From Lysobacteraceae bacterium NML93-0793 (GTDB lineage Bacteria > Pseudomonadota > Gammaproteobacteria > Xanthomonadales > Xanthomonadaceae), in the NCBI GenBank assembly GCA_002324875.1, contig NTJG01000011.1, positions 1 to 64,000 of the forward strand: a stretch of DNA of 64,000 nucleotides, in the 5' to 3' direction. Positions 1 through 64,000 of this stretch are shown in pieces. The translations under genes and the position numbers were made by a program. Numbering within the stretch: position 1 is the first letter of the stretch; each line of letters starts with the position of its first letter. The notes beneath the pieces are model-generated. The model ran no database searches. It had not been told where the DNA came from and saw nothing but the letters and a program-made list of their open reading frames with translations.

Positions 1-126
1 GGGTTCCAGCGTGCGCGTCAGGCGCAGATAGGGATGGCCGACCGGCTTTGCGATCGTGCCGCCGGTGTCGGACGCGGCGAAGCCGCCGACGTCGTGCACC
101 TGCAGGCCGATGCCGTGTCCGATGCC
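1..126 (-). pseudogene. pepQ: PepQ (Xaa-Pro dipeptidase) fragment, cut off at its N-terminal side
   Basis: Reading the minus strand from about 126 to 1 gives a PepQ-like stretch with the M24 metal-site motif [16 protein letters not shown] followed by [12 protein letters not shown], the order seen in E. coli PepQ (GIGHPLGLQVHDVAGF, then YPYLRCTRILQP). In the family an H precedes the first G and about 240 residues lie upstream. Here the frame instead runs into sequence that is clearly a nitroreductase on the other strand. The gene continues off the left edge. This is seen directly; that it is a dead remnant, a deletion junction or an assembly join is inference. Confidence 0.55.
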
Positions 127-690
127 GCGCTCGACCAGCTCTTCCGCACCGCGCGCACCTACAACGGTTTCAGCGGCGAGATCGACGATGCCACCCTCCG
201 CCGCCTCTACGACCTGCTGAAGTTCGCACCGACGTCGGCCAATGCCTCGCCGGCGCGCTTCGTGTTCGTGAAGTCGGCCGAGGCCAAGGCCAAGCTGGCG
301 CCGGCGCTGAGCGAGGGCAATCTGGACAAGACGATGTCGGCGCCGGTGACGGTGATCATCGGCCACGACGAGGACTTCCACGAGAAGCTGCCGTTCCTGT
401 TCCCGCACACCGACGCCAAGAGCTGGTTCGACGGCCCGCGCGAGAACCGCCGCGAGGCCGCGTTCCGCAACGGCAGCCTGCAGGGCGCGTACCTGATTCT
501 CGCCGCGCGTGCGCTGGGCCTCGACACCGGCGCGATGTCGGGCTTCGACAACGCCAAGGTGGACGCCGCGTTCTTCGCCGGCACCGCGATCAAGTCGAAC
601 TTCCTGGTCAACCTCGGCATCGGTGATCCCTCGACCATTTTCCCGCGCTCGCCGCGGCTGCCGTTCGACGAAGCCGCGCGCATCGCCTGA
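115..690 (+). CDS. RutE/HadB-type malonic semialdehyde reductase (nitroreductase fold)
   Basis: Flavin-dependent nitroreductase-family oxidoreductase of the RutE subgroup, which reduces malonic semialdehyde to 3-hydroxypropionate in pyrimidine degradation or detoxifies related aldehydes. The protein of about 191 residues starts [18 protein letters not shown], the usual RutE N-terminus, and contains the [19 protein letters not shown]-phosphate region and the [15 protein letters not shown] segment. I chose GTG at 115 because homology begins there. An ATG at 34 in the same frame would add 27 residues that are really antisense pepQ sequence. No rut operon neighbours are present, so the substrate is uncertain. 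The reading frame is intact, but any native upstream region has been replaced by pepQ sequence. Confidence 0.75.
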
Positions 691-754
691 GTGCATTGAA
701 ATCCCGCGCGGCCGCCGGTCGCGTGTTCCACCCCACACCACCAGGAGTCCTCCC

Positions 755-1465
755 ATGCGCACCCCCCGTCTGCTGCTGCTCCCGCTTGCCGCCGCCATCG
801 CGCTCGCCGCCTGCGCCCAGCAGGACAACGCCCCCGCCGGTACCACCGAAACGCCCGCTGCCGCGCCCGCGGTCGACGCGCCGACCGGCCCCGACGCCGC
901 CGCCACGCCGATCACCGGTGTCTCGGGCACCTACATCCTCGATCCCGCGCACACCGACGTCATCGCGCAGTGGAGCCATTTCGGCTTCTCCAACCCGATC
1001 GCGCACTTCGGCGAGGTCGAGGGCCAGATCGTCTACGACGCCGACAACGTCGCCAATTCCTCGGTCGAGGTGACGCTGCCGCTGTCGGGCCTGAACTCCC
1101 ATGTCGCCGCGTTCGACGAGCACCTGCGCAGCAGCGATTTCTTCGATGCGGCGAACTTCCCGAACGCGACCTTCCGCAGCACTGCGGTCGAGAGCGCCGG
1201 CACCAACCGCCTGCGCGTCACCGGTGATCTGACGATCAAGGACAACACCCGCCCGGTGGTGCTCGACGTCACCATCAACAAGTTCGGTGAGCAGCCGATG
1301 GCCAAGCGCGCGGCGGCCGGTTTCGACGCCACGGCGCAGATCAAGCGCAGCGATTTCGGCGTCGGCGCCTACGCGCCCAACGTCAGCGACGAGGTCGAGC
1401 TGCGCATCACCACCGAAGCGGTGGTCGCGGAAGACGCGGCGTCGGCGGCCGCCCAAGCCGAGTGA
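755..1465 (+). CDS. YceI-family lipoprotein
   Basis: Periplasmic lipocalin-like YceI domain protein of 236 aa. YceI proteins bind polyisoprenoid-type lipids in a beta-barrel and are often stress- or base-induced. The N-terminus is a lipoprotein signal with lipobox ALAAC (Cys20), followed by an Ala/Pro/Thr-rich linker to about residue 50. The YceI domain runs from GTYILDPAHTDV through LRSSDFFDAANFPNATF and LTIKDNTRPVVLDV to near the C-terminus. The ATG at 755 is preceded by AGGAG at 743-747. A hairpin (1545-1570) follows and may end the transcript. Lipidation and location are inferred from the signal; no partner is visible. Confidence 0.85.
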   Translation: MRTPRLLLLPLAAAIALAACAQQDNAPAGTTETPAAAPAVDAPTGPDAAATPITGVSGTYILDPAHTDVIAQWSHFGFSNPIAHFGEVEGQIVYDADNVANSSVEVTLPLSGLNSHVAAFDEHLRSSDFFDAANFPNATFRSTAVESAGTNRLRVTGDLTIKDNTRPVVLDVTINKFGEQPMAKRAAAGFDATAQIKRSDFGVGAYAPNVSDEVELRITTEAVVAEDAASAAAQAE

Positions 1466-1544
1466 CACTCGCCGCCGCCTGCGGCAGCGTGGGGCCCGGT
1501 GCGACCGGGCTCTCTATCGGCGCCGCCGCGTGCGGCGTCGCTCC

Positions 1545-1570
1545 GATCCCGCCGGCATTCCGGCGGGATC
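1545..1570 (+). terminator. Terminator-like hairpin after the YceI gene
   Basis: An 11-bp perfect inverted repeat (1545-1555 with 1560-1570) has a 4-nt loop. Only GTT follows rather than a T-run, so it is a weak intrinsic terminator at best. Confidence 0.4.
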
Positions 1571-1625
1571 GTTCCATCGGCGGCCCGCATCGCGGCCCGT
1601 CGGATCCGTTCACGCGAGGTGCGTC

Positions 1626-2336
1626 ATGAAACTCCATCGTCCCGCCGACGCCCGCGGCCACGTCCGCACCGACTGGCTCGACAGCCGCCACAGCTTCTCC
1701 TTCGGCCATTTCCACGACCCCGAATGGATGGGCTTCGGCGCGTTGCGCGTGCTCAACGAGGATCGCGTGGCGCCGGGCGCGGGATTTCCCACCCATGGCC
1801 ACGCCAACATGGAGATCCTCAGTTACGTGCTCGATGGCGCGCTGGCGCACAAGGACGATGCCGGCGGCGCCGGCATCCTGCGGCCGGGCGAACTGCAATG
1901 GATGGGCGCCGGGCACGGGATCGAACACAGCGAATTCAATGCCGCGGCCGACGCGCCGGTGCATTTCCTGCAGATCTGGATCCAGCCCGACCGCGTGAAC
2001 CTGCCGCCCGGCCATGCGCAGCAGGCGTTCGCCGGCCAGGACCGGCGCGGTCGCTGGGTCACCCTGGTCTCGCCCGACGGGCGCGACGGCAGTCTCGCCA
2101 TCCGCCAGCAGGCCACGCTGCAGGGCACGTGGCTGGCGACCGGTGAGCGGGTCGAGGCGGCTCTGTCGGTCGATCGCCGCTACTGGCTGCAGGTGGCGCG
2201 GGGCGCGGTGGACGTGGACGGCCAGCGTCTGCAGGCCGGCGATGCGCTGGCCTGGGTGGACGAGGCGACCACGCTGGTGCTCGACGGCGTCGACGCGGAC
2301 CCGGCCGACATCCTGTTGTTCACGCTGCCGCGCTGA
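1626..2336 (+). CDS. Pirin family protein (YhaK-type bicupin)
   Basis: Cytoplasmic bicupin of 236 aa, the length typical of short YhaK/pirin-like proteins. Pirins bind a metal in the N-terminal cupin; some have quercetinase activity and others act as redox-sensing cofactors. The diagnostic N-terminal features are present: SRHSFSFGHFHDPEWMGFGALRVLNED, split by the cupin motif FPTHGHANMEI (metal-ligand His pair) and HSEFN. The C-terminal cupin from about residue 150 lacks the metal His cluster, as usual. The ATG at 1626 lies just after GAGGTGCG. No functional partner is evident among the neighbours. Confidence 0.85.
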   Translation: MKLHRPADARGHVRTDWLDSRHSFSFGHFHDPEWMGFGALRVLNEDRVAPGAGFPTHGHANMEILSYVLDGALAHKDDAGGAGILRPGELQWMGAGHGIEHSEFNAAADAPVHFLQIWIQPDRVNLPPGHAQQAFAGQDRRGRWVTLVSPDGRDGSLAIRQQATLQGTWLATGERVEAALSVDRRYWLQVARGAVDVDGQRLQAGDALAWVDEATTLVLDGVDADPADILLFTLPR

Positions 2337-2497
2337 GGGCGCGCAGCGGCAATCGGCGCCGACGCCGGATGCCCGCCGCGTGGCGTGTGCGCACTGCGCC
2401 GGTGCCGTATCCGGACCGCGTCGTGGCGGCCTGCGCCGACGCGGGCCGGCCGGCACGCTAGAATGACGGCCTCCCACGTTCGATCGACGCCGCCGAC

Positions 2498-2698
2498 ATG
2501 ACCGCAGCCCCCGTCCAGCCGACGCAAGCCAATGCCGCGAAGCAGTACGAGGTGCGTCGCGCCGATCTGCCGCTGAGCTGCCCGCTGCCGTCGATGGCGC
2601 TGTGGAACTCGCATCCGCGCGTCTATCTGCCGATCGAGGCCGAAGGCGGCCAGTCCGATTGTCCGTACTGCGGCGCCCATTTCGTCCTCGTCGACTGA
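2498..2698 (+). CDS. zf-CHCC zinc-finger protein
   Basis: Small 66-aa protein of the zf-CHCC family, related to the NDUFS6 subunit of mitochondrial complex I. Zinc ligands visible are C of LSCPLP, H of NSHPRVYLPIE and the CPYCGAHF pair, giving C-x-H-x-CxxC. The bacterial members are of unknown function. The gene ends 22 bp before the glycosyltransferase start, so the two may be co-transcribed. Confidence 0.8.
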   Translation: MTAAPVQPTQANAAKQYEVRRADLPLSCPLPSMALWNSHPRVYLPIEAEGGQSDCPYCGAHFVLVD

Positions 2699-2720
2699 GC
2701 GCGCCCGCGCGCTGCGGCCC

Positions 2721-3836
2721 GTGCGCCGCCCGCTGACCGTCGTCCAGTTGCTGCCCGCCTTGTCGTCCGGTGGCGTCGAACGCTCCACGATCGAAATCTC
2801 GGCGGCGCTGGTCGCGGCCGGACATCGCGCGATCGTCGTCTCGGCCGGTGGCCGTCTGGAATCCGCGCTGCGCGCGACCGGGGGCGAACACGTCACCCTC
2901 GACATCGGCGCCAAGCGTCCCTGGGTGTTGCGCCACGTGCCCGCGTTGCAGCGCCTGTTCGAGACCGCGGACATCGTGCATGCGCGCTCGCGGGTACCCG
3001 CGTGGCTGGGTTGGCTGGCGCTGCGCCGGATGCCGGCCGCGCGCCGGCCGCACTTCGTCACCACGATGCACGGACTGAATTCGCCGTCGCGCTACAGCGC
3101 CATCATGGCGCGCGGCGAGCGCGTGATCTGCGTGTCGAACACCGTGCGGGACTATCTGCTGCGGCATTACCCGCGCACCGACCCCACGCGTTTGCGGGTG
3201 ATTCCGCGCGGAATCGATACGGCGCAGTTTCCGCCCGCGCCGTGGCCCGATCGCGCGACCCGCGCCGCGGTGGCCGCGCAGCACCCGACGCTCGGCGGCG
3301 ACGGCCCGCTGCTGCTGTTGCCCGGGCGCGGCACCCGGCTCAAGGGCCACGGCGATGCGCTGGCGCTGCTGGCCGCGCTGCGCGCCGACGGCACGGATGC
3401 GCGGTTGTGGATGCCGGGCGCGCGCGAGGCCGGGCGCGAGGCCTACATTGCTACGCTGGAGCGCGAGGCCGAGGGCCTGGGCTGCGCACGGGCGCTGGCG
3501 ATCACCGCGCCGACCGCTGCGATCGCCCAGGCCTACGCAGCGAGTGATCTGGTGCTGCAGCTCTCGCGCAAACCCGAGGCCTTCGGGCGCACCGTCGTCG
3601 AAGCGCTGGCATCGGCACGGCCGGTGCTGGGCTGGGCGCATGGCGGCGTGGGCGAACTGCTGACCGAACTGCAGCCCGAAGGCGCGGTCGCACCGTTCGA
3701 TGCGCACGCACTGGCGCAGGCGGCGCGCGCGCTGCTCGCACGACCTCCGGCGCGAGCCGGTACGATGCCCTACACCCTGCGTGCCATGCAGGATGCAACG
3801 CTTGCGGTCTATGACGAATTCGACGACGACAACTGA
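2721..3836 (+). CDS. Glycosyltransferase family 4 protein
   Basis: Probable LPS or capsule sugar transferase of 371 aa with GT-B fold. The N-terminal domain opens VVQLLPALSSGGVERSTIE, the glycine loop of GT4 enzymes. The C-terminal nucleotide-sugar domain holds VIPRGIDTAQF (about residue 165), LLLPGRGTRLKGH, and the EX7E-type element EAFGRTVVEALASARPVLG (about residue 290). The GTG start at 2721 is the only start close to the homologous N-terminus and follows the zinc-protein gene directly. Its end overlaps the next gene by 26 bp, so translation of the pair is probably coupled. Donor and acceptor sugars cannot be told from the sequence. Confidence 0.85.
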   Translation: MRRPLTVVQLLPALSSGGVERSTIEISAALVAAGHRAIVVSAGGRLESALRATGGEHVTLDIGAKRPWVLRHVPALQRLFETADIVHARSRVPAWLGWLALRRMPAARRPHFVTTMHGLNSPSRYSAIMARGERVICVSNTVRDYLLRHYPRTDPTRLRVIPRGIDTAQFPPAPWPDRATRAAVAAQHPTLGGDGPLLLLPGRGTRLKGHGDALALLAALRADGTDARLWMPGAREAGREAYIATLEREAEGLGCARALAITAPTAAIAQAYAASDLVLQLSRKPEAFGRTVVEALASARPVLGWAHGGVGELLTELQPEGAVAPFDAHALAQAARALLARPPARAGTMPYTLRAMQDATLAVYDEFDDDN

Positions 3837-5163
3837 GACCGGCACCGCGCGTGCGCCGCGCACCGTGGGCTGGCGCTGGGCGCCGCACTGGGTGCTGGCG
3901 TTCGTGATCCTGTGGCCGGCGCCGGGCTACGCCGAGGGCGTGATGGTGCTCGGCGCGCTCGCCGCGATCGTGCTGCTGCTCCGCGCGCGCTTCCGCGGCG
4001 GCGCGGCGCTGTTGAGTCCGGGCGCCTGGGCGTTGAGCAGCGTGCTGTTCTTCGCCTACTGGATGCCGCAGTTGCTGTCGGCGATCGATTCCGTGGACCC
4101 GGGCCGCGCGCTGCGCGAAGCCCTGGTGGACCTGCGCTATCTGCCGTTCCTGTGGCTGGTGGCCTCGGCCGTCGCCACGCGCCGCGCGCGGCGCGTCACG
4201 CTCGGCGGCCTGGCGATCATCGTCGCGGTGTGGACGCTCGATGCACTGGCCGAAGTCGTGCTGGGCACCAGCCCGCTGTTCTTCGGGATCGACCAGCTCA
4301 AACAGCTGATCAGTAACCGGCCGATGTGTTCGCTCGAGGAGCTGGCGCGGGCCGACCGCGTCGGCGGGGTGCTCGGGCCGTGCAATCTCAAGCTCGGCAT
4401 CGTGCTGGCCAGCCTGTCGCCGTTCGCGCTGTATGCGGCGGGACGCCGCTTCGGCGCCGTCGGCTGGGTCCTGTCGGCGGCGGCCATCGGCGTGGTGCTG
4501 TTGTTCGCCGGCTCACGCGCCTCCTGGCTGACTTACGCACTGGTCCTGCTGTTCTCGGGCTGGCGCCTGCTCGGCTGGAAGGGGCTGTCGGCGGTGTTCG
4601 CCGGCGGTCTGGTGATCGCCACTGCGGTCACGCTGCTCTCGCCGCAGGTGCGCGAGCGCGTGGAGCGGACGGTCATGGGCCTGTCGGCAGACCAGGACCA
4701 GGTGGACACCGCGTTGTCGGGCCGCGCCCGGATCTGGGAGGCCGCGACCTGCATGATCCGCACGCATCCGATCAACGGCGTCGGTGCGCGGGGCTTCCGC
4801 GAGGCGTTTCCTGCCTGCGATCCGCAGGCAGGCGAGCTCGCCGCCTGGGGCGAGGGGCCGGCGCTGCACGCGCACCAGATCGTGCTCGAGGTGGCCAGCG
4901 AGACCGGGGCGATCGGTCTGCTGCTGTGGCTGGCCGGTGTCGCCCTGGCGTGGCGCGCCTGGCGCTTCGCCGCGTCCGAGGCGCGCGACCGCGCGCGTCC
5001 GGCCATGCTGGCGCTGGCGGTGACGGTGTTCCCGCTCAACACGCATCTGGCGTTCTATTCGACGTTCTGGGGCGGCTTCACGCTGCTGCTGTGCGCCTTG
5101 TATGCCGGCAGCCTGCTGGCCCGCGACGAGCCGCCGCCCGCGCCGCGCGCGGCGATCCAGTAA
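3811..5163 (+). CDS. O-antigen ligase family membrane protein (WaaL/RfaL-like)
   Basis: Integral membrane protein of 450 aa with roughly ten to eleven hydrophobic segments and the Wzy_C/ligase domain. The large periplasmic loop carries LSGRARIWEAATCMIRTHPI and HAHQIVLEVASETGAIG, the region where O-antigen ligases have their conserved Arg and His. Such proteins join O-polysaccharide to lipid A-core or polymerise O units. The ATG at 3811 sits inside the end of the glycosyltransferase gene (26-bp overlap). The longer in-frame start at 3700 would be antisense to nothing but is Arg-rich and unlike family N-termini. A hairpin follows the stop by one base. Together with LpxL and WaaA nearby this makes an LPS neighbourhood. 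Confidence 0.8.
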   Translation: MTNSTTTTETGTARAPRTVGWRWAPHWVLAFVILWPAPGYAEGVMVLGALAAIVLLLRARFRGGAALLSPGAWALSSVLFFAYWMPQLLSAIDSVDPGRALREALVDLRYLPFLWLVASAVATRRARRVTLGGLAIIVAVWTLDALAEVVLGTSPLFFGIDQLKQLISNRPMCSLEELARADRVGGVLGPCNLKLGIVLASLSPFALYAAGRRFGAVGWVLSAAAIGVVLLFAGSRASWLTYALVLLFSGWRLLGWKGLSAVFAGGLVIATAVTLLSPQVRERVERTVMGLSADQDQVDTALSGRARIWEAATCMIRTHPINGVGARGFREAFPACDPQAGELAAWGEGPALHAHQIVLEVASETGAIGLLLWLAGVALAWRAWRFAASEARDRARPAMLALAVTVFPLNTHLAFYSTFWGGFTLLLCALYAGSLLARDEPPPAPRAAIQ

Positions 5164-5164
5164 T

Positions 5165-5189
5165 CCCGCGCAGGAATCGCCTGCGCGGG
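5165..5189 (+). terminator. Hairpin directly after the O-antigen ligase stop codon
   Basis: A 10-bp perfect stem (5165-5174 with 5180-5189) has a 5-nt loop and begins one base after the TAA. No T-run follows. The stretch 5190-5447 after it shows no gene on either strand. Confidence 0.5.
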
Positions 5190-5447
5190 AGCAGGGTTGC
5201 GCTTGTACCTGTGTTTCGACGTCGGGGTGCCGGTTTCGGGACGCGTGTGTCCAAGGAGCGGCAGACCGATGCGCGCGGGTCGCGTCGTCCTCGGGACACG
5301 TGCGCCCTCGGGGCTCGAACCTCGTCGTGGCCGGCCGGCGCGAGGCTGACGCCTGCATGCGACGCGGTGCGAGCGGCGCCGCGTCCGCGCGCTGGTTCGC
5401 ACCCGGATGTCGGGATCGCCGGTGGGCGCACACGTGGTGCGCGTGCC

Positions 5448-6365
5448 TCAGTCGTAGAGCGCGACGCCGTCCGGTTGCCGCTTGAAGCGGCGATGGATCC
5501 ACAGGTACTGGTCGGGGGCGGCGCGTGCCATCGCTTCGATACCGGCCATCACGGTGGCGGTGTCGGCGGTCGCGTCTTCGGACGGATAGGGGGCGAGCAC
5601 CGGTGACAGCGTCAAGGTGTAGCCGCCATCCTCGCGTCGGCGGTGGCCGAACAGCACGACGGCCGCGCCCGACATGCGCGCGAGCTGGTGGGTCGAGGTC
5701 AGGCTGTGCGCCGGCCGGCCGAAGAACGGCACGTAGACCGCATCGCCGCCGCTGGGATCCTGGTCGGGCGCGTACCAGAGCAGGCCTCCGCGCTTGAGAT
5801 GACGCACCGTGCCGCGCACGTCGCGTTTGGGGAACATCGCCGCGGCATAGCGTTCGCGGCCACGGCGTACGGCCCACTCCATCGCCGCCTCGCTGTGCGG
5901 GCGGTACATGCCGGCCAGGGGGACGTGGTCGCACATCAGGCGGCCGCAGACTTCGAGCGTGGTGAAGTGGCCCGAGACCACGATGACGCCGCGTCCGCCG
6001 GCACGCGCGGCCTCGATGTGTTCCAGCCCCTCGACGACGAGGCCGCGGCGCAAGGGCGCGACCGAGCCCCACCAGGCACGGCCGAACTCGAACAGGCCGA
6101 TGCCGAGCGAATGGAAATGCGCGCGCAGCAGCGCGGCGCGCGCGGTCGCATCGAGCTCGGGCAGACAGAGTTCGAGATTGCGCGCGGCAACGCGTCGCCG
6201 AGCGGACAACACCTGGCGCAGCACATCGCCGATCAGGCGGCCGAGCGCGCGCTGCAACGCCCAGGGCAGGCGCGCCGCCAACGCCATCAGGCCGATGCCG
6301 CACCAGGCAGCCCAGTGGCGTGGCGCGAGCGGGGGGCGGGGGCGGAGCGGAGGCGCGGACGACAT
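5448..6365 (-). CDS. lpxL: LpxL/HtrB-like lipid A lauroyl acyltransferase
   Basis: Inner-membrane acyltransferase of 305 aa that adds a secondary acyl chain to lipid A. It has one N-terminal hydrophobic segment (about residues 18-40), the catalytic HX4E motif HFTTLE (H133, E138), the RPHSEAAMEW region and the C-terminal IHRRFKRQP typical of LpxL/LpxM. The ATG at 6365 was chosen because upstream codons to 6464 are not family-like. It is divergent from waaA, with a 115-bp spacer serving both. Acting with WaaA it belongs to Kdo2-lipid A assembly. Whether laurate or another chain is used is unknown. Confidence 0.85.
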   Translation of the reverse strand: MSSAPPLRPRPPLAPRHWAAWCGIGLMALAARLPWALQRALGRLIGDVLRQVLSARRRVAARNLELCLPELDATARAALLRAHFHSLGIGLFEFGRAWWGSVAPLRRGLVVEGLEHIEAARAGGRGVIVVSGHFTTLEVCGRLMCDHVPLAGMYRPHSEAAMEWAVRRGRERYAAAMFPKRDVRGTVRHLKRGGLLWYAPDQDPSGGDAVYVPFFGRPAHSLTSTHQLARMSGAAVVLFGHRRREDGGYTLTLSPVLAPYPSEDATADTATVMAGIEAMARAAPDQYLWIHRRFKRQPDGVALYD

Positions 6366-6480
6366 GCGGCCATTGTAGAAGCTGCGCGTCGTTGCGCCGC
6401 GCGTCGCGATGCAGCACGCAGACGCCCGATCCCGAATCCCGAAATCCGATCCCCGCGCGCCCATCCGCTATCCTGTCGCG

Positions 6481-7818
6481 ATGCCGCCCGACCTCTCCGA
6501 ACGACTGCTGCGCGGCCTGTATTCGACCCTGCTGGTCGTGCTCGCGCCGGTCACGGTGTATCACCTCATCTGGCGCGGTTTCCGCCAGCCGGCGTATTTC
6601 CAGCGCTGGAACGAGCGCTACGGTGTCTACGGGGTCGCGCCCCGGCCGACGCCGGTCTGGGTGCACGCGGTGTCGGTGGGCGAGGTCAATGCGGCGGCGC
6701 CCTTGATCAATGCGCTGTTGGCGCGGGATCCGGCGCGCCGCGTCCTGGTCACCACGATCACGCCGACCGGCTCCGAGCGCGTCCGGGCGCTGTGGGGCAG
6801 CCGCGTCGAACACGTCTACCTGCCCTACGACCTGTCGGGCGCGGTGCGGCGGTTCCTGGGGCACTTCCGGCCTGCGGTCGGTCTGATCGTCGAAACCGAG
6901 CTGTGGCCGAACCTGCTGTTCTGCTGTCGCGACACGGGCATTCCCACCGCGATCGTCAACGCCCGGCTGTCCGCCCGCTCGCTGCGCGGCTATCGCGTGC
7001 TGCGGCCGCTGGTCGGGCGGGCGCTGCGTACGGTGGGCAAGGTGGCCACGCAGTCATCCGACGACGGCCGCCGCTTCGTCAAGCTCGGCGCGCTGCGCGA
7101 GCGCGTGTTCGACACCGGCAATCTCAAGTACGACATCGCCATCGACGAGACCGCAGTGGCGGCGCTGAAGACCGAGTTCGCCATGCGTGCGGGCGGACGG
7201 CCGGTGTGGATCGCCGCCAGCACGCATCCGGGCGAGGAAGCCATCGTCATCGACCTGCATCGCCGGCTGCGCGCGCGCTGGCCGGATCTGCTGCTGGTCT
7301 GGGCGCCGCGGCATCCCGAGCGCTTCCGCGGCGCGGCGCAACTCGCGGTCGAGGCCGGCTGGCGCGTGGCCACGCGCGCGATGACGACATGGCCCGATGC
7401 CGGCGACGACGTCTTCGTGCTCGATACGCTGGGTGAGCTGGGCGCGTTCTTCGCGTGCGCGGATGTGGCCTTCGTCGGCGGCAGCCTGCAGGACATCGGC
7501 GGCCACAATCTGCTCGAACCGGCCGCGGTCGGCGTGCCCGTGGTCACCGGCCCGCACCTGCAGAACTTCACCGACATCGCGCGCCAGCTGGGCAAGGCCG
7601 GCGCGCTGCGTATCGGCGCCGACGCCGATGCGGTGCATGCGCATCTGGCCGAACTGCTCGGCGATGCCGACGCACGCGCGTCGATGGCCGGAGCGGGTCG
7701 CGCACTGGTCGCCGCCGGGCGCGGTGCGCTGCAGCGCACGCTGGCCCTGATCGAAACCGATCTTCCGGCGCCGGATACGACAACGGCGCGGATGCGATCC
7801 GCGCCGTTCGAGAACTGA
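6481..7818 (+). CDS. waaA: 3-deoxy-D-manno-octulosonic acid transferase (Kdo transferase)
   Basis: Transfers Kdo from CMP-Kdo to lipid IVA; GT30 family, membrane-anchored at the cytoplasmic face. The protein of 445 aa has an N-terminal anchor (LYSTLLVVLAPVTVYHLI), the catalytic-region motif HAVSVGEVNAAAPLI with the essential Glu, VETELWPNLL, ASTHPGEE and the C-terminal GGHNLLEPAAVGVPVVTGPH. The ATG at 6481 starts the conserved anchor; the longer frame from 6409 is Arg/Pro junk. It is convergent with tolC, ending 12 bp from it. Confidence 0.93.
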   Translation: MPPDLSERLLRGLYSTLLVVLAPVTVYHLIWRGFRQPAYFQRWNERYGVYGVAPRPTPVWVHAVSVGEVNAAAPLINALLARDPARRVLVTTITPTGSERVRALWGSRVEHVYLPYDLSGAVRRFLGHFRPAVGLIVETELWPNLLFCCRDTGIPTAIVNARLSARSLRGYRVLRPLVGRALRTVGKVATQSSDDGRRFVKLGALRERVFDTGNLKYDIAIDETAVAALKTEFAMRAGGRPVWIAASTHPGEEAIVIDLHRRLRARWPDLLLVWAPRHPERFRGAAQLAVEAGWRVATRAMTTWPDAGDDVFVLDTLGELGAFFACADVAFVGGSLQDIGGHNLLEPAAVGVPVVTGPHLQNFTDIARQLGKAGALRIGADADAVHAHLAELLGDADARASMAGAGRALVAAGRGALQRTLALIETDLPAPDTTTARMRSAPFEN

Positions 7819-7830
7819 CCCCGTCGCCGA

Positions 7831-9186
7831 TTACTGCGGCGGCGGATTCGCCTCGCCGGTGCCCGCCCCCATGCTGGCCACGTCGACCGTCAGCTGGCGG
7901 TTGATGTCCTGCAGGTTGCCGATGTCGAGCGTGCCGGCGGCCTGCTCCAGCAGCAGACGGCTCTGCAGGAAGTTGTACTTGGCGAACGCGTACTGCTGGC
8001 GCGCCGAGAACAGGTTCTGCTGGTTGATCAGCACGTCGATGACGGTGCGCGTGCCGACTTCCAGGCCGACCTGCGAGGCCTCGTATGCGCTGTTGGCCGA
8101 CACCAGGGCCAGACGGCGCGCCTCGACCTCGGTGATGCCTGCGACCAGGCCCTGGTAGGCGTTGCGCGTGTTGCGCTCGATCGCGCGGCGCTGCGCCTCG
8201 TACTGGTCGGCGGTGATGTCGCGCTGGGCGATCGACTGGCGCACGCGCGACTGGGTGATGCCGCCGGTGAAGATCGGCACGGTCAGCGTCACGCCGATGC
8301 TGTTGGTCTCGCCCTGGCGGCCGAGCGAACCGAGGTTGGCATCGCCCCAGGTATCGCTCTTGCCGTAGCTGGCGCCGAGGTCGAGCGTCGGCAGATGACC
8401 CGACTTCGCCGCGGCAACGCCGTGCTCGGACGCCGTGACCTGGTAGCGCAGCGCCTGCAGCTGCGGATTCTGCGCGAGCGCGGTCGCGACCCAGGCCTCG
8501 GCGTCGCGGCCTTCCGGCAGCTCGGGGGTGAAATCGTCCGGCAGGCCGCGCAGATCGCGGATTTCCGAGCCGGTGATCTCGGCCAGCGCCTGGTAGGCAT
8601 CCTGCAGCGCATTGCGCTGGACGATGGTGTTGGCGCGGGCGCCGTCGTACTGGGCACGGGCCTCGTGCACGTCGGTGATCGGCGCCAGGCCCACTTCGAG
8701 GCGCTTGTCGGCGAAATCGAACTGGCGGCGGAACGCGGCCTCGGCGGCCTCGGCGGCGGCCAGGGTCTCGGTGGCGATCAGCACGTCGAAATACGCCGCG
8801 GCGGTGCGTGTGATCAGCGCATCGTTGTCGGCATCGAGCTGGAAGTCGGCCGCGGTGCTCAACGCGCGCTGCGAACGAAGCGTGGCGATCTGACCCCAGT
8901 CGAACAGCACCTGGTTGGCGTTCACGCCATAGCTGCGTGTGCGGGCGCGTCCGGACACGCCCGCCACACGGCTGTCGGTCAACGATGCACTGCCGCCGAT
9001 CTGCGGCAGCAACGCGCCGCGCGCCTGCACCGCGCCTTCGCGGGTCGACAGGCGCTGCGATTCCGCGATCGACAGCGTGGGATCGTTGATGCGGGCCAGT
9101 TCGTAGGTCTGGACGAGATCGGCGGCCAGCAGCGGGCTGGACGTCAGGGCCAGCGCGAGCGACAGGAACAGGGGGCGGCGGAACAT
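7831..9186 (-). CDS. tolC: TolC family outer membrane efflux channel
   Basis: Outer-membrane channel of 451 aa forming a trimeric beta-barrel and periplasmic helical tunnel for type I secretion and RND/MFS efflux. The Sec signal ends SSPLLAA (about residue 21). Two OEP repeats follow: the first from DLVQTYELARINDPTL, the second from AWVATALAQNPQLQ, with TVPIFTGG and QLTVD near the C-terminus. Start ATG 9186 is preceded by AAGGA. It lies 20 bp downstream of pcm in the same direction, the usual arrangement in this family. The RND adaptor and pump at 10.8-15.2 kb lack their own channel gene and could use this one. Confidence 0.9.
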   Translation of the reverse strand: MFRRPLFLSLALALTSSPLLAADLVQTYELARINDPTLSIAESQRLSTREGAVQARGALLPQIGGSASLTDSRVAGVSGRARTRSYGVNANQVLFDWGQIATLRSQRALSTAADFQLDADNDALITRTAAAYFDVLIATETLAAAEAAEAAFRRQFDFADKRLEVGLAPITDVHEARAQYDGARANTIVQRNALQDAYQALAEITGSEIRDLRGLPDDFTPELPEGRDAEAWVATALAQNPQLQALRYQVTASEHGVAAAKSGHLPTLDLGASYGKSDTWGDANLGSLGRQGETNSIGVTLTVPIFTGGITQSRVRQSIAQRDITADQYEAQRRAIERNTRNAYQGLVAGITEVEARRLALVSANSAYEASQVGLEVGTRTVIDVLINQQNLFSARQQYAFAKYNFLQSRLLLEQAAGTLDIGNLQDINRQLTVDVASMGAGTGEANPPPQ

Positions 9187-9206
9187 CGGAAGATCCTTGG
9201 GAACGA

Positions 9207-9869
9207 TCAGAAGGAGAAGCGCGGCACCGGCGCGGCACCCGCGAGATAAGCCAGTTCGGTTTCGAACAACGATTCGATGCGCGGTGCGTTGACGCCCTCG
9301 CCGGCGCGCGTGACCAGCACCGCTTCCATCGCCGGCGCGACACCGCGCACGATGAACATCCGGCCGCCCGGACGCAGCCACTCGAGAAAGCCGACCGGCA
9401 CGGTCTCGGCCGCGGCGCCGACGCAGATCGCATCGAAGCGGCGGTCGGTGCTCCACGTGAAGACATCGGTCGCGACCACGTCGACGTTGGCGATGCCCTG
9501 CGCGGTCAATCGGCTGCGGGCGGCATCGGCGAGGTCGGCATGGCGCTCCAGCGAGACGGCGTCGCGTGCCAGATAGCCGAGACACGCGGCGAGGTAGCCG
9601 CTGCCGGTGCCGATCTGCAGCACGCTCTCGTCCGGGGCCAGGCCCAGTGCCTGCAGCGCTCGGCCTTCGACCACGGGCTTGAGCATGGTCTCGCCGTGGC
9701 CGAGCGGCAGCTCGAGGTCGGCATAGGCCAGCGCCCGGTGCGCATCGGCGACGAACGCCTCGCGCGGCACGCGCGCAATCGTCTCGAGCACGCGCGGGTC
9801 GAGCACGTCCCAGGGCCGGACCTGTTGTTCCACCATTGCCGCGCGGGCCTTGGCGTAGTCGATCGTCAT
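9207..9869 (-). CDS. pcm: Protein-L-isoaspartate O-methyltransferase family protein
   Basis: SAM-dependent methyltransferase of 220 aa. It contains ARAAMVEQQVRPWDVLDPRVL, MLKPVVEGRALQAL and the SAM-binding LQIGTGSGYLAACL (motif I), then FDAICVGAAAE and LRPGGRMFIV. Family members repair isoaspartyl residues in aged proteins. This variant belongs to the group encoded next to tolC, where motif I reads IGTGSGY as in true PCMT. Start ATG 9869 fits MTIDYAKAR; the in-frame extension to 9950 is basic and not conserved. It is probably co-transcribed with tolC. Confidence 0.85.
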   Translation of the reverse strand: MTIDYAKARAAMVEQQVRPWDVLDPRVLETIARVPREAFVADAHRALAYADLELPLGHGETMLKPVVEGRALQALGLAPDESVLQIGTGSGYLAACLGYLARDAVSLERHADLADAARSRLTAQGIANVDVVATDVFTWSTDRRFDAICVGAAAETVPVGFLEWLRPGGRMFIVRGVAPAMEAVLVTRAGEGVNAPRIESLFETELAYLAGAAPVPRFSF

Positions 9870-10005
9870 CGTTGCGGTTTCCTTCGTTCGCCAGCGCGCA
9901 ATTCTAGCGGTCGCCGGCCGGGTCATCATCGCGGGGGGCGTTCTGTTCACGCAGTGCCGGAAGTCACCGGCCCGGACGGCATGCCCGGACGCGGCCGACG
10001 CGGCG

Positions 10006-10692
10006 TCAGCGACCGCTACGGTCGCGCCCGTAGGCGCGCAGGAACATCGTCACCGAGGCCTCGAGGTGCGCGCGCCGCTGGGCCGCGCAATCGCCGGCCC
10101 CGTCGCAGTCGAACACCATGCGCTGGTGCAGGTCGCCCTTGAGCAGCACGAAGAACTGCGCGGCGGCGGTGTCCACATCGGCATCGTCGATGTCGAGATC
10201 GCCGGTCTCGATGCGCCGGCGCAACAGCGCCGCGAACGAGGCCTGCACACGTTCCGGGCCGCTCTTCCAGAACCGCTGCGGCAGGCGCTTCTCCACCATC
10301 TGCGGCGTGCACAGCAGGCGGTGTCCGGCGATCGCTTCGGGCGAGCCGACCATGGTGAAGAAGGCCTCGGCGACCTCGATCAGGCGCTGGTGGATCGGCG
10401 TGGCGGGCGCGGGCTCGAACACCGAGGCCGGCATCTGCTGCTCGCAATAGGCGGCGGCGGCTTCGGTGAACAACGTGTCCTTGTCGCCGAAATGGCTGTA
10501 GACGGTGAGCTTGGACACACCGGCCTCGGCCGCGATCTGGTCCATGCTGACGCCTTCGTAGCCCTGCTGCAGGAACATCCGCTCGGCGGCCTCGAGAATC
10601 GCCGCGCGCTTGGCGAGATCCTTGGGGCGACCGGGGCCCGACACGCGCGATTCCGCGGGGGCGTCGGCAACGGGGGCGGGGCGGCTGTTCAT
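10006..10692 (-). CDS. TetR/AcrR family transcriptional repressor
   Basis: DNA-binding regulator of 228 aa. The N-terminal TetR helix-turn-helix lies at about residues 24-70, with AAERMFLQQGYEGVSMDQIA then AGVSKLTVYSHFGDKDTLF. The C-terminal ligand and dimerisation domain is of the TetR_C type (SFAALLRRRIETGDLD). Start ATG 10692. It is transcribed divergently from the RND adaptor gene with 74 bp between, so it most likely represses that pump and itself. The inducer is unknown. Confidence 0.85.
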   Translation of the reverse strand: MNSRPAPVADAPAESRVSGPGRPKDLAKRAAILEAAERMFLQQGYEGVSMDQIAAEAGVSKLTVYSHFGDKDTLFTEAAAAYCEQQMPASVFEPAPATPIHQRLIEVAEAFFTMVGSPEAIAGHRLLCTPQMVEKRLPQRFWKSGPERVQASFAALLRRRIETGDLDIDDADVDTAAAQFFVLLKGDLHQRMVFDCDGAGDCAAQRRAHLEASVTMFLRAYGRDRSGR

Positions 10693-10766
10693 TGGCCTAA
10701 TACTATACCAATCAGTTCTGAAAATATACGATACGCGTCCGTATCCCACCCTACTGGACGGTCGCC
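10693..10766. promoter_or_regulatory. Divergent promoter/operator region between the TetR gene and the RND operon
   Basis: A 74-bp AT-rich island sits in very GC-rich surroundings. It holds an imperfect dyad ATACG-9 nt-CGTAT (10726-10730 with 10740-10744) and ACT/AGT half-sites around 10702-10716, either of which could be the TetR operator. The choice is not decidable from one sequence. Confidence 0.45.
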
Positions 10767-11912
10767 ATGCGCCGCCTGACCCCGATCCGCCCCGCGCGTC
10801 ACGCGCGCTTGCTGCTCGCCGTCTGCGTGCTGGCGCTGGCCGCGTGCGCCGATCGCAATGCGCCCGAGCCGCCGCCGCGCCCGGTGCTCGTGACCACGCC
10901 CGTCGCGACTGACGGCCACGGTGGCGCGGCGTTCCCCGGCGAGATCCGCGCGCGCGAGGAAAGTGCGCTGGCGTTCCAGGTCGGTGGCCAGCTGATCCGG
11001 CGCGATGTCGACGCGGGCGCCCAGGTGCGTCGCGGCCAGGTTCTCGCCGAGATCGATCCCGGCGACCTGCGCCTGCAGCAGCAATCGGCCCAGGCCCAGG
11101 TTGCGGCGGCCGAGGCCGAATACGCGCGCGCCCGCACCGACCGGGCGCGGTACGCCGCGCTGGTGGAGCAGCAGTTGATCAGCCGCTCGCAGATGGACGC
11201 ACAGGACGCGGCCTACAAGGCGGCGCAATCGCAGCTGCGCGCGGCCCGTGCGCAGGCCGACGTTGCCGGCAACCAGGCCGGCTATACGCAGTTGCGGGCG
11301 CCGCGCGACGGCGTGATCGCGAGCCGCGAGGCCGAGGCCGGGCAGGTGGTCGCGGCCGGCCAGACGATCTTCGTGCTGGCCGGCGACGGCGGGCGCGAAG
11401 TGGCGATCGCCTTGCCCGAATCGCGGATCGCCACGTTCGCGGTCGGTCAGCCGGCCGAGGTCGAGCTGTGGAACCGCCCGGGCGTGCGCCTGCCCGGCAC
11501 GATCCGCGAGATCGCCGCGGCCGCCGATCCGCAGGTACGCACCTATGCCGCGCGCGTCGCGCTGGCCGATGACGCCGTCGACGGTCTCGAGCTGGGCCAG
11601 AGCGCGCGCGTGCATCTCGCAGGCGCGGACGCGGCGACCGGGCTCGAGGTGCCGCTGACCGCGATCCAGCCCGGCGCGGACGACGGCAAGGCGGTCTGGG
11701 TCGTCGACCGGGCCAGCGGCACGGTGCGCTCGGTGCCGGTCGAGACCGGCGCCTACGGCGCACGCAGTGTGCCCGTGCTGTCGGGCCTCGCGGCCGATGC
11801 GCTGGTGGTCGCCGCGGGCGGGCATCTGTTGCGCGAAGGTCAGCGGGTGACGCCGGTGGATCGCGAGAACCGGCCGGTGGGGATGCAGGCGACACCGGAA
11901 GCAGTGAAATGA
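10767..11912 (+). CDS. RND efflux periplasmic adaptor (membrane fusion protein), lipoprotein
   Basis: MFP of 381 aa linking an RND pump to an outer-membrane channel. The lipobox LALAAC puts the lipidated Cys at residue 28. The barrel-sandwich (lipoyl) half-motifs are FQVGGQLIRRDVDAGAQVRRGQVLAEIDP, split here by its own glycine turns, and YTQLRAPRDGVIASREAEAGQ. The helical hairpin between them is rich in Q/A with the ARTDRARYAALVEQ coiled region. Start ATG 10767. It is followed by the pump gene after 154 bp in the same direction and controlled by the divergent TetR gene. Confidence 0.88.
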   Translation: MRRLTPIRPARHARLLLAVCVLALAACADRNAPEPPPRPVLVTTPVATDGHGGAAFPGEIRAREESALAFQVGGQLIRRDVDAGAQVRRGQVLAEIDPGDLRLQQQSAQAQVAAAEAEYARARTDRARYAALVEQQLISRSQMDAQDAAYKAAQSQLRAARAQADVAGNQAGYTQLRAPRDGVIASREAEAGQVVAAGQTIFVLAGDGGREVAIALPESRIATFAVGQPAEVELWNRPGVRLPGTIREIAAAADPQVRTYAARVALADDAVDGLELGQSARVHLAGADAATGLEVPLTAIQPGADDGKAVWVVDRASGTVRSVPVETGAYGARSVPVLSGLAADALVVAAGGHLLREGQRVTPVDRENRPVGMQATPEAVK

Positions 11913-11999
11913 CGGACGTCATCCGCACCAGCCGGCCGAGTACACGGCGCACGTACCGGCCGCGCCTGTCGGCGACGCTGCTGCATGCGCTCCGAGGGT

Positions 12000-12015
12000 G
12001 CCGGCGCGCGCCGGC
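12000..12015. repeat. 16-bp perfect palindrome between adaptor and pump genes
   Basis: GCCGGCGCGCGCCGGC is fully self-complementary and lies in the 154-bp spacer within the efflux operon. It could form an mRNA stem modulating the ratio of adaptor to pump; nothing else supports a role. Confidence 0.35.
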
Positions 12016-12066
12016 GCGCGCTGACGCACTCCCGACGCCCCGCACGCGTCGATGGGCCGTGCGCCG

Positions 12067-15000
12067 ATGAGCCGCTTCAACCTGTCCGAGTGGGCGCTCG
12101 GCAACCGCACGCTGGTGGTCTACATGATGCTGGTGGTCGCGGTGGCGGGCATCTTCTCCTATGGCCGGCTCGGCCAGTCCGAGGATCCGCCCTTCACCTT
12201 CAAGGCGATGGTGATCCAGACCCAGTGGCCCGGCGCCACCGCCGAGCAGGTCTCGCAGCAGATCACCGAGCGCATCGAGCGCACGCTGATGGAGACCGGC
12301 GATTACGAGTTCGTGAGTTCGTATTCGCGCGCCGGCGAATCGCAGATCGTGTTCCATGCGCGCGACGACATGCGCTCGGCGCAGATTCCCGACCTCTGGT
12401 ACCAGGTGCGCAAGAAGGTCGGCGATCTGCGCCCGCAGTTGCCGCAGGACATCGTGGGGCCGTTCTTCAACGACGAGTTCGGCGACACCTTCGGCAATAT
12501 CTACGCGCTGACCGGCCAGGGCTTCGACTACGCGATCAAGAAGGACTACGCCGATCGCATCCAGCGCGAGCTGCAGCAGCTGCCCGACGTCGGCAAGGTC
12601 GAGCTGGTGGGGCTGCAGGACGAGAAGGTCTGGATCGAGGTCAGCAACACGCGGCTGGCGACGCTGGGCCTTTCGATGGCGCAGGTGCAGCAGGCGCTGG
12701 CCGAACAGAACGCGATCGCGTCCGCCGGGTTCTACGAGACCGACGACGTGCGCGTGCCGCTGCGTGTGGACGGCGCGTTCGAATCGGTCGAGGCGATCCG
12801 TGCGTTCCCGATCCGCGCCGGCGAGCGCACGGTGCGCCTGGGCGACGTCGCCACGGTCGAGCGCGGCTTCGCCGACCCGGCCGCGCCGCGCATGCGCTTC
12901 ATGGGCGAGGACGCGATCGGCATCGCGGTGGCGATGCACGACGGCGGCGACATCCTCAAGCTCGGGCGCACGCTCGAGCGCGAATTCGCCCGCCTGCAGG
13001 AGACGCTGCCGGCCGGCATGCAGTTGCGTCAGGTGTCCGACCAGCCGCGCGCGGTGCGCGATTCGGTGGGCGAGTTCGTCAAGGTGCTCGCCGAGGCCGT
13101 GATCATCGTGCTGCTGGTGAGCTTCGTCTCGCTGGGGTTCCGCACCGGCCTGGTGGTCGCGGTGTCGATCCCGCTGGTGCTGGCGATGACCTTCATCGCG
13201 ATGGACCAGTTCGACATCGGCCTGCACAAGATTTCGCTCGGCGCGCTGGTGCTGGCGCTGGGGTTGATGGTCGACGACGCGATCATCGCCGTGGAGATGA
13301 TGGCCATCCGCATGGAGCAGGGCGACAGCCGGCTCGCGGCGGCGAGCTACGCCTGGACGCACACCGCGTTTCCGATGCTCACCGGCACCCTGGTCACCGC
13401 GGCGGGCTTCCTGCCGATCGCGACCGCGGCATCGAGCACCGGCGAGTACACGCGCTCGCTGTTCGAGGTGGTGACGATCGCGCTGGTGGTGTCGTGGATC
13501 GCCGCGGTGCTGTTCATTCCGCTGCTCGGCGCGAAGATGCTGCCGGATCTGGCGAACCCGCAGCCGCCGCGTGCCGGCTCGCTGCCCGCGCGCTGGCGCG
13601 ATGCGCGTGCACGCGCTGCGGATCGCTGGCCGGCCTTCGCCTTCGCGCTGGCGCCGCGCGATCCGCACGCGCACGACCACGATCCCTACCAGCGGCCGTT
13701 CTACCGGCGCTTCCGCAGCTGGCTGCACTGGTCGCTGAGCCATCGCTGGCTGGTGATCGGCGCGACCGCCGCGGCGCTGGTCGCGTCGCTGCTGCTGTTC
13801 CGGTTCGTACCGCAGCAGTTCTTCCCTGATTCGACGCGTCTGGAACTGATGGTCGATGTGGAACTGGCCGAAGGCAGCTCGCTGCGCGCGACCGAAGCGG
13901 CGGCTGCGCGGCTCGATGCCATGCTCGATGGACGCGAAGGCATCGACTACCGCGTGGCCTACGTAGGCAGCGGATCGCCGCGGTTCTATCTGCCGCTGGA
14001 CCAGAAACTGCCGCAGGCCAACTTCGCCCAGTTCGTGGTCACCACCACCGATGTCGACGCGCGCGAGCGTGTACGTGCGTGGTTGATCGACGAGGTCGCG
14101 CCGACGTTCCCCGAGCTGCAGCTGCGGGTCACGCGGCTCGAGACCGGGCCGCCGGTCGGCTACCCCGTGCAGATGCGCGTGTCCGGCGAGCACGTCGAGC
14201 GCGTGCGTGCGATCGCCCAGTCGATCGCCGAGCGCGTGCGCGAGAACCCGAACGTCGCCAACGTCAATCTCGACTGGGACGAACCCAGCCGCATCGTGCG
14301 CCTGGAGGTCGACCAGGAGCGCGCGCGGGTGCTCGGCCTGAGTTCGCAGCAGGTGGCGCAGTTCCTGTCGAGCTCGCTGTCGGGCCAGCAGGTGAGCACG
14401 TACCGCGAGGGGAACGAACTGATCGGCATCGTCATGCGCGGCGCCGACGACGAGCGCGGCCAGCTCGAGATGCTCGAGAGTCTCGCCATTCCCACGCCCA
14501 GCGGGCAGCCGGTGCCGCTGGGTCAGGTGGCGCGGCTGGAGGCGACGTTCGAGGACGGCATCATCTGGCACCGCGACCGTCTGCCCACGGTGACGGTGCG
14601 CGCCGACATCCAGGGCGATGCCACGCCGCTCACGGTGGTGGCGCAGATCCTGCCCACACTCGACACCATCCGCTCGGAGCTGCCGCCCGGCTATCGCCTG
14701 GAGACCGGCGGCACCGTCGAGGATTCCGGCAAGGGCCAGGATTCGATCAAGGCCGGCCTGCCGCTGTTCCTGTTCGTCGTGGTGTCACTGCTGATGCTGC
14801 AGCTGCGCAGTTTCTCGCGCAGTGCGCTGGTGCTGTTGACCGCCCCGCTGGGCATGATCGGCGTGACCCTGTTCCTGCTGGTGTTCCGGGTGCCGTTCGG
14901 TTTCGTCGCGATGCTCGGCACGATCGCGCTGGCCGGCATGATCATGCGCAACTCGATCATCCTCGTGGACCAGATCGAGCAGGACATCGCCGCCGGCCAC

Positions 15001-15237
15001 GCGCGCTGGGACGCAGTGGTCGACGCGACGGTGCGCCGCTTCCGGCCGATCGTGCTGACCGCGCTCGCGGCGATCCTGGCGATGATTCCGCTCTCGCGCA
15101 GCGTGTTCTTCGGCCCGATGGCCGTCGCCATCATGGGCGGGCTGACGGTCGCCACGCTGCTGACGCTGATCTTCCTGCCGGCGCTCTATGCCGCGTGGTT
15201 CCGTGTGCGCGAGGACGAGCGCACCCGCGATGCCTGA
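12067..15237 (+). CDS. RND multidrug efflux permease (AcrB/HAE-type)
   Basis: Proton-driven inner-membrane exporter of 1056 aa, normal for the family. There are twelve membrane segments in two halves. TM4 carries the proton-relay pair in LGLMVDDAII (D403, D404), a hallmark of HAE1/AcrB-like pumps. The periplasmic porter domains include QWPGATAEQV and the C-terminal GTIALAGMIMRNSIILVDQ repeat. A non-conserved basic/His segment (ARAADRWPAF to HAHDHDPY, about residues 515-545) sits in the central cytoplasmic loop. ATG 12067 (MSRFNLSEWAL) was preferred over 12052. It pairs with the upstream adaptor; the nearby TolC may complete the tripartite pump. Confidence 0.92.
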   Translation: MSRFNLSEWALGNRTLVVYMMLVVAVAGIFSYGRLGQSEDPPFTFKAMVIQTQWPGATAEQVSQQITERIERTLMETGDYEFVSSYSRAGESQIVFHARDDMRSAQIPDLWYQVRKKVGDLRPQLPQDIVGPFFNDEFGDTFGNIYALTGQGFDYAIKKDYADRIQRELQQLPDVGKVELVGLQDEKVWIEVSNTRLATLGLSMAQVQQALAEQNAIASAGFYETDDVRVPLRVDGAFESVEAIRAFPIRAGERTVRLGDVATVERGFADPAAPRMRFMGEDAIGIAVAMHDGGDILKLGRTLEREFARLQETLPAGMQLRQVSDQPRAVRDSVGEFVKVLAEAVIIVLLVSFVSLGFRTGLVVAVSIPLVLAMTFIAMDQFDIGLHKISLGALVLALGLMVDDAIIAVEMMAIRMEQGDSRLAAASYAWTHTAFPMLTGTLVTAAGFLPIATAASSTGEYTRSLFEVVTIALVVSWIAAVLFIPLLGAKMLPDLANPQPPRAGSLPARWRDARARAADRWPAFAFALAPRDPHAHDHDPYQRPFYRRFRSWLHWSLSHRWLVIGATAAALVASLLLFRFVPQQFFPDSTRLELMVDVELAEGSSLRATEAAAARLDAMLDGREGIDYRVAYVGSGSPRFYLPLDQKLPQANFAQFVVTTTDVDARERVRAWLIDEVAPTFPELQLRVTRLETGPPVGYPVQMRVSGEHVERVRAIAQSIAERVRENPNVANVNLDWDEPSRIVRLEVDQERARVLGLSSQQVAQFLSSSLSGQQVSTYREGNELIGIVMRGADDERGQLEMLESLAIPTPSGQPVPLGQVARLEATFEDGIIWHRDRLPTVTVRADIQGDATPLTVVAQILPTLDTIRSELPPGYRLETGGTVEDSGKGQDSIKAGLPLFLFVVVSLLMLQLRSFSRSALVLLTAPLGMIGVTLFLLVFRVPFGFVAMLGTIALAGMIMRNSIILVDQIEQDIAAGHARWDAVVDATVRRFRPIVLTALAAILAMIPLSRSVFFGPMAVAIMGGLTVATLLTLIFLPALYAAWFRVREDERTRDA

Positions 15238-15249
15238 CGCCGTGACGCC

Positions 15250-16509
15250 TCAGGGCATCCAGAGCTTCTCGAGATCGCGGATGCCCCAGTCACCGGGTGC
15301 CTCGAGTTGCAGCACGCGGTCGCTGCAGTCGCCGGCGGCCAGGTCGAGGTCGTACATCAGCACCCGCGACTGCCGGCGCAGGCAGTGGAACACCCGCACC
15401 TTGGGCTTGAGCAGCGCGGCCGGGCTCTGTTCGATCACCACGCCCAGCTGCTGCGACTGCAGCCGCACCAGCGTGCCCACCGGGTAGATGCCCAGGCTCT
15501 TGACGAAGGCCTGGAAGATCACCGGATCGAAATGGCCGGTCCACGACGCCATGCGCTTCAGGGATTCCGCCGGGCACCACCCACGCTTGTAGGGCCGATT
15601 CGAGGTGATCGCGTCATAGACATCGCAGACCGCTGCCATGCGCGCCATCCGCGAGATCTGCTCGCCGCTCAGGCGATGCGGGTACCCCGTGCCGTCCATC
15701 TTCTCGTGATGATGCAGCGCGATGTCGAGCGTCGCCGCATCGTCCACGCCGCTTTCGATCAGCAGCCGGTGGCCTTCTTCGGGGTGGCGGCGGATCGCGC
15801 TGTATTCGTCCTCGGTCAGGCTGCCCGGTTTGTTCAACACATCGGGCGGCGTCACCGCCTTGCCCATGTCGTGAAGCAGACCGCCTCGCGCGGCCGCATG
15901 CACCTCGTCCTCGGACAACCTCAACTGCCTGGCCAGCGCAGTCATCAGGCCGGCGACCGCCATCGAGTGCAGATAGGTGTAGTCGTCGGCGGTCTTCAGG
16001 CGCGCCACGCTGACCAGCGCATGCGGGTTGCGCAGCACCGAGTCGCACAGCGCCGTCACCAGCGGCGTGGCCGCCTCGGTGTCGACGCTGCGCCCCAGGC
16101 GCGCCTCGTTGAACATCGCTTCCACGATTGCCCGGCCCGATTCCAGCAATTGCCGGGCCTGCTTCACTTCCGCATCGAAACTGCTGACCGTCGACCCGCC
16201 GCTGCCGGTGGCGGGCGGGGTGGCATCCTCCAGCGCGGTCGGCGCGGTCGGGGTCGAGGGGGCGCCCTGCGCGGCATCGTTGGCCGATGCGTCACCGCCG
16301 GCCGCATACCGCGGGGCATCGGGTTCAGCGTCGATCCCAAGGGCGTTGTCGATGACCAGCGTCTGCACACCGCTGGCCTGCACCCGCGCCACCGACGCCG
16401 AATCGGCCAGGAACGACCCGCGCCAGAACGGATGATCCAGCCACGAGCCGCACAGCCGTTGCACATACATCCCCGGGCGAAGCTGGTCGGTGCGGATGGT
16501 GCGGAGCAT
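15250..16509 (-). CDS. HD-GYP domain protein with DUF3391 (c-di-GMP phosphodiesterase)
   Basis: Predicted cyclic-di-GMP hydrolase of 419 aa in the cytoplasm. The N-terminal DUF3391 region (MLRTIRTDQLRPGMYV, WLDHPFWRGSFL) is followed by an Ala/Pro/Thr-rich linker (about residues 70-105). The HD-GYP domain has the metal-binding HDMGK (H213-D214), the HHHEKMDGTGYP motif with intact GYP, and VYDAITSNRPYKRGW. All metal and GYP residues are present, so it is likely active. It is convergent with the RND pump gene, ending 12 bp from it. Confidence 0.9.
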   Translation of the reverse strand: MLRTIRTDQLRPGMYVQRLCGSWLDHPFWRGSFLADSASVARVQASGVQTLVIDNALGIDAEPDAPRYAAGGDASANDAAQGAPSTPTAPTALEDATPPATGSGGSTVSSFDAEVKQARQLLESGRAIVEAMFNEARLGRSVDTEAATPLVTALCDSVLRNPHALVSVARLKTADDYTYLHSMAVAGLMTALARQLRLSEDEVHAAARGGLLHDMGKAVTPPDVLNKPGSLTEDEYSAIRRHPEEGHRLLIESGVDDAATLDIALHHHEKMDGTGYPHRLSGEQISRMARMAAVCDVYDAITSNRPYKRGWCPAESLKRMASWTGHFDPVIFQAFVKSLGIYPVGTLVRLQSQQLGVVIEQSPAALLKPKVRVFHCLRRQSRVLMYDLDLAAGDCSDRVLQLEAPGDWGIRDLEKLWMP

Positions 16510-16785
16510 GTGCGTCGGCAGGTCGGCAAGGTCAACAGTCGGACACCGCCGCGCCCCAGGCGGCTGGCGCAGGGCACGGCTGACTGCGGATCGTGTTCCC
16601 CGATGACGTTAGCGGCCTCCGGGCGCCGGACTTGAGGGCGGTTCGCGCGGGCCTGAGCGCAGCGGATACAACGGGCGTGTGCTGTTCCGCATCCCGATGG
16701 ACTTGGACAGCGTGCCAGTACCGGATGTCCCAACGGCTTGCGCCGATCTGCTTTCTCGAGGATGCAGTGGAGTTCGTCCGACAGG
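16510..16785. other. Intergenic stretch at the outer end of the integron
   Basis: No convincing gene on either strand. Base composition drops from the chromosomal norm toward that of the cassette array between about 16600 and 16785, so this contains the boundary between backbone and integron. Confidence 0.4.
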
Positions 16786-16901
16786 GCCGTGCAACCGTGG
16801 CGCGGACGAGGTCAGTCTCTGCCGCAAGAGCGGGAAGCGCTCAGCTCCAAGGCCGGAAGAATGCGAGCACTACTCCGCGCGGTGCACTTCGCGTGTTAAT
16901 T
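16786..16901 (-). other. Possible degenerate attC at the outer end of the array
   Basis: GTTAATT at 16895-16901 (RYYYAAC-like on the minus strand) overlaps the stop of the 305-aa cassette gene. It is mirrored by GTGCAACCGTGGCGCGG at 16786-16802, with the arms GTGCA...CGCGG and CCGCGCGGTGCAC roughly complementary. The left core does not fit GTTRRRY well, so this is a weak call. Confidence 0.3.
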
Positions 16902-17815
16902 CACCACGTGAAGCCCGACTGGTAGGGCAGGACTGGCCGGATAACCTGGCGAACTTCCACGACGGTGTACGTGGCGTGGATCACTTCCATGTTGTAGCCG
17001 TAGTAGACCTCTTCTTGCATTACCACTCGTAGCGAATCGCCCGGCTTGACATCGATCTCGCCAGCCTGGAAGCGGCTAAGCCAGGGAATATCATCGAAGT
17101 TCGCGTTGATGTTGTGGCCGGCGTACTTCAGGACCCACTGTGAACGCCCAAGGAAGTCGGGCTTCTTGACCTTGACGATGCGCTCATCGGTGGCCGAAAT
17201 GACCTCGCGTGTGAGCAGCTCGCGGATAAGCTCTTCATGGACGTGCTGGGTATGCGAGATCGTTACGCGCCCGTAGGGACTCTCGTAGCGGACAGTATCT
17301 CGCGGATCCAGTAGCAACACTGACCGGTCTATTTCGGCGATTACGCCCAACAGGGTGCGCAAATCTACTGGGCGGTACATTGGGAGGAGACGTGCGCCCG
17401 TGCGCTCCGCTTCCACTGCCAGTTGGTCTTGCAGGTCACGCACTTGCTCTAGTCGTGTGACTTCCGGGTTCTCCTTCAGCCATTCCAGCAAGACGTGCTT
17501 TCCGCGCACAAGGAAGTGGCCCAGCACCTTCTTCCATTCGCCATCTTTGAGTGCGTCATCGGGGATATCAGCGATGATGCTCCTCAGCTTTGAGCGAATG
17601 GACCCGCCCGTAACCTCATCAAGCACGATTTCGGCTTGAGATCCCTCGGCCACAATTCCGGCCAAGACTTGATCTAACTGCGCAAAGGCATCGATCAGCT
17701 CGCCCATGGAGTGGAAGACTCGGGAAGGCGAGCCGCGACCCTCTACGAAGTCAATGTAGAGATCGAATTCTTCGGAACCCTGGGTTTCTTCTTCGGCCAC
17801 CGTGATCTCCCCCAT
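16901..17815 (-). CDS. Cassette-borne protein of unknown function (304 aa)
   Basis: I do not recognise a family. The protein is soluble and acidic at the N-terminus (GEITVAEEETQGSEEFDLYIDFVEG), with no signal peptide or membrane segment. The middle has a helical, charged region (LEQVRDLQDQLAVEAERTG). The C-terminal part reads as beta-strands (SQWVLKYAGHNINANFDDIPWL, EVYYGYNMEV). ATG at 17815 was preferred to the adjacent GTG at 17818; both lie just after the attC core. It is the fifth and outermost cassette, with codon use and GC unlike the backbone, so its expression from the integron promoter is probably weak. Confidence 0.7.
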   Translation of the reverse strand: MGEITVAEEETQGSEEFDLYIDFVEGRGSPSRVFHSMGELIDAFAQLDQVLAGIVAEGSQAEIVLDEVTGGSIRSKLRSIIADIPDDALKDGEWKKVLGHFLVRGKHVLLEWLKENPEVTRLEQVRDLQDQLAVEAERTGARLLPMYRPVDLRTLLGVIAEIDRSVLLLDPRDTVRYESPYGRVTISHTQHVHEELIRELLTREVISATDERIVKVKKPDFLGRSQWVLKYAGHNINANFDDIPWLSRFQAGEIDVKPGDSLRVVMQEEVYYGYNMEVIHATYTVVEVRQVIRPVLPYQSGFTW

Positions 17816-17820
17816 CACGT

Positions 17821-17931
17821 TCTAACACCTAAGTTAAGCCGAATTGCAGCGCGTAGCTGGACACATGGCAAGCTCCTTCTGCCATGTGGCTGGCGTAGCG
17901 ATGCAATTTCGGCTTGAACGCATTGTTAGGC
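17821..17931 (-). other. attC site (about 111 bp) between the lipoprotein and 305-aa cassettes
   Basis: On the minus strand the R'' core GCCTAAC (17931-17925) and the R' core GTTAGAA (17827-17821) flank long imperfect inverted repeats, including GCCGAATTGCA near 17840 against TGCAATTTCGGC near 17902-17913, and GACACATGGC against GCCATGTGGC. R'' is complementary to the R' core at the head of the same cassette, as required for cassette circles. Confidence 0.8.
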
Positions 17932-17939
17932 CCCGCCAG

Positions 17940-18368
17940 CTAAGGCTTATCTGCGACTTCTTGAAAGTCGTGCGCTGTCAGAAGCGCTACGCGTTGCTTG
18001 CCGGAAGCGTTGAGCGTGACGCGCCCAGTGAAGCTACCCCGTGCAGAGCGCCAAGTCAGATGTGGCGCCAACAACCGCAGCTGATTCAAGAAGCGCTCAA
18101 CGCTAGCGTCTGCGTCCTCTGCCGAATGACCAACTCTGAGGCCAACCGCCGGACACGCTGCGTCCGTAAGCGTGATGCCATGATGGAGATCCGTTGAGGC
18201 TATCGCTTGGAAGGAAGCTACAGAACCCGGCGGAACAGGCTCTGCTAAGAAATCACAGAGGCTAACTGCCGGCGGCGACGAGGCTACTGGACGAGAGCTC
18301 CACACACCGCAACCCAAGAGTAACGCCGCTAGAAGCAGCGCAGCAGTGAGTTTTCTGAGCCGTCGCAT
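17940..18368 (-). CDS. Cassette-borne putative lipoprotein, unknown function
   Basis: The N-terminus MRRLRKLTAALLLAALLLGC is a canonical lipoprotein signal with lipobox LLLGC (Cys20 from this start). The mature part (SLCDFLAEP, TDAACPAVGLRVG, then SVERFLNQLRLLAP and SFTGRVTLNASGKQRVALLTA) resembles no family I know. An in-frame ATG at 18389 lies nearer the attC core and would add seven residues; I prefer 18368 for its positively charged n-region. It is the fourth cassette, now separated from the promoter-proximal cassettes by the IS110 insertion. Confidence 0.65.
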   Translation of the reverse strand: MRRLRKLTAALLLAALLLGCGVWSSRPVASSPPAVSLCDFLAEPVPPGSVASFQAIASTDLHHGITLTDAACPAVGLRVGHSAEDADASVERFLNQLRLLAPHLTWRSARGSFTGRVTLNASGKQRVALLTAHDFQEVADKP

Positions 18369-18429
18369 GGATGTACTGCAGAACCTCATCAGGGGCCTAA
18401 CACCTTATGTCTTGAGTTTCCCCTAGCCT

Positions 18430-18590
18430 AAGAGCCGAGAGCCCGGCGTGCGCGCCCGATAATGCCTCGGTGTCAGCACCACCGTAATTCAGCAGGGGCC
18501 GCACGCCGGATCTCGTGCCCTGCGCCCGAACAGTTGGTCGAGGTTTCCCTCGAACTGATAAGCGTGGGCCTCGGGCGCGATGCTCTCGAC
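18430..18590 (+). ncRNA. Predicted bridge RNA of the IS110 element
   Basis: Two stem-loops lie in the noncoding 5' end. Loop 1: outer stem CCGGCGTGCG/CGCACGCCGG (18443-18452 with 18500-18509), extended by CGAGA/TCTCG; inner stem CGGTG/CACCG (18468-18472 with 18480-18484). Its left strand TAATGCCT (18460-18467) matches the target top strand TAACACCT allowing two G-U wobbles. Its right strand TAATTCAG (18485-18492) is the exact complement of the right target CTGAATTA. Loop 2: outer stem GCGCCCGA/TCGGGCGC (18522-18529 with 18571-18578), inner stem TCGAGG/CCTCGA. Its left strand ACAGTTG (18530-18536) equals the element's right end, and ATAAG (18558-18562) complements CTTAT at the left end. This reproduces the target- and donor-binding loops of IS621-type bridge RNAs. 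Transcription is inferred. Confidence 0.8.
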
Positions 18591-18615
18591 CGGCCAACTG
18601 TAACGGAGAACGGGC

Positions 18616-19539
18616 ATGCGGGCAGCGGGGATTGACGTGGGCAAGGCCAATCTGGATCTGGCCATGGATGGGGAGTCCGGGGTGGCGCGCTTTGCCAACA
18701 ACCGGGCGGGCATCGCCAAGCTGGTCAAGCGCCTGGTTGCGATGGGCGCGGAGCGGATCGTGGTTGAGGCGACCGGTGGCTACGAAGAGCCACTGCTTGA
18801 GGCCTGCTGTGACGCCGGGCTCTGGATCGCGCGGGTGAACCCGCGACAGACCCGCGACTTCGCGCGCGCGACGGGGGAACTGGCCAAGACCGACGCGATA
18901 GACGCCAGGCTCCTTGCGCTCATGGCCCGCATGTTTGGCGATCGCCTGCGCCGTCACGTAGCGCCGCCGGTGTGGCAGCGTGAGTTGCGCGACTGGCTGC
19001 GCCGACGCGGCCAAGTGGTCGTGTTGATCCAGGCCCAGAAGCAACAGGCAGCCCTGGCGCCGAGCGCGGTCCGCAAATTGGTCGCGCGGACGACCGCTGC
19101 TCTGGCGCGCGAGCTCGCCGCGATCGAGCGCGAGATTAAGGCCCTGATCGAGAAGCACGCCTCCCCGGCACTGCGCTCGAGCAAAGGCCTGGGCCCTGTC
19201 TTCCAGGCCACCATGCTCGCACTGCTTCCGGAGCTCGGGCATCTCAATCGCAAGGAGATCGCCAAACTCACTGGCGTGGCACCCATGAACCGCGAAAGCG
19301 GCCAAGGCCAAGGTAAGCGCCGTATTCGCGGTGGGCGGGCGCCCGTCCGCGTTGCGCTCTACATGGCCACGCTCTCGGCCGTGCGTTGGGATCCGCTGAT
19401 GAAGGCGCACTACCAGCAGCTGAGAGCACGCGGGAAGCTGGGCAAGGTGGCGCTGGTCGCTTGCATGCGCAAGCTGCTTGGCATCGTCAATGCCAGGCGT
19501 CGCGATGAGCTACGGAGCGAGGGCTTGGCACTGGCTTGA
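18616..19539 (+). CDS. IS110-family transposase (RuvC-like DEDD recombinase)
   Basis: 307 aa. The N-terminal DEDD_Tnp_IS110 domain shows GIDVGKANLDLAM (first Asp), VVEATGGYEEPL (Glu) and LAKTDAIDARLLALMA (two Asp), the full acidic tetrad. A coiled segment of basic and glutamine residues follows. The C-terminal Transposase_20 domain has GPVFQATMLALLPELG and LTGVAPMNRESGQ, containing the catalytic Ser, then RIRGGRAPVRVALYM. No frameshift or stop, so the enzyme could be active. ATG 18616 is the start that preserves the first Asp motif. The gene reads opposite to the cassettes. With the upstream guide RNA it would carry out RNA-guided insertion. Confidence 0.92.
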   Translation: MRAAGIDVGKANLDLAMDGESGVARFANNRAGIAKLVKRLVAMGAERIVVEATGGYEEPLLEACCDAGLWIARVNPRQTRDFARATGELAKTDAIDARLLALMARMFGDRLRRHVAPPVWQRELRDWLRRRGQVVVLIQAQKQQAALAPSAVRKLVARTTAALARELAAIEREIKALIEKHASPALRSSKGLGPVFQATMLALLPELGHLNRKEIAKLTGVAPMNRESGQGQGKRRIRGGRAPVRVALYMATLSAVRWDPLMKAHYQQLRARGKLGKVALVACMRKLLGIVNARRRDELRSEGLALA

Positions 19540-19606
19540 GCGGCACGCTTCAAGACAGTTGCTGAATTAAGCCGCGCCGCGAAGCGGCGTCGGCTTGAAT
19601 GAATTG

Positions 19607-19918
19607 TTAGGGCTCACCCGCCGCCGCATAAAGCTCCTCGAATACATGGCCTGGCATCCATGTTTCATACTGGCCTGTGGTGTCGAGCTTGCGAACTACA
19701 AGATAGCCCATGCAGATGTGGATATGGCTGCTCGGCGGAGGTTGCATGGCCCAATCCGAACTGTGCCTGCTATAGCGGTGCTTGTAATCTCGGTTTGAGA
19801 TCTCAGCGGCCTTGACCGTAGCACCGAACCTTTGAGCAGTTTCTCGGTCGCGGGCAGAGTATGTGTCCATCTGCTCCAACGAAACGAATGGCCTTTCTTC
19901 CCAACTCAGAATGTCCAT
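19607..19918 (-). CDS. Cassette-borne protein of unknown function (103 aa)
   Basis: Not recognised. It is a small soluble protein opening MDILSWEERPFVSLEQMDTYSARDRE, here read as two parts around its acidic centre. It has a basic, aromatic middle (SNRDYKHRYSRH), a His-rich SSHIHICMGYLVVRKL and an acidic C-terminus. There is no signal peptide. The TAA stop lies within the R'' core of its attC site, typical of compact cassettes. It is the third cassette from attI; its own attC is the one broken by the IS110 element. Confidence 0.65.
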   Translation of the reverse strand: MDILSWEERPFVSLEQMDTYSARDRETAQRFGATVKAAEISNRDYKHRYSRHSSDWAMQPPPSSHIHICMGYLVVRKLDTTGQYETWMPGHVFEELYAAAGEP

Positions 19919-19937
19919 GCGAAATGCCTGATGTGAG

Positions 19938-19997
19938 CCCTAACACCAGAATTAAGCCGTGCCGCGAAGCGGCATCGGCTTGAATGAATTGTTAGCC
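19938..19997 (-). other. attC site between the histidine phosphatase and 103-aa cassettes
   Basis: 60 bp. On the minus strand R'' GGCTAAC (19997-19991) and R' GTTAGGG (19944-19938) flank the near-palindrome GCCGATGCCGCTTCGCGGCACGGC. R'' complements R' of the same cassette's head (GTTAGCC). Near the left arm it has CACCAG where the IS110 target has CACCTG, so it lacks the CT core used by the element. Confidence 0.88.
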
Positions 19998-20542
19998 GTC
20001 AGCGTGAGCTCGCAGACAGCCCCGTTTGCCAACTGCCATTCGAAGAAGTCTTGGAAGTCGGTGCGGCATACCGCTCGAACTACTTTAGCTACGAACCCAT
20101 GAGCGACGAGCGCGACGGCCCTACCTGCGTGGCTTTCGTACAGATCGTCGAGACCTTTCGCTACGCGTGTGACTACTTCATCTATCGTTTCTCCACCTGT
20201 AGGAGCGCCCTCCCATAGGCGAGTGACATTCTGGCTCCAGAGTTCAGGAAACCGAGCCTGCGCTTCTGCTTGCGTCAGCCCCTCAAAGACCCCTACATTT
20301 CGCTCGCGGAATGCGTCAATCACCGTTGGGTTCTGACCGCGCTCACTGCCTATGATCTCCGCGGTTCGGCGTGCTCGTTGAAGTGGCGAACAAACTATCG
20401 CATCCACGCAGCGAGGCAATGTAGAGCTCAGCACCATGGCCTGGGAGACACCCTTGGCATTCAGGTCTGGATCCAACGCGCCGAGATAGCGATGTTCCGC
20501 GTTAAATCTAGTCTCTCCATGACGCACGACGAGTAGTTTCAT
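19952..20542 (-). CDS. Cassette-borne histidine phosphatase family protein (phosphoglycerate mutase-like)
   Basis: Phosphohydrolase of the branch-1 histidine phosphatase superfamily, 196 aa. The nucleophile motif is VRHGET (His8). The second basic cluster is CSPLQRARRTAEII. The acid/base region reads RNVGVFEGLTQAEA, and the second His is in VALVAHGFVAKVV. All catalytic residues are present. The substrate is unknown; relatives act on phosphosugars, nucleotides or cobalamin precursors. ATG 20542 follows the attC core by three bases. The last 13 residues (NNSFKPMPLRGTA) are encoded by the attC site itself, so the C-terminus is a by-product of cassette structure. Confidence 0.85.
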   Translation of the reverse strand: MKLLVVRHGETRFNAEHRYLGALDPDLNAKGVSQAMVLSSTLPRCVDAIVCSPLQRARRTAEIIGSERGQNPTVIDAFRERNVGVFEGLTQAEAQARFPELWSQNVTRLWEGAPTGGETIDEVVTRVAKGLDDLYESHAGRAVALVAHGFVAKVVRAVCRTDFQDFFEWQLANGAVCELTLTANNSFKPMPLRGTA

Positions 20543-20545
20543 GAC

Positions 20546-20605
20546 GGCTAACGCCTGAGTTAAGCCGCGCCGCGAAGCGGCGTCGGCTTGAATGAATTGT
20601 TAGAC
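20546..20605 (-). other. attC site of the aadA-like cassette
   Basis: 60 bp. On the minus strand R'' GTCTAAC (20605-20599) and R' GTTAGCC (20552-20546) flank GCCGACGCCGCTTCGCGGCGCGGC. The sequence is almost the same as the attC of mobile class 1 integron aadA cassettes (CAATTCATTCAAGCCG and CGGCTTAACTCAGGC arms). R'' complements the attI-side core GTTAGAC. Confidence 0.92.
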
Positions 20606-20606
20606 A

Positions 20607-21404
20607 TCATTGGCTGGCACCAAGCAGTTTAACTGCTTCATATTTCACGAATTTAATCAACGCCGCCACCTGATCCGCACGAGCGGGCAAATAATCTTTT
20701 TCTTGCCCAAGATAAGCTCGCTTCGCATTCAACAGGATGGGCTGATGTTGAGCCGGCAAGCGTGCCATTGCCCAAGTGGCAGCAACATCCTTTGGCGCGA
20801 TCTTGCCGGTTGCTGCGGTGTACCAGATACGAGACAAAGTAAGCACTACATTCCGCTCATCCCCCGCCCAATCTGGCGGCGAGTTCCATAGCTTCAGAGT
20901 ATCGGCCAGTGCCTTGAGTAGATCGCTTTCTGGGACTGAGCTGAAGAGATCCTTCGCCGCTGAACCTGCCAAGACGATGCTATGTTGCTTTGCCTTTGTT
21001 AGCAGAATCGCCAAGTCAGAGTCGGTTGTGGCGAGCTCGAAAATGCCCGCAAGGATGTCTTTGCGCTGCCACTCTCCGAACTGCAGTTCCCTCCTGGCCG
21101 GATAACGCCAAGGTACGATGTCACTGCGCACGACGATGGTCACTTCCAAGGCGCGGACTGCCTTGCTTTGGCCAGGGGAAGCTGAAACCTCCAAGAGATC
21201 GACGAGCAGAGCTTGCCGCACGGCCTCATTGAGCGGCGCAGCTACAGTCACCAGCAAATCAATATCACTGTACGGTTTCAATCCACCATCCAGTGCGGAG
21301 CCGTACAAATGCACGGCCAGCAACGTCGACTCCAAGTGGCGCCCGATGACGTTGAGTGCTTGTGATAGTTGCACCGAAATCTCGGCGGGCACTTTTTCAC
21401 TCAT
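20607..21404 (-). CDS. AadA-like aminoglycoside 3''-adenylyltransferase (ANT(3''))
   Basis: 265 aa, full length. Predicted to adenylylate streptomycin and spectinomycin. The nucleotidyltransferase motif is YGSALDGG with G35-S36, then SDIDLLV giving Asp47 and Asp49. The catalytic Glu87 is in ALEVTIV; ELQFGEWQRKDI and WAGDERNVVLTLSRIWY follow in the helical substrate domain. Positions coincide with those of known AadA enzymes. The sequence is clearly homologous to mobile AadA1 but diverges throughout (for example QALNVIGRHLES and KDYLPARADQVAALI), so it is a distinct variant. ATG 21404 follows the core GTTAGACATC, as in mobile aadA cassettes. It is the first cassette after attI and so best placed for expression. 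Resistance is predicted, not shown. Confidence 0.92.
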   Translation of the reverse strand: MSEKVPAEISVQLSQALNVIGRHLESTLLAVHLYGSALDGGLKPYSDIDLLVTVAAPLNEAVRQALLVDLLEVSASPGQSKAVRALEVTIVVRSDIVPWRYPARRELQFGEWQRKDILAGIFELATTDSDLAILLTKAKQHSIVLAGSAAKDLFSSVPESDLLKALADTLKLWNSPPDWAGDERNVVLTLSRIWYTAATGKIAPKDVAATWAMARLPAQHQPILLNAKRAYLGQEKDYLPARADQVAALIKFVKYEAVKLLGASQ

Positions 21405-21407
21405 GAT

Positions 21408-21574
21408 GTCTAACAACTATTGGACCGCTAAAACGCGGCGTTGCGCCGAGTATCAGCTATCGGCAGCGGGGCGGGAAGAGGGGGAATTCCTACGCTGCAT
21501 CAATACGTTGGCGGATTCATGGTGTGTCCCATCGGGCGGACGCTGCATGCGTTATCCGACGAAAAAGCGGGCGT
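21408..21574. promoter_or_regulatory. attI recombination site and divergent promoter region of the integron
   Basis: The insertion core reads GTTAGAC on the minus strand (21414-21408), preceded by CCAATAGTT. Between it and the integrase start are about 160 bp that must hold attI, the cassette promoter Pc reading left and the intI promoter reading right. I could not pick out convincing -35/-10 pairs or a LexA box of the CTG-N10-CAG type. Confidence 0.7.
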
Positions 21575-22588
21575 ATGAGTTACACCGGCGGAAATGAGGG
21601 CGTAACGGGTGGCCAGCAACCGCGCTTGCTGGAGCAGGTGCGGGCCCGCCTTCGGGTCAAGCACTACAGCCTGCGCACCGAGCAGGCGTATGTGAACTGG
21701 ATCCGGCGTTTCGTAATCGCCAACGGCCGGCGTCACCCGCGTGAGATGGCCCGGGCCGAGGTGGAGGCGTTTCTGACTAGGCTTGCGACCGACGGCCAGG
21801 TCTCTGCGGGCACCCAGAACCAGGCGCTGGCCGCCTTGCTGTTCCTGTACCGGGAGGTGCTGGACATCGAGCTGCCGTGGATGGAGGGTCTGGTGCGGGC
21901 CAAGCGGCCACGGCGGTTGCCGGTGGTGCTGTCGCGGGAGGAGGTAGCGCGTCTGCTTGCCGCCCTCGAAGGGCCGTGCTGGCTGATGGGCGCCCTGCTG
22001 TACGGAAGCGGCATACGGTTGCTCGAATGCCTGCGCCTGCGGATCAAGGATGTCGATACCGCGCGTAGCGAGATCACGGTACGCGACGGCAAGGGCGGCA
22101 AGGACCGGCGCGTACCGCTGCCGGTGAGCCTTCAACCGCATCTCGAGCGTCAGCGCGAGCATGCGATCGTGCAGCACGACGCGGATCGTGCAAACGGTGG
22201 CGGCCGGGTCCATCTGCCGCATGCGCTCGCGCGCAAGTATCCCGGTGCGGAGCTCGAACCGGGCTGGCAGTACCTGTTTCCGTCGGCGCGCCTGTCGATC
22301 GATCCGCGTACCGGGCGCAGCGGAAGGCATCATGTGTCGGAAGAAGTCCTACAGCGGGCGGTGAAGCGGGCGCGCATCCGCGCCGGAATCCTCAAGCCCG
22401 CCACGTGCCATACGTTGCGGCATTCCTTCGCCACGCATCTGCTCGAAGCAGGTCACGACATTCGCACGGTCCAGGAGCTGCTGGGCCACAAGGATGTCGC
22501 GACGACGCAGATCTATACCCATGTGCTGGGGCGCGGCGCATCCGCAGTCGCAAGCCCGCTCGACAGGCTGCTGTCTGCCGGAGGGTGA
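21575..22588 (+). CDS. intI: Integron integrase IntI (tyrosine recombinase)
   Basis: 337 aa, the same length as IntI1. The N-terminal SAM-like core-binding domain ([17 protein letters not shown]) precedes the catalytic domain. The catalytic set is complete: Arg in [14 protein letters not shown], Lys in [27 protein letters not shown] (His and Arg), [11 protein letters not shown] (His) and IYTHV (nucleophile Tyr). The IntI-specific extra patch [21 protein letters not shown] is present and separates it from XerC/D. ATG 21575 (MSYTGG) was chosen over upstream in-frame codons that run into attI. It lies divergent from the cassettes and ends 21 bp from ilvD, convergent. No disruption is seen, in contrast with the many inactivated Xanthomonas intI genes. 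Confidence 0.95.
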
Positions 22589-22609
22589 ACACGCCGCCCC
22601 GTGCCGCGC

Positions 22610-24460
22610 TCAGTCCCCGAGCAGGGCCCGGTCGCGCACCGCGCCCTTGTCCGCGCTGGTGGCGAGCAGGGCGTAGGCCTTGAGCGCGGTACTCACGCGG
22701 CGGGGGCGAGCGTGTGCCGGCTTCCAGCCCTGGATGGCCTGGGCGCTGCGGCGTGCATCGAGTTCCGCGTCGTCGACCAGCAGCGCAATGGAACGCGCGG
22801 GAATGTCGATGCGGATGTGGTCGCCGTCGCGCACCAGGGCGATCGTGCCGCCGGCCGCGGCTTCGGGTGAGACATGCCCGATCGACAGGCCGGAGGTGCC
22901 GCCGGAGAAGCGGCCATCGGTCAGCAGCGCGCATTTCGCGCCCAGGCCTTTGGATTTCAGATAGCTGGTGGGATACAGCATCTCCTGCATGCCGGGGCCG
23001 CCCTTGGGACCTTCGTAGCGGATCACGACGACCTCGCCCGGCTGCACCACGTCGTCGAGAATGCCGGCCACCGCGTCCTCCTGGCTCTCGAACACGCGCG
23101 CCGGGCCTTCGAAAACGTGGATCGATGCATCCACGCCCGCGGTCTTGACCACGCAGCCGTCGACGGCGAGGTTGCCGGTGAGCACGGCGAGGCCACCTTC
23201 GGCCGAATAGGCGTTGGCGACATCGCGGATGCAGCCGCGCGTGCGGTCTGCGTCCAGCGTGTTCCAGCGCGTGGCCTGGCTGAAGGCGGTCTGCGTGGGA
23301 ATGCCGGCCGGGCCGGCGCGGAAGAAGGTGCGCACGGCGTCGTCGTCGGTCGCATCGATGTCCCAGGCGGCGATCGCGTCGGCCAGCGTGCGCGCGTGCA
23401 CCGTCGCCACGCCGGTGTGCAACAGGCCCCCACGCGCGAGCGCGCCGAGAATCGCGGGAATGCCGCCGGCGCGGTGCACGTCCTCGACGTGATAGTCGGG
23501 CGAGTTCGGCGCCACCTTGCACAGCTGCGGCACGCGGCGCGACAGGCGGTCGATGTCGGCCATCGTGAAGTCGACACCGGCCTCCTGCGCGGCAGCCAGC
23601 AGATGCAGGATGGTGTTGGTGGAGCCGCCCATCGCGATGTCGAGCGTCATCGCATTCTCGAAGGCCTCGAACGTGGCGATGCCACGCGGCAGTGCGGTGG
23701 GGTCCTCGGCCCCGTACCAGCGGTGGCAGAGTTCGACGGCCGTGCGGCCGGCGCGCAGGAACAGCTGTTCGCGATCGGCGTGCGTCGCCAGCAGCGTGCC
23801 GTTGCCGGGCAACGACAGGCCCAGCGCCTCGGTCAGGCAGTTCATCGAGTTCGCGGTGAACATGCCCGAGCACGAGCCGCAGGTGGGGCAGGCGCTGCGT
23901 TCGACCGCGGCCACCTGTTCGTCGCTCGCGCCCGGGTCCGCCGCCAGCACCATCGCGTCGACGAGATCGAGCTTGCGGCCCGCATCGCCGTTCGCGAGCC
24001 GGGTCTTGCCGGCCTCCATCGGCCCGCCGGAGACGAACACCACCGGCACATTGAGCCGCAGCGCCGCCATCAGCATGCCGGGCGTGATCTTGTCGCAGTT
24101 GGAAATGCACACCAGCGCATCGGCGCAGTGGGCGTTGACCATGTACTCCACGGCGTCGGCAATCAGCTCGCGGCTGGGCAGCGAATACAGCATGCCGTCG
24201 TGGCCCATCGCGATGCCGTCGTCGACGGCGATGGTGTTGAACTCCCTGGCCACACCGCCCACGCGTTCGATCTCGCGTGCCACCAATTGGCCCATGTCCT
24301 TGAGGTGCACATGGCCGGGCACGAACTGGGTGAACGAGTTGGCGACCGCGATGATCGGCTTGTGGAAATCGCCATCGGTCATTCCGGTCGCGCGCCACAG
24401 GGCGCGGGCACCGGCCATGTTGCGACCGTGGGTGGAGGTTCTGGAGCGGTACTCGGGCAT
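22610..24460 (-). CDS. ilvD: Dihydroxy-acid dehydratase
   Basis: Fe-S dehydratase giving 2-ketoisovalerate and 2-keto-3-methylvalerate, the fourth step of Val/Ile synthesis. 616 aa, full length. It shows [14 protein letters not shown], the cluster-ligand motifs [11 protein letters not shown] and [16 protein letters not shown], and the C-terminal [19 protein letters not shown]. Start ATG 24460. It lies 276 bp downstream of leuB in the same direction, completing the Ilv/Leu set, and marks the chromosomal anchor of the integron. Confidence 0.97.
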
Positions 24461-24528
24461 TCGGCAGCTCGTCGGTGGTTTGTTTCAGGCGGTCGATGTC
24501 GGCTGTGCTGTGCGCCGGCACCTTGAGG

Positions 24529-24556
24529 GATCCAAGGTCGATCGGAGACTTGGATC
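24529..24556. repeat. Inverted repeat in the leuB-ilvD spacer
   Basis: GATCCAAG at 24529-24536 and CTTGGATC at 24549-24556 form an 8-bp stem with a 12-nt loop. No T-run is adjacent. It lies 69 bp upstream of ilvD and could be a regulatory site or mRNA structure. The remainder of 24461-24736 shows no gene. Confidence 0.35.
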
Positions 24557-24736
24557 AGGCACGTCCGAAGCCGGCGATCGAACGTTCACTCGCCTCCCGC
24601 AGATGGAGACGCCGGGCACCTGCGTGGACGCGAACGCCGTCACGCCATGGGCCGGTCGTGTTCCGTCACCGCGCGTAGCCGATGTCGGCAGGCGCATTGG
24701 CGATTTCATGTCGGGACGGCAAGCCACGACGCCGCG

Positions 24737-25825
24737 TCAATCCCGCAGCTCGGCAACCTGGCAGGTCGTCTCGACCCGCGCCAGCACGGCTTCGGTGACC
24801 GCGCGCGTCGAGTGCGCCTCGCCACCCGCGGCGATGTCCGCGCTGAAGACGCCATCCTCGAGCGCCGAATCCACAGCCTGCTCGATGCAGCCCGCTTCCA
24901 TCGACAGCCCCAGCGAGTAGCGCAGCAGCAGCGCGGCGCTGAGGATCGTCCCGTAGGGATTGGCGATGCCCTGGCCGGCGATGTCGGGCGCGGAGCCGTG
25001 GATCGGCTCGTACATTCCTACGCTGCCGTCGCCCAGCGACGCCGAGGGCAGCAGACCCAGCGACCCGGCCAGCATCGAGGCCTCGTCGGTGAGGATGTCG
25101 CCGAACATGTTCTCGGTCACGATCACATCGAACGCGCGCGGCTTCGACAGCAGATGCATCGCCATCGAATCGACCAGCTGGTGTTCCAGGGTGATGTCGG
25201 GAAACTCGTCGCGCGCCACGCGCGTGGCGACATCGCGCCACAGCCGTGAGGTCTCCAGCACGTTGGCCTTGTCCACCGACGTGACGTGGCCGCGACGTCC
25301 ACCTGCCAGCAGGCAGGCGCGGCGGACCACGCGCTCGATCTCCGCCACGGTGTAGGTGCACAGATCGCTGGCGGCGTCGGCGCTGCGCGTGCGCTCGCCG
25401 AAGTAGATGCCGCCGGTGAGTTCACGCACCACCAGAAGATCCACGCCGGCCAGCAGATGCGGCTTGATCGGCGAAGCGCCCATCGCGGCGGCGTGCGGTT
25501 TCGTCGGGCGCAGGTTCGCGTACAAACCCAGCGCCTTGCGGATCGCCAGCAGGCCCTGTTCGGGCCGCACGGCGGCATTCGGATCGGACCACTTCGGTCC
25601 GCCCACCGCGCCCAGCAGCAGCGCATCGGCGTCGCGCGCGGCCGCCAGGGTGTCGTCGGGCAGGGGCTTGCCGGTCGCGTCGATCGCGGCGCCGCCGATC
25701 AGGTGCTCGTGCAGTGCGAAGCGGTGGCCGTAACGGCGCGCGACCGCCTGCAAAACCTCCACTGCGGCCGCGGTGACCTCCGGGCCGATGCCGTCGCCCG
25801 GCAGTACGACGATGTCAGCGTGCAT
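24737..25825 (-). CDS. leuB: 3-isopropylmalate dehydrogenase
   Basis: NAD-dependent oxidative decarboxylation of 3-isopropylmalate in leucine synthesis. 362 aa with [11 protein letters not shown] at the N-terminus, [11 protein letters not shown], the Arg-rich substrate loop ([21 protein letters not shown]) and the metal/NAD segment [18 protein letters not shown], then [18 protein letters not shown]. Start ATG 25825 overlaps the end of leuD by 11 bp. It is the last of leuC-leuD-leuB. Confidence 0.97.
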
Positions 25826-26435
25826 GGTGGCGCTCCTCGTAACGTTGGATGTCGGCGCGGCGCGCCAGCAGGTAGCCCATTTCGTCGACGCCCTCGAGCA
25901 GGCAGGTGCGTGCGAACGCGTCGAGCGGGAAGGCGTGGATGTCGCCGCCAGGGGTGCGCAGTTCGCGGGCCACGATGTCGATCTCCAACACGTCGTCCGG
26001 GCGCGCCATCAGGGCCTGCACGTCGGCCTCGGGCAGCACGATCGGCAGCAGGCCGTTCTTGAGCGCGTTGCCGCGGAAGATGTCGGCGATCTCGCTGCTG
26101 ACGATCGCGTGCAGGCCGAGGTCGCGCAGCGCCCAGGGCGCGTGCTCACGCGAGGAGCCGCAACCGAAGTTGCGCCCGGCGATCAGGATCGAGCGGCCGG
26201 CGTTCTCGTCGCGATTGAACGCGAACGCGGGATTCGGCGTGCCGTCGTCGCGCCAGCGCCAGTCGTTGAACGCGTGGCGGCCGAGACCCTTGCGCGATGT
26301 CGTCGACAGGAAGCGCGCGGGGATGATCTGGTCGGTGTCGACGTTGGTCTCGCGCAGCACCACGCTGCGCGAACGCACAGGAAATTCGAGTGCGTCGCTG
26401 GACGTGGAGGCCACGGCGGAATCGGCGGCGGACAT
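25815..26435 (-). CDS. leuD: 3-isopropylmalate dehydratase small subunit
   Basis: Partner of LeuC in isomerising 2- to 3-isopropylmalate. 206 aa with [30 protein letters not shown] and [10 protein letters not shown]. The first twenty residues ([20 protein letters not shown]) are a non-conserved extension. The ATG shares one base with the leuC stop (TGATG), implying coupled translation with fixed subunit ratio. Confidence 0.96.
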
Positions 26436-27868
26436 CAGGCGACCTCGCGCTGGTCGGAGGTGGAGAACAACACGCGCGGATCGCCGACGCGGCCGTGCAC
26501 GGCCGCCCAGGCCGCGGTCATCGGCGAGGCCAGCAAGGTGCGCGCGCCGGGGCCCTGGCGGCCTTCGAAATTGCGATTGCTGGTGCTCACGGCCAGCTGG
26601 CCCGGCGCGACCAGATCGCCATTCATCGCGATGCACATCGAACAGCCCGGCTCGCGCCATTCGGCGCCGGCCGCGCGCACCACGTCATGGATGCCTTCGG
26701 CCTCCGCGGCGCGCTTGACGATCTCCGAACCGGGCACCACCAGCATGCGCACGCCGGCCGCCACGCGGCGGCCGCGCAGCACCTGCGCCGCCTCGCGCAT
26801 GTCGCCGAGCCGGCCGTTGGTGCACGAGCCCACGAACACCACGTCGACCGGCGTGCCGGCCAGGATGTCGCCTGCATGCAGCTGCATGTAGTCCAGGCCC
26901 TTCTGCGCGGCGACGTCGGCAGGCGCCGGAATCGGCACGTCGACCCCGATCGCGGTGCCCGGATGCGTGCCCCAGGTGAGGGTGGGGCGGATGTCGGCGG
27001 CATCGATGACGACTTCGGCATCGAAGCGCGCGCCCGCATCGCTGTGCAGCGACGACCAGCGCGCCACTGCGGCATCGAAATCGGCGCCTTTCGGCCCGCG
27101 CGGCGTCTGCGCGATCCAGTCGAACGTCACCTGGTCCGGGGCGACCATGCCCGCGCGCGCGCCGGCCTCGATCGACATGTTGCACAGGGTCATGCGCTGC
27201 TCCATGTCCATCGCGCGGATCGTCGAGCCGCGGTATTCGATGACGTGGCCGGTGCCGCCGTTGACGCCGATCACGCCGATGATGTGCAGGATCACGTCCT
27301 TGGCACCGACGCCCGGCGCCAGCGCACCGTCGACGGTGATCGACATCGTCCTGGCCTTGCGCTGCAGCAGGCACTGCGTGGCCAGCACGTTGCCCACCTC
27401 GCTGGTGCCGATGCCGAAGGCCAGCGCGCCGAAGGCGCCGTGCGTCGAGGTGTGGCTGTCGCCGCAGACGATGGTCATGCCGGGCAGGGTGAAGCCCTGC
27501 TCGGGCGCGATCACATGCACGATGCCGCGGTCGTCGGACGCCATGTCGAACAGTTCGATGCCGAACTCGGCGCAGTTTGCGGCCAGCGTTTCGACCTGCG
27601 CGCGCGCGGCCTCGGTGTAATAGGGCAGGCGACCGTCGGCACCGGCCGGCAGTGTGGGCGTGGAATGGTCCATCGTGCCCTTGGTCCGGTCCGGACGATG
27701 CGGCGCCAGGCCCCGGATGCGCAGCTCGGTGAAGGCCTGCGGCGAGGTGACCTCGTGGATCAGGTGCAGGTCGATGTAAAGCACCGCGGGCGCGGCGTCG
27801 CTTTCGGGCAACACGACGTGGGCGTCCCACAGTTTGTCGAACAGTGTTCTCGGCGGAGTGGCGGTCAT
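26435..27868 (-). CDS. leuC: 3-isopropylmalate dehydratase large subunit
   Basis: Aconitase-family [4Fe-4S] subunit, 477 aa. Motifs include [31 protein letters not shown], the cluster ligands [10 protein letters not shown] and [10 protein letters not shown], and [23 protein letters not shown] 27868 ([14 protein letters not shown]) fits the family start. It is preceded by a REP-like palindrome pair in the 143-bp spacer from leuA. Confidence 0.97.
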
Positions 27869-27884
27869 CTGGATGCGTGTCTTG

Positions 27885-27954
27885 TGTAGGAGCGCGCTCG
27901 CGCGCGAAGGGGCGTTACCTGTCACGCGCATTCGCGTGCGAGCGCGCTGCGACA
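27885..27954. repeat. Inverted pair of REP-like palindromes between leuA and leuC
   Basis: TGTAGGAGCGCGCTCGCGCG (27885-27904) opens one unit of the TGTAGGAGCG...CGCGA class widespread in Pseudomonas and Xanthomonadaceae. A second copy lies in opposite orientation at about 27930-27954 (TTCGCGTGCGAGCGCGCTGC then GACA), giving a REPIN-like doublet. Such units can stabilise upstream mRNA or attenuate operon read-through. Confidence 0.7.
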
Positions 27955-28011
27955 GGGCATGCGGTACGGCGCAGGCGCGCTTCGACGCGCGTCACCATGC
28001 AGACATCCCGA

Positions 28012-29573
<1,562 letters not shown>

Positions 29574-29577
<4 letters not shown>

Positions 29578-30740
29578 GCGGGAACGTCCTCGGGAATGCG
29601 CTGCGGCGTGCGGTCGGTCGTGCGGGAAGGCGGCGTCGATGGGCGGAGTCGCGGTTCACCGCCGGTGGCCGCGGATCCCGTGCGCGGCGCGAGATCGTTG
29701 CGCCGGCGCGGCACTGCCACAGGCACCGCCGCCGCGAGGACACGGGTGGCCCCGGTGTCGCGGACGCGCCGACGCGGCTTGCGCGGCGGCCGCGGCCGCA
29801 CATCGGACAGCAGGCCTGCCAGCACGCGCGCGTCCACATTGCCGCCCGACACCACCGCGACCTTGCGCTTGCCGGCCACGCGGCGGCCGGCTGCCAGGGC
29901 CAGCGCACCGGCGCCCTCGGCGATGACGTGTTCTTCCAGCGCGAGGCGCACGAGCGTCTCGCGCAGCTCGGCCTCGCGCACGATGACGATGTCGTCGAGC
30001 AGATCCACGAGCAGATCGCGGGTGATGTGGCCGGCGTCCTTGACGCGGACACCGTCGGCCAGGGTGGCCACGGGTGAAAATGGCGCATCGTCCCCGCGCA
30101 GCACGCGCGCCATCGCGTCCACGCCTTCGACCTGGGCGCCGATGATGCGTACGCCCTGGGATTTCAGCGCCAGCGCGACGCCCGACGCCAGACCGCCGCC
30201 GCCGATCGGCACGATGACCACATCCGGTGTCAGATGCGCGGCGATCTCCAGTCCCACCGTGCCCTGGCCGGCGATCACGTCGACATCGTCGAAGGCCGAC
30301 AGCAGACGGAAGCCGTTCTGCACCGCCAGTTCGCCAGCGAAGGCCTTGGCCTCGTCGTAGGTCTCGCCGTGCAGGCGCACGGTGGCGCCCCAGTGGGCGA
30401 CACCGGCGATCTTGGTGTCGGGCGCGTTCTTCGGCATCACCGTGATCGCCGGCACGCCCAGCCGGTACGCGGCCCAGGCCAGGCCCTGGGCGTGGTTGCC
30501 GGCCGAGGCGGTGATGACCATGCGCTCGTCGCCACGCTCGCGCGCGGCCAGCAGCGCGTTCAGCGCGCCGCGCACCTTGTAGGAGCCGGTGCGCTGCAGG
30601 TTCTCCAGCTTCAGCCAGCACCCGAAGCGCTCGGCATAGTGCATCGGCGTGACGTCGAGATAGCGGCGCAGCCGCGCCTGCGCCGCCAGCACATCGCTGG
30701 CGGTGACAAGGGGTGTGCGGCGTACGTCCGAATCCGTCAT
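29574..30740 (-). CDS. ilvA: Threonine dehydratase, short form without ACT domain
   Basis: PLP enzyme deaminating threonine to 2-ketobutyrate for isoleucine synthesis. 388 aa. PLP Lys55 lies in [10 protein letters not shown]; the [13 protein letters not shown] loop and [11 protein letters not shown] phosphate loop are present. The catalytic fold ends around residue 310. The usual pair of C-terminal ACT-like domains is absent, replaced by about 75 residues rich in Arg and Pro ([16 protein letters not shown] onward) of no known fold. So isoleucine allostery of the E. coli kind is unlikely. Its place between ilvE and leuA makes the biosynthetic role firm. Confidence 0.9.
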
Positions 30741-30747
30741 GTCGGCC

Positions 30748-31677
30748 TCAGACCGCCGTCAGCCAGCCGCGGCCGGTCTCGGCCTCGCCGCGCACCACGC
30801 GCGCATACAGTGCGGCCAGTTCGCGGGTAACCGGGTTGTCGCCGTAGCAGCGGTCCTCGATGGCCTGCACCGGCGCGACTTCGGCCGCGGTGCCGCAGGC
30901 GAAGACCTCGTCGGCGTCGCGCAGTTCGTCGATGCCGACCGCGCGCGCCTCGGCGCCGCTCAGCGCGATCAGGGTGTCGCGGGTGATGCCCGGCAGCGCG
31001 TCGCGATGCGTGACCGCGGTGATCCGCCCGCCGGTGACCATGAACACGTTGGCGCCGGTGCACTCGACGACGAAGCCCTCGGCATCGGTGAACAGCGCTT
31101 CGTCGAAGCCCCGCGCCTTGCTCTCGCGCTTGGCCAGGATCGAGTTGATGTAGGCGCCGCACAGTTTCAGCGGCGGCAGCGAATCCGCCGGATTGCGCCG
31201 CCACGTGCTGACGCCCAGCCGCGCGCGCGTGCCGGCCAGATGCACGCGGGTGGCGGTGGTGGCGACCATCAGGTGTTCGGTGTGGCCTTCGACGTCCAGG
31301 CCGAAGCTGCCCTCGCCGAACCAGGCCAGCGGGCGGATGTAGGCATCACGGTGCCGGTTGGCGCGCAGCGTCGCCAGCACGGCGTCGGTCGCCCGTGCGG
31401 GATCGAATGCCATGCCCAGCAGCGCGGCACCTTCGCGCATGCGTGCCATGTGCTCGGGCAGGCGGAACACCGCTGCGCCATCGGCCGTCGCGTAGCTGCG
31501 GATGCCCTCGAACACTCCGCTCCCGTAATGCATGGCATGCGTGGTCAGGCCGGCCTGCAGCGCATCCACGTCATGCAGCGCGCCATCGAACCAGGCCAGG
31601 GTGCGCGCAGGTGCGGCCGCATCCGCAGTGGACGGTGTGGGCGCAGGTGCTGCCTCGGTGATGACATTCAACGACAC
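30748..31677 (-). CDS. ilvE: Branched-chain amino acid aminotransferase
   Basis: Class IV PLP aminotransferase, 309 aa, making Ile, Val and Leu from the keto acids with glutamate. It shows MHYGSGVFEGIRSYAT, PLP Lys171 in PLKLCGAYINSILAK and EVFACGTAAEVAPV. There is a short non-conserved Ala/Pro-rich N-terminal stretch (residues 6-25). The ATG lies 10 bp inside the ilvM coding end. Confidence 0.95.
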   Translation of the reverse strand: MSLNVITEAAPAPTPSTADAAAPARTLAWFDGALHDVDALQAGLTTHAMHYGSGVFEGIRSYATADGAAVFRLPEHMARMREGAALLGMAFDPARATDAVLATLRANRHRDAYIRPLAWFGEGSFGLDVEGHTEHLMVATTATRVHLAGTRARLGVSTWRRNPADSLPPLKLCGAYINSILAKRESKARGFDEALFTDAEGFVVECTGANVFMVTGGRITAVTHRDALPGITRDTLIALSGAEARAVGIDELRDADEVFACGTAAEVAPVQAIEDRCYGDNPVTRELAALYARVVRGEAETGRGWLTAV

Positions 31678-31904
31678 GGCGAGACCTCCACCGACAGGCA
31701 GTCGTAGAGTTTGGCCAGCTGGCCCTGCAGGGCGGCCGGCGCGCGATCGCTCTCGACGGTCATGCGCAGGTTCCAGCGGTCGCCGCCGTCCGGCGTGTCG
31801 CCTTCGAACGACAACGGGCGGAAGCCGCGGCGTTCGGTCGTGCCCAGCACGCGCACCAGCGCGCCTTCGGCGCGGCGCAGGGTCATTTCAAACTGGTAAC
31901 GCAT
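31668..31904 (-). CDS. ilvM: Acetolactate synthase small (regulatory) subunit, IlvM-type
   Basis: 78-aa single ACT domain: MRYQFEMTLRRAEGALVRVL, the beta-alpha-beta start of IlvM/IlvH proteins, then RWNLRMTVESDRAP and LAKLYDCLSVEV. It would activate the catalytic subunit and, in some isoforms, confer valine sensitivity; the very short form is like IlvM. Its ATG is 17 bp inside ilvG and its stop 10 bp inside ilvE, so translation is coupled in both directions. Confidence 0.85.
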   Translation of the reverse strand: MRYQFEMTLRRAEGALVRVLGTTERRGFRPLSFEGDTPDGGDRWNLRMTVESDRAPAALQGQLAKLYDCLSVEVSPCR

Positions 31905-33657
31905 GGCGGGCGTCCTTCGAGGCGATGACCGCGGTGTCGACAGCGGGCGCGGCAGGTGTGCCGACATCGAGCGAGGTGACCTCGTCCGCGTCGAGCATCT
32001 GCGCGTTGTTGTGGTTGGGCGGCACCAGCGGCCAGACGTTGGCAGCGGTGTCGATGGCGACGTGCAACAGCGCCGGGCCATCGGCCGCCAGCAGCGCCGC
32101 CAGCGCGGCGTCGACGTCGGCGGCCTTGTCGACCGACAGCGCCTGGATGCCGAAGGCGCGCGCGACCTCGGCGAAGTCCGGGTTGTCGGACAGGTCGATC
32201 TCGGAATAGCGGCGCTCGAAGAACAGCTCCTGCCACTGGCGCACCATGCCCAGCGCCTGGTTGTCGAGCAGGATGATCTTCACCGGCAGGCGATAGCGGC
32301 GCAGGGTCGCCAGCTCCTGCACGTTCATCAGGAACGAGCCGTCGCCGCTGACGCAGACCACGCGCCGCGACATGTCTTCCATCTGCGCGCCGATCGCCGC
32401 CGGCAGGCCGAAGCCCATCGCGCCCAGCGCACCGCTGGTCAGATGCTTGCGCGGATGGTCGAAGCGCCAGTGCTGCGCGACCCACATCTGGTGCTGGCCC
32501 ACATCGCAGGCCACGGTGGCATCGGGTGCCAGTTCGCTCATGCGCTTGAGCAGCGCGGGCGCGAAGACCTTGTCGCCGGGCGCGTCGTAGCGCGCGGCGA
32601 AGGTCTCGCGGCGCTGCGCGCACAGCGCGCGCCATGCGCTGCGCGCGGTCGCGTGCCGGCCCTGCATCTGCGCCGCGCACGGCGCGGCCAGGCGTGAGAG
32701 GCTGGTTGCGACATCGCCGCACACCGACACGTCCGCCGCGCGCAGCTTGCCGACCTCGCAGCTGTCGCCATCCAGATGCACGATGCGCGCCAGTGGGGCG
32801 AACTCGGCCAGCTTGCCGGTGGCGCGATCATCGAAGCGCGCACCGACGACGATCAGCAGATCGGATTCCTGCACCGCCAGGTTCGCCGCGCGGGTGCCGT
32901 GCATGCCCAGCATGCCCAGATTGGCCGGGTGCGTCGGCGCCAGCGCGCCCAGCGCGCGCAATGTCAGCACGGTGGGAATCTGGGTCAGGTCGGCGAACTC
33001 GCGGAAGGCGTCCAGCGCATCGCCGAGAACGATGCCGCCGCCGCCGTAGACCACCGGGCGCTCGGCCTGCGAGATCAGCGCGGCCGCCTCGTGCAGCGCG
33101 TGATCGGCGCAGCCGGGCATGGCGTCGGCCGTCGAGGGCGCATGCGCATGCAGGTGCGCGGCCTCGCCGATCTGCACGTCCTTCGGCAGATCGATCAGCA
33201 CCGGGCCCGGACGCCCCGAGCGTGCGATGCGGAAGGCCTCGCCGACAACCCCGGGCAGTTCGTCGACGTGGCGCACGAGGAAGCTGTGCTTGACGATCGG
33301 CAAGGTCATGCCGAACACGTCGAGTTCCTGGAACGCGTCGGTGCCCATCAGCGGCGTCGCCACCTGGCCGGTGATGACGACCATCGGCACCGAATCGAGC
33401 ATCGCGTCGGCGATGCCGGTCACCAGGTTCGACGCACCCGGGCCCGAGGTCGCCACGCAGACACCGACGCGCCCGCTGGCCCGTGCGAACCCGTTCGCGG
33501 CGAATGCCGCGCCCTGTTCGTGGCGGACCAGGACGTGCTTCAGCGATGCGCCGTGCAGCGCATCGTAGAAGGGCATGATCGCGCCGCCCGGATAGCCGAA
33601 GATCGTGTCGACGCCTTCGGCTTCCAGGGCCTGCACGAGCCAGCGGGCGCCGTTCAT
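31888..33657 (-). CDS. ilvG: Acetolactate synthase large (catalytic) subunit
   Basis: ThDP-dependent synthase forming acetolactate and acetohydroxybutyrate, 589 aa. The catalytic Glu lies in VRHEQGAAFAANGFAR; also GYPGGAIMPFYDAL, GPGASNLVTGIADA, the FAD-binding central domain and the ThDP motif GDGSFLMNVQELATL. ATG 33657 ([20 protein letters not shown], the family start) shares one base with the ilvC stop. The last 30 residues are an Ala/Val/Asp-rich non-conserved tail that overlaps ilvM. Confidence 0.95.
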   Translation of the reverse strand: MNGARWLVQALEAEGVDTIFGYPGGAIMPFYDALHGASLKHVLVRHEQGAAFAANGFARASGRVGVCVATSGPGASNLVTGIADAMLDSVPMVVITGQVATPLMGTDAFQELDVFGMTLPIVKHSFLVRHVDELPGVVGEAFRIARSGRPGPVLIDLPKDVQIGEAAHLHAHAPSTADAMPGCADHALHEAAALISQAERPVVYGGGGIVLGDALDAFREFADLTQIPTVLTLRALGALAPTHPANLGMLGMHGTRAANLAVQESDLLIVVGARFDDRATGKLAEFAPLARIVHLDGDSCEVGKLRAADVSVCGDVATSLSRLAAPCAAQMQGRHATARSAWRALCAQRRETFAARYDAPGDKVFAPALLKRMSELAPDATVACDVGQHQMWVAQHWRFDHPRKHLTSGALGAMGFGLPAAIGAQMEDMSRRVVCVSGDGSFLMNVQELATLRRYRLPVKIILLDNQALGMVRQWQELFFERRYSEIDLSDNPDFAEVARAFGIQALSVDKAADVDAALAALLAADGPALLHVAIDTAANVWPLVPPNHNNAQMLDADEVTSLDVGTPAAPAVDTAVIASKDARHALPV

Positions 33658-34661
33658 CAGGCGGCCTCTTTCCGCGTGTCGGACTTGCCGGCGTCGGTAT
33701 TCGTTTCGCCGTTGAGCCAGACCATCTTGGCGCGCAATTCGCGGCCGACCTGCTCGATCGGGTGATCGAAATCGGCCTGCTTGTACTTCGTGTAGTTCGG
33801 CAGACCGGCTTCGTACTCGGCCACCCAGTTCTTGGTGAAGGTGCCGTTCTGGATATCGGTCAGCACGTCCTTCATGCGGGCCTTGACGCTGGCATCGATG
33901 ACCCGCGGACCGCTGACGTAATCGCCGTACTGCGCGGTTTCGGACACGAATTCCAGCATCCGGGTGATGCCGCCTTCGTAGAACAGGTCGACGATGAGTT
34001 TGAGCTCGTGCAGCACTTCGTAGTACGCGATCTCGGGCTGGTAACCGGCTTCGACCAGCGTCTCGAAACCGGCCTGCACCAGCGACGAGGCGCCGCCGCA
34101 CAGCACCGCCTGCTCACCGAACAGGTCGGTCTCGGTTTCTTCCTTGAACGTGGTCTTGATGATGTTCGCGCGCGCACCGCCGAGGCCCGCCGCATACGCG
34201 AGTGCGAGCTGCTCGGCGTTGCCGCTGAGATCCTGGTGCACCGCATAGATGCACGGCACGCCGCGGCCGATCTCGTACTCGCGACGCACCAGTGCGCCCG
34301 GTCCCTTGGGCGCGACCAGCACGACGTCCAGATCCGCGCGCGGCGCGATCATGTCGAAATGCACGTTGAGCCCGTGCGCGAACAGCAGGCAGGCGCCCTG
34401 CTTCATGTGCGGCGCCAGCACGTCGGCATAGAGCTGCTTCTGCACCATGTCGGGTGTCAGCACCGCGACCAGATCGGCGTCGGCGACGGCGTCGGCAGGC
34501 GTCCTGGCGATGAAGCCGTCGGCCTTGGCCTTCTGCTCGGTGGGGCCGCCGGGACGCAGGCCGATAGTGACGTCGAAGCCGGAATCACGCAGGTTCAGTG
34601 CGTGCGCGCGGCCCTGGCTGCCGTAGCCGACGATGGCGATGGTGGGTCTGGACTGGGACAT
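33657..34661 (-). CDS. ilvC: Ketol-acid reductoisomerase (NADP-type class I)
   Basis: Converts acetolactate-type ketols to dihydroxy acids. 334 aa, class I. The Rossmann motif is [29 protein letters not shown] and [17 protein letters not shown] follow; the Mg-binding helices are [17 protein letters not shown] and [20 protein letters not shown]. It is the first structural gene after the leader peptide and terminator, and its stop overlaps the ilvG start. Confidence 0.97.
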
Positions 34662-34711
34662 GGACGGGATCCGGTGGTGGTGAAGTGGAGGGATGGACGG
34701 CGCTGCAGGCG

Positions 34712-34744
34712 AAAAAAAAACCCCGGGCCTCTCGGCACGGGGTT
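34712..34744 (-). terminator. Intrinsic terminator of the ilv attenuator
   Basis: On the minus strand AACCCCG (34744-34738), GCC-GAGA-GGC and CGGGGTT (34725-34719) make a stem with one mismatch, followed by a run of T (nine A on the plus strand at 34712-34720). It lies between the leader-peptide stop and ilvC. GGGGTT at the end of the leader (34789-34784) can alternatively pair with the AACCCC arm, which would prevent termination. Confidence 0.9.
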
Positions 34745-34776
34745 CGGTTCTTTCGACCTTGGGTATTTGCTAACTG

Positions 34777-34920
34777 CTACGCAAACCCCATCCCCGCGCC
34801 TGTCTGGACGGTAATAAGGAGTACGAGAAGGAGAATGCTGGCCGCGAGCACGCGCAGCGGCAGACCGGCGCCGTGGTCGGCGGCCTGGATCGTCTGGGTG
34901 CGGGTGTTGCGCTGCGTCAT
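34777..34920 (-). CDS. ilvL: Branched-chain amino acid leader peptide (attenuator control peptide)
   Basis: 47-codon reading frame opening MTQRNTRTQTIQ, with residues 29-38 ILLLVLLITV, i.e. nine branched-chain codons and one threonine in ten. It ends TGAGMGFA before TAG at 34779-34777. The stop codon lies in the loop of a hairpin formed by GGGTTTGC (34788-34781) and GCAAATACCC (34770-34761), placed like the pause hairpin of classical attenuators. The terminator follows about 35 bp later. Starvation for Ile, Leu or Val should stall the ribosome in the run and let transcription enter ilvC. The peptide itself has no other expected role. Confidence 0.9.
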   Translation of the reverse strand: MTQRNTRTQTIQAADHGAGLPLRVLAASILLLVLLITVQTGAGMGFA

Positions 34921-34957
34921 GAAGTCGAGAAAACCATGGCGCCGCGCAGAGTGTCAA
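34921..34957 (-). promoter_or_regulatory. Promoter of the ilv-leu operon
   Basis: The minus strand has a perfect -35 TTGACA (34957-34952). A weak -10-like TTTTCT begins 18 nt later, and the leader ATG starts 31 nt after TTGACA. This spacing puts +1 at or within a base or two of the ATG, so the leader mRNA may be leaderless. The thr leader has the same layout. Confidence 0.6.
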
Positions 34958-34996
34958 CAGTTACTTCGCGAACTAAATCCCCGAAGGTCCACGGGC

Positions 34997-36085
34997 TCAG
35001 CGTCGGCGCGCGATGCGGTGTTTGCGTCGCAGCAGCTTCAGGCAGGCGCCCTCCCACTGGCGCGCGCCGCGCGCACTGCCGGCGGCGCGCTGCAGACTGC
35101 CGTCGCGCCAGGCGGCGTAGAGCACCGGGTCGATGTAGGCCTTGCGCGCGACCGAGACCGTATTGCCCAGTGCATCGGCGACGTCGGCAATGACGATCTT
35201 CTCCTGCATCGCCAATGCGCGTTCGCTCGGTTCGCCTCCCTGCTTGCCCTCGGGCAGCGGCATCGCGGCGAAGCGTCGGAACGCCATCAGCGTGCCACCC
35301 CAGGTGCGGAAATCCTTGGCGGTGAAGGGACCGCCCATGGCCTCGCGCAGGTAGTCGTTGACCATGCCCGAATCGATGCCGTGGCGTTCGCCCTCGTCGT
35401 CGAGATACTGGAACAGCGCCTGGCCGGGCAACTGCTGCACTTTACCGACGAGCTTCGCGAGCTTGGCGTCGTCGAGCGTGATTTCCTGCTCCTGCCCGCT
35501 CTTGCCGCGGAACTTGAGCCGTGCGCGGCCGGTGCGGGTGAGTTCGAAATGCCGGTTGCGCAGCGTCGTCAGCCCGAAAGACCCGTTGCTGCGCGCGTAA
35601 CTGTCGTTGCCGACGCGTACGAACGTCTGCGCCATCAGTGAGACCACGATCGCGAGCACCTTGTCGCGCTGCAGGCCCGGCAGCGCGAGGTCGCGTCGCA
35701 GCGCACGACGCAGTTTCGGCAGCGCGGTGCCGAACGCGACGATGCGGTCGAATTTGCCGTCGCCGCGCACTTCGCTCCAGTCGGGGTGGTAGCGGTACTG
35801 CTTGCGACCCCGCGCGTCGCGGCCGGTGGCCTGCAGATGCCCGTTCTCGCGTGCGCAGATCCAGACATCGGTGTAGGCCGGCGGCACGGCGAGACGTCGC
35901 GCGCGCTCGAGCGTCGCGGCGTCGCGCACCGCCTTGCCGTCGGGGTCGCGATAGGCGAAGCCCTTGCCTGCGCGGATGCGGCGCAGGCCGGGCTCGGTAT
36001 CACTGACCCAGCGCAGGCCGGCAAGGCGTGCGATGCGCACGGGGTCGTCGATCGGCTGGATGGTCTTGGAGAGGGTCTTGGGCAT
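34997..36085 (-). CDS. Type IB DNA topoisomerase (poxvirus/eukaryote-like)
   Basis: 362 aa. Relaxes supercoils via a 3'-phosphotyrosine intermediate; a minority enzyme in bacteria. Motifs: GLRRIRAGKGFAYRD, KQYRYHPDWSEVR, TFVRVGNDSYARSNGSFGLTTL (catalytic Arg), LKFRGKSG (catalytic Lys), FRTWGGT (Arg) and SVARKAYIDP with the nucleophile Tyr317. All catalytic residues are present. ATG 36085 begins MPKTLSKTIQPID. It lies upstream of the ilv promoter in the same direction; no terminator is obvious between them. Confidence 0.93.
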   Translation of the reverse strand: MPKTLSKTIQPIDDPVRIARLAGLRWVSDTEPGLRRIRAGKGFAYRDPDGKAVRDAATLERARRLAVPPAYTDVWICARENGHLQATGRDARGRKQYRYHPDWSEVRGDGKFDRIVAFGTALPKLRRALRRDLALPGLQRDKVLAIVVSLMAQTFVRVGNDSYARSNGSFGLTTLRNRHFELTRTGRARLKFRGKSGQEQEITLDDAKLAKLVGKVQQLPGQALFQYLDDEGERHGIDSGMVNDYLREAMGGPFTAKDFRTWGGTLMAFRRFAAMPLPEGKQGGEPSERALAMQEKIVIADVADALGNTVSVARKAYIDPVLYAAWRDGSLQRAAGSARGARQWEGACLKLLRRKHRIARRR

Positions 36086-36215
36086 GGCAGGCAGATAGCA
36101 ACGCGGCGATCAGCGGTTCGTGAACGCTGGGTCGCCGCGTGGGTGCCGCTTCACCCGGCTGGCACGGCGGCGTGCGGACACTCGCCATCACTCGAACCGA
36201 ATGGAGTTGCAACCG

Positions 36216-36578
36216 ATGAATACGACCAAGCTCAGCAAGGCCCTGATCGCGTCTGCCATGGCGGGCGCGCTGGTGTTCGCCGGCGCCGCGGCCGCGCAGG
36301 AAACCGCCGACCGCTCCGAACGCACCACGGCGGCGAATACCGAATCCAACCAGCCGATGTCGGACACGTGGATCACCACCAAGGTCAAGGCCGGCCTGCT
36401 GGCCGAGAGTGATGTGTCGGGCCTCGACATCAGCGTCGAAACCGCCAACGGCACCGTGAGCCTGTCGGGCGATGTCGACAGCCAGGCGCAGATCGACCGC
36501 GCCACCGCCATCGCGCGCGACATCGAAGGCGTGCGCGCCGTCGATGCGAAGCAGCTGAAGGTCGCCGCCAACCGTTGA
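36216..36578 (+). CDS. BON-domain periplasmic protein (OsmY-like)
   Basis: 120 aa. The Sec signal MNTTKLSKALIASAMAGALV ends at AAAAQE. One BON domain follows (SDTWITTKVKAGLLAESD, VSGLDISVETANGTVSLSG, then AIARDIEGVRAVDAKQLKV). Such proteins bind phospholipid or envelope surfaces and are often osmotic- or stationary-phase induced. ATG 36216 after ATGGAGTTGC was preferred to 36201. It is followed by a strong terminator and is divergent from the topoisomerase gene. Confidence 0.88.
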   Translation: MNTTKLSKALIASAMAGALVFAGAAAAQETADRSERTTAANTESNQPMSDTWITTKVKAGLLAESDVSGLDISVETANGTVSLSGDVDSQAQIDRATAIARDIEGVRAVDAKQLKVAANR

Positions 36579-36590
36579 TCGTGATCGAAG

Positions 36591-36624
36591 ACGCCTCCCG
36601 CTCCATCCGGGCGGGAGGCGTTTT
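36591..36624 (+). terminator. Intrinsic terminator after the BON gene
   Basis: ACGCCTCCCG (36591-36600) pairs with CGGGAGGCGT (36612-36621) over an 11-nt loop, followed by TTTT. A strong hairpin 12 bp after the stop codon. Confidence 0.85.
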
Positions 36625-36955
36625 CGTGTGCGGCTTCCGGCGCGGCGGGACCAGCGGTTCACCAGGCCAGCCCACGTGATATCCGTGGCGGCCTTCGGCG
36701 CTGCGATTCGCGCCGCGCTGTCGCACTCGTTGAGGCCGTCGGGGCGTCCGTCCGTCAGACGGAGCCGTGATGTCTGGTCGCGTATGCGATGGAAATCCCA
36801 TCCCGGTCGCCGCGAAGCCCGCCACGTTTCGACGGCCGCGAAGCCCGGCTCGTCAGTCAGATCGTCGTCGGAAAACACCTGCACCCGGCCGGCGAACGAC
36901 GCGTCCTCGGAAACGGCGACGATGGCGCTGCCCGTGTCGGCATGCGGACGCAGCT
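36625..36955. other. Intergenic region between the BON gene terminator and thrC
   Basis: 331 bp with no recognisable gene, repeat or strong terminator on either strand. Reading frames here have no family resemblance. Confidence 0.5.
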
Positions 36956-38245
36956 CTATCCCGCGCGCAGCGCGCTCCGCCATGCATCGAATTCGGCATC
37001 CAGCGCGATCGCGTGCGCCGGCCGCGCGAAACACGCCGCCAACGCGGGAGGCACCTCGACCGTGTGCCCGATCAACGGCTCGACCACGGTGTCGAACTTC
37101 GCCGGGTGCGCGGTCGCGACGACGGCCCAGTCGCGCGTGTCGCCGGACGCCCGCAACGTCTCCAGCACATGCAGCGCGGTCGCGGTGTGCGGGCAGGCGA
37201 CGATGCCGTGGCGTGCCGGTGCGGCGGCGATGGTGTCGCGGATCGTCGCGTCGTCGACGGCCGTCGCCTTCAGCGTCGCGCGCAATGCGTCGTCGTCGGC
37301 GAACCAGTGACGCAGACGTTCGATGTTGCTCGGTGCGCCCACATCCATCGCGTTCGCCAGCGTGGCGCGCGTGGGCTGCGGCGCATACGGTGCGCCGCCG
37401 AGGAATCGCGGCAGGGTGTCGTTCGCATTGCAGGCCAGGTGCAGACCTCCGATGGGCGCGCCCATGCGCTGGGCGAGCACCGCGGCGCAGGCGTTGCCGA
37501 GATTACCGGTCGGCACGATGAGGTGCAGCGGTCGGCCATGCGCGGCCTGGTGATGCGCGGCGGCATGCGCGTAGTACGCCGCCTGGGGCAGGAGCCGCCC
37601 GAGGCTGATGCTGTTCGCCGAACCCAGCGGGCGTTCGGCGCGAAGTATGGTGTCGGCCAGGGCCTGCTTCGCGAGGCGCTGGCAGTCGTCGAAGCTGCCG
37701 GCGATGCGGTAGGCCTGCACGTTGTCGCCCCAGCATTCCAGACCATGCGCCTGGCGCGGCGAGACCTTGCCGTCGGGATACAGGATCGCCACGCGGAAGC
37801 CGGGCCGGTGATGGAACGCCGCAGCGACGGCAGCGCCGGTGTCGCCGGAGGTGGCGACGACGATCGTCGTCTCCGGTGCGCCGGGCGCACGCAGGGCGCC
37901 GAGCGCAGCCGCGAGAAACCGCGCGGCGTAATCCTTGAACGCAGCCGTCGGCCCGTGGAACAGTTCGAGCACGTGGTCGCCCGGCCCGCGCAGGGGCCGC
38001 AGCGGCGCATCGAAGGCGAAGGCCTCGCGGCACAGCGCCGCCCGCTGCGAACGCAATCGGGAGCCGGCGAGGTAAGGCGCCAGCACCGCGTCCGCGGTCT
38101 CGGCGAGCGTGGCCCGGGGCGTGGACAGATCGACCTGTGGAATGGCCTCCGGCACGTACAGTCCGCCGTCCGGAGCCAGCCCGGCCACGAGCGCGACGTC
38201 GAACGGGGTCGGCGGCACGCCGCCGCGCGTACTGATGAAATTCAT
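36956..38245 (-). CDS. thrC: Threonine synthase
   Basis: PLP enzyme turning O-phosphohomoserine into threonine, 429 aa, of the ThrC type with N-terminal helical domain. PLP Lys is in FHGPTAAFKDYAARFL; ATSGDTGAAVAAAF and VPTGNLGNACAAV are the phosphate- and PLP-binding loops. The ATG overlaps the thrB stop by four bases (ATGA). It is the last gene of thrA-thrB-thrC. Confidence 0.96.
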   Translation of the reverse strand: MNFISTRGGVPPTPFDVALVAGLAPDGGLYVPEAIPQVDLSTPRATLAETADAVLAPYLAGSRLRSQRAALCREAFAFDAPLRPLRGPGDHVLELFHGPTAAFKDYAARFLAAALGALRAPGAPETTIVVATSGDTGAAVAAAFHHRPGFRVAILYPDGKVSPRQAHGLECWGDNVQAYRIAGSFDDCQRLAKQALADTILRAERPLGSANSISLGRLLPQAAYYAHAAAHHQAAHGRPLHLIVPTGNLGNACAAVLAQRMGAPIGGLHLACNANDTLPRFLGGAPYAPQPTRATLANAMDVGAPSNIERLRHWFADDDALRATLKATAVDDATIRDTIAAAPARHGIVACPHTATALHVLETLRASGDTRDWAVVATAHPAKFDTVVEPLIGHTVEVPPALAACFARPAHAIALDAEFDAWRSALRAG

Positions 38246-39213
38246 GCGCCGGTCTCCGCGGACAGCGCCTGCCGCGCGGGGGCATCGACGAGCGCGGCGC
38301 GCGGCCCGGCCACCGGCGAGACGTAGGCGCGCGCTTCGATGCCCGCATCGACGAAGCCTGCGCGCATGTCGCCGGCCGCCGCGCGAGCTGCCGCTTCGGA
38401 GGCGAACCAGGCGAAGACGCTGGGGCCGCCGCCCGAGATGCTCGCGCCGACGGCGTCATGGTCGAACGCGGCCTGCTGCACCGCGCGGAAGCCGGGAATC
38501 AGCCGGGCGCGGCGCGGCTCCACCAGGACATCGCGCAGGCCCGCGCGCAGCAGCGCGAGGTCGCCGCGCTGCAGGCCGGTCAGGAACAGTCCCAGATGCG
38601 TACTGTGCGCGACCACCGTGTGCAGATCGCAGGGCTCGGCGAGCACCGCGCGCGAGCGGCGGGTTTCGAGGATCTGGTCAGGGTGGACGACGACCGCGTG
38701 CAGCCAGTCGGGCGTGTCGAGCCGGATCGCGCGATCGGCGGTCGCCATGACCACGCCGCCGAGCAGCATCGGCGCGACGTTGTCGCCGTGACGGCTGCCA
38801 CTGGCGACAGCTTCGCCGTCGAGCGCGAACGGATACAGCGCCTCGCGTGCCAGTGGCGCCTCGAGCAATGCGTTGGCGGCGACGAGCGCCGCGACGCACG
38901 ACGCGGCCGAGCCGCCGAGTCCGGAGCCGAGCGGAATGCCCTTGTGCAGTTCGATTTCGAAGCCATGCGCCAGGCCCTGCGCGTCACGCAGCGCGATCAG
39001 TGCGCGTCCGGCCGTGTTGTCCGCTGCCTCCAGCGGCAGCCGGTCGGCGCCGGTCACATCGCCATGGATCGCGGCGACGCGGACGGTGGGTGCGTCGATG
39101 CGGCGCACGGTCGCGATGTCGCGCGGGCCATCGATGACATGGCCGAGCAGATCGAAACCCACGCCGATGTTGCCGACGCTGGCCGGTGCGAACGCGGTCG
39201 CGCTGTGGCTCAT
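38242..39213 (-). CDS. thrB: Homoserine kinase (GHMP family)
   Basis: Phosphorylates homoserine. 323 aa. GHMP motifs: FAPASVGNIGVGFDLLG, the ATP loop IPLGSGLGGSAASCVAAL, and the C-terminal GASISGGGPSVFAWF. ATG 39213 overlaps the thrA stop (ATGA); the long in-frame extension to 40503 is antisense-like noise across thrA. Confidence 0.96.
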   Translation of the reverse strand: MSHSATAFAPASVGNIGVGFDLLGHVIDGPRDIATVRRIDAPTVRVAAIHGDVTGADRLPLEAADNTAGRALIALRDAQGLAHGFEIELHKGIPLGSGLGGSAASCVAALVAANALLEAPLAREALYPFALDGEAVASGSRHGDNVAPMLLGGVVMATADRAIRLDTPDWLHAVVVHPDQILETRRSRAVLAEPCDLHTVVAHSTHLGLFLTGLQRGDLALLRAGLRDVLVEPRRARLIPGFRAVQQAAFDHDAVGASISGGGPSVFAWFASEAAARAAAGDMRAGFVDAGIEARAYVSPVAGPRAALVDAPARQALSAETGA

Positions 39214-41723
39214 GCCGGCCTCCGCGGGCCCGCGCCCAGCGACTGGGCGATGGTCAGCACATCGCCGAATACGCCGGCGGCGGTGACCTCCGGTCCGGCC
39301 CCCGGGCCCTGGACGACCAGCGGATTCTCGGCATAGCGGGTGGTGGTGAACTGCACCAGGTTGTCGGTCAGGCGGGTATGCATGCACGCATGATCGGCCG
39401 GAAGCGCCTGCACGCCAACCCTGGCACGGCCGTCGCGGTCGAGGCTGGCGATGTGGCGCAGGCCGCAGCCGGCCGCGCGCGCGGCGTCGAGCCGCGCCTG
39501 CATCGGGGCGTCGAGTTCGCCGGCGCGGGCGAGGAAGGTGTCGACATCGACGTCGCGCAGAGTCTTCGGCACCAGGCTTTCGATCGCCACGTCGGCCAGC
39601 GACAGCGGCCGGCCGGCTTCGCGGGCGAGGATCACGAGTTTGCGTGCGACGTCGAGTCCCGACAGATCGTCGCGCGGATCGGGCTCGGTGTAGCCGAGCG
39701 CGCGCGCCTCGCGCACCAGCTCGGAGAACGGCCGGCGGCCGTCGAAACTGTTGAACAGCCAGGCCAGCGTGCCCGAGAGCATGCCGTCGATCGCGTGCAG
39801 GGTGTCGCCGGTGTCGATCAGGTTGCGCAACGTCAGCACCACCGGCAGACCGGCGCCGACGGTGGCTTCGTAGAGGAAGCGGCTGCTGCCCTCGCGACGG
39901 GCCTCGGTGATCGCCGTATAGCGCGCCCAGTCGCCGCTGCCGGCGTGTTTGTTCGGGGTGACCACGTGAATGCCGGCAGCGAGCCAGTCGGCGTACTTCG
40001 CGGCCACCGCGTCGCTGGCGCTGCAGTCGACGATCATCGCGTGCGGCAGATGCCCGGCGCGGACATGCGCGGCGAACGTGTCGAGATCGCAGGCCTGTGC
40101 GTCGTCGGCCCGCAGGCGCGCGGCGGCGGACGCCGGATCCATCGCGGTGTCCTCGAGCGCCATACGCCGGCTCGAGGCAATGGCGCGCAGCCGCAGGTCG
40201 ACCCCGGAGCGCGACTTCAGCCCCGGCAGCACATCGGCCAGCTGCGACAGCAGCGCCTTGCCGACGTGGCCCGGGCCGATGACTCCGACCGACACCGTCT
40301 GCGGCGACAGCCAGAACGCGGCATGCGCGGCGCGCAGCGCGCGTGTGGCATCGTCCTGTGCGATCGCGACGGAGATATTGCGCTCGCTGGCACCCTGCGC
40401 GATCGCGCGGATGTTGACGCGGGCCTGGGCCAGCCCGTCGAACAGCCGTGCGGCCACGCCCTGGGTGCCGACCATGCCGTCGCCGACCGCGGCCAGCACG
40501 CACAGGTCATGGGTCACCGTCACGCCCTGCGCCAAGCCGTCGGTGATCGCTTCGGCGAAGGCGTCGGCGATCGCGGCGCGGCCCCGTTCGGCCTGATCGG
40601 CGCGCACCACGCAACAGATCGAATGTTCCGACGAGCCCTGCGAGATCATCGTCACCGACACGCCGGTGCCGTGGAGCGCCGCGAACAGGCGCTCGGCCAT
40701 GCCGGGCACGCCGACCAGGCCGTTGCCGACGAGCTCGAGCACGGCGACATCGCGCACCAGGGTGAGGCCCTTGACCGGCGACGCCGCCGGCGCACCCTCG
40801 GGCGCGATCAAGGTGCCGGGCGCGGCGGGGTTGCGGCGGTTGCGGATGCGCACCGGCACGCCGCGCGCCTGCACCGGCGCGAGCGTCTGCGGGTGCAGCA
40901 CCTTGGCGCCGAAGTAGGCGAGTTCGCAGGCTTCGGCGTAGGACATCGCGTCCAGGCACACGGCGTCGGGCACGAGCCGCGGATCGGCCGACAGCACGCC
41001 GTCGACATCGGTCCAGATGGTCAGTGCATCGGCATCGAACAGGTTCGCAAAGATCGCCGCGGAGTAGTCGCTGCCGTTGCGGCCCAGGGTGGTCGCGCGG
41101 CCGTCGGCATCGCGCGCGACGAAGCCGGTGATCACGACATCGCGCGCGGCCTGCGCCAGACGCCATTGCGCGAGCTTCGAGCGGCTCGCGTCCCAGTCGA
41201 CCACCGCGCCCATCTCGCCGGGCTGCACGACGAGCACATCGCGCGCGTCGAGACGCCGCCAGCCCTCACCAAGCGCCGCCTGCACCAGGCGCGAGGACAG
41301 CAGTTCGCCGCAGCCGTGCACGCGGGCGGTCAATTCGGCCGCGTCGCCATCGCCCCGGGCCAGCGCCTGCAGGTCCTCGGCGAGCTGCAGGAACTCGTGT
41401 TCCAGCGCCAGGTGCAGGGCGCCACCCTCGGCCGCTTCGAAGGCGTGGGCGGTGTCGAGATGACGCCGGCGCAGCGCATCCCAGCCGGGTTTCCAGTCGC
41501 TGCCGGCCACCGCCGCATCGGCGAGCGCCACCAGCGCGTTGGTGGTGCCGTGCATCGCCGAGACCACGATCGGCCGCAGCCGGGCATCGGTCGGGATCAG
41601 GGCCGACAGCGCGCCGATGCACGTGGCATCGGCCAGGCTGCTGCCGCCGAACTTGTGCACATGGCAGGCGATGGCGGCACGCGCGGGCGCATCGGCGGGG
41701 GATTCGGACAGGACAGCGGACAT
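39210..41723 (-). CDS. thrA: Bifunctional aspartate kinase / homoserine dehydrogenase
   Basis: 837 aa fusion. Residues about 20-300 are the aspartokinase (VHKFGGSSLADA, TTLGRNGSDYSAAIFA, IWTDVDGVLSADPR). Paired ACT regulatory domains follow at about 320-470 (LTLVRDVAVLELVGNGLVG). The homoserine dehydrogenase is at about 470-837 (VGVIGPGHVGKALLSQL, NLIDTGDTLHAIDGMLSGTL, DDLSGLDVARKLVILAREAG). It controls entry into threonine synthesis and is threonine-inhibited in ThrA-type enzymes. GGAG precedes ATG 41723, within a potential GGAGC/GCTCC hairpin (41745-41741 with 41731-41727). Confidence 0.96.
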   Translation of the reverse strand: MSAVLSESPADAPARAAIACHVHKFGGSSLADATCIGALSALIPTDARLRPIVVSAMHGTTNALVALADAAVAGSDWKPGWDALRRRHLDTAHAFEAAEGGALHLALEHEFLQLAEDLQALARGDGDAAELTARVHGCGELLSSRLVQAALGEGWRRLDARDVLVVQPGEMGAVVDWDASRSKLAQWRLAQAARDVVITGFVARDADGRATTLGRNGSDYSAAIFANLFDADALTIWTDVDGVLSADPRLVPDAVCLDAMSYAEACELAYFGAKVLHPQTLAPVQARGVPVRIRNRRNPAAPGTLIAPEGAPAASPVKGLTLVRDVAVLELVGNGLVGVPGMAERLFAALHGTGVSVTMISQGSSEHSICCVVRADQAERGRAAIADAFAEAITDGLAQGVTVTHDLCVLAAVGDGMVGTQGVAARLFDGLAQARVNIRAIAQGASERNISVAIAQDDATRALRAAHAAFWLSPQTVSVGVIGPGHVGKALLSQLADVLPGLKSRSGVDLRLRAIASSRRMALEDTAMDPASAAARLRADDAQACDLDTFAAHVRAGHLPHAMIVDCSASDAVAAKYADWLAAGIHVVTPNKHAGSGDWARYTAITEARREGSSRFLYEATVGAGLPVVLTLRNLIDTGDTLHAIDGMLSGTLAWLFNSFDGRRPFSELVREARALGYTEPDPRDDLSGLDVARKLVILAREAGRPLSLADVAIESLVPKTLRDVDVDTFLARAGELDAPMQARLDAARAAGCGLRHIASLDRDGRARVGVQALPADHACMHTRLTDNLVQFTTTRYAENPLVVQGPGAGPEVTAAGVFGDVLTIAQSLGAGPRRPA

Positions 41724-41773
41724 CGGGGAGCTCCGGTAGGGCTCCGCGTCTTCGCTCGGGTGGGATCGCGGAT

Positions 41774-41796
41774 CCGCATCCCGGGCGGGGATGCGG
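41774..41796 (-). promoter_or_regulatory. Hairpin between thr leader and thrA (attenuator candidate)
   Basis: CCGCATCCC and GGGATGCGG (41774-41782 with 41788-41796) form a 9-bp stem with a 5-nt loop about 16 bp after the leader stop. A second, partly overlapping stem GGATC-GCG-GATCC lies at 41763-41775, so the two compete. There is no T-run, so termination here would have to be weak or Rho-dependent. Control of thrA translation by the downstream GGAGC/GCTCC hairpin is an alternative. Confidence 0.55.
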
Positions 41797-41812
41797 AGCG
41801 GGCGAGGTCAGA

Positions 41813-41977
41813 TCAACTGGCGGCGCGCGTCCACATCCCGGGGCCGGTGGTACCGGTGCCGGTGGTGGTCGTGGTGGTAATCGTGGCGACGGCGGTGCGC
41901 GTTGCCGACGCGCCCCTGGCCCGGTCGAAGTGACCGGTGGCGGCGCTGCGCGGCGAGTGCGTGGTGCGGTGCGTCAT
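41813..41977 (-). CDS. thrL: thr operon leader peptide (threonine-rich)
   Basis: 54-codon frame MTHRTTHSPRSA ... with TITTTTTTGTGTTG at residues 32-45, i.e. ten threonine codons and one isoleucine among fourteen. This is the same logic as E. coli ThrL (TTITTTITITTGNG). It is immediately upstream of thrA and on the same strand. Ribosome stalling at low charged tRNA-Thr would change folding of the following hairpins. No function beyond control is expected. Confidence 0.9.
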   Translation of the reverse strand: MTHRTTHSPRSAATGHFDRARGASATRTAVATITTTTTTGTGTTGPGMWTRAAS

Positions 41978-42013
41978 GGGTGCAGAACAGCACGGCGCTT
42001 CGGGCGGTGTCAA
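41978..42013 (-). promoter_or_regulatory. Promoter of the thr operon
   Basis: Perfect -35 TTGACA on the minus strand (42013-42008). A weak -10-like TGTTCT begins 18 nt later, and the thr leader ATG follows TTGACA by 30 nt. Spacing again predicts +1 at about the ATG. The similarity to the ilv promoter extends into GTTGACAC, GCGCC(A/G)TG and ATGACGCA. Confidence 0.6.
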
Positions 42014-42135
42014 CGGTTTGCGCTGAAACCTTTGGCGCCCCGACCCGCCGGGCGCACGCCCGCGCGGTCGCGCACTCAATTCACCGGCATGATGGCCGCT
42101 AACGATTGCGTCGACATGGGTTGCGGGGGGATGCC

Positions 42136-43944
42136 ATGACAGAGATCGAGACGAGTGCGGGTGTGCCGGACATCGACGCGCTGCCCGATGCACCGGTCGG
42201 CCTGCTGCGCCTGGATCGCGAGGCGTGCATCGTCGCCGCCAATGCCGCTGCGCGAGATCTGCTGGGACTGGACGCGCGACCGGCGCCGGTTCGGCCGGCG
42301 CCCTGGGGCGTGCGACCGGAGGCGCTGCACGGTGCCGAAGGCGTGTGGATCGCGCCCGGTGCGGACGCCGCGCGGCGGCTGCGTTATCGCCGTGACGGCG
42401 AAGGCTGGCTGGTGTCGCTGCCGCATGCCGAGACCGCGGCCTTGCTGCGGGGGCATGCCGCGGCGATATCGGCGCAGCCGGCAGCGAAGGCAGCGACGGC
42501 GGCGTCTTCCGATCCGTCCGCGTCCGACCCGGCGCGACGGCTGTTGACACGCGTCGGCGCCGGCCTGGCAGCCTGCGATCTGGATCTCGATCTGGCCGAC
42601 GAGCGCGTGCTGGCCGCGGACTGTCACCTCGTGGCCGGCTTCGGCAACCTCACCGAGGCCATTCGCCAGGCGGTGTCGCTGTCGGTCGATATCGCCGGCG
42701 CCGTTCCGCAGGTGGTCGCGGACAACGATCGGCTGGTGCAGCAGTCGCAGGCCCAGGTCGATGTCCTGGGTGAGGTGCTGGCGGCCAGTCATCGTCTCGC
42801 CGAGGGCGTGCACGCGGCAGCGGCCGAGCTGGCCGCAGTCCGAGAGGAAGCCGCGCGCGCCGACGCCAGCGTACGCGCCGGCCATGCGGCGGCGGCCGAC
42901 CTGGGCGAGGCGATCCGCGAGGTGGAACGCCGGGTCACGCGCGCCACCGAGGTCATCGAAGTCATCGACGCCGTCTCGATGCAGACCAACCTGCTGTCGG
43001 TGAACGCCGGCATCCAGGCCGCGCACGCCGGCCCGGCGGGCCGCGGCTTCGCCGTGGTCGCGACCGAGATCCGGCTGCTCGCCGAGCGCGCGGCCAAGGC
43101 CTCACGCGAAGTGCGCGACATCGTCGAGAGCACCGTGGCCGCGCTCGCCGACGGCACCGCGTCCGCACAGCAGACCGGACACGTGCTGGCGGATGTCGGC
43201 GAATTGCTGGCGCGTGCCGGCGGCGCCATGGCCTCGGTGGCCACGCGCATCGGCGCGCAGGATGCCGAGATCACCGCGATCGACGCGGCGGTCGAACATG
43301 CCACCGGCCTCGGCCGCAGTAACCTCGACCGGGCCGCACGCGTGGCCGAGCGCAGCGAGGCGCTGGGGCGCAGCGTGGCCGAACTGCAGGACTGCGTGGG
43401 TCTGTTCAAGCTGCCGCCCGATCCGATGCGCACGGAACGCCATGCCCGCGTGCGCGAGCTCGCGACGGCGACCGCCGCGGAGATCGGCCGTGCGCTGGAG
43501 GCCGCGATCGCACGTGGCGAGATCGCGGGCGATGCCCTGTTCGAGCGCGCGTACACGCCCATCCCCGACATCGAGCCGCCCCGCTTCCACACGGCGTTCG
43601 ACGGCCTGTGCGATCGCGTGTTGCCACCGTTGCAGGAGCCGGTGCTGGACGCGCACCCGTGGATCGCGTTCGCGATCTGCGCCAATCCCGACGGCTACGT
43701 GCCGACCCACAACCTGCGCTTTTCGAAGCCGCTGACCGGCCAGCGCGCCGTCGACCTGGTCGGCAACCGCACCAAACGCATCTTCGGCGACCGGGTCGGT
43801 CGCAGCGTCGGTGCCCACACCGATCCCTTCCGGCTGCAGGTCTACCGCCGCGACACCGGCGAGATCATGTTCGACCTGTCGGTGCCGGTGTTCGTGCAGG
43901 GACGGCACTGGGGCGGCTTCCGCCTCGGCTACGCACTGGACTGA
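42136..43944 (+). CDS. Soluble methyl-accepting chemotaxis protein-like sensor with C-terminal sensory domain
   Basis: 602 aa with no transmembrane segment. Residues about 12-55 look like a PAS fragment (LPDAPVGLLRLDREACIVAAN). The MCP signalling hairpin spans about 190-430, with the tip MQTNLLSVNAGIQAAHAG near residue 285 (family consensus QTNLLALNAAIEAARAG). The last 170 residues (PIPDIEPPRFHTAFDGLCDR, GYVPTHNLRFSKPLTGQ, MFDLSVPVFVQGRHWGGFRLG) form a Cache-like ligand-binding fold, an unusual position after the signalling domain. ATG 42136 follows GCGGGGGG. It is divergent from the thr leader. Ligand and CheA partner are unknown. Confidence 0.75.
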   Translation: MTEIETSAGVPDIDALPDAPVGLLRLDREACIVAANAAARDLLGLDARPAPVRPAPWGVRPEALHGAEGVWIAPGADAARRLRYRRDGEGWLVSLPHAETAALLRGHAAAISAQPAAKAATAASSDPSASDPARRLLTRVGAGLAACDLDLDLADERVLAADCHLVAGFGNLTEAIRQAVSLSVDIAGAVPQVVADNDRLVQQSQAQVDVLGEVLAASHRLAEGVHAAAAELAAVREEAARADASVRAGHAAAADLGEAIREVERRVTRATEVIEVIDAVSMQTNLLSVNAGIQAAHAGPAGRGFAVVATEIRLLAERAAKASREVRDIVESTVAALADGTASAQQTGHVLADVGELLARAGGAMASVATRIGAQDAEITAIDAAVEHATGLGRSNLDRAARVAERSEALGRSVAELQDCVGLFKLPPDPMRTERHARVRELATATAAEIGRALEAAIARGEIAGDALFERAYTPIPDIEPPRFHTAFDGLCDRVLPPLQEPVLDAHPWIAFAICANPDGYVPTHNLRFSKPLTGQRAVDLVGNRTKRIFGDRVGRSVGAHTDPFRLQVYRRDTGEIMFDLSVPVFVQGRHWGGFRLGYALD

Positions 43945-43994
43945 GCGCCCTGCGCGCTGGTGCCGCTGCCGCTTTCGCGGTCTAATGCGCGCTG

Positions 43995-46081
<2,087 letters not shown>

Positions 46082-46208
46082 GGTGAACAGGGCGGTGGCT
46101 GAATCGTTGCCACCGCCCTCGCATCCGCACGACCGATGCCGGCGTATGTTCAGGACCGGTATCGAGGCTTCGCCTCACGATCCGCCAGTCAACAGGGAGA
46201 GATCCGAT

Positions 46209-46802
46209 ATGAACACCTCCAAGCGTGTCGCCGCCTGGCTCGTGGCGCTGTGCGGGCTCGTGCTGCTCGCCGGTTGCGCGACGGGTCCCCGCATCACCAC
46301 CGAAGCCGATCCCCGGGCCGATTTCTCCGCCTACCGCACGTGGGCGTTCTACACGCCGCTGGCGATCGAGAGCGACGGCTACGAGACCCAGACCAGCGCG
46401 CTGGCCAAGGCGGCCGTGCGCAACGAAATGGAGCGCCGCGGCTACACCTACACCGAGACCGACCCGGACCTGTGGGTGAACATCAATGCCTACATGGAGC
46501 GCCGGACCGACGTCAGCAGCTATCCGACCGTCGACTATGGCTACTACTACAGCTATCGCCACCGCGCCTATTTCGCGGTGCCGTACTGGAACGAGCGAAC
46601 GCAGGTCTATCGCTACACCGAGGGCACGATGAACGTCGACCTGGTCGATGCTCGCCAGAAGCGGCTGGTGTGGGAAGGCGTCGCGGTCGGCCGTGTCGCC
46701 AACCTGCGGCCCGAGCAGCGGGCGCAGCGGGTGAACTCGACGATCGCCGAGATCTTCGCGAATTACCCGCACCAGGCGGGGATGCGCGGCGAATCGATGT
46801 GA
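46209..46802 (+). CDS. DUF4136 lipoprotein
   Basis: 197 aa. Lipoprotein signal ends LLAGC. The DUF4136 pattern is clear: DFSAYRTWAFYTPL, AVRNEMERRGYTYTETDPDLWVNINAY, a Tyr-rich loop (YGYYYSYRHRAYF), then GTMNVDLVDARQKRLVWEG and IAEIFANYP. Anchored in the outer or inner membrane; family function is unknown. ATG 46209 follows GGGAGAG. A strong terminator follows. Confidence 0.85.
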   Translation: MNTSKRVAAWLVALCGLVLLAGCATGPRITTEADPRADFSAYRTWAFYTPLAIESDGYETQTSALAKAAVRNEMERRGYTYTETDPDLWVNINAYMERRTDVSSYPTVDYGYYYSYRHRAYFAVPYWNERTQVYRYTEGTMNVDLVDARQKRLVWEGVAVGRVANLRPEQRAQRVNSTIAEIFANYPHQAGMRGESM

Positions 46803-46830
46803 TGCTGCCTAGTTGATGCGGTAGATATGA

Positions 46831-46856
46831 AAGCGGGCCGAGAGGCCCGCTTTTTT
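46831..46856 (+). terminator. Intrinsic terminator after the DUF4136 gene
   Basis: AAGCGGGCC-GAGA-GGCCCGCTT (46831-46852) is followed by TTTT. The loop GAGA is the same as in the ilv terminator. The 278 bp after it (46857-47134) carry no recognisable gene and must hold the promoter of the next one. Confidence 0.92.
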
Positions 46857-47134
46857 GTCATGCGCCGCATCCGCTGGATCGAGGGATGGAGGTCAAGCGG
46901 AGCGCAGCGCGTCCGATCGGAGTTTCACCGGGCGACCAGGCAACGCGGCCTGGCTGCAAGGCTTCCCGATGAGGGCCGGTGAATCGATGCGCCGGACGCC
47001 AATCAGGCGAGCCAGAAAAATTGGGCTGCCGATCTGACGAAATGCGACAGGCGCTGTGCGGAGTCTGTCGCGAACCTTGCATTCGATTCAGTTGGTGGTC
47101 GCTATTGTGTGCGCCGAGTAGGTCCGGCCCTTCG

Positions 47135-49456
47135 ATGTCCAGCACCAGCCCCTTCCCCGACGACCAGACGCCGCTTCGGCTGCGCATCGGTGCCGCGACG
47201 GTCGATTTCGCGACGCGCGAGATCGCCGTGCCCGGTGCGCGACATGTCGCGCGCGTGACGCCGAAGTCGATCGCCGTGCTGCGTCTGCTCGCCCAGACGC
47301 CCGGGGAGGTACTGACCCGCAACGAGCTGCTCGCACGCGCCTGGCCGGACACCATGCCCGGCGACGACGTGCTCACGCAGGCAGTGACCCAGTTGCGCAA
47401 GGCCTTCGGCGCCGGCAGCGTGACCGCGGCCGAGGGGCGGCGATACATCGAGACGATCGCCAAGACCGGGTACCGGCTGACGGTGCCTGTCGAGATCATA
47501 GGCGACACGCCAGACGAGCCCGGTGCATCGGCGATGCCTGGCCGCGTGACCGACCCGGCGTTCGCCGCGCTCGAGTCACCGGACGCACAGGCGGCCCGGC
47601 CGATGCCGCCCGCGGTGCCGGCCTCCCGCCCGCGTGCACGCTGGTTGCTCGGGGTGGCGGCTGTCGCGCTTCTGGTCGGCGTCGTGACCGGTCTGCTGCT
47701 GGTGTCGACGCCTGAGGACGGGGTCGCCCCACGGGTCGAGCCTCTGGCGGGTCCAGGTCGGCCTTATCGACTGATCACCAATGCCGATGGCTTCGAGCTG
47801 TCGCCGACCCTGTCGCCCGACGCGTCGATGGTGGCCTACTCCGCCTCGTCGACGGCCGACGGCGGCGCCGGCGCGGCCATTCTGGTGCAGACGACCACGA
47901 GCGCCGCGCCGCGCACCCTGAGCCGGCCGCGGCCCGGCGACCGGGATGATCTGCCTGCCTGGTCGCCGGACGGGCGCGAGATCGCATTCGCCAGACGCAG
48001 CGAGGACGGCACCTGTCGCGTGATGCTGATCGCCGCCACCGGCGCAGGCGACGAACGCGAGATCGCGCGCTGCGATCGCAGCGAATTGCTGAGCTTCGAC
48101 TGGCTGCCGGACGGCAGCGGGCTGCTGTTCGGCACGATGACCGGCACCCCGGAAGGCGGGCGCATGCGCGTGCTCAATCCGGTCGACGGCCGCTGGCGTG
48201 ATCTCGACTACGCGGCGTTGCCCGGCGATCTCGACGCCGTGCCGAAGGTCTCACCCGACGGTCGCTGGATCGCGTTCGTGCGCAACCCGCAGATGGGCGA
48301 TGTCTGGCGGATTCCGGTCGGCGGCGGCGAAGCCGAACAGCTGACCCGGCTCGGCGCGGAGATGCGCGGTCTGGCATGGGCCCCGGACAGTCGCGGCATC
48401 GTGTTCGGCATCCGGGTCGACCACGAGTCGCGCCTGTATCTGCTCGATGCCGAGACCAGGACGTTCGCCGATCTGGGGATCGAGGATGCCCAGGCGCCGG
48501 TCGTGTCGTCACAGAGCGGCATGCTGGCGTTCGTCCATCGACGGCCGCATTTCGGCATCCGGCGGATCGACGCGGCGACTGGCGAGGACACGCCCCTGTT
48601 CGCCTCGTCCGGGCGGGATACCCAGCCCATCCTGTCGCCTGACGGTCAGCAGCTCGCTTTCAGCTCGGATCGCGCGGGCCGTTTCGAACTGTGGTGGGCG
48701 GATCTCCAGCGCCCCGATTCGCTGCGGCCGATCGAAGGTGTGCGGCCGGATACACGTCAGGCGCCCGTCTGGTCGCCGGACGGTCGTCGGCTGCTGGCGT
48801 CGGTGCGGGACGAGGACGGCGCGACCTCGGTGATGGAGATCGAGCCGTCCACCGGGCACACGGCGCCCCTGGCGATTCCGGGAAACCGTCCAATGCAGGC
48901 CGCGTACGGGCCCGAGGGCCGATTGCTGGTGATCGAGGAAGACCGCGACGGTCGGGCCGCGCTGGTGGCCTACGCACGCGAGGGGTGGCGGGAGCTCGGA
49001 CGGATCGACGGCGTGTCCCAGGTCCGATTCGACGCGGCCGGTGGGCGGGTGCTCTACACGCGCCTGGACGGCAATGGTCTGTGGGCCGCGGATCCCGATC
49101 TCGCGGCCGCCAGCGTCCGCCAGCTCAGCGATGCGCTGCCGACGCGTTGGCGGTATCGCACTTGGGCAGTGGATCCCGCGGGCCGGCTCTCCTACCTCGA
49201 CGGCGACGCAGCCTGCCGGACGCGCCTCACGTTCTTCGAGATCGCGCCTGCCGCGCTCGTTCAGGACAGTGCGCGCTGCATCTCCAGACCGCACCTCAAT
49301 GCGACCAACGGTTACAGCACTGCGGATGGTGTTCTGGCGGTGTCGATCGCGTCCGAGGACGGAACAGACATCGGTTTCATGCCATTGCCCGGCGTCCGTC
49401 ACAGCGATGCGACGCTCGCCAAGTGGCTGTTATCAATGAGAAAAAAGGTTTCGTAA
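47135..49456 (+). CDS. Membrane-anchored winged-helix regulator with TolB-like propeller (CadC-type architecture)
   Basis: 773 aa. Residues about 12-115 are an OmpR/PhoB-type winged helix (VTPKSIAVLRLLAQTPGEVLTRNELL, split by its turns, ending YIETIAKTGYRL). A single transmembrane segment lies near 170-190 (WLLGVAAVALLVGVVTGLLL). The periplasmic part is a WD40/TolB-like propeller with repeated SPDGR and WSPDGR blades. This architecture senses envelope signals directly and binds DNA from the membrane, as in CadC/ToxR; it is common in Xanthomonadaceae. ATG 47135 was chosen over the in-frame upstream start at 46979, which is Cys-rich and unlike the family. Confidence 0.82.
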   Translation: MSSTSPFPDDQTPLRLRIGAATVDFATREIAVPGARHVARVTPKSIAVLRLLAQTPGEVLTRNELLARAWPDTMPGDDVLTQAVTQLRKAFGAGSVTAAEGRRYIETIAKTGYRLTVPVEIIGDTPDEPGASAMPGRVTDPAFAALESPDAQAARPMPPAVPASRPRARWLLGVAAVALLVGVVTGLLLVSTPEDGVAPRVEPLAGPGRPYRLITNADGFELSPTLSPDASMVAYSASSTADGGAGAAILVQTTTSAAPRTLSRPRPGDRDDLPAWSPDGREIAFARRSEDGTCRVMLIAATGAGDEREIARCDRSELLSFDWLPDGSGLLFGTMTGTPEGGRMRVLNPVDGRWRDLDYAALPGDLDAVPKVSPDGRWIAFVRNPQMGDVWRIPVGGGEAEQLTRLGAEMRGLAWAPDSRGIVFGIRVDHESRLYLLDAETRTFADLGIEDAQAPVVSSQSGMLAFVHRRPHFGIRRIDAATGEDTPLFASSGRDTQPILSPDGQQLAFSSDRAGRFELWWADLQRPDSLRPIEGVRPDTRQAPVWSPDGRRLLASVRDEDGATSVMEIEPSTGHTAPLAIPGNRPMQAAYGPEGRLLVIEEDRDGRAALVAYAREGWRELGRIDGVSQVRFDAAGGRVLYTRLDGNGLWAADPDLAAASVRQLSDALPTRWRYRTWAVDPAGRLSYLDGDAACRTRLTFFEIAPAALVQDSARCISRPHLNATNGYSTADGVLAVSIASEDGTDIGFMPLPGVRHSDATLAKWLLSMRKKVS

Positions 49457-49566
49457 GTCTTTCGGATCGACGCCGGCAACAATTTCGGCAAAGTCTACGT
49501 GCACTTTCGGGCACATCGCTGGAGGCCACGGCATAACTGCCGCCCCTCCCGGTGAATGGTGTGTCC

Positions 49567-50418
49567 ATGCAAGCCCCCCTCTGGTCGACCCGCGGTCATG
49601 TTCTGCCGTTCGAAGCCCTGCAGGGCGCGGCGCAGTGCCTTGGCAGTTCCCGGCTCGGCGCGGTGCAGGTCAGCGCCCCGGTCTTCAACATCTGGGTGCA
49701 GGTGCGCGGGGACGGCTGGATCGAATCGCGCGAAGGTCGGTTCCGGATGCGCTGCGGCGACTGGATGGCGTTCGAGAAGGAATCCGCGCCCTTGATCCAG
49801 ACCGGGCCGCGTGGCGTGTGCATCGGCATCGCGCTGGATGCCCGCGCGCTGGACAGCCTGCAGGCGCTCAATGACGGAAGCCTGTACGCAGGACGTGGCC
49901 GGGTGCCCGCGCGCGAGCTGCGGATGTTGCTGCGCCTGTGGCGATCCGCTGCCGCCGCAGGCGACGACAGCGTCGCCGTGCGTCCACTGCTGCTGCAGCT
50001 CGCGACCGTACAGCGCGATCTCGCCGCACGTGTGCGACGGTGTCCCGGCCGGTCGCGTATGCGCAAGCGTCAGGTCTTCGGGCGCATGCAGCGCGCGCGC
50101 CTGTATCTGGAAGGCAACAGCGACCGCGTCGTCCGCATCAGTGAGCTGGCCGACCTCACCAGCTTCTCGAGCTGGTACTTCTCCAAGGCTTTCCATGCGC
50201 TCTACGACGAGAGTCCGCAGGCCCTGTCGGTGCGTCTGCGTCTGGAACGTGCGGGCCTTCTGCTGCGGACCACGTCGATGATGATCGGCGAGGTCGCGGC
50301 CGCTACCGGCTTCGACAACTGCTGCAGCTTCGCGCGCGCGTTCAAGAGCCATCACGGCATGTCGGCCAGCCGCTACCGCGCCGCGCGCACGGCCAAGGCG
50401 TCAGCGACCGCCGTCTGA
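49567..50418 (+). CDS. AraC family transcriptional regulator
   Basis: 283 aa. The C-terminal AraC/XylS double helix-turn-helix (about residues 175-275) includes RMQRARLYLEGNSDRVVRISELADLT, split by its turn, then FSSWYFSKAFHALYDESPQ and IGEVAAATGFDNCCSFARAFKSHHGMSASRYR. The N-terminal part is a cupin-like sensor (VFNIWVQVRGDGWIESREGR). An in-frame GTG at 49552 is possible; ATG 49567 preferred. A terminator separates it from the TonB receptor that it may control. Confidence 0.85.
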   Translation: MQAPLWSTRGHVLPFEALQGAAQCLGSSRLGAVQVSAPVFNIWVQVRGDGWIESREGRFRMRCGDWMAFEKESAPLIQTGPRGVCIGIALDARALDSLQALNDGSLYAGRGRVPARELRMLLRLWRSAAAAGDDSVAVRPLLLQLATVQRDLAARVRRCPGRSRMRKRQVFGRMQRARLYLEGNSDRVVRISELADLTSFSSWYFSKAFHALYDESPQALSVRLRLERAGLLLRTTSMMIGEVAAATGFDNCCSFARAFKSHHGMSASRYRAARTAKASATAV

Positions 50419-50442
50419 CACTTGCATAGCACGCACCTGTTG

Positions 50443-50479
50443 CGCCCCGGTGACGGACGCCCTGTCACCGGGGCGTTTT
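50443..50479 (+). terminator. Intrinsic terminator after the AraC gene
   Basis: CGCCCCGGTGAC (50443-50454) pairs with GTCACCGGGGCG (50464-50475), followed by TTTT. A 12-bp perfect stem. Confidence 0.92.
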
Positions 50480-50608
50480 CATGTGGGGCGCCAGATTCGG
50501 CAAACACACCGGGCGGTGACGGCAAGGCATGAACAGAGGCTGGCCCCGTACCGTGCTGGAGGCGTTTTTAACGCGTCAGTAACGCAACACACACTCTGGA
50601 GAGAGAAC

Positions 50609-53443
50609 TTGAAGAATCTTCGCGCTCCCGCACTGCGCAAGGGCCTGCTGCCCCTCGCGGTGCTGACGGCCCTCGTGCCGGCGGCCGTGTCCGCCCAGGA
50701 ACAGGCGACCGCCACCGGTGCCACCAACCTCGATCGCATCCAGGTCACCGGCTCGCGCATCCGCGGCGTCGAGATCGAAAACTCGCAGCCGATTCTGACT
50801 GTTTCGCGCGAGGACATTTCGCGTTCGGGTCAGGCCACCGTGGCTGACCTGCTGCAGAACATCTCTTCGGCCGGTTCCCCGGCCATCTCGCGCGCGGACG
50901 CCCTGGCGTCGGGCGAGAACGTCGGTGGTTACTACATCGACATCCGTAACCTCGGCGCGAACCGCACCCTGGTGCTGATCAACGGCGTCCGCCTCGGCGC
51001 GACCACCGGCGGCTTCCAGGATCTGAGCCAGATCCCGGTCTCGGCGATCGAGCGCATCGACATCCTGAAGGACGGCGCGTCCGCGCTGTACGGCTCCGAC
51101 GCGATCGCCGCGGTGGTCAACGTCATCACCCGCTCGCGCTTCGACGGCGCCGAAGCTTCGGTGCAGTACGGCCAGTTCAGCCAGGGCGACGGCGGCGAGA
51201 CCATCTACTCCGGCACCTTCGGTACCAGCAACGAGCGCGGCGGTATCACGATCTCGGCCGAGTTCATGGAAGCCGATCCGATCCTCGCCGGCGATCGCTT
51301 CTTCAGCGCCTTCGGCAACGCTGGTCCGGACTATCCGGGCTCGGGCTTCAGCCCGGTGAGCCAGAACGGCTCGTGGTTCGACGAGGCGACCGAGACTTGG
51401 CTCACGCTGCGTCCGGGCGGCAATCCGGCCAACCGCGCCGATTACGTGCCGCACACCGCGGCGTTCAACGCCAACGCCAACCAGCAGATGTTCGTGCAGA
51501 CGGGTCTCGAGCGTAAGTCGGTGTTCTCCAACATCAACTACGATCTGACCGATCGCGTCACCTTCAACGCCGACATCCTCTACAACAAGCGCTCGACCGA
51601 TCAGCAGATCGCTGGCTATCCCTACCAGTCGGTCGCGTTCGACACCCCGCTTTCGGGTGACAGCGTGTTCAACCCGGTCGGCGAAGACATCGAGTTCCGT
51701 CGCCGCCTGTGGGAAGTGCCGCGCACTACGCGCAGCGAGCTGACCACGTTCCGTGTCGTCGCAGGCCTGAGCGGCTACTTCGACGTGAACGAGCGTCCGT
51801 GGGACTGGAACGTCACCTACGCCAACAACCGCAATGAAGTCACCAAGAGCGGTTATGGCGATGCCAGCCTCCTGGCCACCGCGCCGGCCCTCGGCCCGTC
51901 GTTCATCGATGCCAGCGGCGTCGCGCGTTGCGGCACTGTCGACAACGTGATCGCCGGCTGCACGCCGTGGAATCCGCTGCTGCCGTTCGGCGTCGCAGGC
52001 CCCGGTTCGCTGGCGAATGCGGACGTCCAGAACTTCCTGTTCCCGACCTACACCGACACCGGCGAGACCAGCTCCAAGATCTACTCGGCCAACCTGAGTG
52101 GCGGTCTGTTCGAACTGCCGGCCGGTGATTTCGGCTTCGCGTTCGGTCTGGAGCGTCGCGAAGAGACCGGCCGCTTCGTGCCGGACGCGTTCAACCAGAG
52201 TGGCAACTCGACCGGCCTGCCGGCGACGACCACCCAGGGTGAGTACGAGGTCAACGAGGCCTACCTCGAGTTCAACATTCCGGTGCTCGCGGACCTGCCG
52301 TTCGCCCAGGAACTGACCGTCAACCTGGCGTCGCGTTATTCCGACTACAGCAACTTCGGCGACACGACGAACTCCAAGGCGAGCTTCATCTGGCGTCCGA
52401 TCGAGTCGGTGGCTGTTCGTGCAACCTGGGCGCAGGGCTTCCGCGCACCGTCGATCGACAACCTGTTCGGCGGCGTCGGTGGCAGCTTCGAAAGCTACAC
52501 CGATCCGTGCTCGGTCGGCGTGCCCGGCAGCGTCGCGGGCAATGCGGCCTGTACGGCAGCGGGCGTGGCGCCTGATTACGTCCAGCTGGGTCAGGGCTTG
52601 GTGCCTTGCACCTCGTGGCCGTGCCAGACGCCGGACCAGTTCCTGTCGGGTTCCAACCCGGATATGGGCCCGGAATCCTCGATCAGCCGGACGGCGGGTA
52701 TCGTCTGGAGCCCTGGCTTCGCCGACGGCCTGACCCTGAGCCTGGACTGGTACAACTACAAGCTGTCGAACTACATCATTTCCGACAGCGTCAACCGCAT
52801 CCTGCGTGATTGCTACGTGCTGGGTGACGCGAGCCGCTGTGACGGCGTGACGCGTGCAGCGGACGGCCACATCTCGGGCATGTTCTTCGGTCTGACCAAC
52901 CTGGGCCAGCTGGAAACGGAAGGCTGGGACTTCGGTGCGCGCTACCGCATGGCCGACACGGCATTCGGTCGTTTCACCTTCGACTGGCAGACCAGCTACC
53001 TCGCGCAGTACGACACGCTGGGACAGAACTCTGCTGGCGACAACATCTTCGTCGGCGGCGCCGGTGACCCGGGTTACTTCCGCATCCGTTCGACCCTCGG
53101 CACCAACTGGGAGATCAACGAGGACTGGAACGCCACCTGGAACATGCGCTACTACTCCGGCATCAACGACGGCTGCGTCGCCAACCGTCCGTGCTCGGAA
53201 CCGGATCGCTTCCAGAATGGTGAAACCGCTCCGCGCAACCGCCTGGGTTCGAACACGTTCCACAACCTGCAGGTGTCGTACAACGCACCGTGGGATGCGA
53301 CGGTGTCGCTGGGCGTCGACAATGTGTTCGACCGCGAAGCTGCGATCATGTTCAACGGCGGCAACGTCAGCACGGGCTTCCCGTACTACCCCGAGTTCGA
53401 CATCGGTCGCTTCATGTACATGCGTTACACCCAGCGCTTCTGA
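50609..53443 (+). CDS. TonB-dependent outer membrane receptor
   Basis: 944 aa. The start is TTG at 50609, fixed by GGAGAGAG at 50598-50605 and by the signal peptide KNLRAPALRKGLLPLAVLTA cleaved at AVSA-QE. The plug domain begins DRIQVTGSRIRG (TonB box region, about residue 40) and holds VADLLQNI, NRTLVLINGVRLG and IERIDILKDGASALYGSDAIAAVVNVI. The beta-barrel follows with ATWAQGFRAPSIDNLFGG and ends FMYMRYTQRF with terminal Phe. The barrel has Cys-rich extracellular loops. It belongs to the large Xanthomonadaceae group of peptide/carbohydrate-type receptors, not a classical siderophore receptor. A strong terminator follows. Confidence 0.9.
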   Translation: MKNLRAPALRKGLLPLAVLTALVPAAVSAQEQATATGATNLDRIQVTGSRIRGVEIENSQPILTVSREDISRSGQATVADLLQNISSAGSPAISRADALASGENVGGYYIDIRNLGANRTLVLINGVRLGATTGGFQDLSQIPVSAIERIDILKDGASALYGSDAIAAVVNVITRSRFDGAEASVQYGQFSQGDGGETIYSGTFGTSNERGGITISAEFMEADPILAGDRFFSAFGNAGPDYPGSGFSPVSQNGSWFDEATETWLTLRPGGNPANRADYVPHTAAFNANANQQMFVQTGLERKSVFSNINYDLTDRVTFNADILYNKRSTDQQIAGYPYQSVAFDTPLSGDSVFNPVGEDIEFRRRLWEVPRTTRSELTTFRVVAGLSGYFDVNERPWDWNVTYANNRNEVTKSGYGDASLLATAPALGPSFIDASGVARCGTVDNVIAGCTPWNPLLPFGVAGPGSLANADVQNFLFPTYTDTGETSSKIYSANLSGGLFELPAGDFGFAFGLERREETGRFVPDAFNQSGNSTGLPATTTQGEYEVNEAYLEFNIPVLADLPFAQELTVNLASRYSDYSNFGDTTNSKASFIWRPIESVAVRATWAQGFRAPSIDNLFGGVGGSFESYTDPCSVGVPGSVAGNAACTAAGVAPDYVQLGQGLVPCTSWPCQTPDQFLSGSNPDMGPESSISRTAGIVWSPGFADGLTLSLDWYNYKLSNYIISDSVNRILRDCYVLGDASRCDGVTRAADGHISGMFFGLTNLGQLETEGWDFGARYRMADTAFGRFTFDWQTSYLAQYDTLGQNSAGDNIFVGGAGDPGYFRIRSTLGTNWEINEDWNATWNMRYYSGINDGCVANRPCSEPDRFQNGETAPRNRLGSNTFHNLQVSYNAPWDATVSLGVDNVFDREAAIMFNGGNVSTGFPYYPEFDIGRFMYMRYTQRF

Positions 53444-53470
53444 TCGCACCGCGATCCTGAAACGCAGAAA

Positions 53471-53497
53471 GGCGGGCCCTCGGGCCCGCCTTTTTTT
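53471..53497 (+). terminator. Intrinsic terminator after the TonB receptor gene
   Basis: GGCGGGCCC-TCG-GGGCCCGCC (stem 53471-53479 with 53482-53490) is followed by seven T. Confidence 0.93.
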
Positions 53498-53498
53498 G

Positions 53499-53804
53499 TT
53501 CCCGGAATCCCGCTCTCGGCGTGGGCCATCATGCGGTGGTGGACGCGTCAGTCAGCACTGCCTGGCGCGAGCGCTTCCATCAGACGCGAGGTGCGACCAC
53601 GCGTGCGAGGGGACTGGCTTCGATCGTTGAATGCCGGCAGCAAGGGACGCATGGAAGCGTCGCGCAGTCGCTCGCGATGCGCGTTCGTCGACGTCACGCG
53701 GGTTCGCGTACAGACAGGCGCAAGTCGCGTCGTAGCGCGGCAGGTCGTTGCTACGCAGTAGCCAGGCTGGGCGCGACGCGAAACGGCCGCGCGCGAGCGG
53801 CGCC
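53499..53804. other. Intergenic region without recognisable gene
   Basis: About 306 bp. A minus-strand frame here (LLRSNDLPRYDATCACLYANP) is open but has no family resemblance or ribosome site and continues antisense into the next gene, so I do not call it. Confidence 0.5.
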
Positions 53805-54914
53805 TCAGGCGTGCTGGGGCTCGTTGATGCCCAACAGGCGCTCGGCATGGCCGCGCCAGCCGTCGAGCTTGTCGAGCATGCCGGTGCGCTGGAGATAGTC
53901 CTCGCGCACGGGTTCGCCGGCGGCGAGCGCGGTGGCGACGTGGACGGCGCCGGTGACCCAGAAGCTGCGCGTGCCGGCACGGGCGGGGTCGCGCTGGAAG
54001 GCGACGGCCTCGATGATCGGCATCGGCAGACCCCAGAGGCCGAGCAGGTAGGCGCCGGCTTCGGTGTGGCCGGGTGCGTCGGCAGGCTGGGTGTCGGGCG
54101 CTGCGCGTTCGTCACGGATACCCGGCAGCAGCAGGCCGATGTCGGCCAGCAATGCGGCGGTGGCGCCGAGTTCGGCGCTGGAGTCGGGCAGCATGCGTCG
54201 TGCGAGCTGCGAGGCCACGAGTGCGCGCTGCTGCATTGCCGGGCGGTCCAGATCGCTGCGCGCACTGTGGGCGAACACTTCGCTGGCCAGGACCAGATCG
54301 CGCATCGTCGCCATGCCCAGTCGGGTTACGGCCGAGCGCAGATCGGTGATGGTGCGGCCTGCGGAAAAATAGGCGGAATTGCACAGTTGCAGCACTTTCG
54401 CCGCGATCGCGGGGTCGCCGGCGATCAGCTGGGCGATGTCGTTGGCGCTGGTTTCTTCTTCGGCTTCGAGCGCGTGCGCCAGCGCGATGTAGGTCTGCGG
54501 CGGCGACGGCAGCTTCTCGATCTGGCCGATGCGCTCGCGCAGGGCCGGGTTGTCGAGCAGCTCGCGCAGTTCCTCGAGACTGCCGATGGCCTCGAGCAGC
54601 TGGGCCTCGCCGACCGGCAGCGGCAGGAAGCGGTGGGCGAGCGACAGCACGCGCGCCGGCGGTTGGCCACCGAACACGGCGATGCGCGAGGTTTCCGGAC
54701 GCAGCGTGCGGATCTGGCCGAGCAGGGTGGCGACCGGCATGTCCGGCAGCGCAGGGGCGACGACGACGACGTCCTGCGGGCTGTCGGCAATCAGCGCCGT
54801 GGCCGAGGTTCCGTCCGCGGCGCGCTGGACCTCCCAGCTGTCGTCCATGTCGGCCACGAGGCCGGTGAGATCGGATGGCAGGCTGTCTTCGCCGCCCACG
54901 AACAGAATACGCAC
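53805..54914 (-). CDS. Receiver-like plus HDOD domain signalling protein
   Basis: 369 aa. The N-terminal receiver-like domain (VRILFVGGEDSLPSDLTGLV, VVVVAPALPDMPVATLLGQI, RIAVFGGQPPARVL; residues 1-115) looks degenerate: the usual phospho-acceptor Asp is replaced in VVVVAPALP. The HDOD domain (about 125-330) shows LPSPPQTYIAL, IAQLIAGDPAIAAKVLQLCNSAYF and RLGMATMRDLVLAS. HDOD proteins act in regulation of motility, c-di-GMP and stress. GTG 54914 follows AGGGGG and starts the receiver fold. Confidence 0.82.
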   Translation of the reverse strand: MRILFVGGEDSLPSDLTGLVADMDDSWEVQRAADGTSATALIADSPQDVVVVAPALPDMPVATLLGQIRTLRPETSRIAVFGGQPPARVLSLAHRFLPLPVGEAQLLEAIGSLEELRELLDNPALRERIGQIEKLPSPPQTYIALAHALEAEEETSANDIAQLIAGDPAIAAKVLQLCNSAYFSAGRTITDLRSAVTRLGMATMRDLVLASEVFAHSARSDLDRPAMQQRALVASQLARRMLPDSSAELGATAALLADIGLLLPGIRDERAAPDTQPADAPGHTEAGAYLLGLWGLPMPIIEAVAFQRDPARAGTRSFWVTGAVHVATALAAGEPVREDYLQRTGMLDKLDGWRGHAERLLGINEPQHA

Positions 54915-55036
54915 GGTGGAACCCCCTGATCGCCACGGCCCACCTCGGGTGGTGGCTGCAGCGATAGTAACAATCGCGCCGGCTGCGCACCGGCGCGATG
55001 TCGCGAACTGTGACGGGCGCTGCGCCCGCGCAGTGG

Positions 55037-55582
55037 TTACTGCGCCTGGTAGGCGGCGATCGCGTCGGTGAGCAGCGCCTTGGCTTCGGCCGCATCGCCC
55101 CAGCCGCTGATCTTCACCCACTTGCCCTTCTCGAGATCCTTGTAGTGCTCGAAGAAGTGGCCGATGCGCTCGAGCCAGTGGCCGGAGACCTTGTCCAGGT
55201 CGTCGACGTGGGCGTAGCCACCGAACACCTTCTCCACCGGCACGGCCAGGATCTTCTCGTCGCTGCCGGCCTCGTCGGTCATCTTCAGCACGCCGACCGG
55301 ACGGCAGCGGATCACCGAACCCGGAATCAGCGGCAGCGGCAGCACCACCAGCACGTCGGCCGGGTCGCCGTCGCCGCAGACGGTGTTGGGCACGTAGCCG
55401 TAATTGCACGGATAGCGCATCGGCGTGGACAGGATGCGGTCGACGAAGATCGCGCCGCTTTCCTTGTCGACCTCGTACTTGACGGGCTCGGCGTCCTTCG
55501 GGATCTCGATGATGACGTTGATTTCGTCCGGCGGGTTCTTGCCGGTGGGGACGGAGTCGAGGCCCATGCTGCTGCGATCCAT
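55037..55582 (-). CDS. ppa: Inorganic pyrophosphatase (soluble, family I)
   Basis: 181 aa. Hydrolyses cytoplasmic PPi. Family I residues: KYEVDKESGAIFVDRIL, MRYPCNYGYVPNT, the triple-Asp site DGDPADVLVV and DLEKGKWVKISGW. ATG 55582 or 55567 (MGLDSVPTGKNPPDEINVII) are both possible. A membrane-bound pyrophosphatase lies 3 kb away. Confidence 0.96.
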   Translation of the reverse strand: MDRSSMGLDSVPTGKNPPDEINVIIEIPKDAEPVKYEVDKESGAIFVDRILSTPMRYPCNYGYVPNTVCGDGDPADVLVVLPLPLIPGSVIRCRPVGVLKMTDEAGSDEKILAVPVEKVFGGYAHVDDLDKVSGHWLERIGHFFEHYKDLEKGKWVKISGWGDAAEAKALLTDAIAAYQAQ

Positions 55583-55752
55583 TGACGTAAAAGGGGCGTC
55601 ATTCTAAGGCCAACGATGTTGCGGCGCAGCGGCCGACTGTTTCGCTTGCAACGATGCGGGCGCCGCTCGACCAAGGGCACGCCCCAGTGTGACGCCGCCA
55701 TACGCCAGCGTACATATGGACCTCCGATCCGCTCGCCGCAGGTGCAGCCGCC

Positions 55753-57300
55753 ATGACCTCGTTCGATCCGCAGTCCGCCTCCCAGACCCGCGCCGGCGTG
55801 TGGGAGCCGTCGCTCGACCAGCATGCCCGTCTCGATGCGGACATGATCGGGCAGACCCCCTGGGACCCGGCCGCCGGGCGCACGGGTGCCGGGCAGGGGA
55901 CGGACGCGGCGGCCACCCGGATCGACGGCGAGGCCACGAACGAAGGCGGGCGCACCCGCTCGCAGACCACCGACGGCAAGCCGGTGCTGATCGATCCACT
56001 GCACCAGTCGGCCGAGGTCACGATCACCCGCGAGCGCACCGCGGTCGAGCAGGGCGGTCAGCTCTATGCGGTCTCCGACCAGCTGGTGATCGCCACCGGC
56101 AACGGCAACGACAGCGTCCGGGTAACCCCCGGCAGCAACGGCGCGCTCGCCCTCGACGTCAATGGCGAGCGCTACGCGCTGGATCTGGCCGCAGGCCAGG
56201 AGATCACCATCCGTGGCGGCGACGGCGACGACACCATCGAGGTGGCCGAAGGCGTGACGGTGAACTTCGTCATCGAAAGCGGCGACGGCGACAACACCAT
56301 CACCGCACTCGGCGCGGGCGACGACCGCATCACCGGCGGTGCAGGCCGCGACACGATCACCGTCGGCGCCGGCAACAACTACGTCGATGGCGGCGCCGGC
56401 GACGACACCATCCAGGTGGATGGCGCGGGTCGCAATGTGCTCTACGGCGGCGACGGCGCGGACCGCATCACCGCAGGCCGGGGCCTCGACTACGTCGACG
56501 GCGGTGCGGGCGACGACCGCATCGAAGGTGTGGCCGGCAACAACGTGCTGATCGGTGGCACCGGCACCAACACCATCCTCACCGGCACCGGCAACACACG
56601 CGTGTACGCCGGCGACGACAGCACCGTGATCAACGAGGGCGGCGAGGCGGTGGTCTACGCCAGCGAGGCGATCGGCGATCGCATCAGTGCCGAGAACGGG
56701 GGCCAGACCACCGTGGTCAACGTGGTCATCGATCCCGCGCTCGGCCGCAGCCTCCGCATCGAGGGCACGGACGCGTTCGTGAGCCGTGTGCAGGCCGACA
56801 TCGACATGCTGCGCGCCTCGCCCAATGGCCAGCAGATGCTGGCCGAGTTCGACCAGGCCGCCGCCAGCGGGCATGTCGTCACCATCCGCGAACTGCAGAA
56901 CGAGCAGAACGGCTACGCCAGCATGGTGCCCGGCTACATCCGGAACGGGCAGGCCGGCCCGGCGAGCGACGTGACGATCTCCTACAACCCGCAGTTCTTC
57001 CTCGAGGACCTGCCGGCGCCGTCGGTGATCCTGTATCACGAGATGTCGCACGCCTTCAACGGCGTCACCGGCACCTTCATGCCGGGTGCGTTCACCGGCA
57101 CCTCGACGCCCGACGACGCACGCGACGCGGCCGCCGGCGTGCCCAATCTCGAGCGTCAGGCCGTCGGTTTGCCCAGCAGCCACCCCGAATACGACTATGG
57201 CAACGGGCGGGTCACCAGTTCCAATCCCCAGGCCTTGACCGAGAACGGCATGCGCGGCGAGATGGGGCTGGACCTGCGCCCGAGCTACGCGCTGCCCTGA
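55753..57300 (+). CDS. Predicted M91 zinc metallopeptidase with RTX-like glycine/aspartate repeats
   Basis: 515 aa. Residues about 150-265 carry RTX-like nonapeptide repeats (GGDGDDTIEV, GGAGRDTITV, GGAGDDTIQV, GGDGADRITA, GGAGDDRIEG), a calcium beta-roll in secreted proteins. The C-terminal third is M91-like, the family of type III effector proteases NleD/HopH/XopG: YNPQFFLEDLPAPSVILYHE, with the zinc site HEMSH at 429-433, then NLERQAVGLPSS and LTENGMRGEMGLDLRPSY, the family's typical end. There is no N-terminal signal peptide, so export by type I or III secretion or lysis is possible. No secretion genes are adjacent. The substrate is unknown. Confidence 0.78.
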   Translation: MTSFDPQSASQTRAGVWEPSLDQHARLDADMIGQTPWDPAAGRTGAGQGTDAAATRIDGEATNEGGRTRSQTTDGKPVLIDPLHQSAEVTITRERTAVEQGGQLYAVSDQLVIATGNGNDSVRVTPGSNGALALDVNGERYALDLAAGQEITIRGGDGDDTIEVAEGVTVNFVIESGDGDNTITALGAGDDRITGGAGRDTITVGAGNNYVDGGAGDDTIQVDGAGRNVLYGGDGADRITAGRGLDYVDGGAGDDRIEGVAGNNVLIGGTGTNTILTGTGNTRVYAGDDSTVINEGGEAVVYASEAIGDRISAENGGQTTVVNVVIDPALGRSLRIEGTDAFVSRVQADIDMLRASPNGQQMLAEFDQAAASGHVVTIRELQNEQNGYASMVPGYIRNGQAGPASDVTISYNPQFFLEDLPAPSVILYHEMSHAFNGVTGTFMPGAFTGTSTPDDARDAAAGVPNLERQAVGLPSSHPEYDYGNGRVTSSNPQALTENGMRGEMGLDLRPSYALP

Positions 57301-57398
57301 TCCATCGGCCGATGCGCGGTGTCCGGCATGACGCGGCGTGAACACGTCGCGGACCGCGCACCGCTACTCTCGTTCCCGTCGTCATCGAAGGTCCACGC

Positions 57399-58067
57399 AT
57401 GACACCGGTTCGCACTTCAGGTTCAAAGCACCCGGGACTCGCCGCTGCGGCGGCGCTGCTGTTCGCGCTCGTGCAAACAAGCGCCTGTGCGCAGACTTCT
57501 CCCCACCGGGTCCTGGCCGCCAACGAGACTTCCCCCATGTCGTCGAACTCCACGCGCGTCGAATCGGACGGCCTCGTTCTGGATGTGCGCTTCGAAGCGC
57601 GTGCCGGTGCACCGCTGCGTGTGCACTACCGTGTGCAGAACACCGGTCGCGAACCAGTGGCCGTATTCGACCGTGGTGACCGTCATGCGGTGCTGACGAA
57701 GCGGCAGGCGACGGGCGATGTCGGTCAGCCCGGGACGCGCGACGAGGGCAATGGCGACGTCACGCTGTCGCATGTCGCCCGGCCGTTGCCGGATCCGTCG
57801 CCCACGCTGCCGCCGGTGCCGCTGGCAGCGAAGCTACCGGCCGGCGACATGCTCGAAGGCACGTTCACCGCGTCGCCGATGACGCTCGATACGCCCAAGC
57901 GTCTGCGCTGGTGTCTGGGCGTCTCCGCATTCGAGCCCGCGCACTTCAGCAGTCCCGAACAGGTGGACGGTGTCGAGATCTGGCTTGCGAGCTTCGACGA
58001 AGCGTCGCGACAGACGACCATCTGTACGCCGTGGTTCGATATCGCCAGCAGCGCATTCGAAACCTAG
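57399..58067 (+). CDS. Exported protein of unknown function
   Basis: 222 aa. Not recognised. Signal peptide or lipoprotein signal (GLAAAAALLFALVQTSACAQ). The mature part has an immunoglobulin-like beta pattern (LVLDVRFEARAGAPLRVHYR, VQNTGREPVAVFDRG) and lone Cys residues near the C-terminus (LRWCLGVSAF, TTICTPWFD). It lies 98 bp after the M91 gene in the same direction; co-transcription is possible. Confidence 0.7.
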   Translation: MTPVRTSGSKHPGLAAAAALLFALVQTSACAQTSPHRVLAANETSPMSSNSTRVESDGLVLDVRFEARAGAPLRVHYRVQNTGREPVAVFDRGDRHAVLTKRQATGDVGQPGTRDEGNGDVTLSHVARPLPDPSPTLPPVPLAAKLPAGDMLEGTFTASPMTLDTPKRLRWCLGVSAFEPAHFSSPEQVDGVEIWLASFDEASRQTTICTPWFDIASSAFET

Positions 58068-58216
58068 ACGCGCGCCGGCGCGGGTCAGCTCGTTCCAGGT
58101 CGAAGATTGGCTTCGACATTGAAGTGAAAATGTCACCCCTGCCATTCAATACGAGTGCCTGTTCGATTTTCCCGAGCGGCAATCAATCTCGATTTGAGGC
58201 AGCGGAATTCTTTGCT

Positions 58217-58302
58217 CGTCATTCCCGCGAACGCGGGAATCCAGCGACTTCGCGCTTCAGGATGCCCAAGGCGCTGGATCCCCGCGTTCGCGGGGATGAC
58301 GT
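58217..58302. repeat. Inverted pair of palindromic intergenic repeats
   Basis: CGTCATTCCCGCGAACGCGG (58217-58236), continuing GAATCCAG, is mirrored by CTGGATCCCCGCGTTCGCGG (58274-58293), continuing GGATGACG. Each unit is itself a palindrome around the GCGAACGC/GCGTTCGC turn. This is the dispersed proteobacterial repeat found in many copies in Xanthomonadaceae. The rest of 58068-58497 has no recognisable gene. Confidence 0.8.
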
Positions 58303-58497
58303 CGTTGTTGATCGGCTTCCAAGGTCAAGAGTCGGCAGAGACGAAAGCGCCGACGGGGTCCGACTCCAGTCAGCGCGGTGCCAGGGGTAGCAGAGCCACG
58401 GTGTCGTCGATCCGGATCCGCACCAGCGAAGCGCGCTCACCTCGTTCCCCTCTCTCGGACGGAGGAGGGCCGAGGGTGCCGAGCGGTTCCGACTTCA

Positions 58498-60549
<2,052 letters not shown>

Positions 60550-60804
60550 GGAACCCCTCCCAGAGTCGGTATGCCAAGACTGAACAGCGGTGATGCGCGC
60601 CGACTATCGCACAGGGTGTGCCGGCAGGCGTGCTGCGATGCGGGGCGAGCGAACCGGGGTCACGAGCGCCGCGGTGGCCGTGATCGCCGGGCCTGCGGTA
60701 CTGAATGCGCAGCGCGGGCCGTGAGACTGAACCTGCCCGGCCCATACGGGCTCGCAGGGATGGCAAAGCCCCGGGGCCGGACGCATCATTGAAGCGTTCA
60801 CTCC

Positions 60805-62037
60805 ATGACGACGCGTGCCATGCCTGCTTCCCTGACCGATTTCCTCGCCGGTGGCCTGCTCCAGTTCGGCTGGGGCGCGATGCTGGTCTATCTGTTGATC
60901 GCCACGCAGCTGACGATCTTCGCCGTCACCTTGTACCTGCACCGCAGCCAGGCGCATCGCGGTGTCGATTTCCACCCGGTGATCGCGCACTTCTTCCGGT
61001 TCTGGACGTGGCTCACCACGTCGATGATCACGCGCGAGTGGGTGGCGATCCATCGCAAGCACCACGCCAAGTGCGAGACCGAGGACGATCCGCACAGCCC
61101 GCGCTTCAAGGGCATCAAGCGGGTGTTCTGGCAGGGCGTGGAGCTGTATCGCGAGGCGCGCGGCATGCGCGCCGACATCGAGCAGTACGGCAAGGGTGCG
61201 CCCGACGACTGGATCGAGCGCAGGCTCTACACGCCGTGGGCGACGTTCGGCCCGACCCTGCTGCTGTTCGTGAGCTTCGCGCTGTTCGGTTTCAAGGGCG
61301 TCGCGGTATGGGCGATCCAGATGGCGTGGATTCCGTTCTGGGCCGCGGGCGTCGTCAACGGCCTCGGCCACTGGTGGGGCTACCGCAACTTCGAGACCAC
61401 CGACACCGCGACCAATCTCACGCCGTGGGGCGTGTGGATCGGCGGCGAGGAGCTCCACAACAATCACCACGCATTCCCGTCGTCGGCCAAGTTCGCACTG
61501 CGCAAGTGGGAGTTCGACATCGGCTGGGCGGTGATCAAGGCGCTGGAATCGGTGGGCTTGGCCAAGGTGCTGCGGGTCGCGCCGTCGCTCGACGTGCGCC
61601 CGAACATCCACGTGCCCGACACCGACACGATGAAGGCGCTGCTCACCCACCGCTTCCAGGCGATGACCGACTACCAGCGCAACGTGCTGACACCGGCGCT
61701 GCGCGAGGAAGCGCAGGCGGCGGGCGCCAGGTTGCGCGCGCTGCTGCCGCGCAAGCTGCGCAAGCTGCGCAAGGGCCTGGTCGACGACGGGCGCTGGCTG
61801 GCACCCGATGCGCGCGCGCAGCTGCAGCAGTGGGTGGAGCAGCGTCCGCGCATCCGCACCCTGGTCGAATACCGCGCCCGCCTGGCGGCGGTGCTCGAGG
61901 CGCGCTCGCACAATGCCAGCGATGCCCTGCACAACCTGCAGGTCTGGTGCCGCGAGGCCGAGGCGACGGGCATCCGCGCGCTGCAGGAGTATTCGGCGCG
62001 GCTGAAGGGCTATTCGCTGCAGAGTGTCCGCGCCTGA
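60805..62037 (+). CDS. DesA-type acyl-lipid/acyl-CoA desaturase
   Basis: 410 aa membrane desaturase. The three di-iron His boxes are present: HRSQAHRG, HRKHHAK and HNNHHAF. Hydrophobic segments lie at about 18-45, 145-170 and 180-200. The long charged C-terminal region (LRALLPRKLRKLRKGLVDDG to the end) is shared with Pseudomonas DesA-like enzymes. It inserts a double bond into membrane acyl chains, controlling fluidity. ATG 60805; an alternative internal Met lies at codon 6. Confidence 0.9.
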   Translation: MTTRAMPASLTDFLAGGLLQFGWGAMLVYLLIATQLTIFAVTLYLHRSQAHRGVDFHPVIAHFFRFWTWLTTSMITREWVAIHRKHHAKCETEDDPHSPRFKGIKRVFWQGVELYREARGMRADIEQYGKGAPDDWIERRLYTPWATFGPTLLLFVSFALFGFKGVAVWAIQMAWIPFWAAGVVNGLGHWWGYRNFETTDTATNLTPWGVWIGGEELHNNHHAFPSSAKFALRKWEFDIGWAVIKALESVGLAKVLRVAPSLDVRPNIHVPDTDTMKALLTHRFQAMTDYQRNVLTPALREEAQAAGARLRALLPRKLRKLRKGLVDDGRWLAPDARAQLQQWVEQRPRIRTLVEYRARLAAVLEARSHNASDALHNLQVWCREAEATGIRALQEYSARLKGYSLQSVRA

Positions 62038-62066
62038 GCGCGCGGACGCCCCACGTACGGCGCCTG

Positions 62067-62420
62067 GTGCGGTCCGTTCGACGGCCCGCGTGGGCCTGTG
62101 CGCTCGTACTGACGTGCGGTCTGACATGTGCAGTGTCGGCACAGGTTACCCAGACGCGTGATTACCTCGAACGCATGGACGCCGATGGCGACGGCCGCGT
62201 CTCGCTGGCCGAGTACCAGGCCTGGATGCGTTACGCGTTCGACCGGATGGACCGCAACGGCGACGGCACGCTGACGCCCGACGAGTTGCCGGGCGGCAAG
62301 GGGCGCCCGGTCACGCTGGCCGAGCACATGGCCAAGCTCGCCGCCACGTTCAACCGCCAGGACACCAACCGCGACGGCTTCCTGGATACGCGCGAGCTGG
62401 CGGCGCCGCCTCAGCGCTGA
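62067..62420 (+). CDS. Exported EF-hand calcium-binding protein
   Basis: 117 aa from a GTG start. The signal peptide (RRPAWACALVLTCGLTCAVSAQ) has basic n-region and AxA-like site. It has three EF-hand loops: DADGDGRVSLAEY, DRNGDGTLTPDEL and DTNRDGFLDTREL, all with calcium ligands at positions 1, 3, 5 and 12. It lies 29 bp after the desaturase gene. GTG 62067 is the only start giving an intact signal; no ATG precedes it. Confidence 0.75.
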   Translation: MRSVRRPAWACALVLTCGLTCAVSAQVTQTRDYLERMDADGDGRVSLAEYQAWMRYAFDRMDRNGDGTLTPDELPGGKGRPVTLAEHMAKLAATFNRQDTNRDGFLDTRELAAPPQR

Positions 62421-62634
62421 TTGCCGTGCGCGCGCCGCGGCGTGCCCCCCGGTCGCGCGTGCCCACATACCACGCGCCTCGATGGCCGCACGTGCGCAGG
62501 TGTCGAGCGTGCGTTTTGCATCGCCGGGTGATCGTGCGGATTGCCGCGCGCACTGCGGGATGCGCGCGCACCGTGCCGGTGCCGGCGCGGGGCGTCGCCT
62601 GAGCCGGCGATGCCGTGTTCCCGATCCCGCCTGA

Positions 62635-63153
62635 TCAGCGGCGGCAGGCCGCCGCGAGTACCGGGTCGTCCTCGCGCAGCGTGCGCCATTGCGCGTTGGC
62701 CAGCGAGCCGTCTTCGGCGAAGCGCACCTGGTCGACGAGATCGGCACGCCGCTGCCGTGCGCAGTCGAAGACCACGCCGAACTGCCGAGACGGCTCCCAG
62801 CGTCCGACCAGCAGCACCTGGGTCAGTACCTGGTCGGGATGCGCCGGATTGCGCCGGTCGAAGCGGTGGTCGATCGCGATCAGGCGATTGACCTGCGGCA
62901 CCACGTAGGTCCACGGGCGATACCACGCGCGTACCTCGTTGGTAGAGGCAACTTCGATTTCGGCCGGGTAGTTCGCCGTCACCCGATCGAGCCACGAGTA
63001 TTCCAGCCAGACCGCCATCCCCAGCATGCCGAGTCCGGCCGCAGCGGGCATCACCCAGCCGGGCAGCCGCTTGCGGACGAGGACATTGAGCATGAGGGTG
63101 ACGCCGGCGAGGCCGAAGCCGGCGGCGATGATCGCGATGAATTCCAGCAGCAT
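62635..63153 (-). CDS. Membrane protein of unknown function
   Basis: 172 aa. Not recognised. Two N-terminal hydrophobic helices (LLEFIAIIAAGFGLAGVTLM and WVMPAAAGLGMLGMAVWLE) are followed by a soluble domain (WYRPWTYVVPQVNRLIAIDH, QFGVVFDCARQRRADLV). It lies downstream of the symporter gene in the same direction. Similar proteins occur in related genomes but without an assigned role. The stretch 62421-62634 to its left holds no gene. Confidence 0.75.
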   Translation of the reverse strand: MLLEFIAIIAAGFGLAGVTLMLNVLVRKRLPGWVMPAAAGLGMLGMAVWLEYSWLDRVTANYPAEIEVASTNEVRAWYRPWTYVVPQVNRLIAIDHRFDRRNPAHPDQVLTQVLLVGRWEPSRQFGVVFDCARQRRADLVDQVRFAEDGSLANAQWRTLREDDPVLAAACRR

Positions 63154-63291
63154 GGAGAGTCCTGTGGTGCGCCGCGAGCAACGCGGCGCGGGGAGGCGAT
63201 CGCGTGACCGCCGTGTGGATCGGTGTCATCGGTGCTGGCCGCATCGTCGCATGCGTCGGCGCGGACGACACATCGGTCTTCCGGATATGGA

Positions 63292-63326
63292 ACGGCCCGC
63301 CCTCCGCGCAGCGAAGGACGGGCCGT
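63292..63326 (-). terminator. Terminator-like hairpin after the symporter gene
   Basis: ACGGCCCG (63292-63299) pairs with CGGGCCGT (63319-63326), extended by CCT/AGG across one mismatch. On the minus strand it is followed only by TTCC, so it is a modest terminator. Confidence 0.6.
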
Positions 63327-63346
63327 GGGTCATGCCGGAACCTGAC

Positions 63347-64000
63347 TCAGTGGTCCACGGCCACACCCGCGCCGCGCGGGACGCGGATGCTTTCCACCAG
63401 TGCCTGCACGCGTTCCGGCGTCGGCTTGGTGAACAGCATGGTCACGTAGGCGGCGATGAAGTTGAGCATCGCACCCACCGCACCGAACGACAGCGGCGAG
63501 ATGCCGAACAGCCAGTTCTCGGGCGTGTTGGGCAGCATGTTGGTCTCGGGAATGAAGAACCAGCCGAGGTACGTGAAGATGTACAGGCAGGTCGAGATCA
63601 GACCCACCAGCATGCCCACGACGGCGCCGGCGGAGTTCATCCGCTTGTAGAAGATGCCCATCATGATCGCCGGGAACAGCGACGACGCCGCGAGTCCGAA
63701 GGCCAGGGCCACGGTTTGCGCCGCGAATCCAGGTGGATTCATGCCGAGCCACGTTGCGACCACGATGGCGGCGGCCATCGAGATGCGTGCGGCCAGCAAC
63801 TCTCCCTTCTCGCTGATGTTCGGTTTGAAGGTCGCCTTGATCAGGTCGTGACTGATCGCGGACGAGATCGCCAGCAGCAGGCCGGCCGCAGTGGACAGTG
63901 CCGCTGCAAGACCGCCGGCCGCGATCAGGCCGATCACCCAGCCGGGCAGCTGCGCGATCTCGGGGTTGGCCAGCACCAGGATGTCCTGGTTGAACGTCAC
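63347..64000 (-). CDS. Sodium:solute symporter (SSS family), C-terminal part, runs off the window
   Basis: 217 aa visible. Five to six membrane segments; SSS features ISSAISHDLIKATF and GLAASSLFPAIMMGIFYKRMNSAGAVVGM, here in two adjoining pieces. The C-terminus ESIRVPRGAGVAVDH resembles the acetate/VC_2705-type symporters. The N-terminal half is beyond position 64000. Likely substrate acetate or another short acid. Confidence 0.85.
   Translation of the reverse strand: MTFNQDILVLANPEIAQLPGWVIGLIAAGGLAAALSTAAGLLLAISSAISHDLIKATFKPNISEKGELLAARISMAAAIVVATWLGMNPPGFAAQTVALAFGLAASSLFPAIMMGIFYKRMNSAGAVVGMLVGLISTCLYIFTYLGWFFIPETNMLPNTPENWLFGISPLSFGAVGAMLNFIAAYVTMLFTKPTPERVQALVESIRVPRGAGVAVDH

Follow-up and report, generated by a model that had tools for sequence, protein, structure and literature searches.

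An IS110-group element inserted in an integron attC site and its predicted bridge RNA of the sX15 family

The window analysed here, a 64,000-nucleotide stretch of the genome of Lysobacteraceae bacterium NML93-0793, contains a chromosomal integron with an integron integrase and cassettes bearing attC sites, one of which is split by an insertion element. The locus raises the question of how the element came to lie at this point of a gene-cassette recombination site. The explanation favoured below, which we regard as very probable, is that it was inserted into attC by means of a bridge RNA, one loop of which pairs with attC and the other with the ends of the element itself.

The element, its transposase and its predicted bridge RNA

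Direct reading of the sequence delimited an intact IS110-group element of ~1.2 kb within the attC site (18404–19561), followed by a second CT (19562–19563). Downstream of this right CT core, GAATTAAGCC...GGCTTGAATGAATTGTTAGG constitutes the remainder of the attC, and joining across the break with a single CT yields a normal site, GCCTAACAC-CT-GAATTAAGCC...GGCTTGAATGAATTGTTAGG. The same reading bears out the preliminary description of this DNA, in which the element ends had been placed at the attC break and the CT core. The coordinates of all features are collected in Table 1.

Table 1. Features of the split attC site, the inserted element and their surroundings in the window.
Feature	Position	Strand	Basis or remark
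Frame adjoining an attC	16901–17818	-	LAPAL-motif putative phage structural protein family, NF053583, 64.5 bits (cut-off 60)
Left target TAACAC	18398–18403	+	Last bases of R'' in the broken attC, R'' starting with GCCTAAC at 18395
CT core, left copy	18404–18405	+	Sequence
Element left end TATGTCTT	18406–18413	+	Sequence
TGTCTT	18408–18413	+	Forms a 6-bp subterminal inverted repeat with AAGACA of the right end
TAGCCT, candidate -10 box	18424–18429	+	17 nt from the TTGCTT formed if the ends join around CT
Predicted bridge RNA region	18429–18590	+	Two internal-loop hairpins within a closing stem; fold, covariation
Left target guide TAATGCCT	18460–18467	+	Pairs with the bottom strand of TAACACCT, two G-U wobbles
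Right target guide TAATTCAG	18485–18492	+	Exact complement of CTGAATTA
Left donor guide ACAGTTG	18530–18536	+	Identical to the element right end
Right donor guide ATAAG	18558–18562	+	Complement of CTTAT (core and left end)
IS110-family transposase, 307 aa, intact	18616–19539	+	PF01548 and PF02371; NF033542; IS621 match
Element right end AAGACAGTTG	19552–19561	+	Sequence; conserved in relatives; ACAGTTG at 19555–19561
CT core, right copy	19562–19563	+	Sequence; CT likewise in 21/21 distinct right junctions
Right target GAATTA and remaining attC	19564–19612	+	Sequence; GTTAGG at its end
AadA-family cassette gene near the integron integrase	20607–21416	-	NF012157, 462.9 bits (cut-off 375)
Integron integrase	21524–22588		TIGR02249, 492.5 bits (cut-off 265)
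TPP riboswitch aptamer	43989–44083	+	RF00059, 68.2 bits (gathering score 54.3)

The transposase is of the DEDD type with a C-terminal Transposase_20 domain, as in the IS110 group (PF01548, 72.7 bits; PF02371, 60.2 bits), and scored 181 bits against the model of IS110-family RNA-guided transposases, NF033542, whose cut-off is 140. Its nearest PDB chains are IS621 and ISCro4, with an alignment spanning residues 4–290 and an E-value of 8.1e-27 for IS621. Residues D7, E51, D93, D96 and S228, which we take to be catalytic, fall within motifs aligned to IS621. The gene is preceded by 210 nt (18406–18615) and followed by 22 nt (19540–19561) of the element, which is the layout of the IS110 group; the IS1111 arrangement, in which the RNA comes after the transposase gene and the right end is long, is absent. 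The subterminal inverted repeat, AAGACA/TGTCTT, is 6 bp long, below the minimum of 7 bp for the IS1111 group (range, 7–17 bp) and above the 2–3 bp reported for the IS110 group in the sections consulted of PMC11208160. Related transposases were present in 2,294 of 72,556 plasmid records, all of them at less than 60% identity.

The plus strand of 18429–18615 folds at -89.2 kcal/mol (z -3.64; 1 of 200 shuffles equally stable) into both internal-loop hairpins, surrounded by an extra closing stem, GAGAGC/GCUCUC. The preliminary description had named two 5' stem-loops with internal loops, their individual guide strands, and a plan as in IS621, with a target loop before a donor loop, matching guide polarity and a CT core. 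The stem-loops are present in this fold, every guide strand is confirmed at its position by sequence, and the plan stands, as does the IS110 layout it had claimed, i.e., an IS110-type transposase with a predicted guide-RNA region upstream. In an alignment of 109 rows, from which L199 (containing Ns) was excluded, the target guides sit in an internal loop flanked by conserved stems. Forty RNAs, one or a few per genome, were picked from these rows for the analysis of covariation, which gave 32 consensus pairs, in 19 of which one or more sequences differ on both sides. Overall, 96.9% of cells were paired, and cells with changes on both sides numbered 220, compared with 71.2 in shuffles (0/500 reached this value), while shifting the partner columns by 1–3 as a control reduced pairing to 35–50%. 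Further pair types were no more numerous than in shuffles of these 40 RNAs (39 vs 38.3; 228/500). The donor guide ACAGTTG was invariant in all 40. The region thus has the two hairpins of a bridge RNA, with internal loops that correspond to target and donor and with conserved pairing, and the match of the guides is not attributable to chance, since relatives show these guides again, at an identical position in attC.

Insertion sites and guides in related elements

The attC users constitute a single branch (100/99) of a tree of 28 transposases, from which L195 (184 aa) was omitted; the branch includes L003 and L024. Junctions were counted where a flank of at least 30 nt and a fixed end pattern were present, so the left ends of L052, L053 and L199 are uncounted. 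No left junction came from L024 and L029, which have the transposase and the target loop and no element ends, or from L025, whose left end is unrecognisable. From raw lists of 34 left and 23 right junctions, a register repeat on the left of L022, the duplicated right end of L021 and a chance right match in L022 were removed. Among the 33 distinct left junctions, all of them with different 30-nt flanks, 31 are attC by a strict rule, that of the window included, one is near-attC (L039, CCAACGCC) and one is not attC. On the right, 20 of 21 distinct junctions are attC (19 by the script rule, plus L017, an attC with one base different), L003 being the exception, and all 21 start with CT, compared with a T as second core base in just 46 of 83 native attCs. 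Such recurrent insertion at one attC position is what defines an attC-targeting insertion sequence.

Conserved guides beside unrelated sites had been named in advance as a finding that would speak against the guide reading; the outcome favoured it, with the same guides at the same site and one exception, L003, in 33 left junctions. The latter clade member lies outside attC, between CAACTCCT on the left and CTGAAGCC on the right, and its guides are the usual ones and match the site in part, so that, judged from sequence, it looks like an off-target insertion. The left flank of L199, TAATGCC, has one mismatch to the guide TAACGCC, and in L131 the left guide has diverged. A search of 369 genomes of the class with the guide pattern CCCGMTAAYRCCTCGGT matched three, namely that of the window, one of the same family and G421; the match in G421, within a coding gene and with no adjoining insertion sequence, was rejected as chance.

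Several copies of the clade depart from the common arrangement. The right end of L021 is tandemly duplicated ahead of the attC, ACAGTTGC...ACAGTTGCT. In L024 and L029, which belong to one genus, the clade transposase and the target-loop hairpin occur in the same context with neither donor loop nor ends, and the transposase of L029 is interrupted by a stop; these copies are decayed or possibly domesticated. In L002, L005 and L019, the L' part of the attC that holds the element is followed by another frame resembling a transposase gene. That of L005 reached DEDD_Tnp_IS110 at its cut-off of 29 bits when the L005 piece was scanned, and those of L002 and L019 are bounded by GGACTCC/GGAGTCC inverted ends, as expected for IS1111 elements. 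From these features we infer that the second transposase beside attC belongs to an IS1111-attC element, and a single attC in each of these loci seems to hold two transposons, one per end.

Related elements outside the attC clade have other guides and other targets: CTACATGG with CCATGTAG in G256, CTCTCCCG with CGGGAGAG in G231, AAGTCGCT with AAGTCGCA in G134, and AAGCCGCT with AAGCCGCA in G271. With hand-picked representatives, the best offset taken, wobbles at half weight and kin sequences that are non-independent, left guide–target agreement averaged 6.35/8 in 34 representatives, compared with 4.95 when permuted, and right agreement 7.48 in 23 representatives, compared with 5.67, with 0/20,000 permutations as good in either case; with one representative per target class, the figures were 0/20,000 for 15 on the left and 27/20,000 for 6 on the right. 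That guides change where sites change, as the guide reading predicts, is thus upheld across the related elements. Agreement on the left was weak (4.5–5/8) in G147, G210, G084, G189, G137, G208b, G221, G233 and G265, all outside the attC clade, and the core T has no match in many guides there. Within the clade, the guide allele TAACACCT (G133, three copies) goes with TAACACCT sites, and TAACTCAG (G215, G155 and L009) with CTGAGTTA sites.

Dispersed repeats, present in as many as 437 copies per genome, serve the related elements as targets. AAGYCGCTCCTACA occurs 229 times in G134, 437 in G271, 363 in G281 and 120 in G058, once in G117, and not at all in G000, G277 and G133; read backwards, it occurs once over nine genomes, in G277. 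AGATCCCTCGCTGCG has 41 copies in G208, one in G134 and none in three other genomes. The attC target pattern TAACRCCTGARTTAAGCC was present in 11 of 12 genomes searched, twice in that of the window (window positions 20549–20566 and C3:83411–83428).

Variation of the attC target itself was assessed in 676 kb of sequence in 36 stretches, which provided 127 attC 3' ends, 87 of them with an intact 5' part and 83 with standard spacing. Across these 83, two target positions are strongly variable, TAAC(G 48, A 34, T 1) and GA(A 50, G 32, T 1)TT, and so is position 2 of the core (T 46, G 19, A 17, C 1). Variation is lower at the base that follows the core (G 77, T 5, A 1) and at the first base of the core itself (C 74, T 9); each of two further target positions has a single exception. 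Opposite the two variable purines the common guides carry G and U, which allows pairing with either allele; counting wobbles as pairs, they match in full 38 of the 46 attCs whose second core base is T. The guide of the window likewise pairs with 38 of 46, that of G133 (A) with 10 and that of G215 (C) with 11. The native attCs of G133 are A-rich (16/22, vs 18/61 elsewhere; Fisher p 0.0008, from one lineage with non-independent cassettes). We hypothesise that G-U wobble would let one guide serve most CT-core attCs, and a wobble-capable letter at both variable positions is not improbable by luck. The pattern suggests a way for one guide to serve a family of variable sites.

The sX15 family and the strand of the RNA

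The sole Rfam family above cut-off at the RNA region is RF02234 (sX15), which matches 18429–18590 on the minus strand with 125.1 bits (gathering score, 55 bits) and the plus strand with 28.3 bits, under the cut-off. Its Rfam entry describes an Xanthomonadaceae small RNA modelled on the strand opposite to the predicted bridge RNA; sequence and structure are the same over this interval. A covariance search with IS110 bridge-RNA models had been proposed as a check in the preliminary description; sX15, a related public family, fits best exactly at the position given there, on the other strand. Matches to RF02234 (E 0.001) occurred in 62 of 297 genomes of the family, 42 of them above cut-off, and in none of 14 control genomes. 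Across 369 genomes of the class, it was found in two, both of the same family, and no wider range is therefore claimed. Of the 81 sX15 stretches taken, 63 extend for 400 nt or more on the relevant side; an IS110 transposase gene starts at most 150 nt away in 58 of them, reading away on the strand opposite the sX15 match; the five without such an adjoining transposase are L131, L132b, L199, L206 and L207. That an integron-encoded small RNA, sRNA-Xcc1, named in PMC12444791, might be a guide RNA as well was considered and found unsupported, an Rfam scan of seven loci having given sX15 only.

The much better fit of the minus strand to RF02234 would agree with transcription of that strand, sX15 then being an antisense regulator of the transposase or of other genes. 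The minus strand also folds well (-91.9, z -3.79), which is similar to the plus strand, and fold energy was dropped as evidence of strand, both folding about equally. Against this reading, the IS621-like order and polarity of the guides are obtained from the plus strand only. Moreover, among non-Watson–Crick cells of the consensus stems, the plus reading gives 25 G-U compared with 12 A-C, in a manual count that omits pairs 110/152 and 127/133 (mostly G-U) and uses a structure predicted on the plus strand, which favours that strand. A minus-strand RNA could also exist alongside the plus-strand one. We judge minus-strand transcription with an antisense role very unlikely, and sX15 is likely the bridge RNA of this IS110 lineage. 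This identification appears to be new as far as the literature searches reach: with thin coverage of subscription papers and preprints, they returned no paper linking sX15 or RF02234 to a transposon or an IS110 bridge RNA, and sX15 was encountered as an RNA only once, within a list.

Proposed mechanism, alternatives and known systems

The bridge RNA is predicted to be transcribed from the DNA directly upstream of the transposase gene. In an excised circle, the right and left ends would be joined around CT, creating a TTGCTT-17-TANNNT promoter that could drive the RNA; TANNNT occurs at the 17-nt spacing in 21 of 22 distinct left ends, and this spacing fits the junction promoters described for IS621 and ISEc21, which points to a putative promoter function. 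The target loop would pair with TAACRC-CT-GARTTA, a site of 14 nt lying between R'' and L'' in attC, and strand exchange by the transposase would take place at CT, on the pattern of IS621. The split attC has probably lost the ability to recombine, which would fix the neighbouring cassettes.

The distribution of the element might instead reflect cassettes with an already split attC that were spread by the integron integrase, with few targeted transpositions. Two pairs of loci, L045 with L046 and L048 with L050, share the right-hand cassette and have different left flanks, as cassette shuffling or array duplication could give. This account is at odds with the 33 left junctions with different 30-nt flanks, with the match of the attC bases adjoining the element to the guide, with guide alleles that track site alleles and with a clade member, L003, outside attC; we consider it highly improbable. 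Equally improbable, in our assessment, is that the transposase recognises the folded attC hairpin itself, the RNA matches being secondary. While attC does fold into a hairpin, and several other targets of the lineage are found at the borders of palindromic dispersed repeats, insertion is always on one side and in one orientation, with CT in every distinct right junction, and where related elements have other target letters, their guide letters differ as well. Guidance by the bridge RNA accordingly remains the preferred explanation of the insertion.

A wider reading would make sX15 the bridge RNA of an IS110 lineage of Lysobacteraceae whose guides were reprogrammed again and again among high-copy dispersed sites, with an attC branch that covers site variants by wobble and, in at least one host (G133), a guide retuned to the attC allele prevailing in it. 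The element would then be an RNA-guided parasite in co-evolution with integrons, whose arrays it fixes, a counterpart to the IS1111-attC elements at the other end of attC. We hold the chances for and against this combined account to be evenly balanced.

Class C-attC group II introns are retroelements and use a different mechanism. They are likewise mobile elements that insert at attC, according to a reference given in PMC9229058, whose consulted sections report no insertion sequence in attC sites, so that this paper was set aside as a precedent. In most IS110-group members the bridge RNA lies in the left end (PMC11208160; Durrant et al. 2024; IS621 structure 8wt6, in the parts consulted). The element shares with IS621 the DEDD transposase, the RNA region at the left end, the target loop before the donor loop, the CT core and the end-junction promoter, here predicted; it differs in its target, its 307-aa transposase and its sX15-family RNA. 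The statement of the preliminary description that the known attC-targeting insertion sequences belong to the IS1111 group, with the RNA on the other side of the transposase, is confirmed by the relevant part of PMC11187229 for the elements treated in it. There, ISKpn4, ISPst6 and ISPa25 are of IS1111 type and have their RNA after the transposase gene; they are RNA-guided and insert at one attC end, as is predicted for our element, but their guide strands are in opposite order, whereas the window element has its RNA upstream and the IS110 order. The same source describes ISEc21 and ISMch6, of IS110 type with an upstream guide RNA, whose targets are in IS3-family transposase genes rather than in attC, ISMch6 being a case of natural retargeting. 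Two further candidate precedents were rejected on their consulted passages, PMC11616780 referring to ISPa21 of the IS1111 group and PMC11089894 to an "IS110 (IS1111 group)". The literature searched yielded no attC-targeting element with IS110 layout. The mechanism is already known; within the reach of the searches, the IS110 layout with an attC address and the reprogramming within one lineage appear to be new.

The findings give an unexplained Rfam small-RNA family a likely identity and show a single IS110 lineage retargeting its guide RNA in nature, one of its addresses being the site at which gene cassettes recombine. Compact recombinases of 307 aa with naturally matched sets of guides and targets constitute a test bed for the rules of specificity. 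Should split attCs prove inactive, the order of cassettes would be frozen by elements of this kind.
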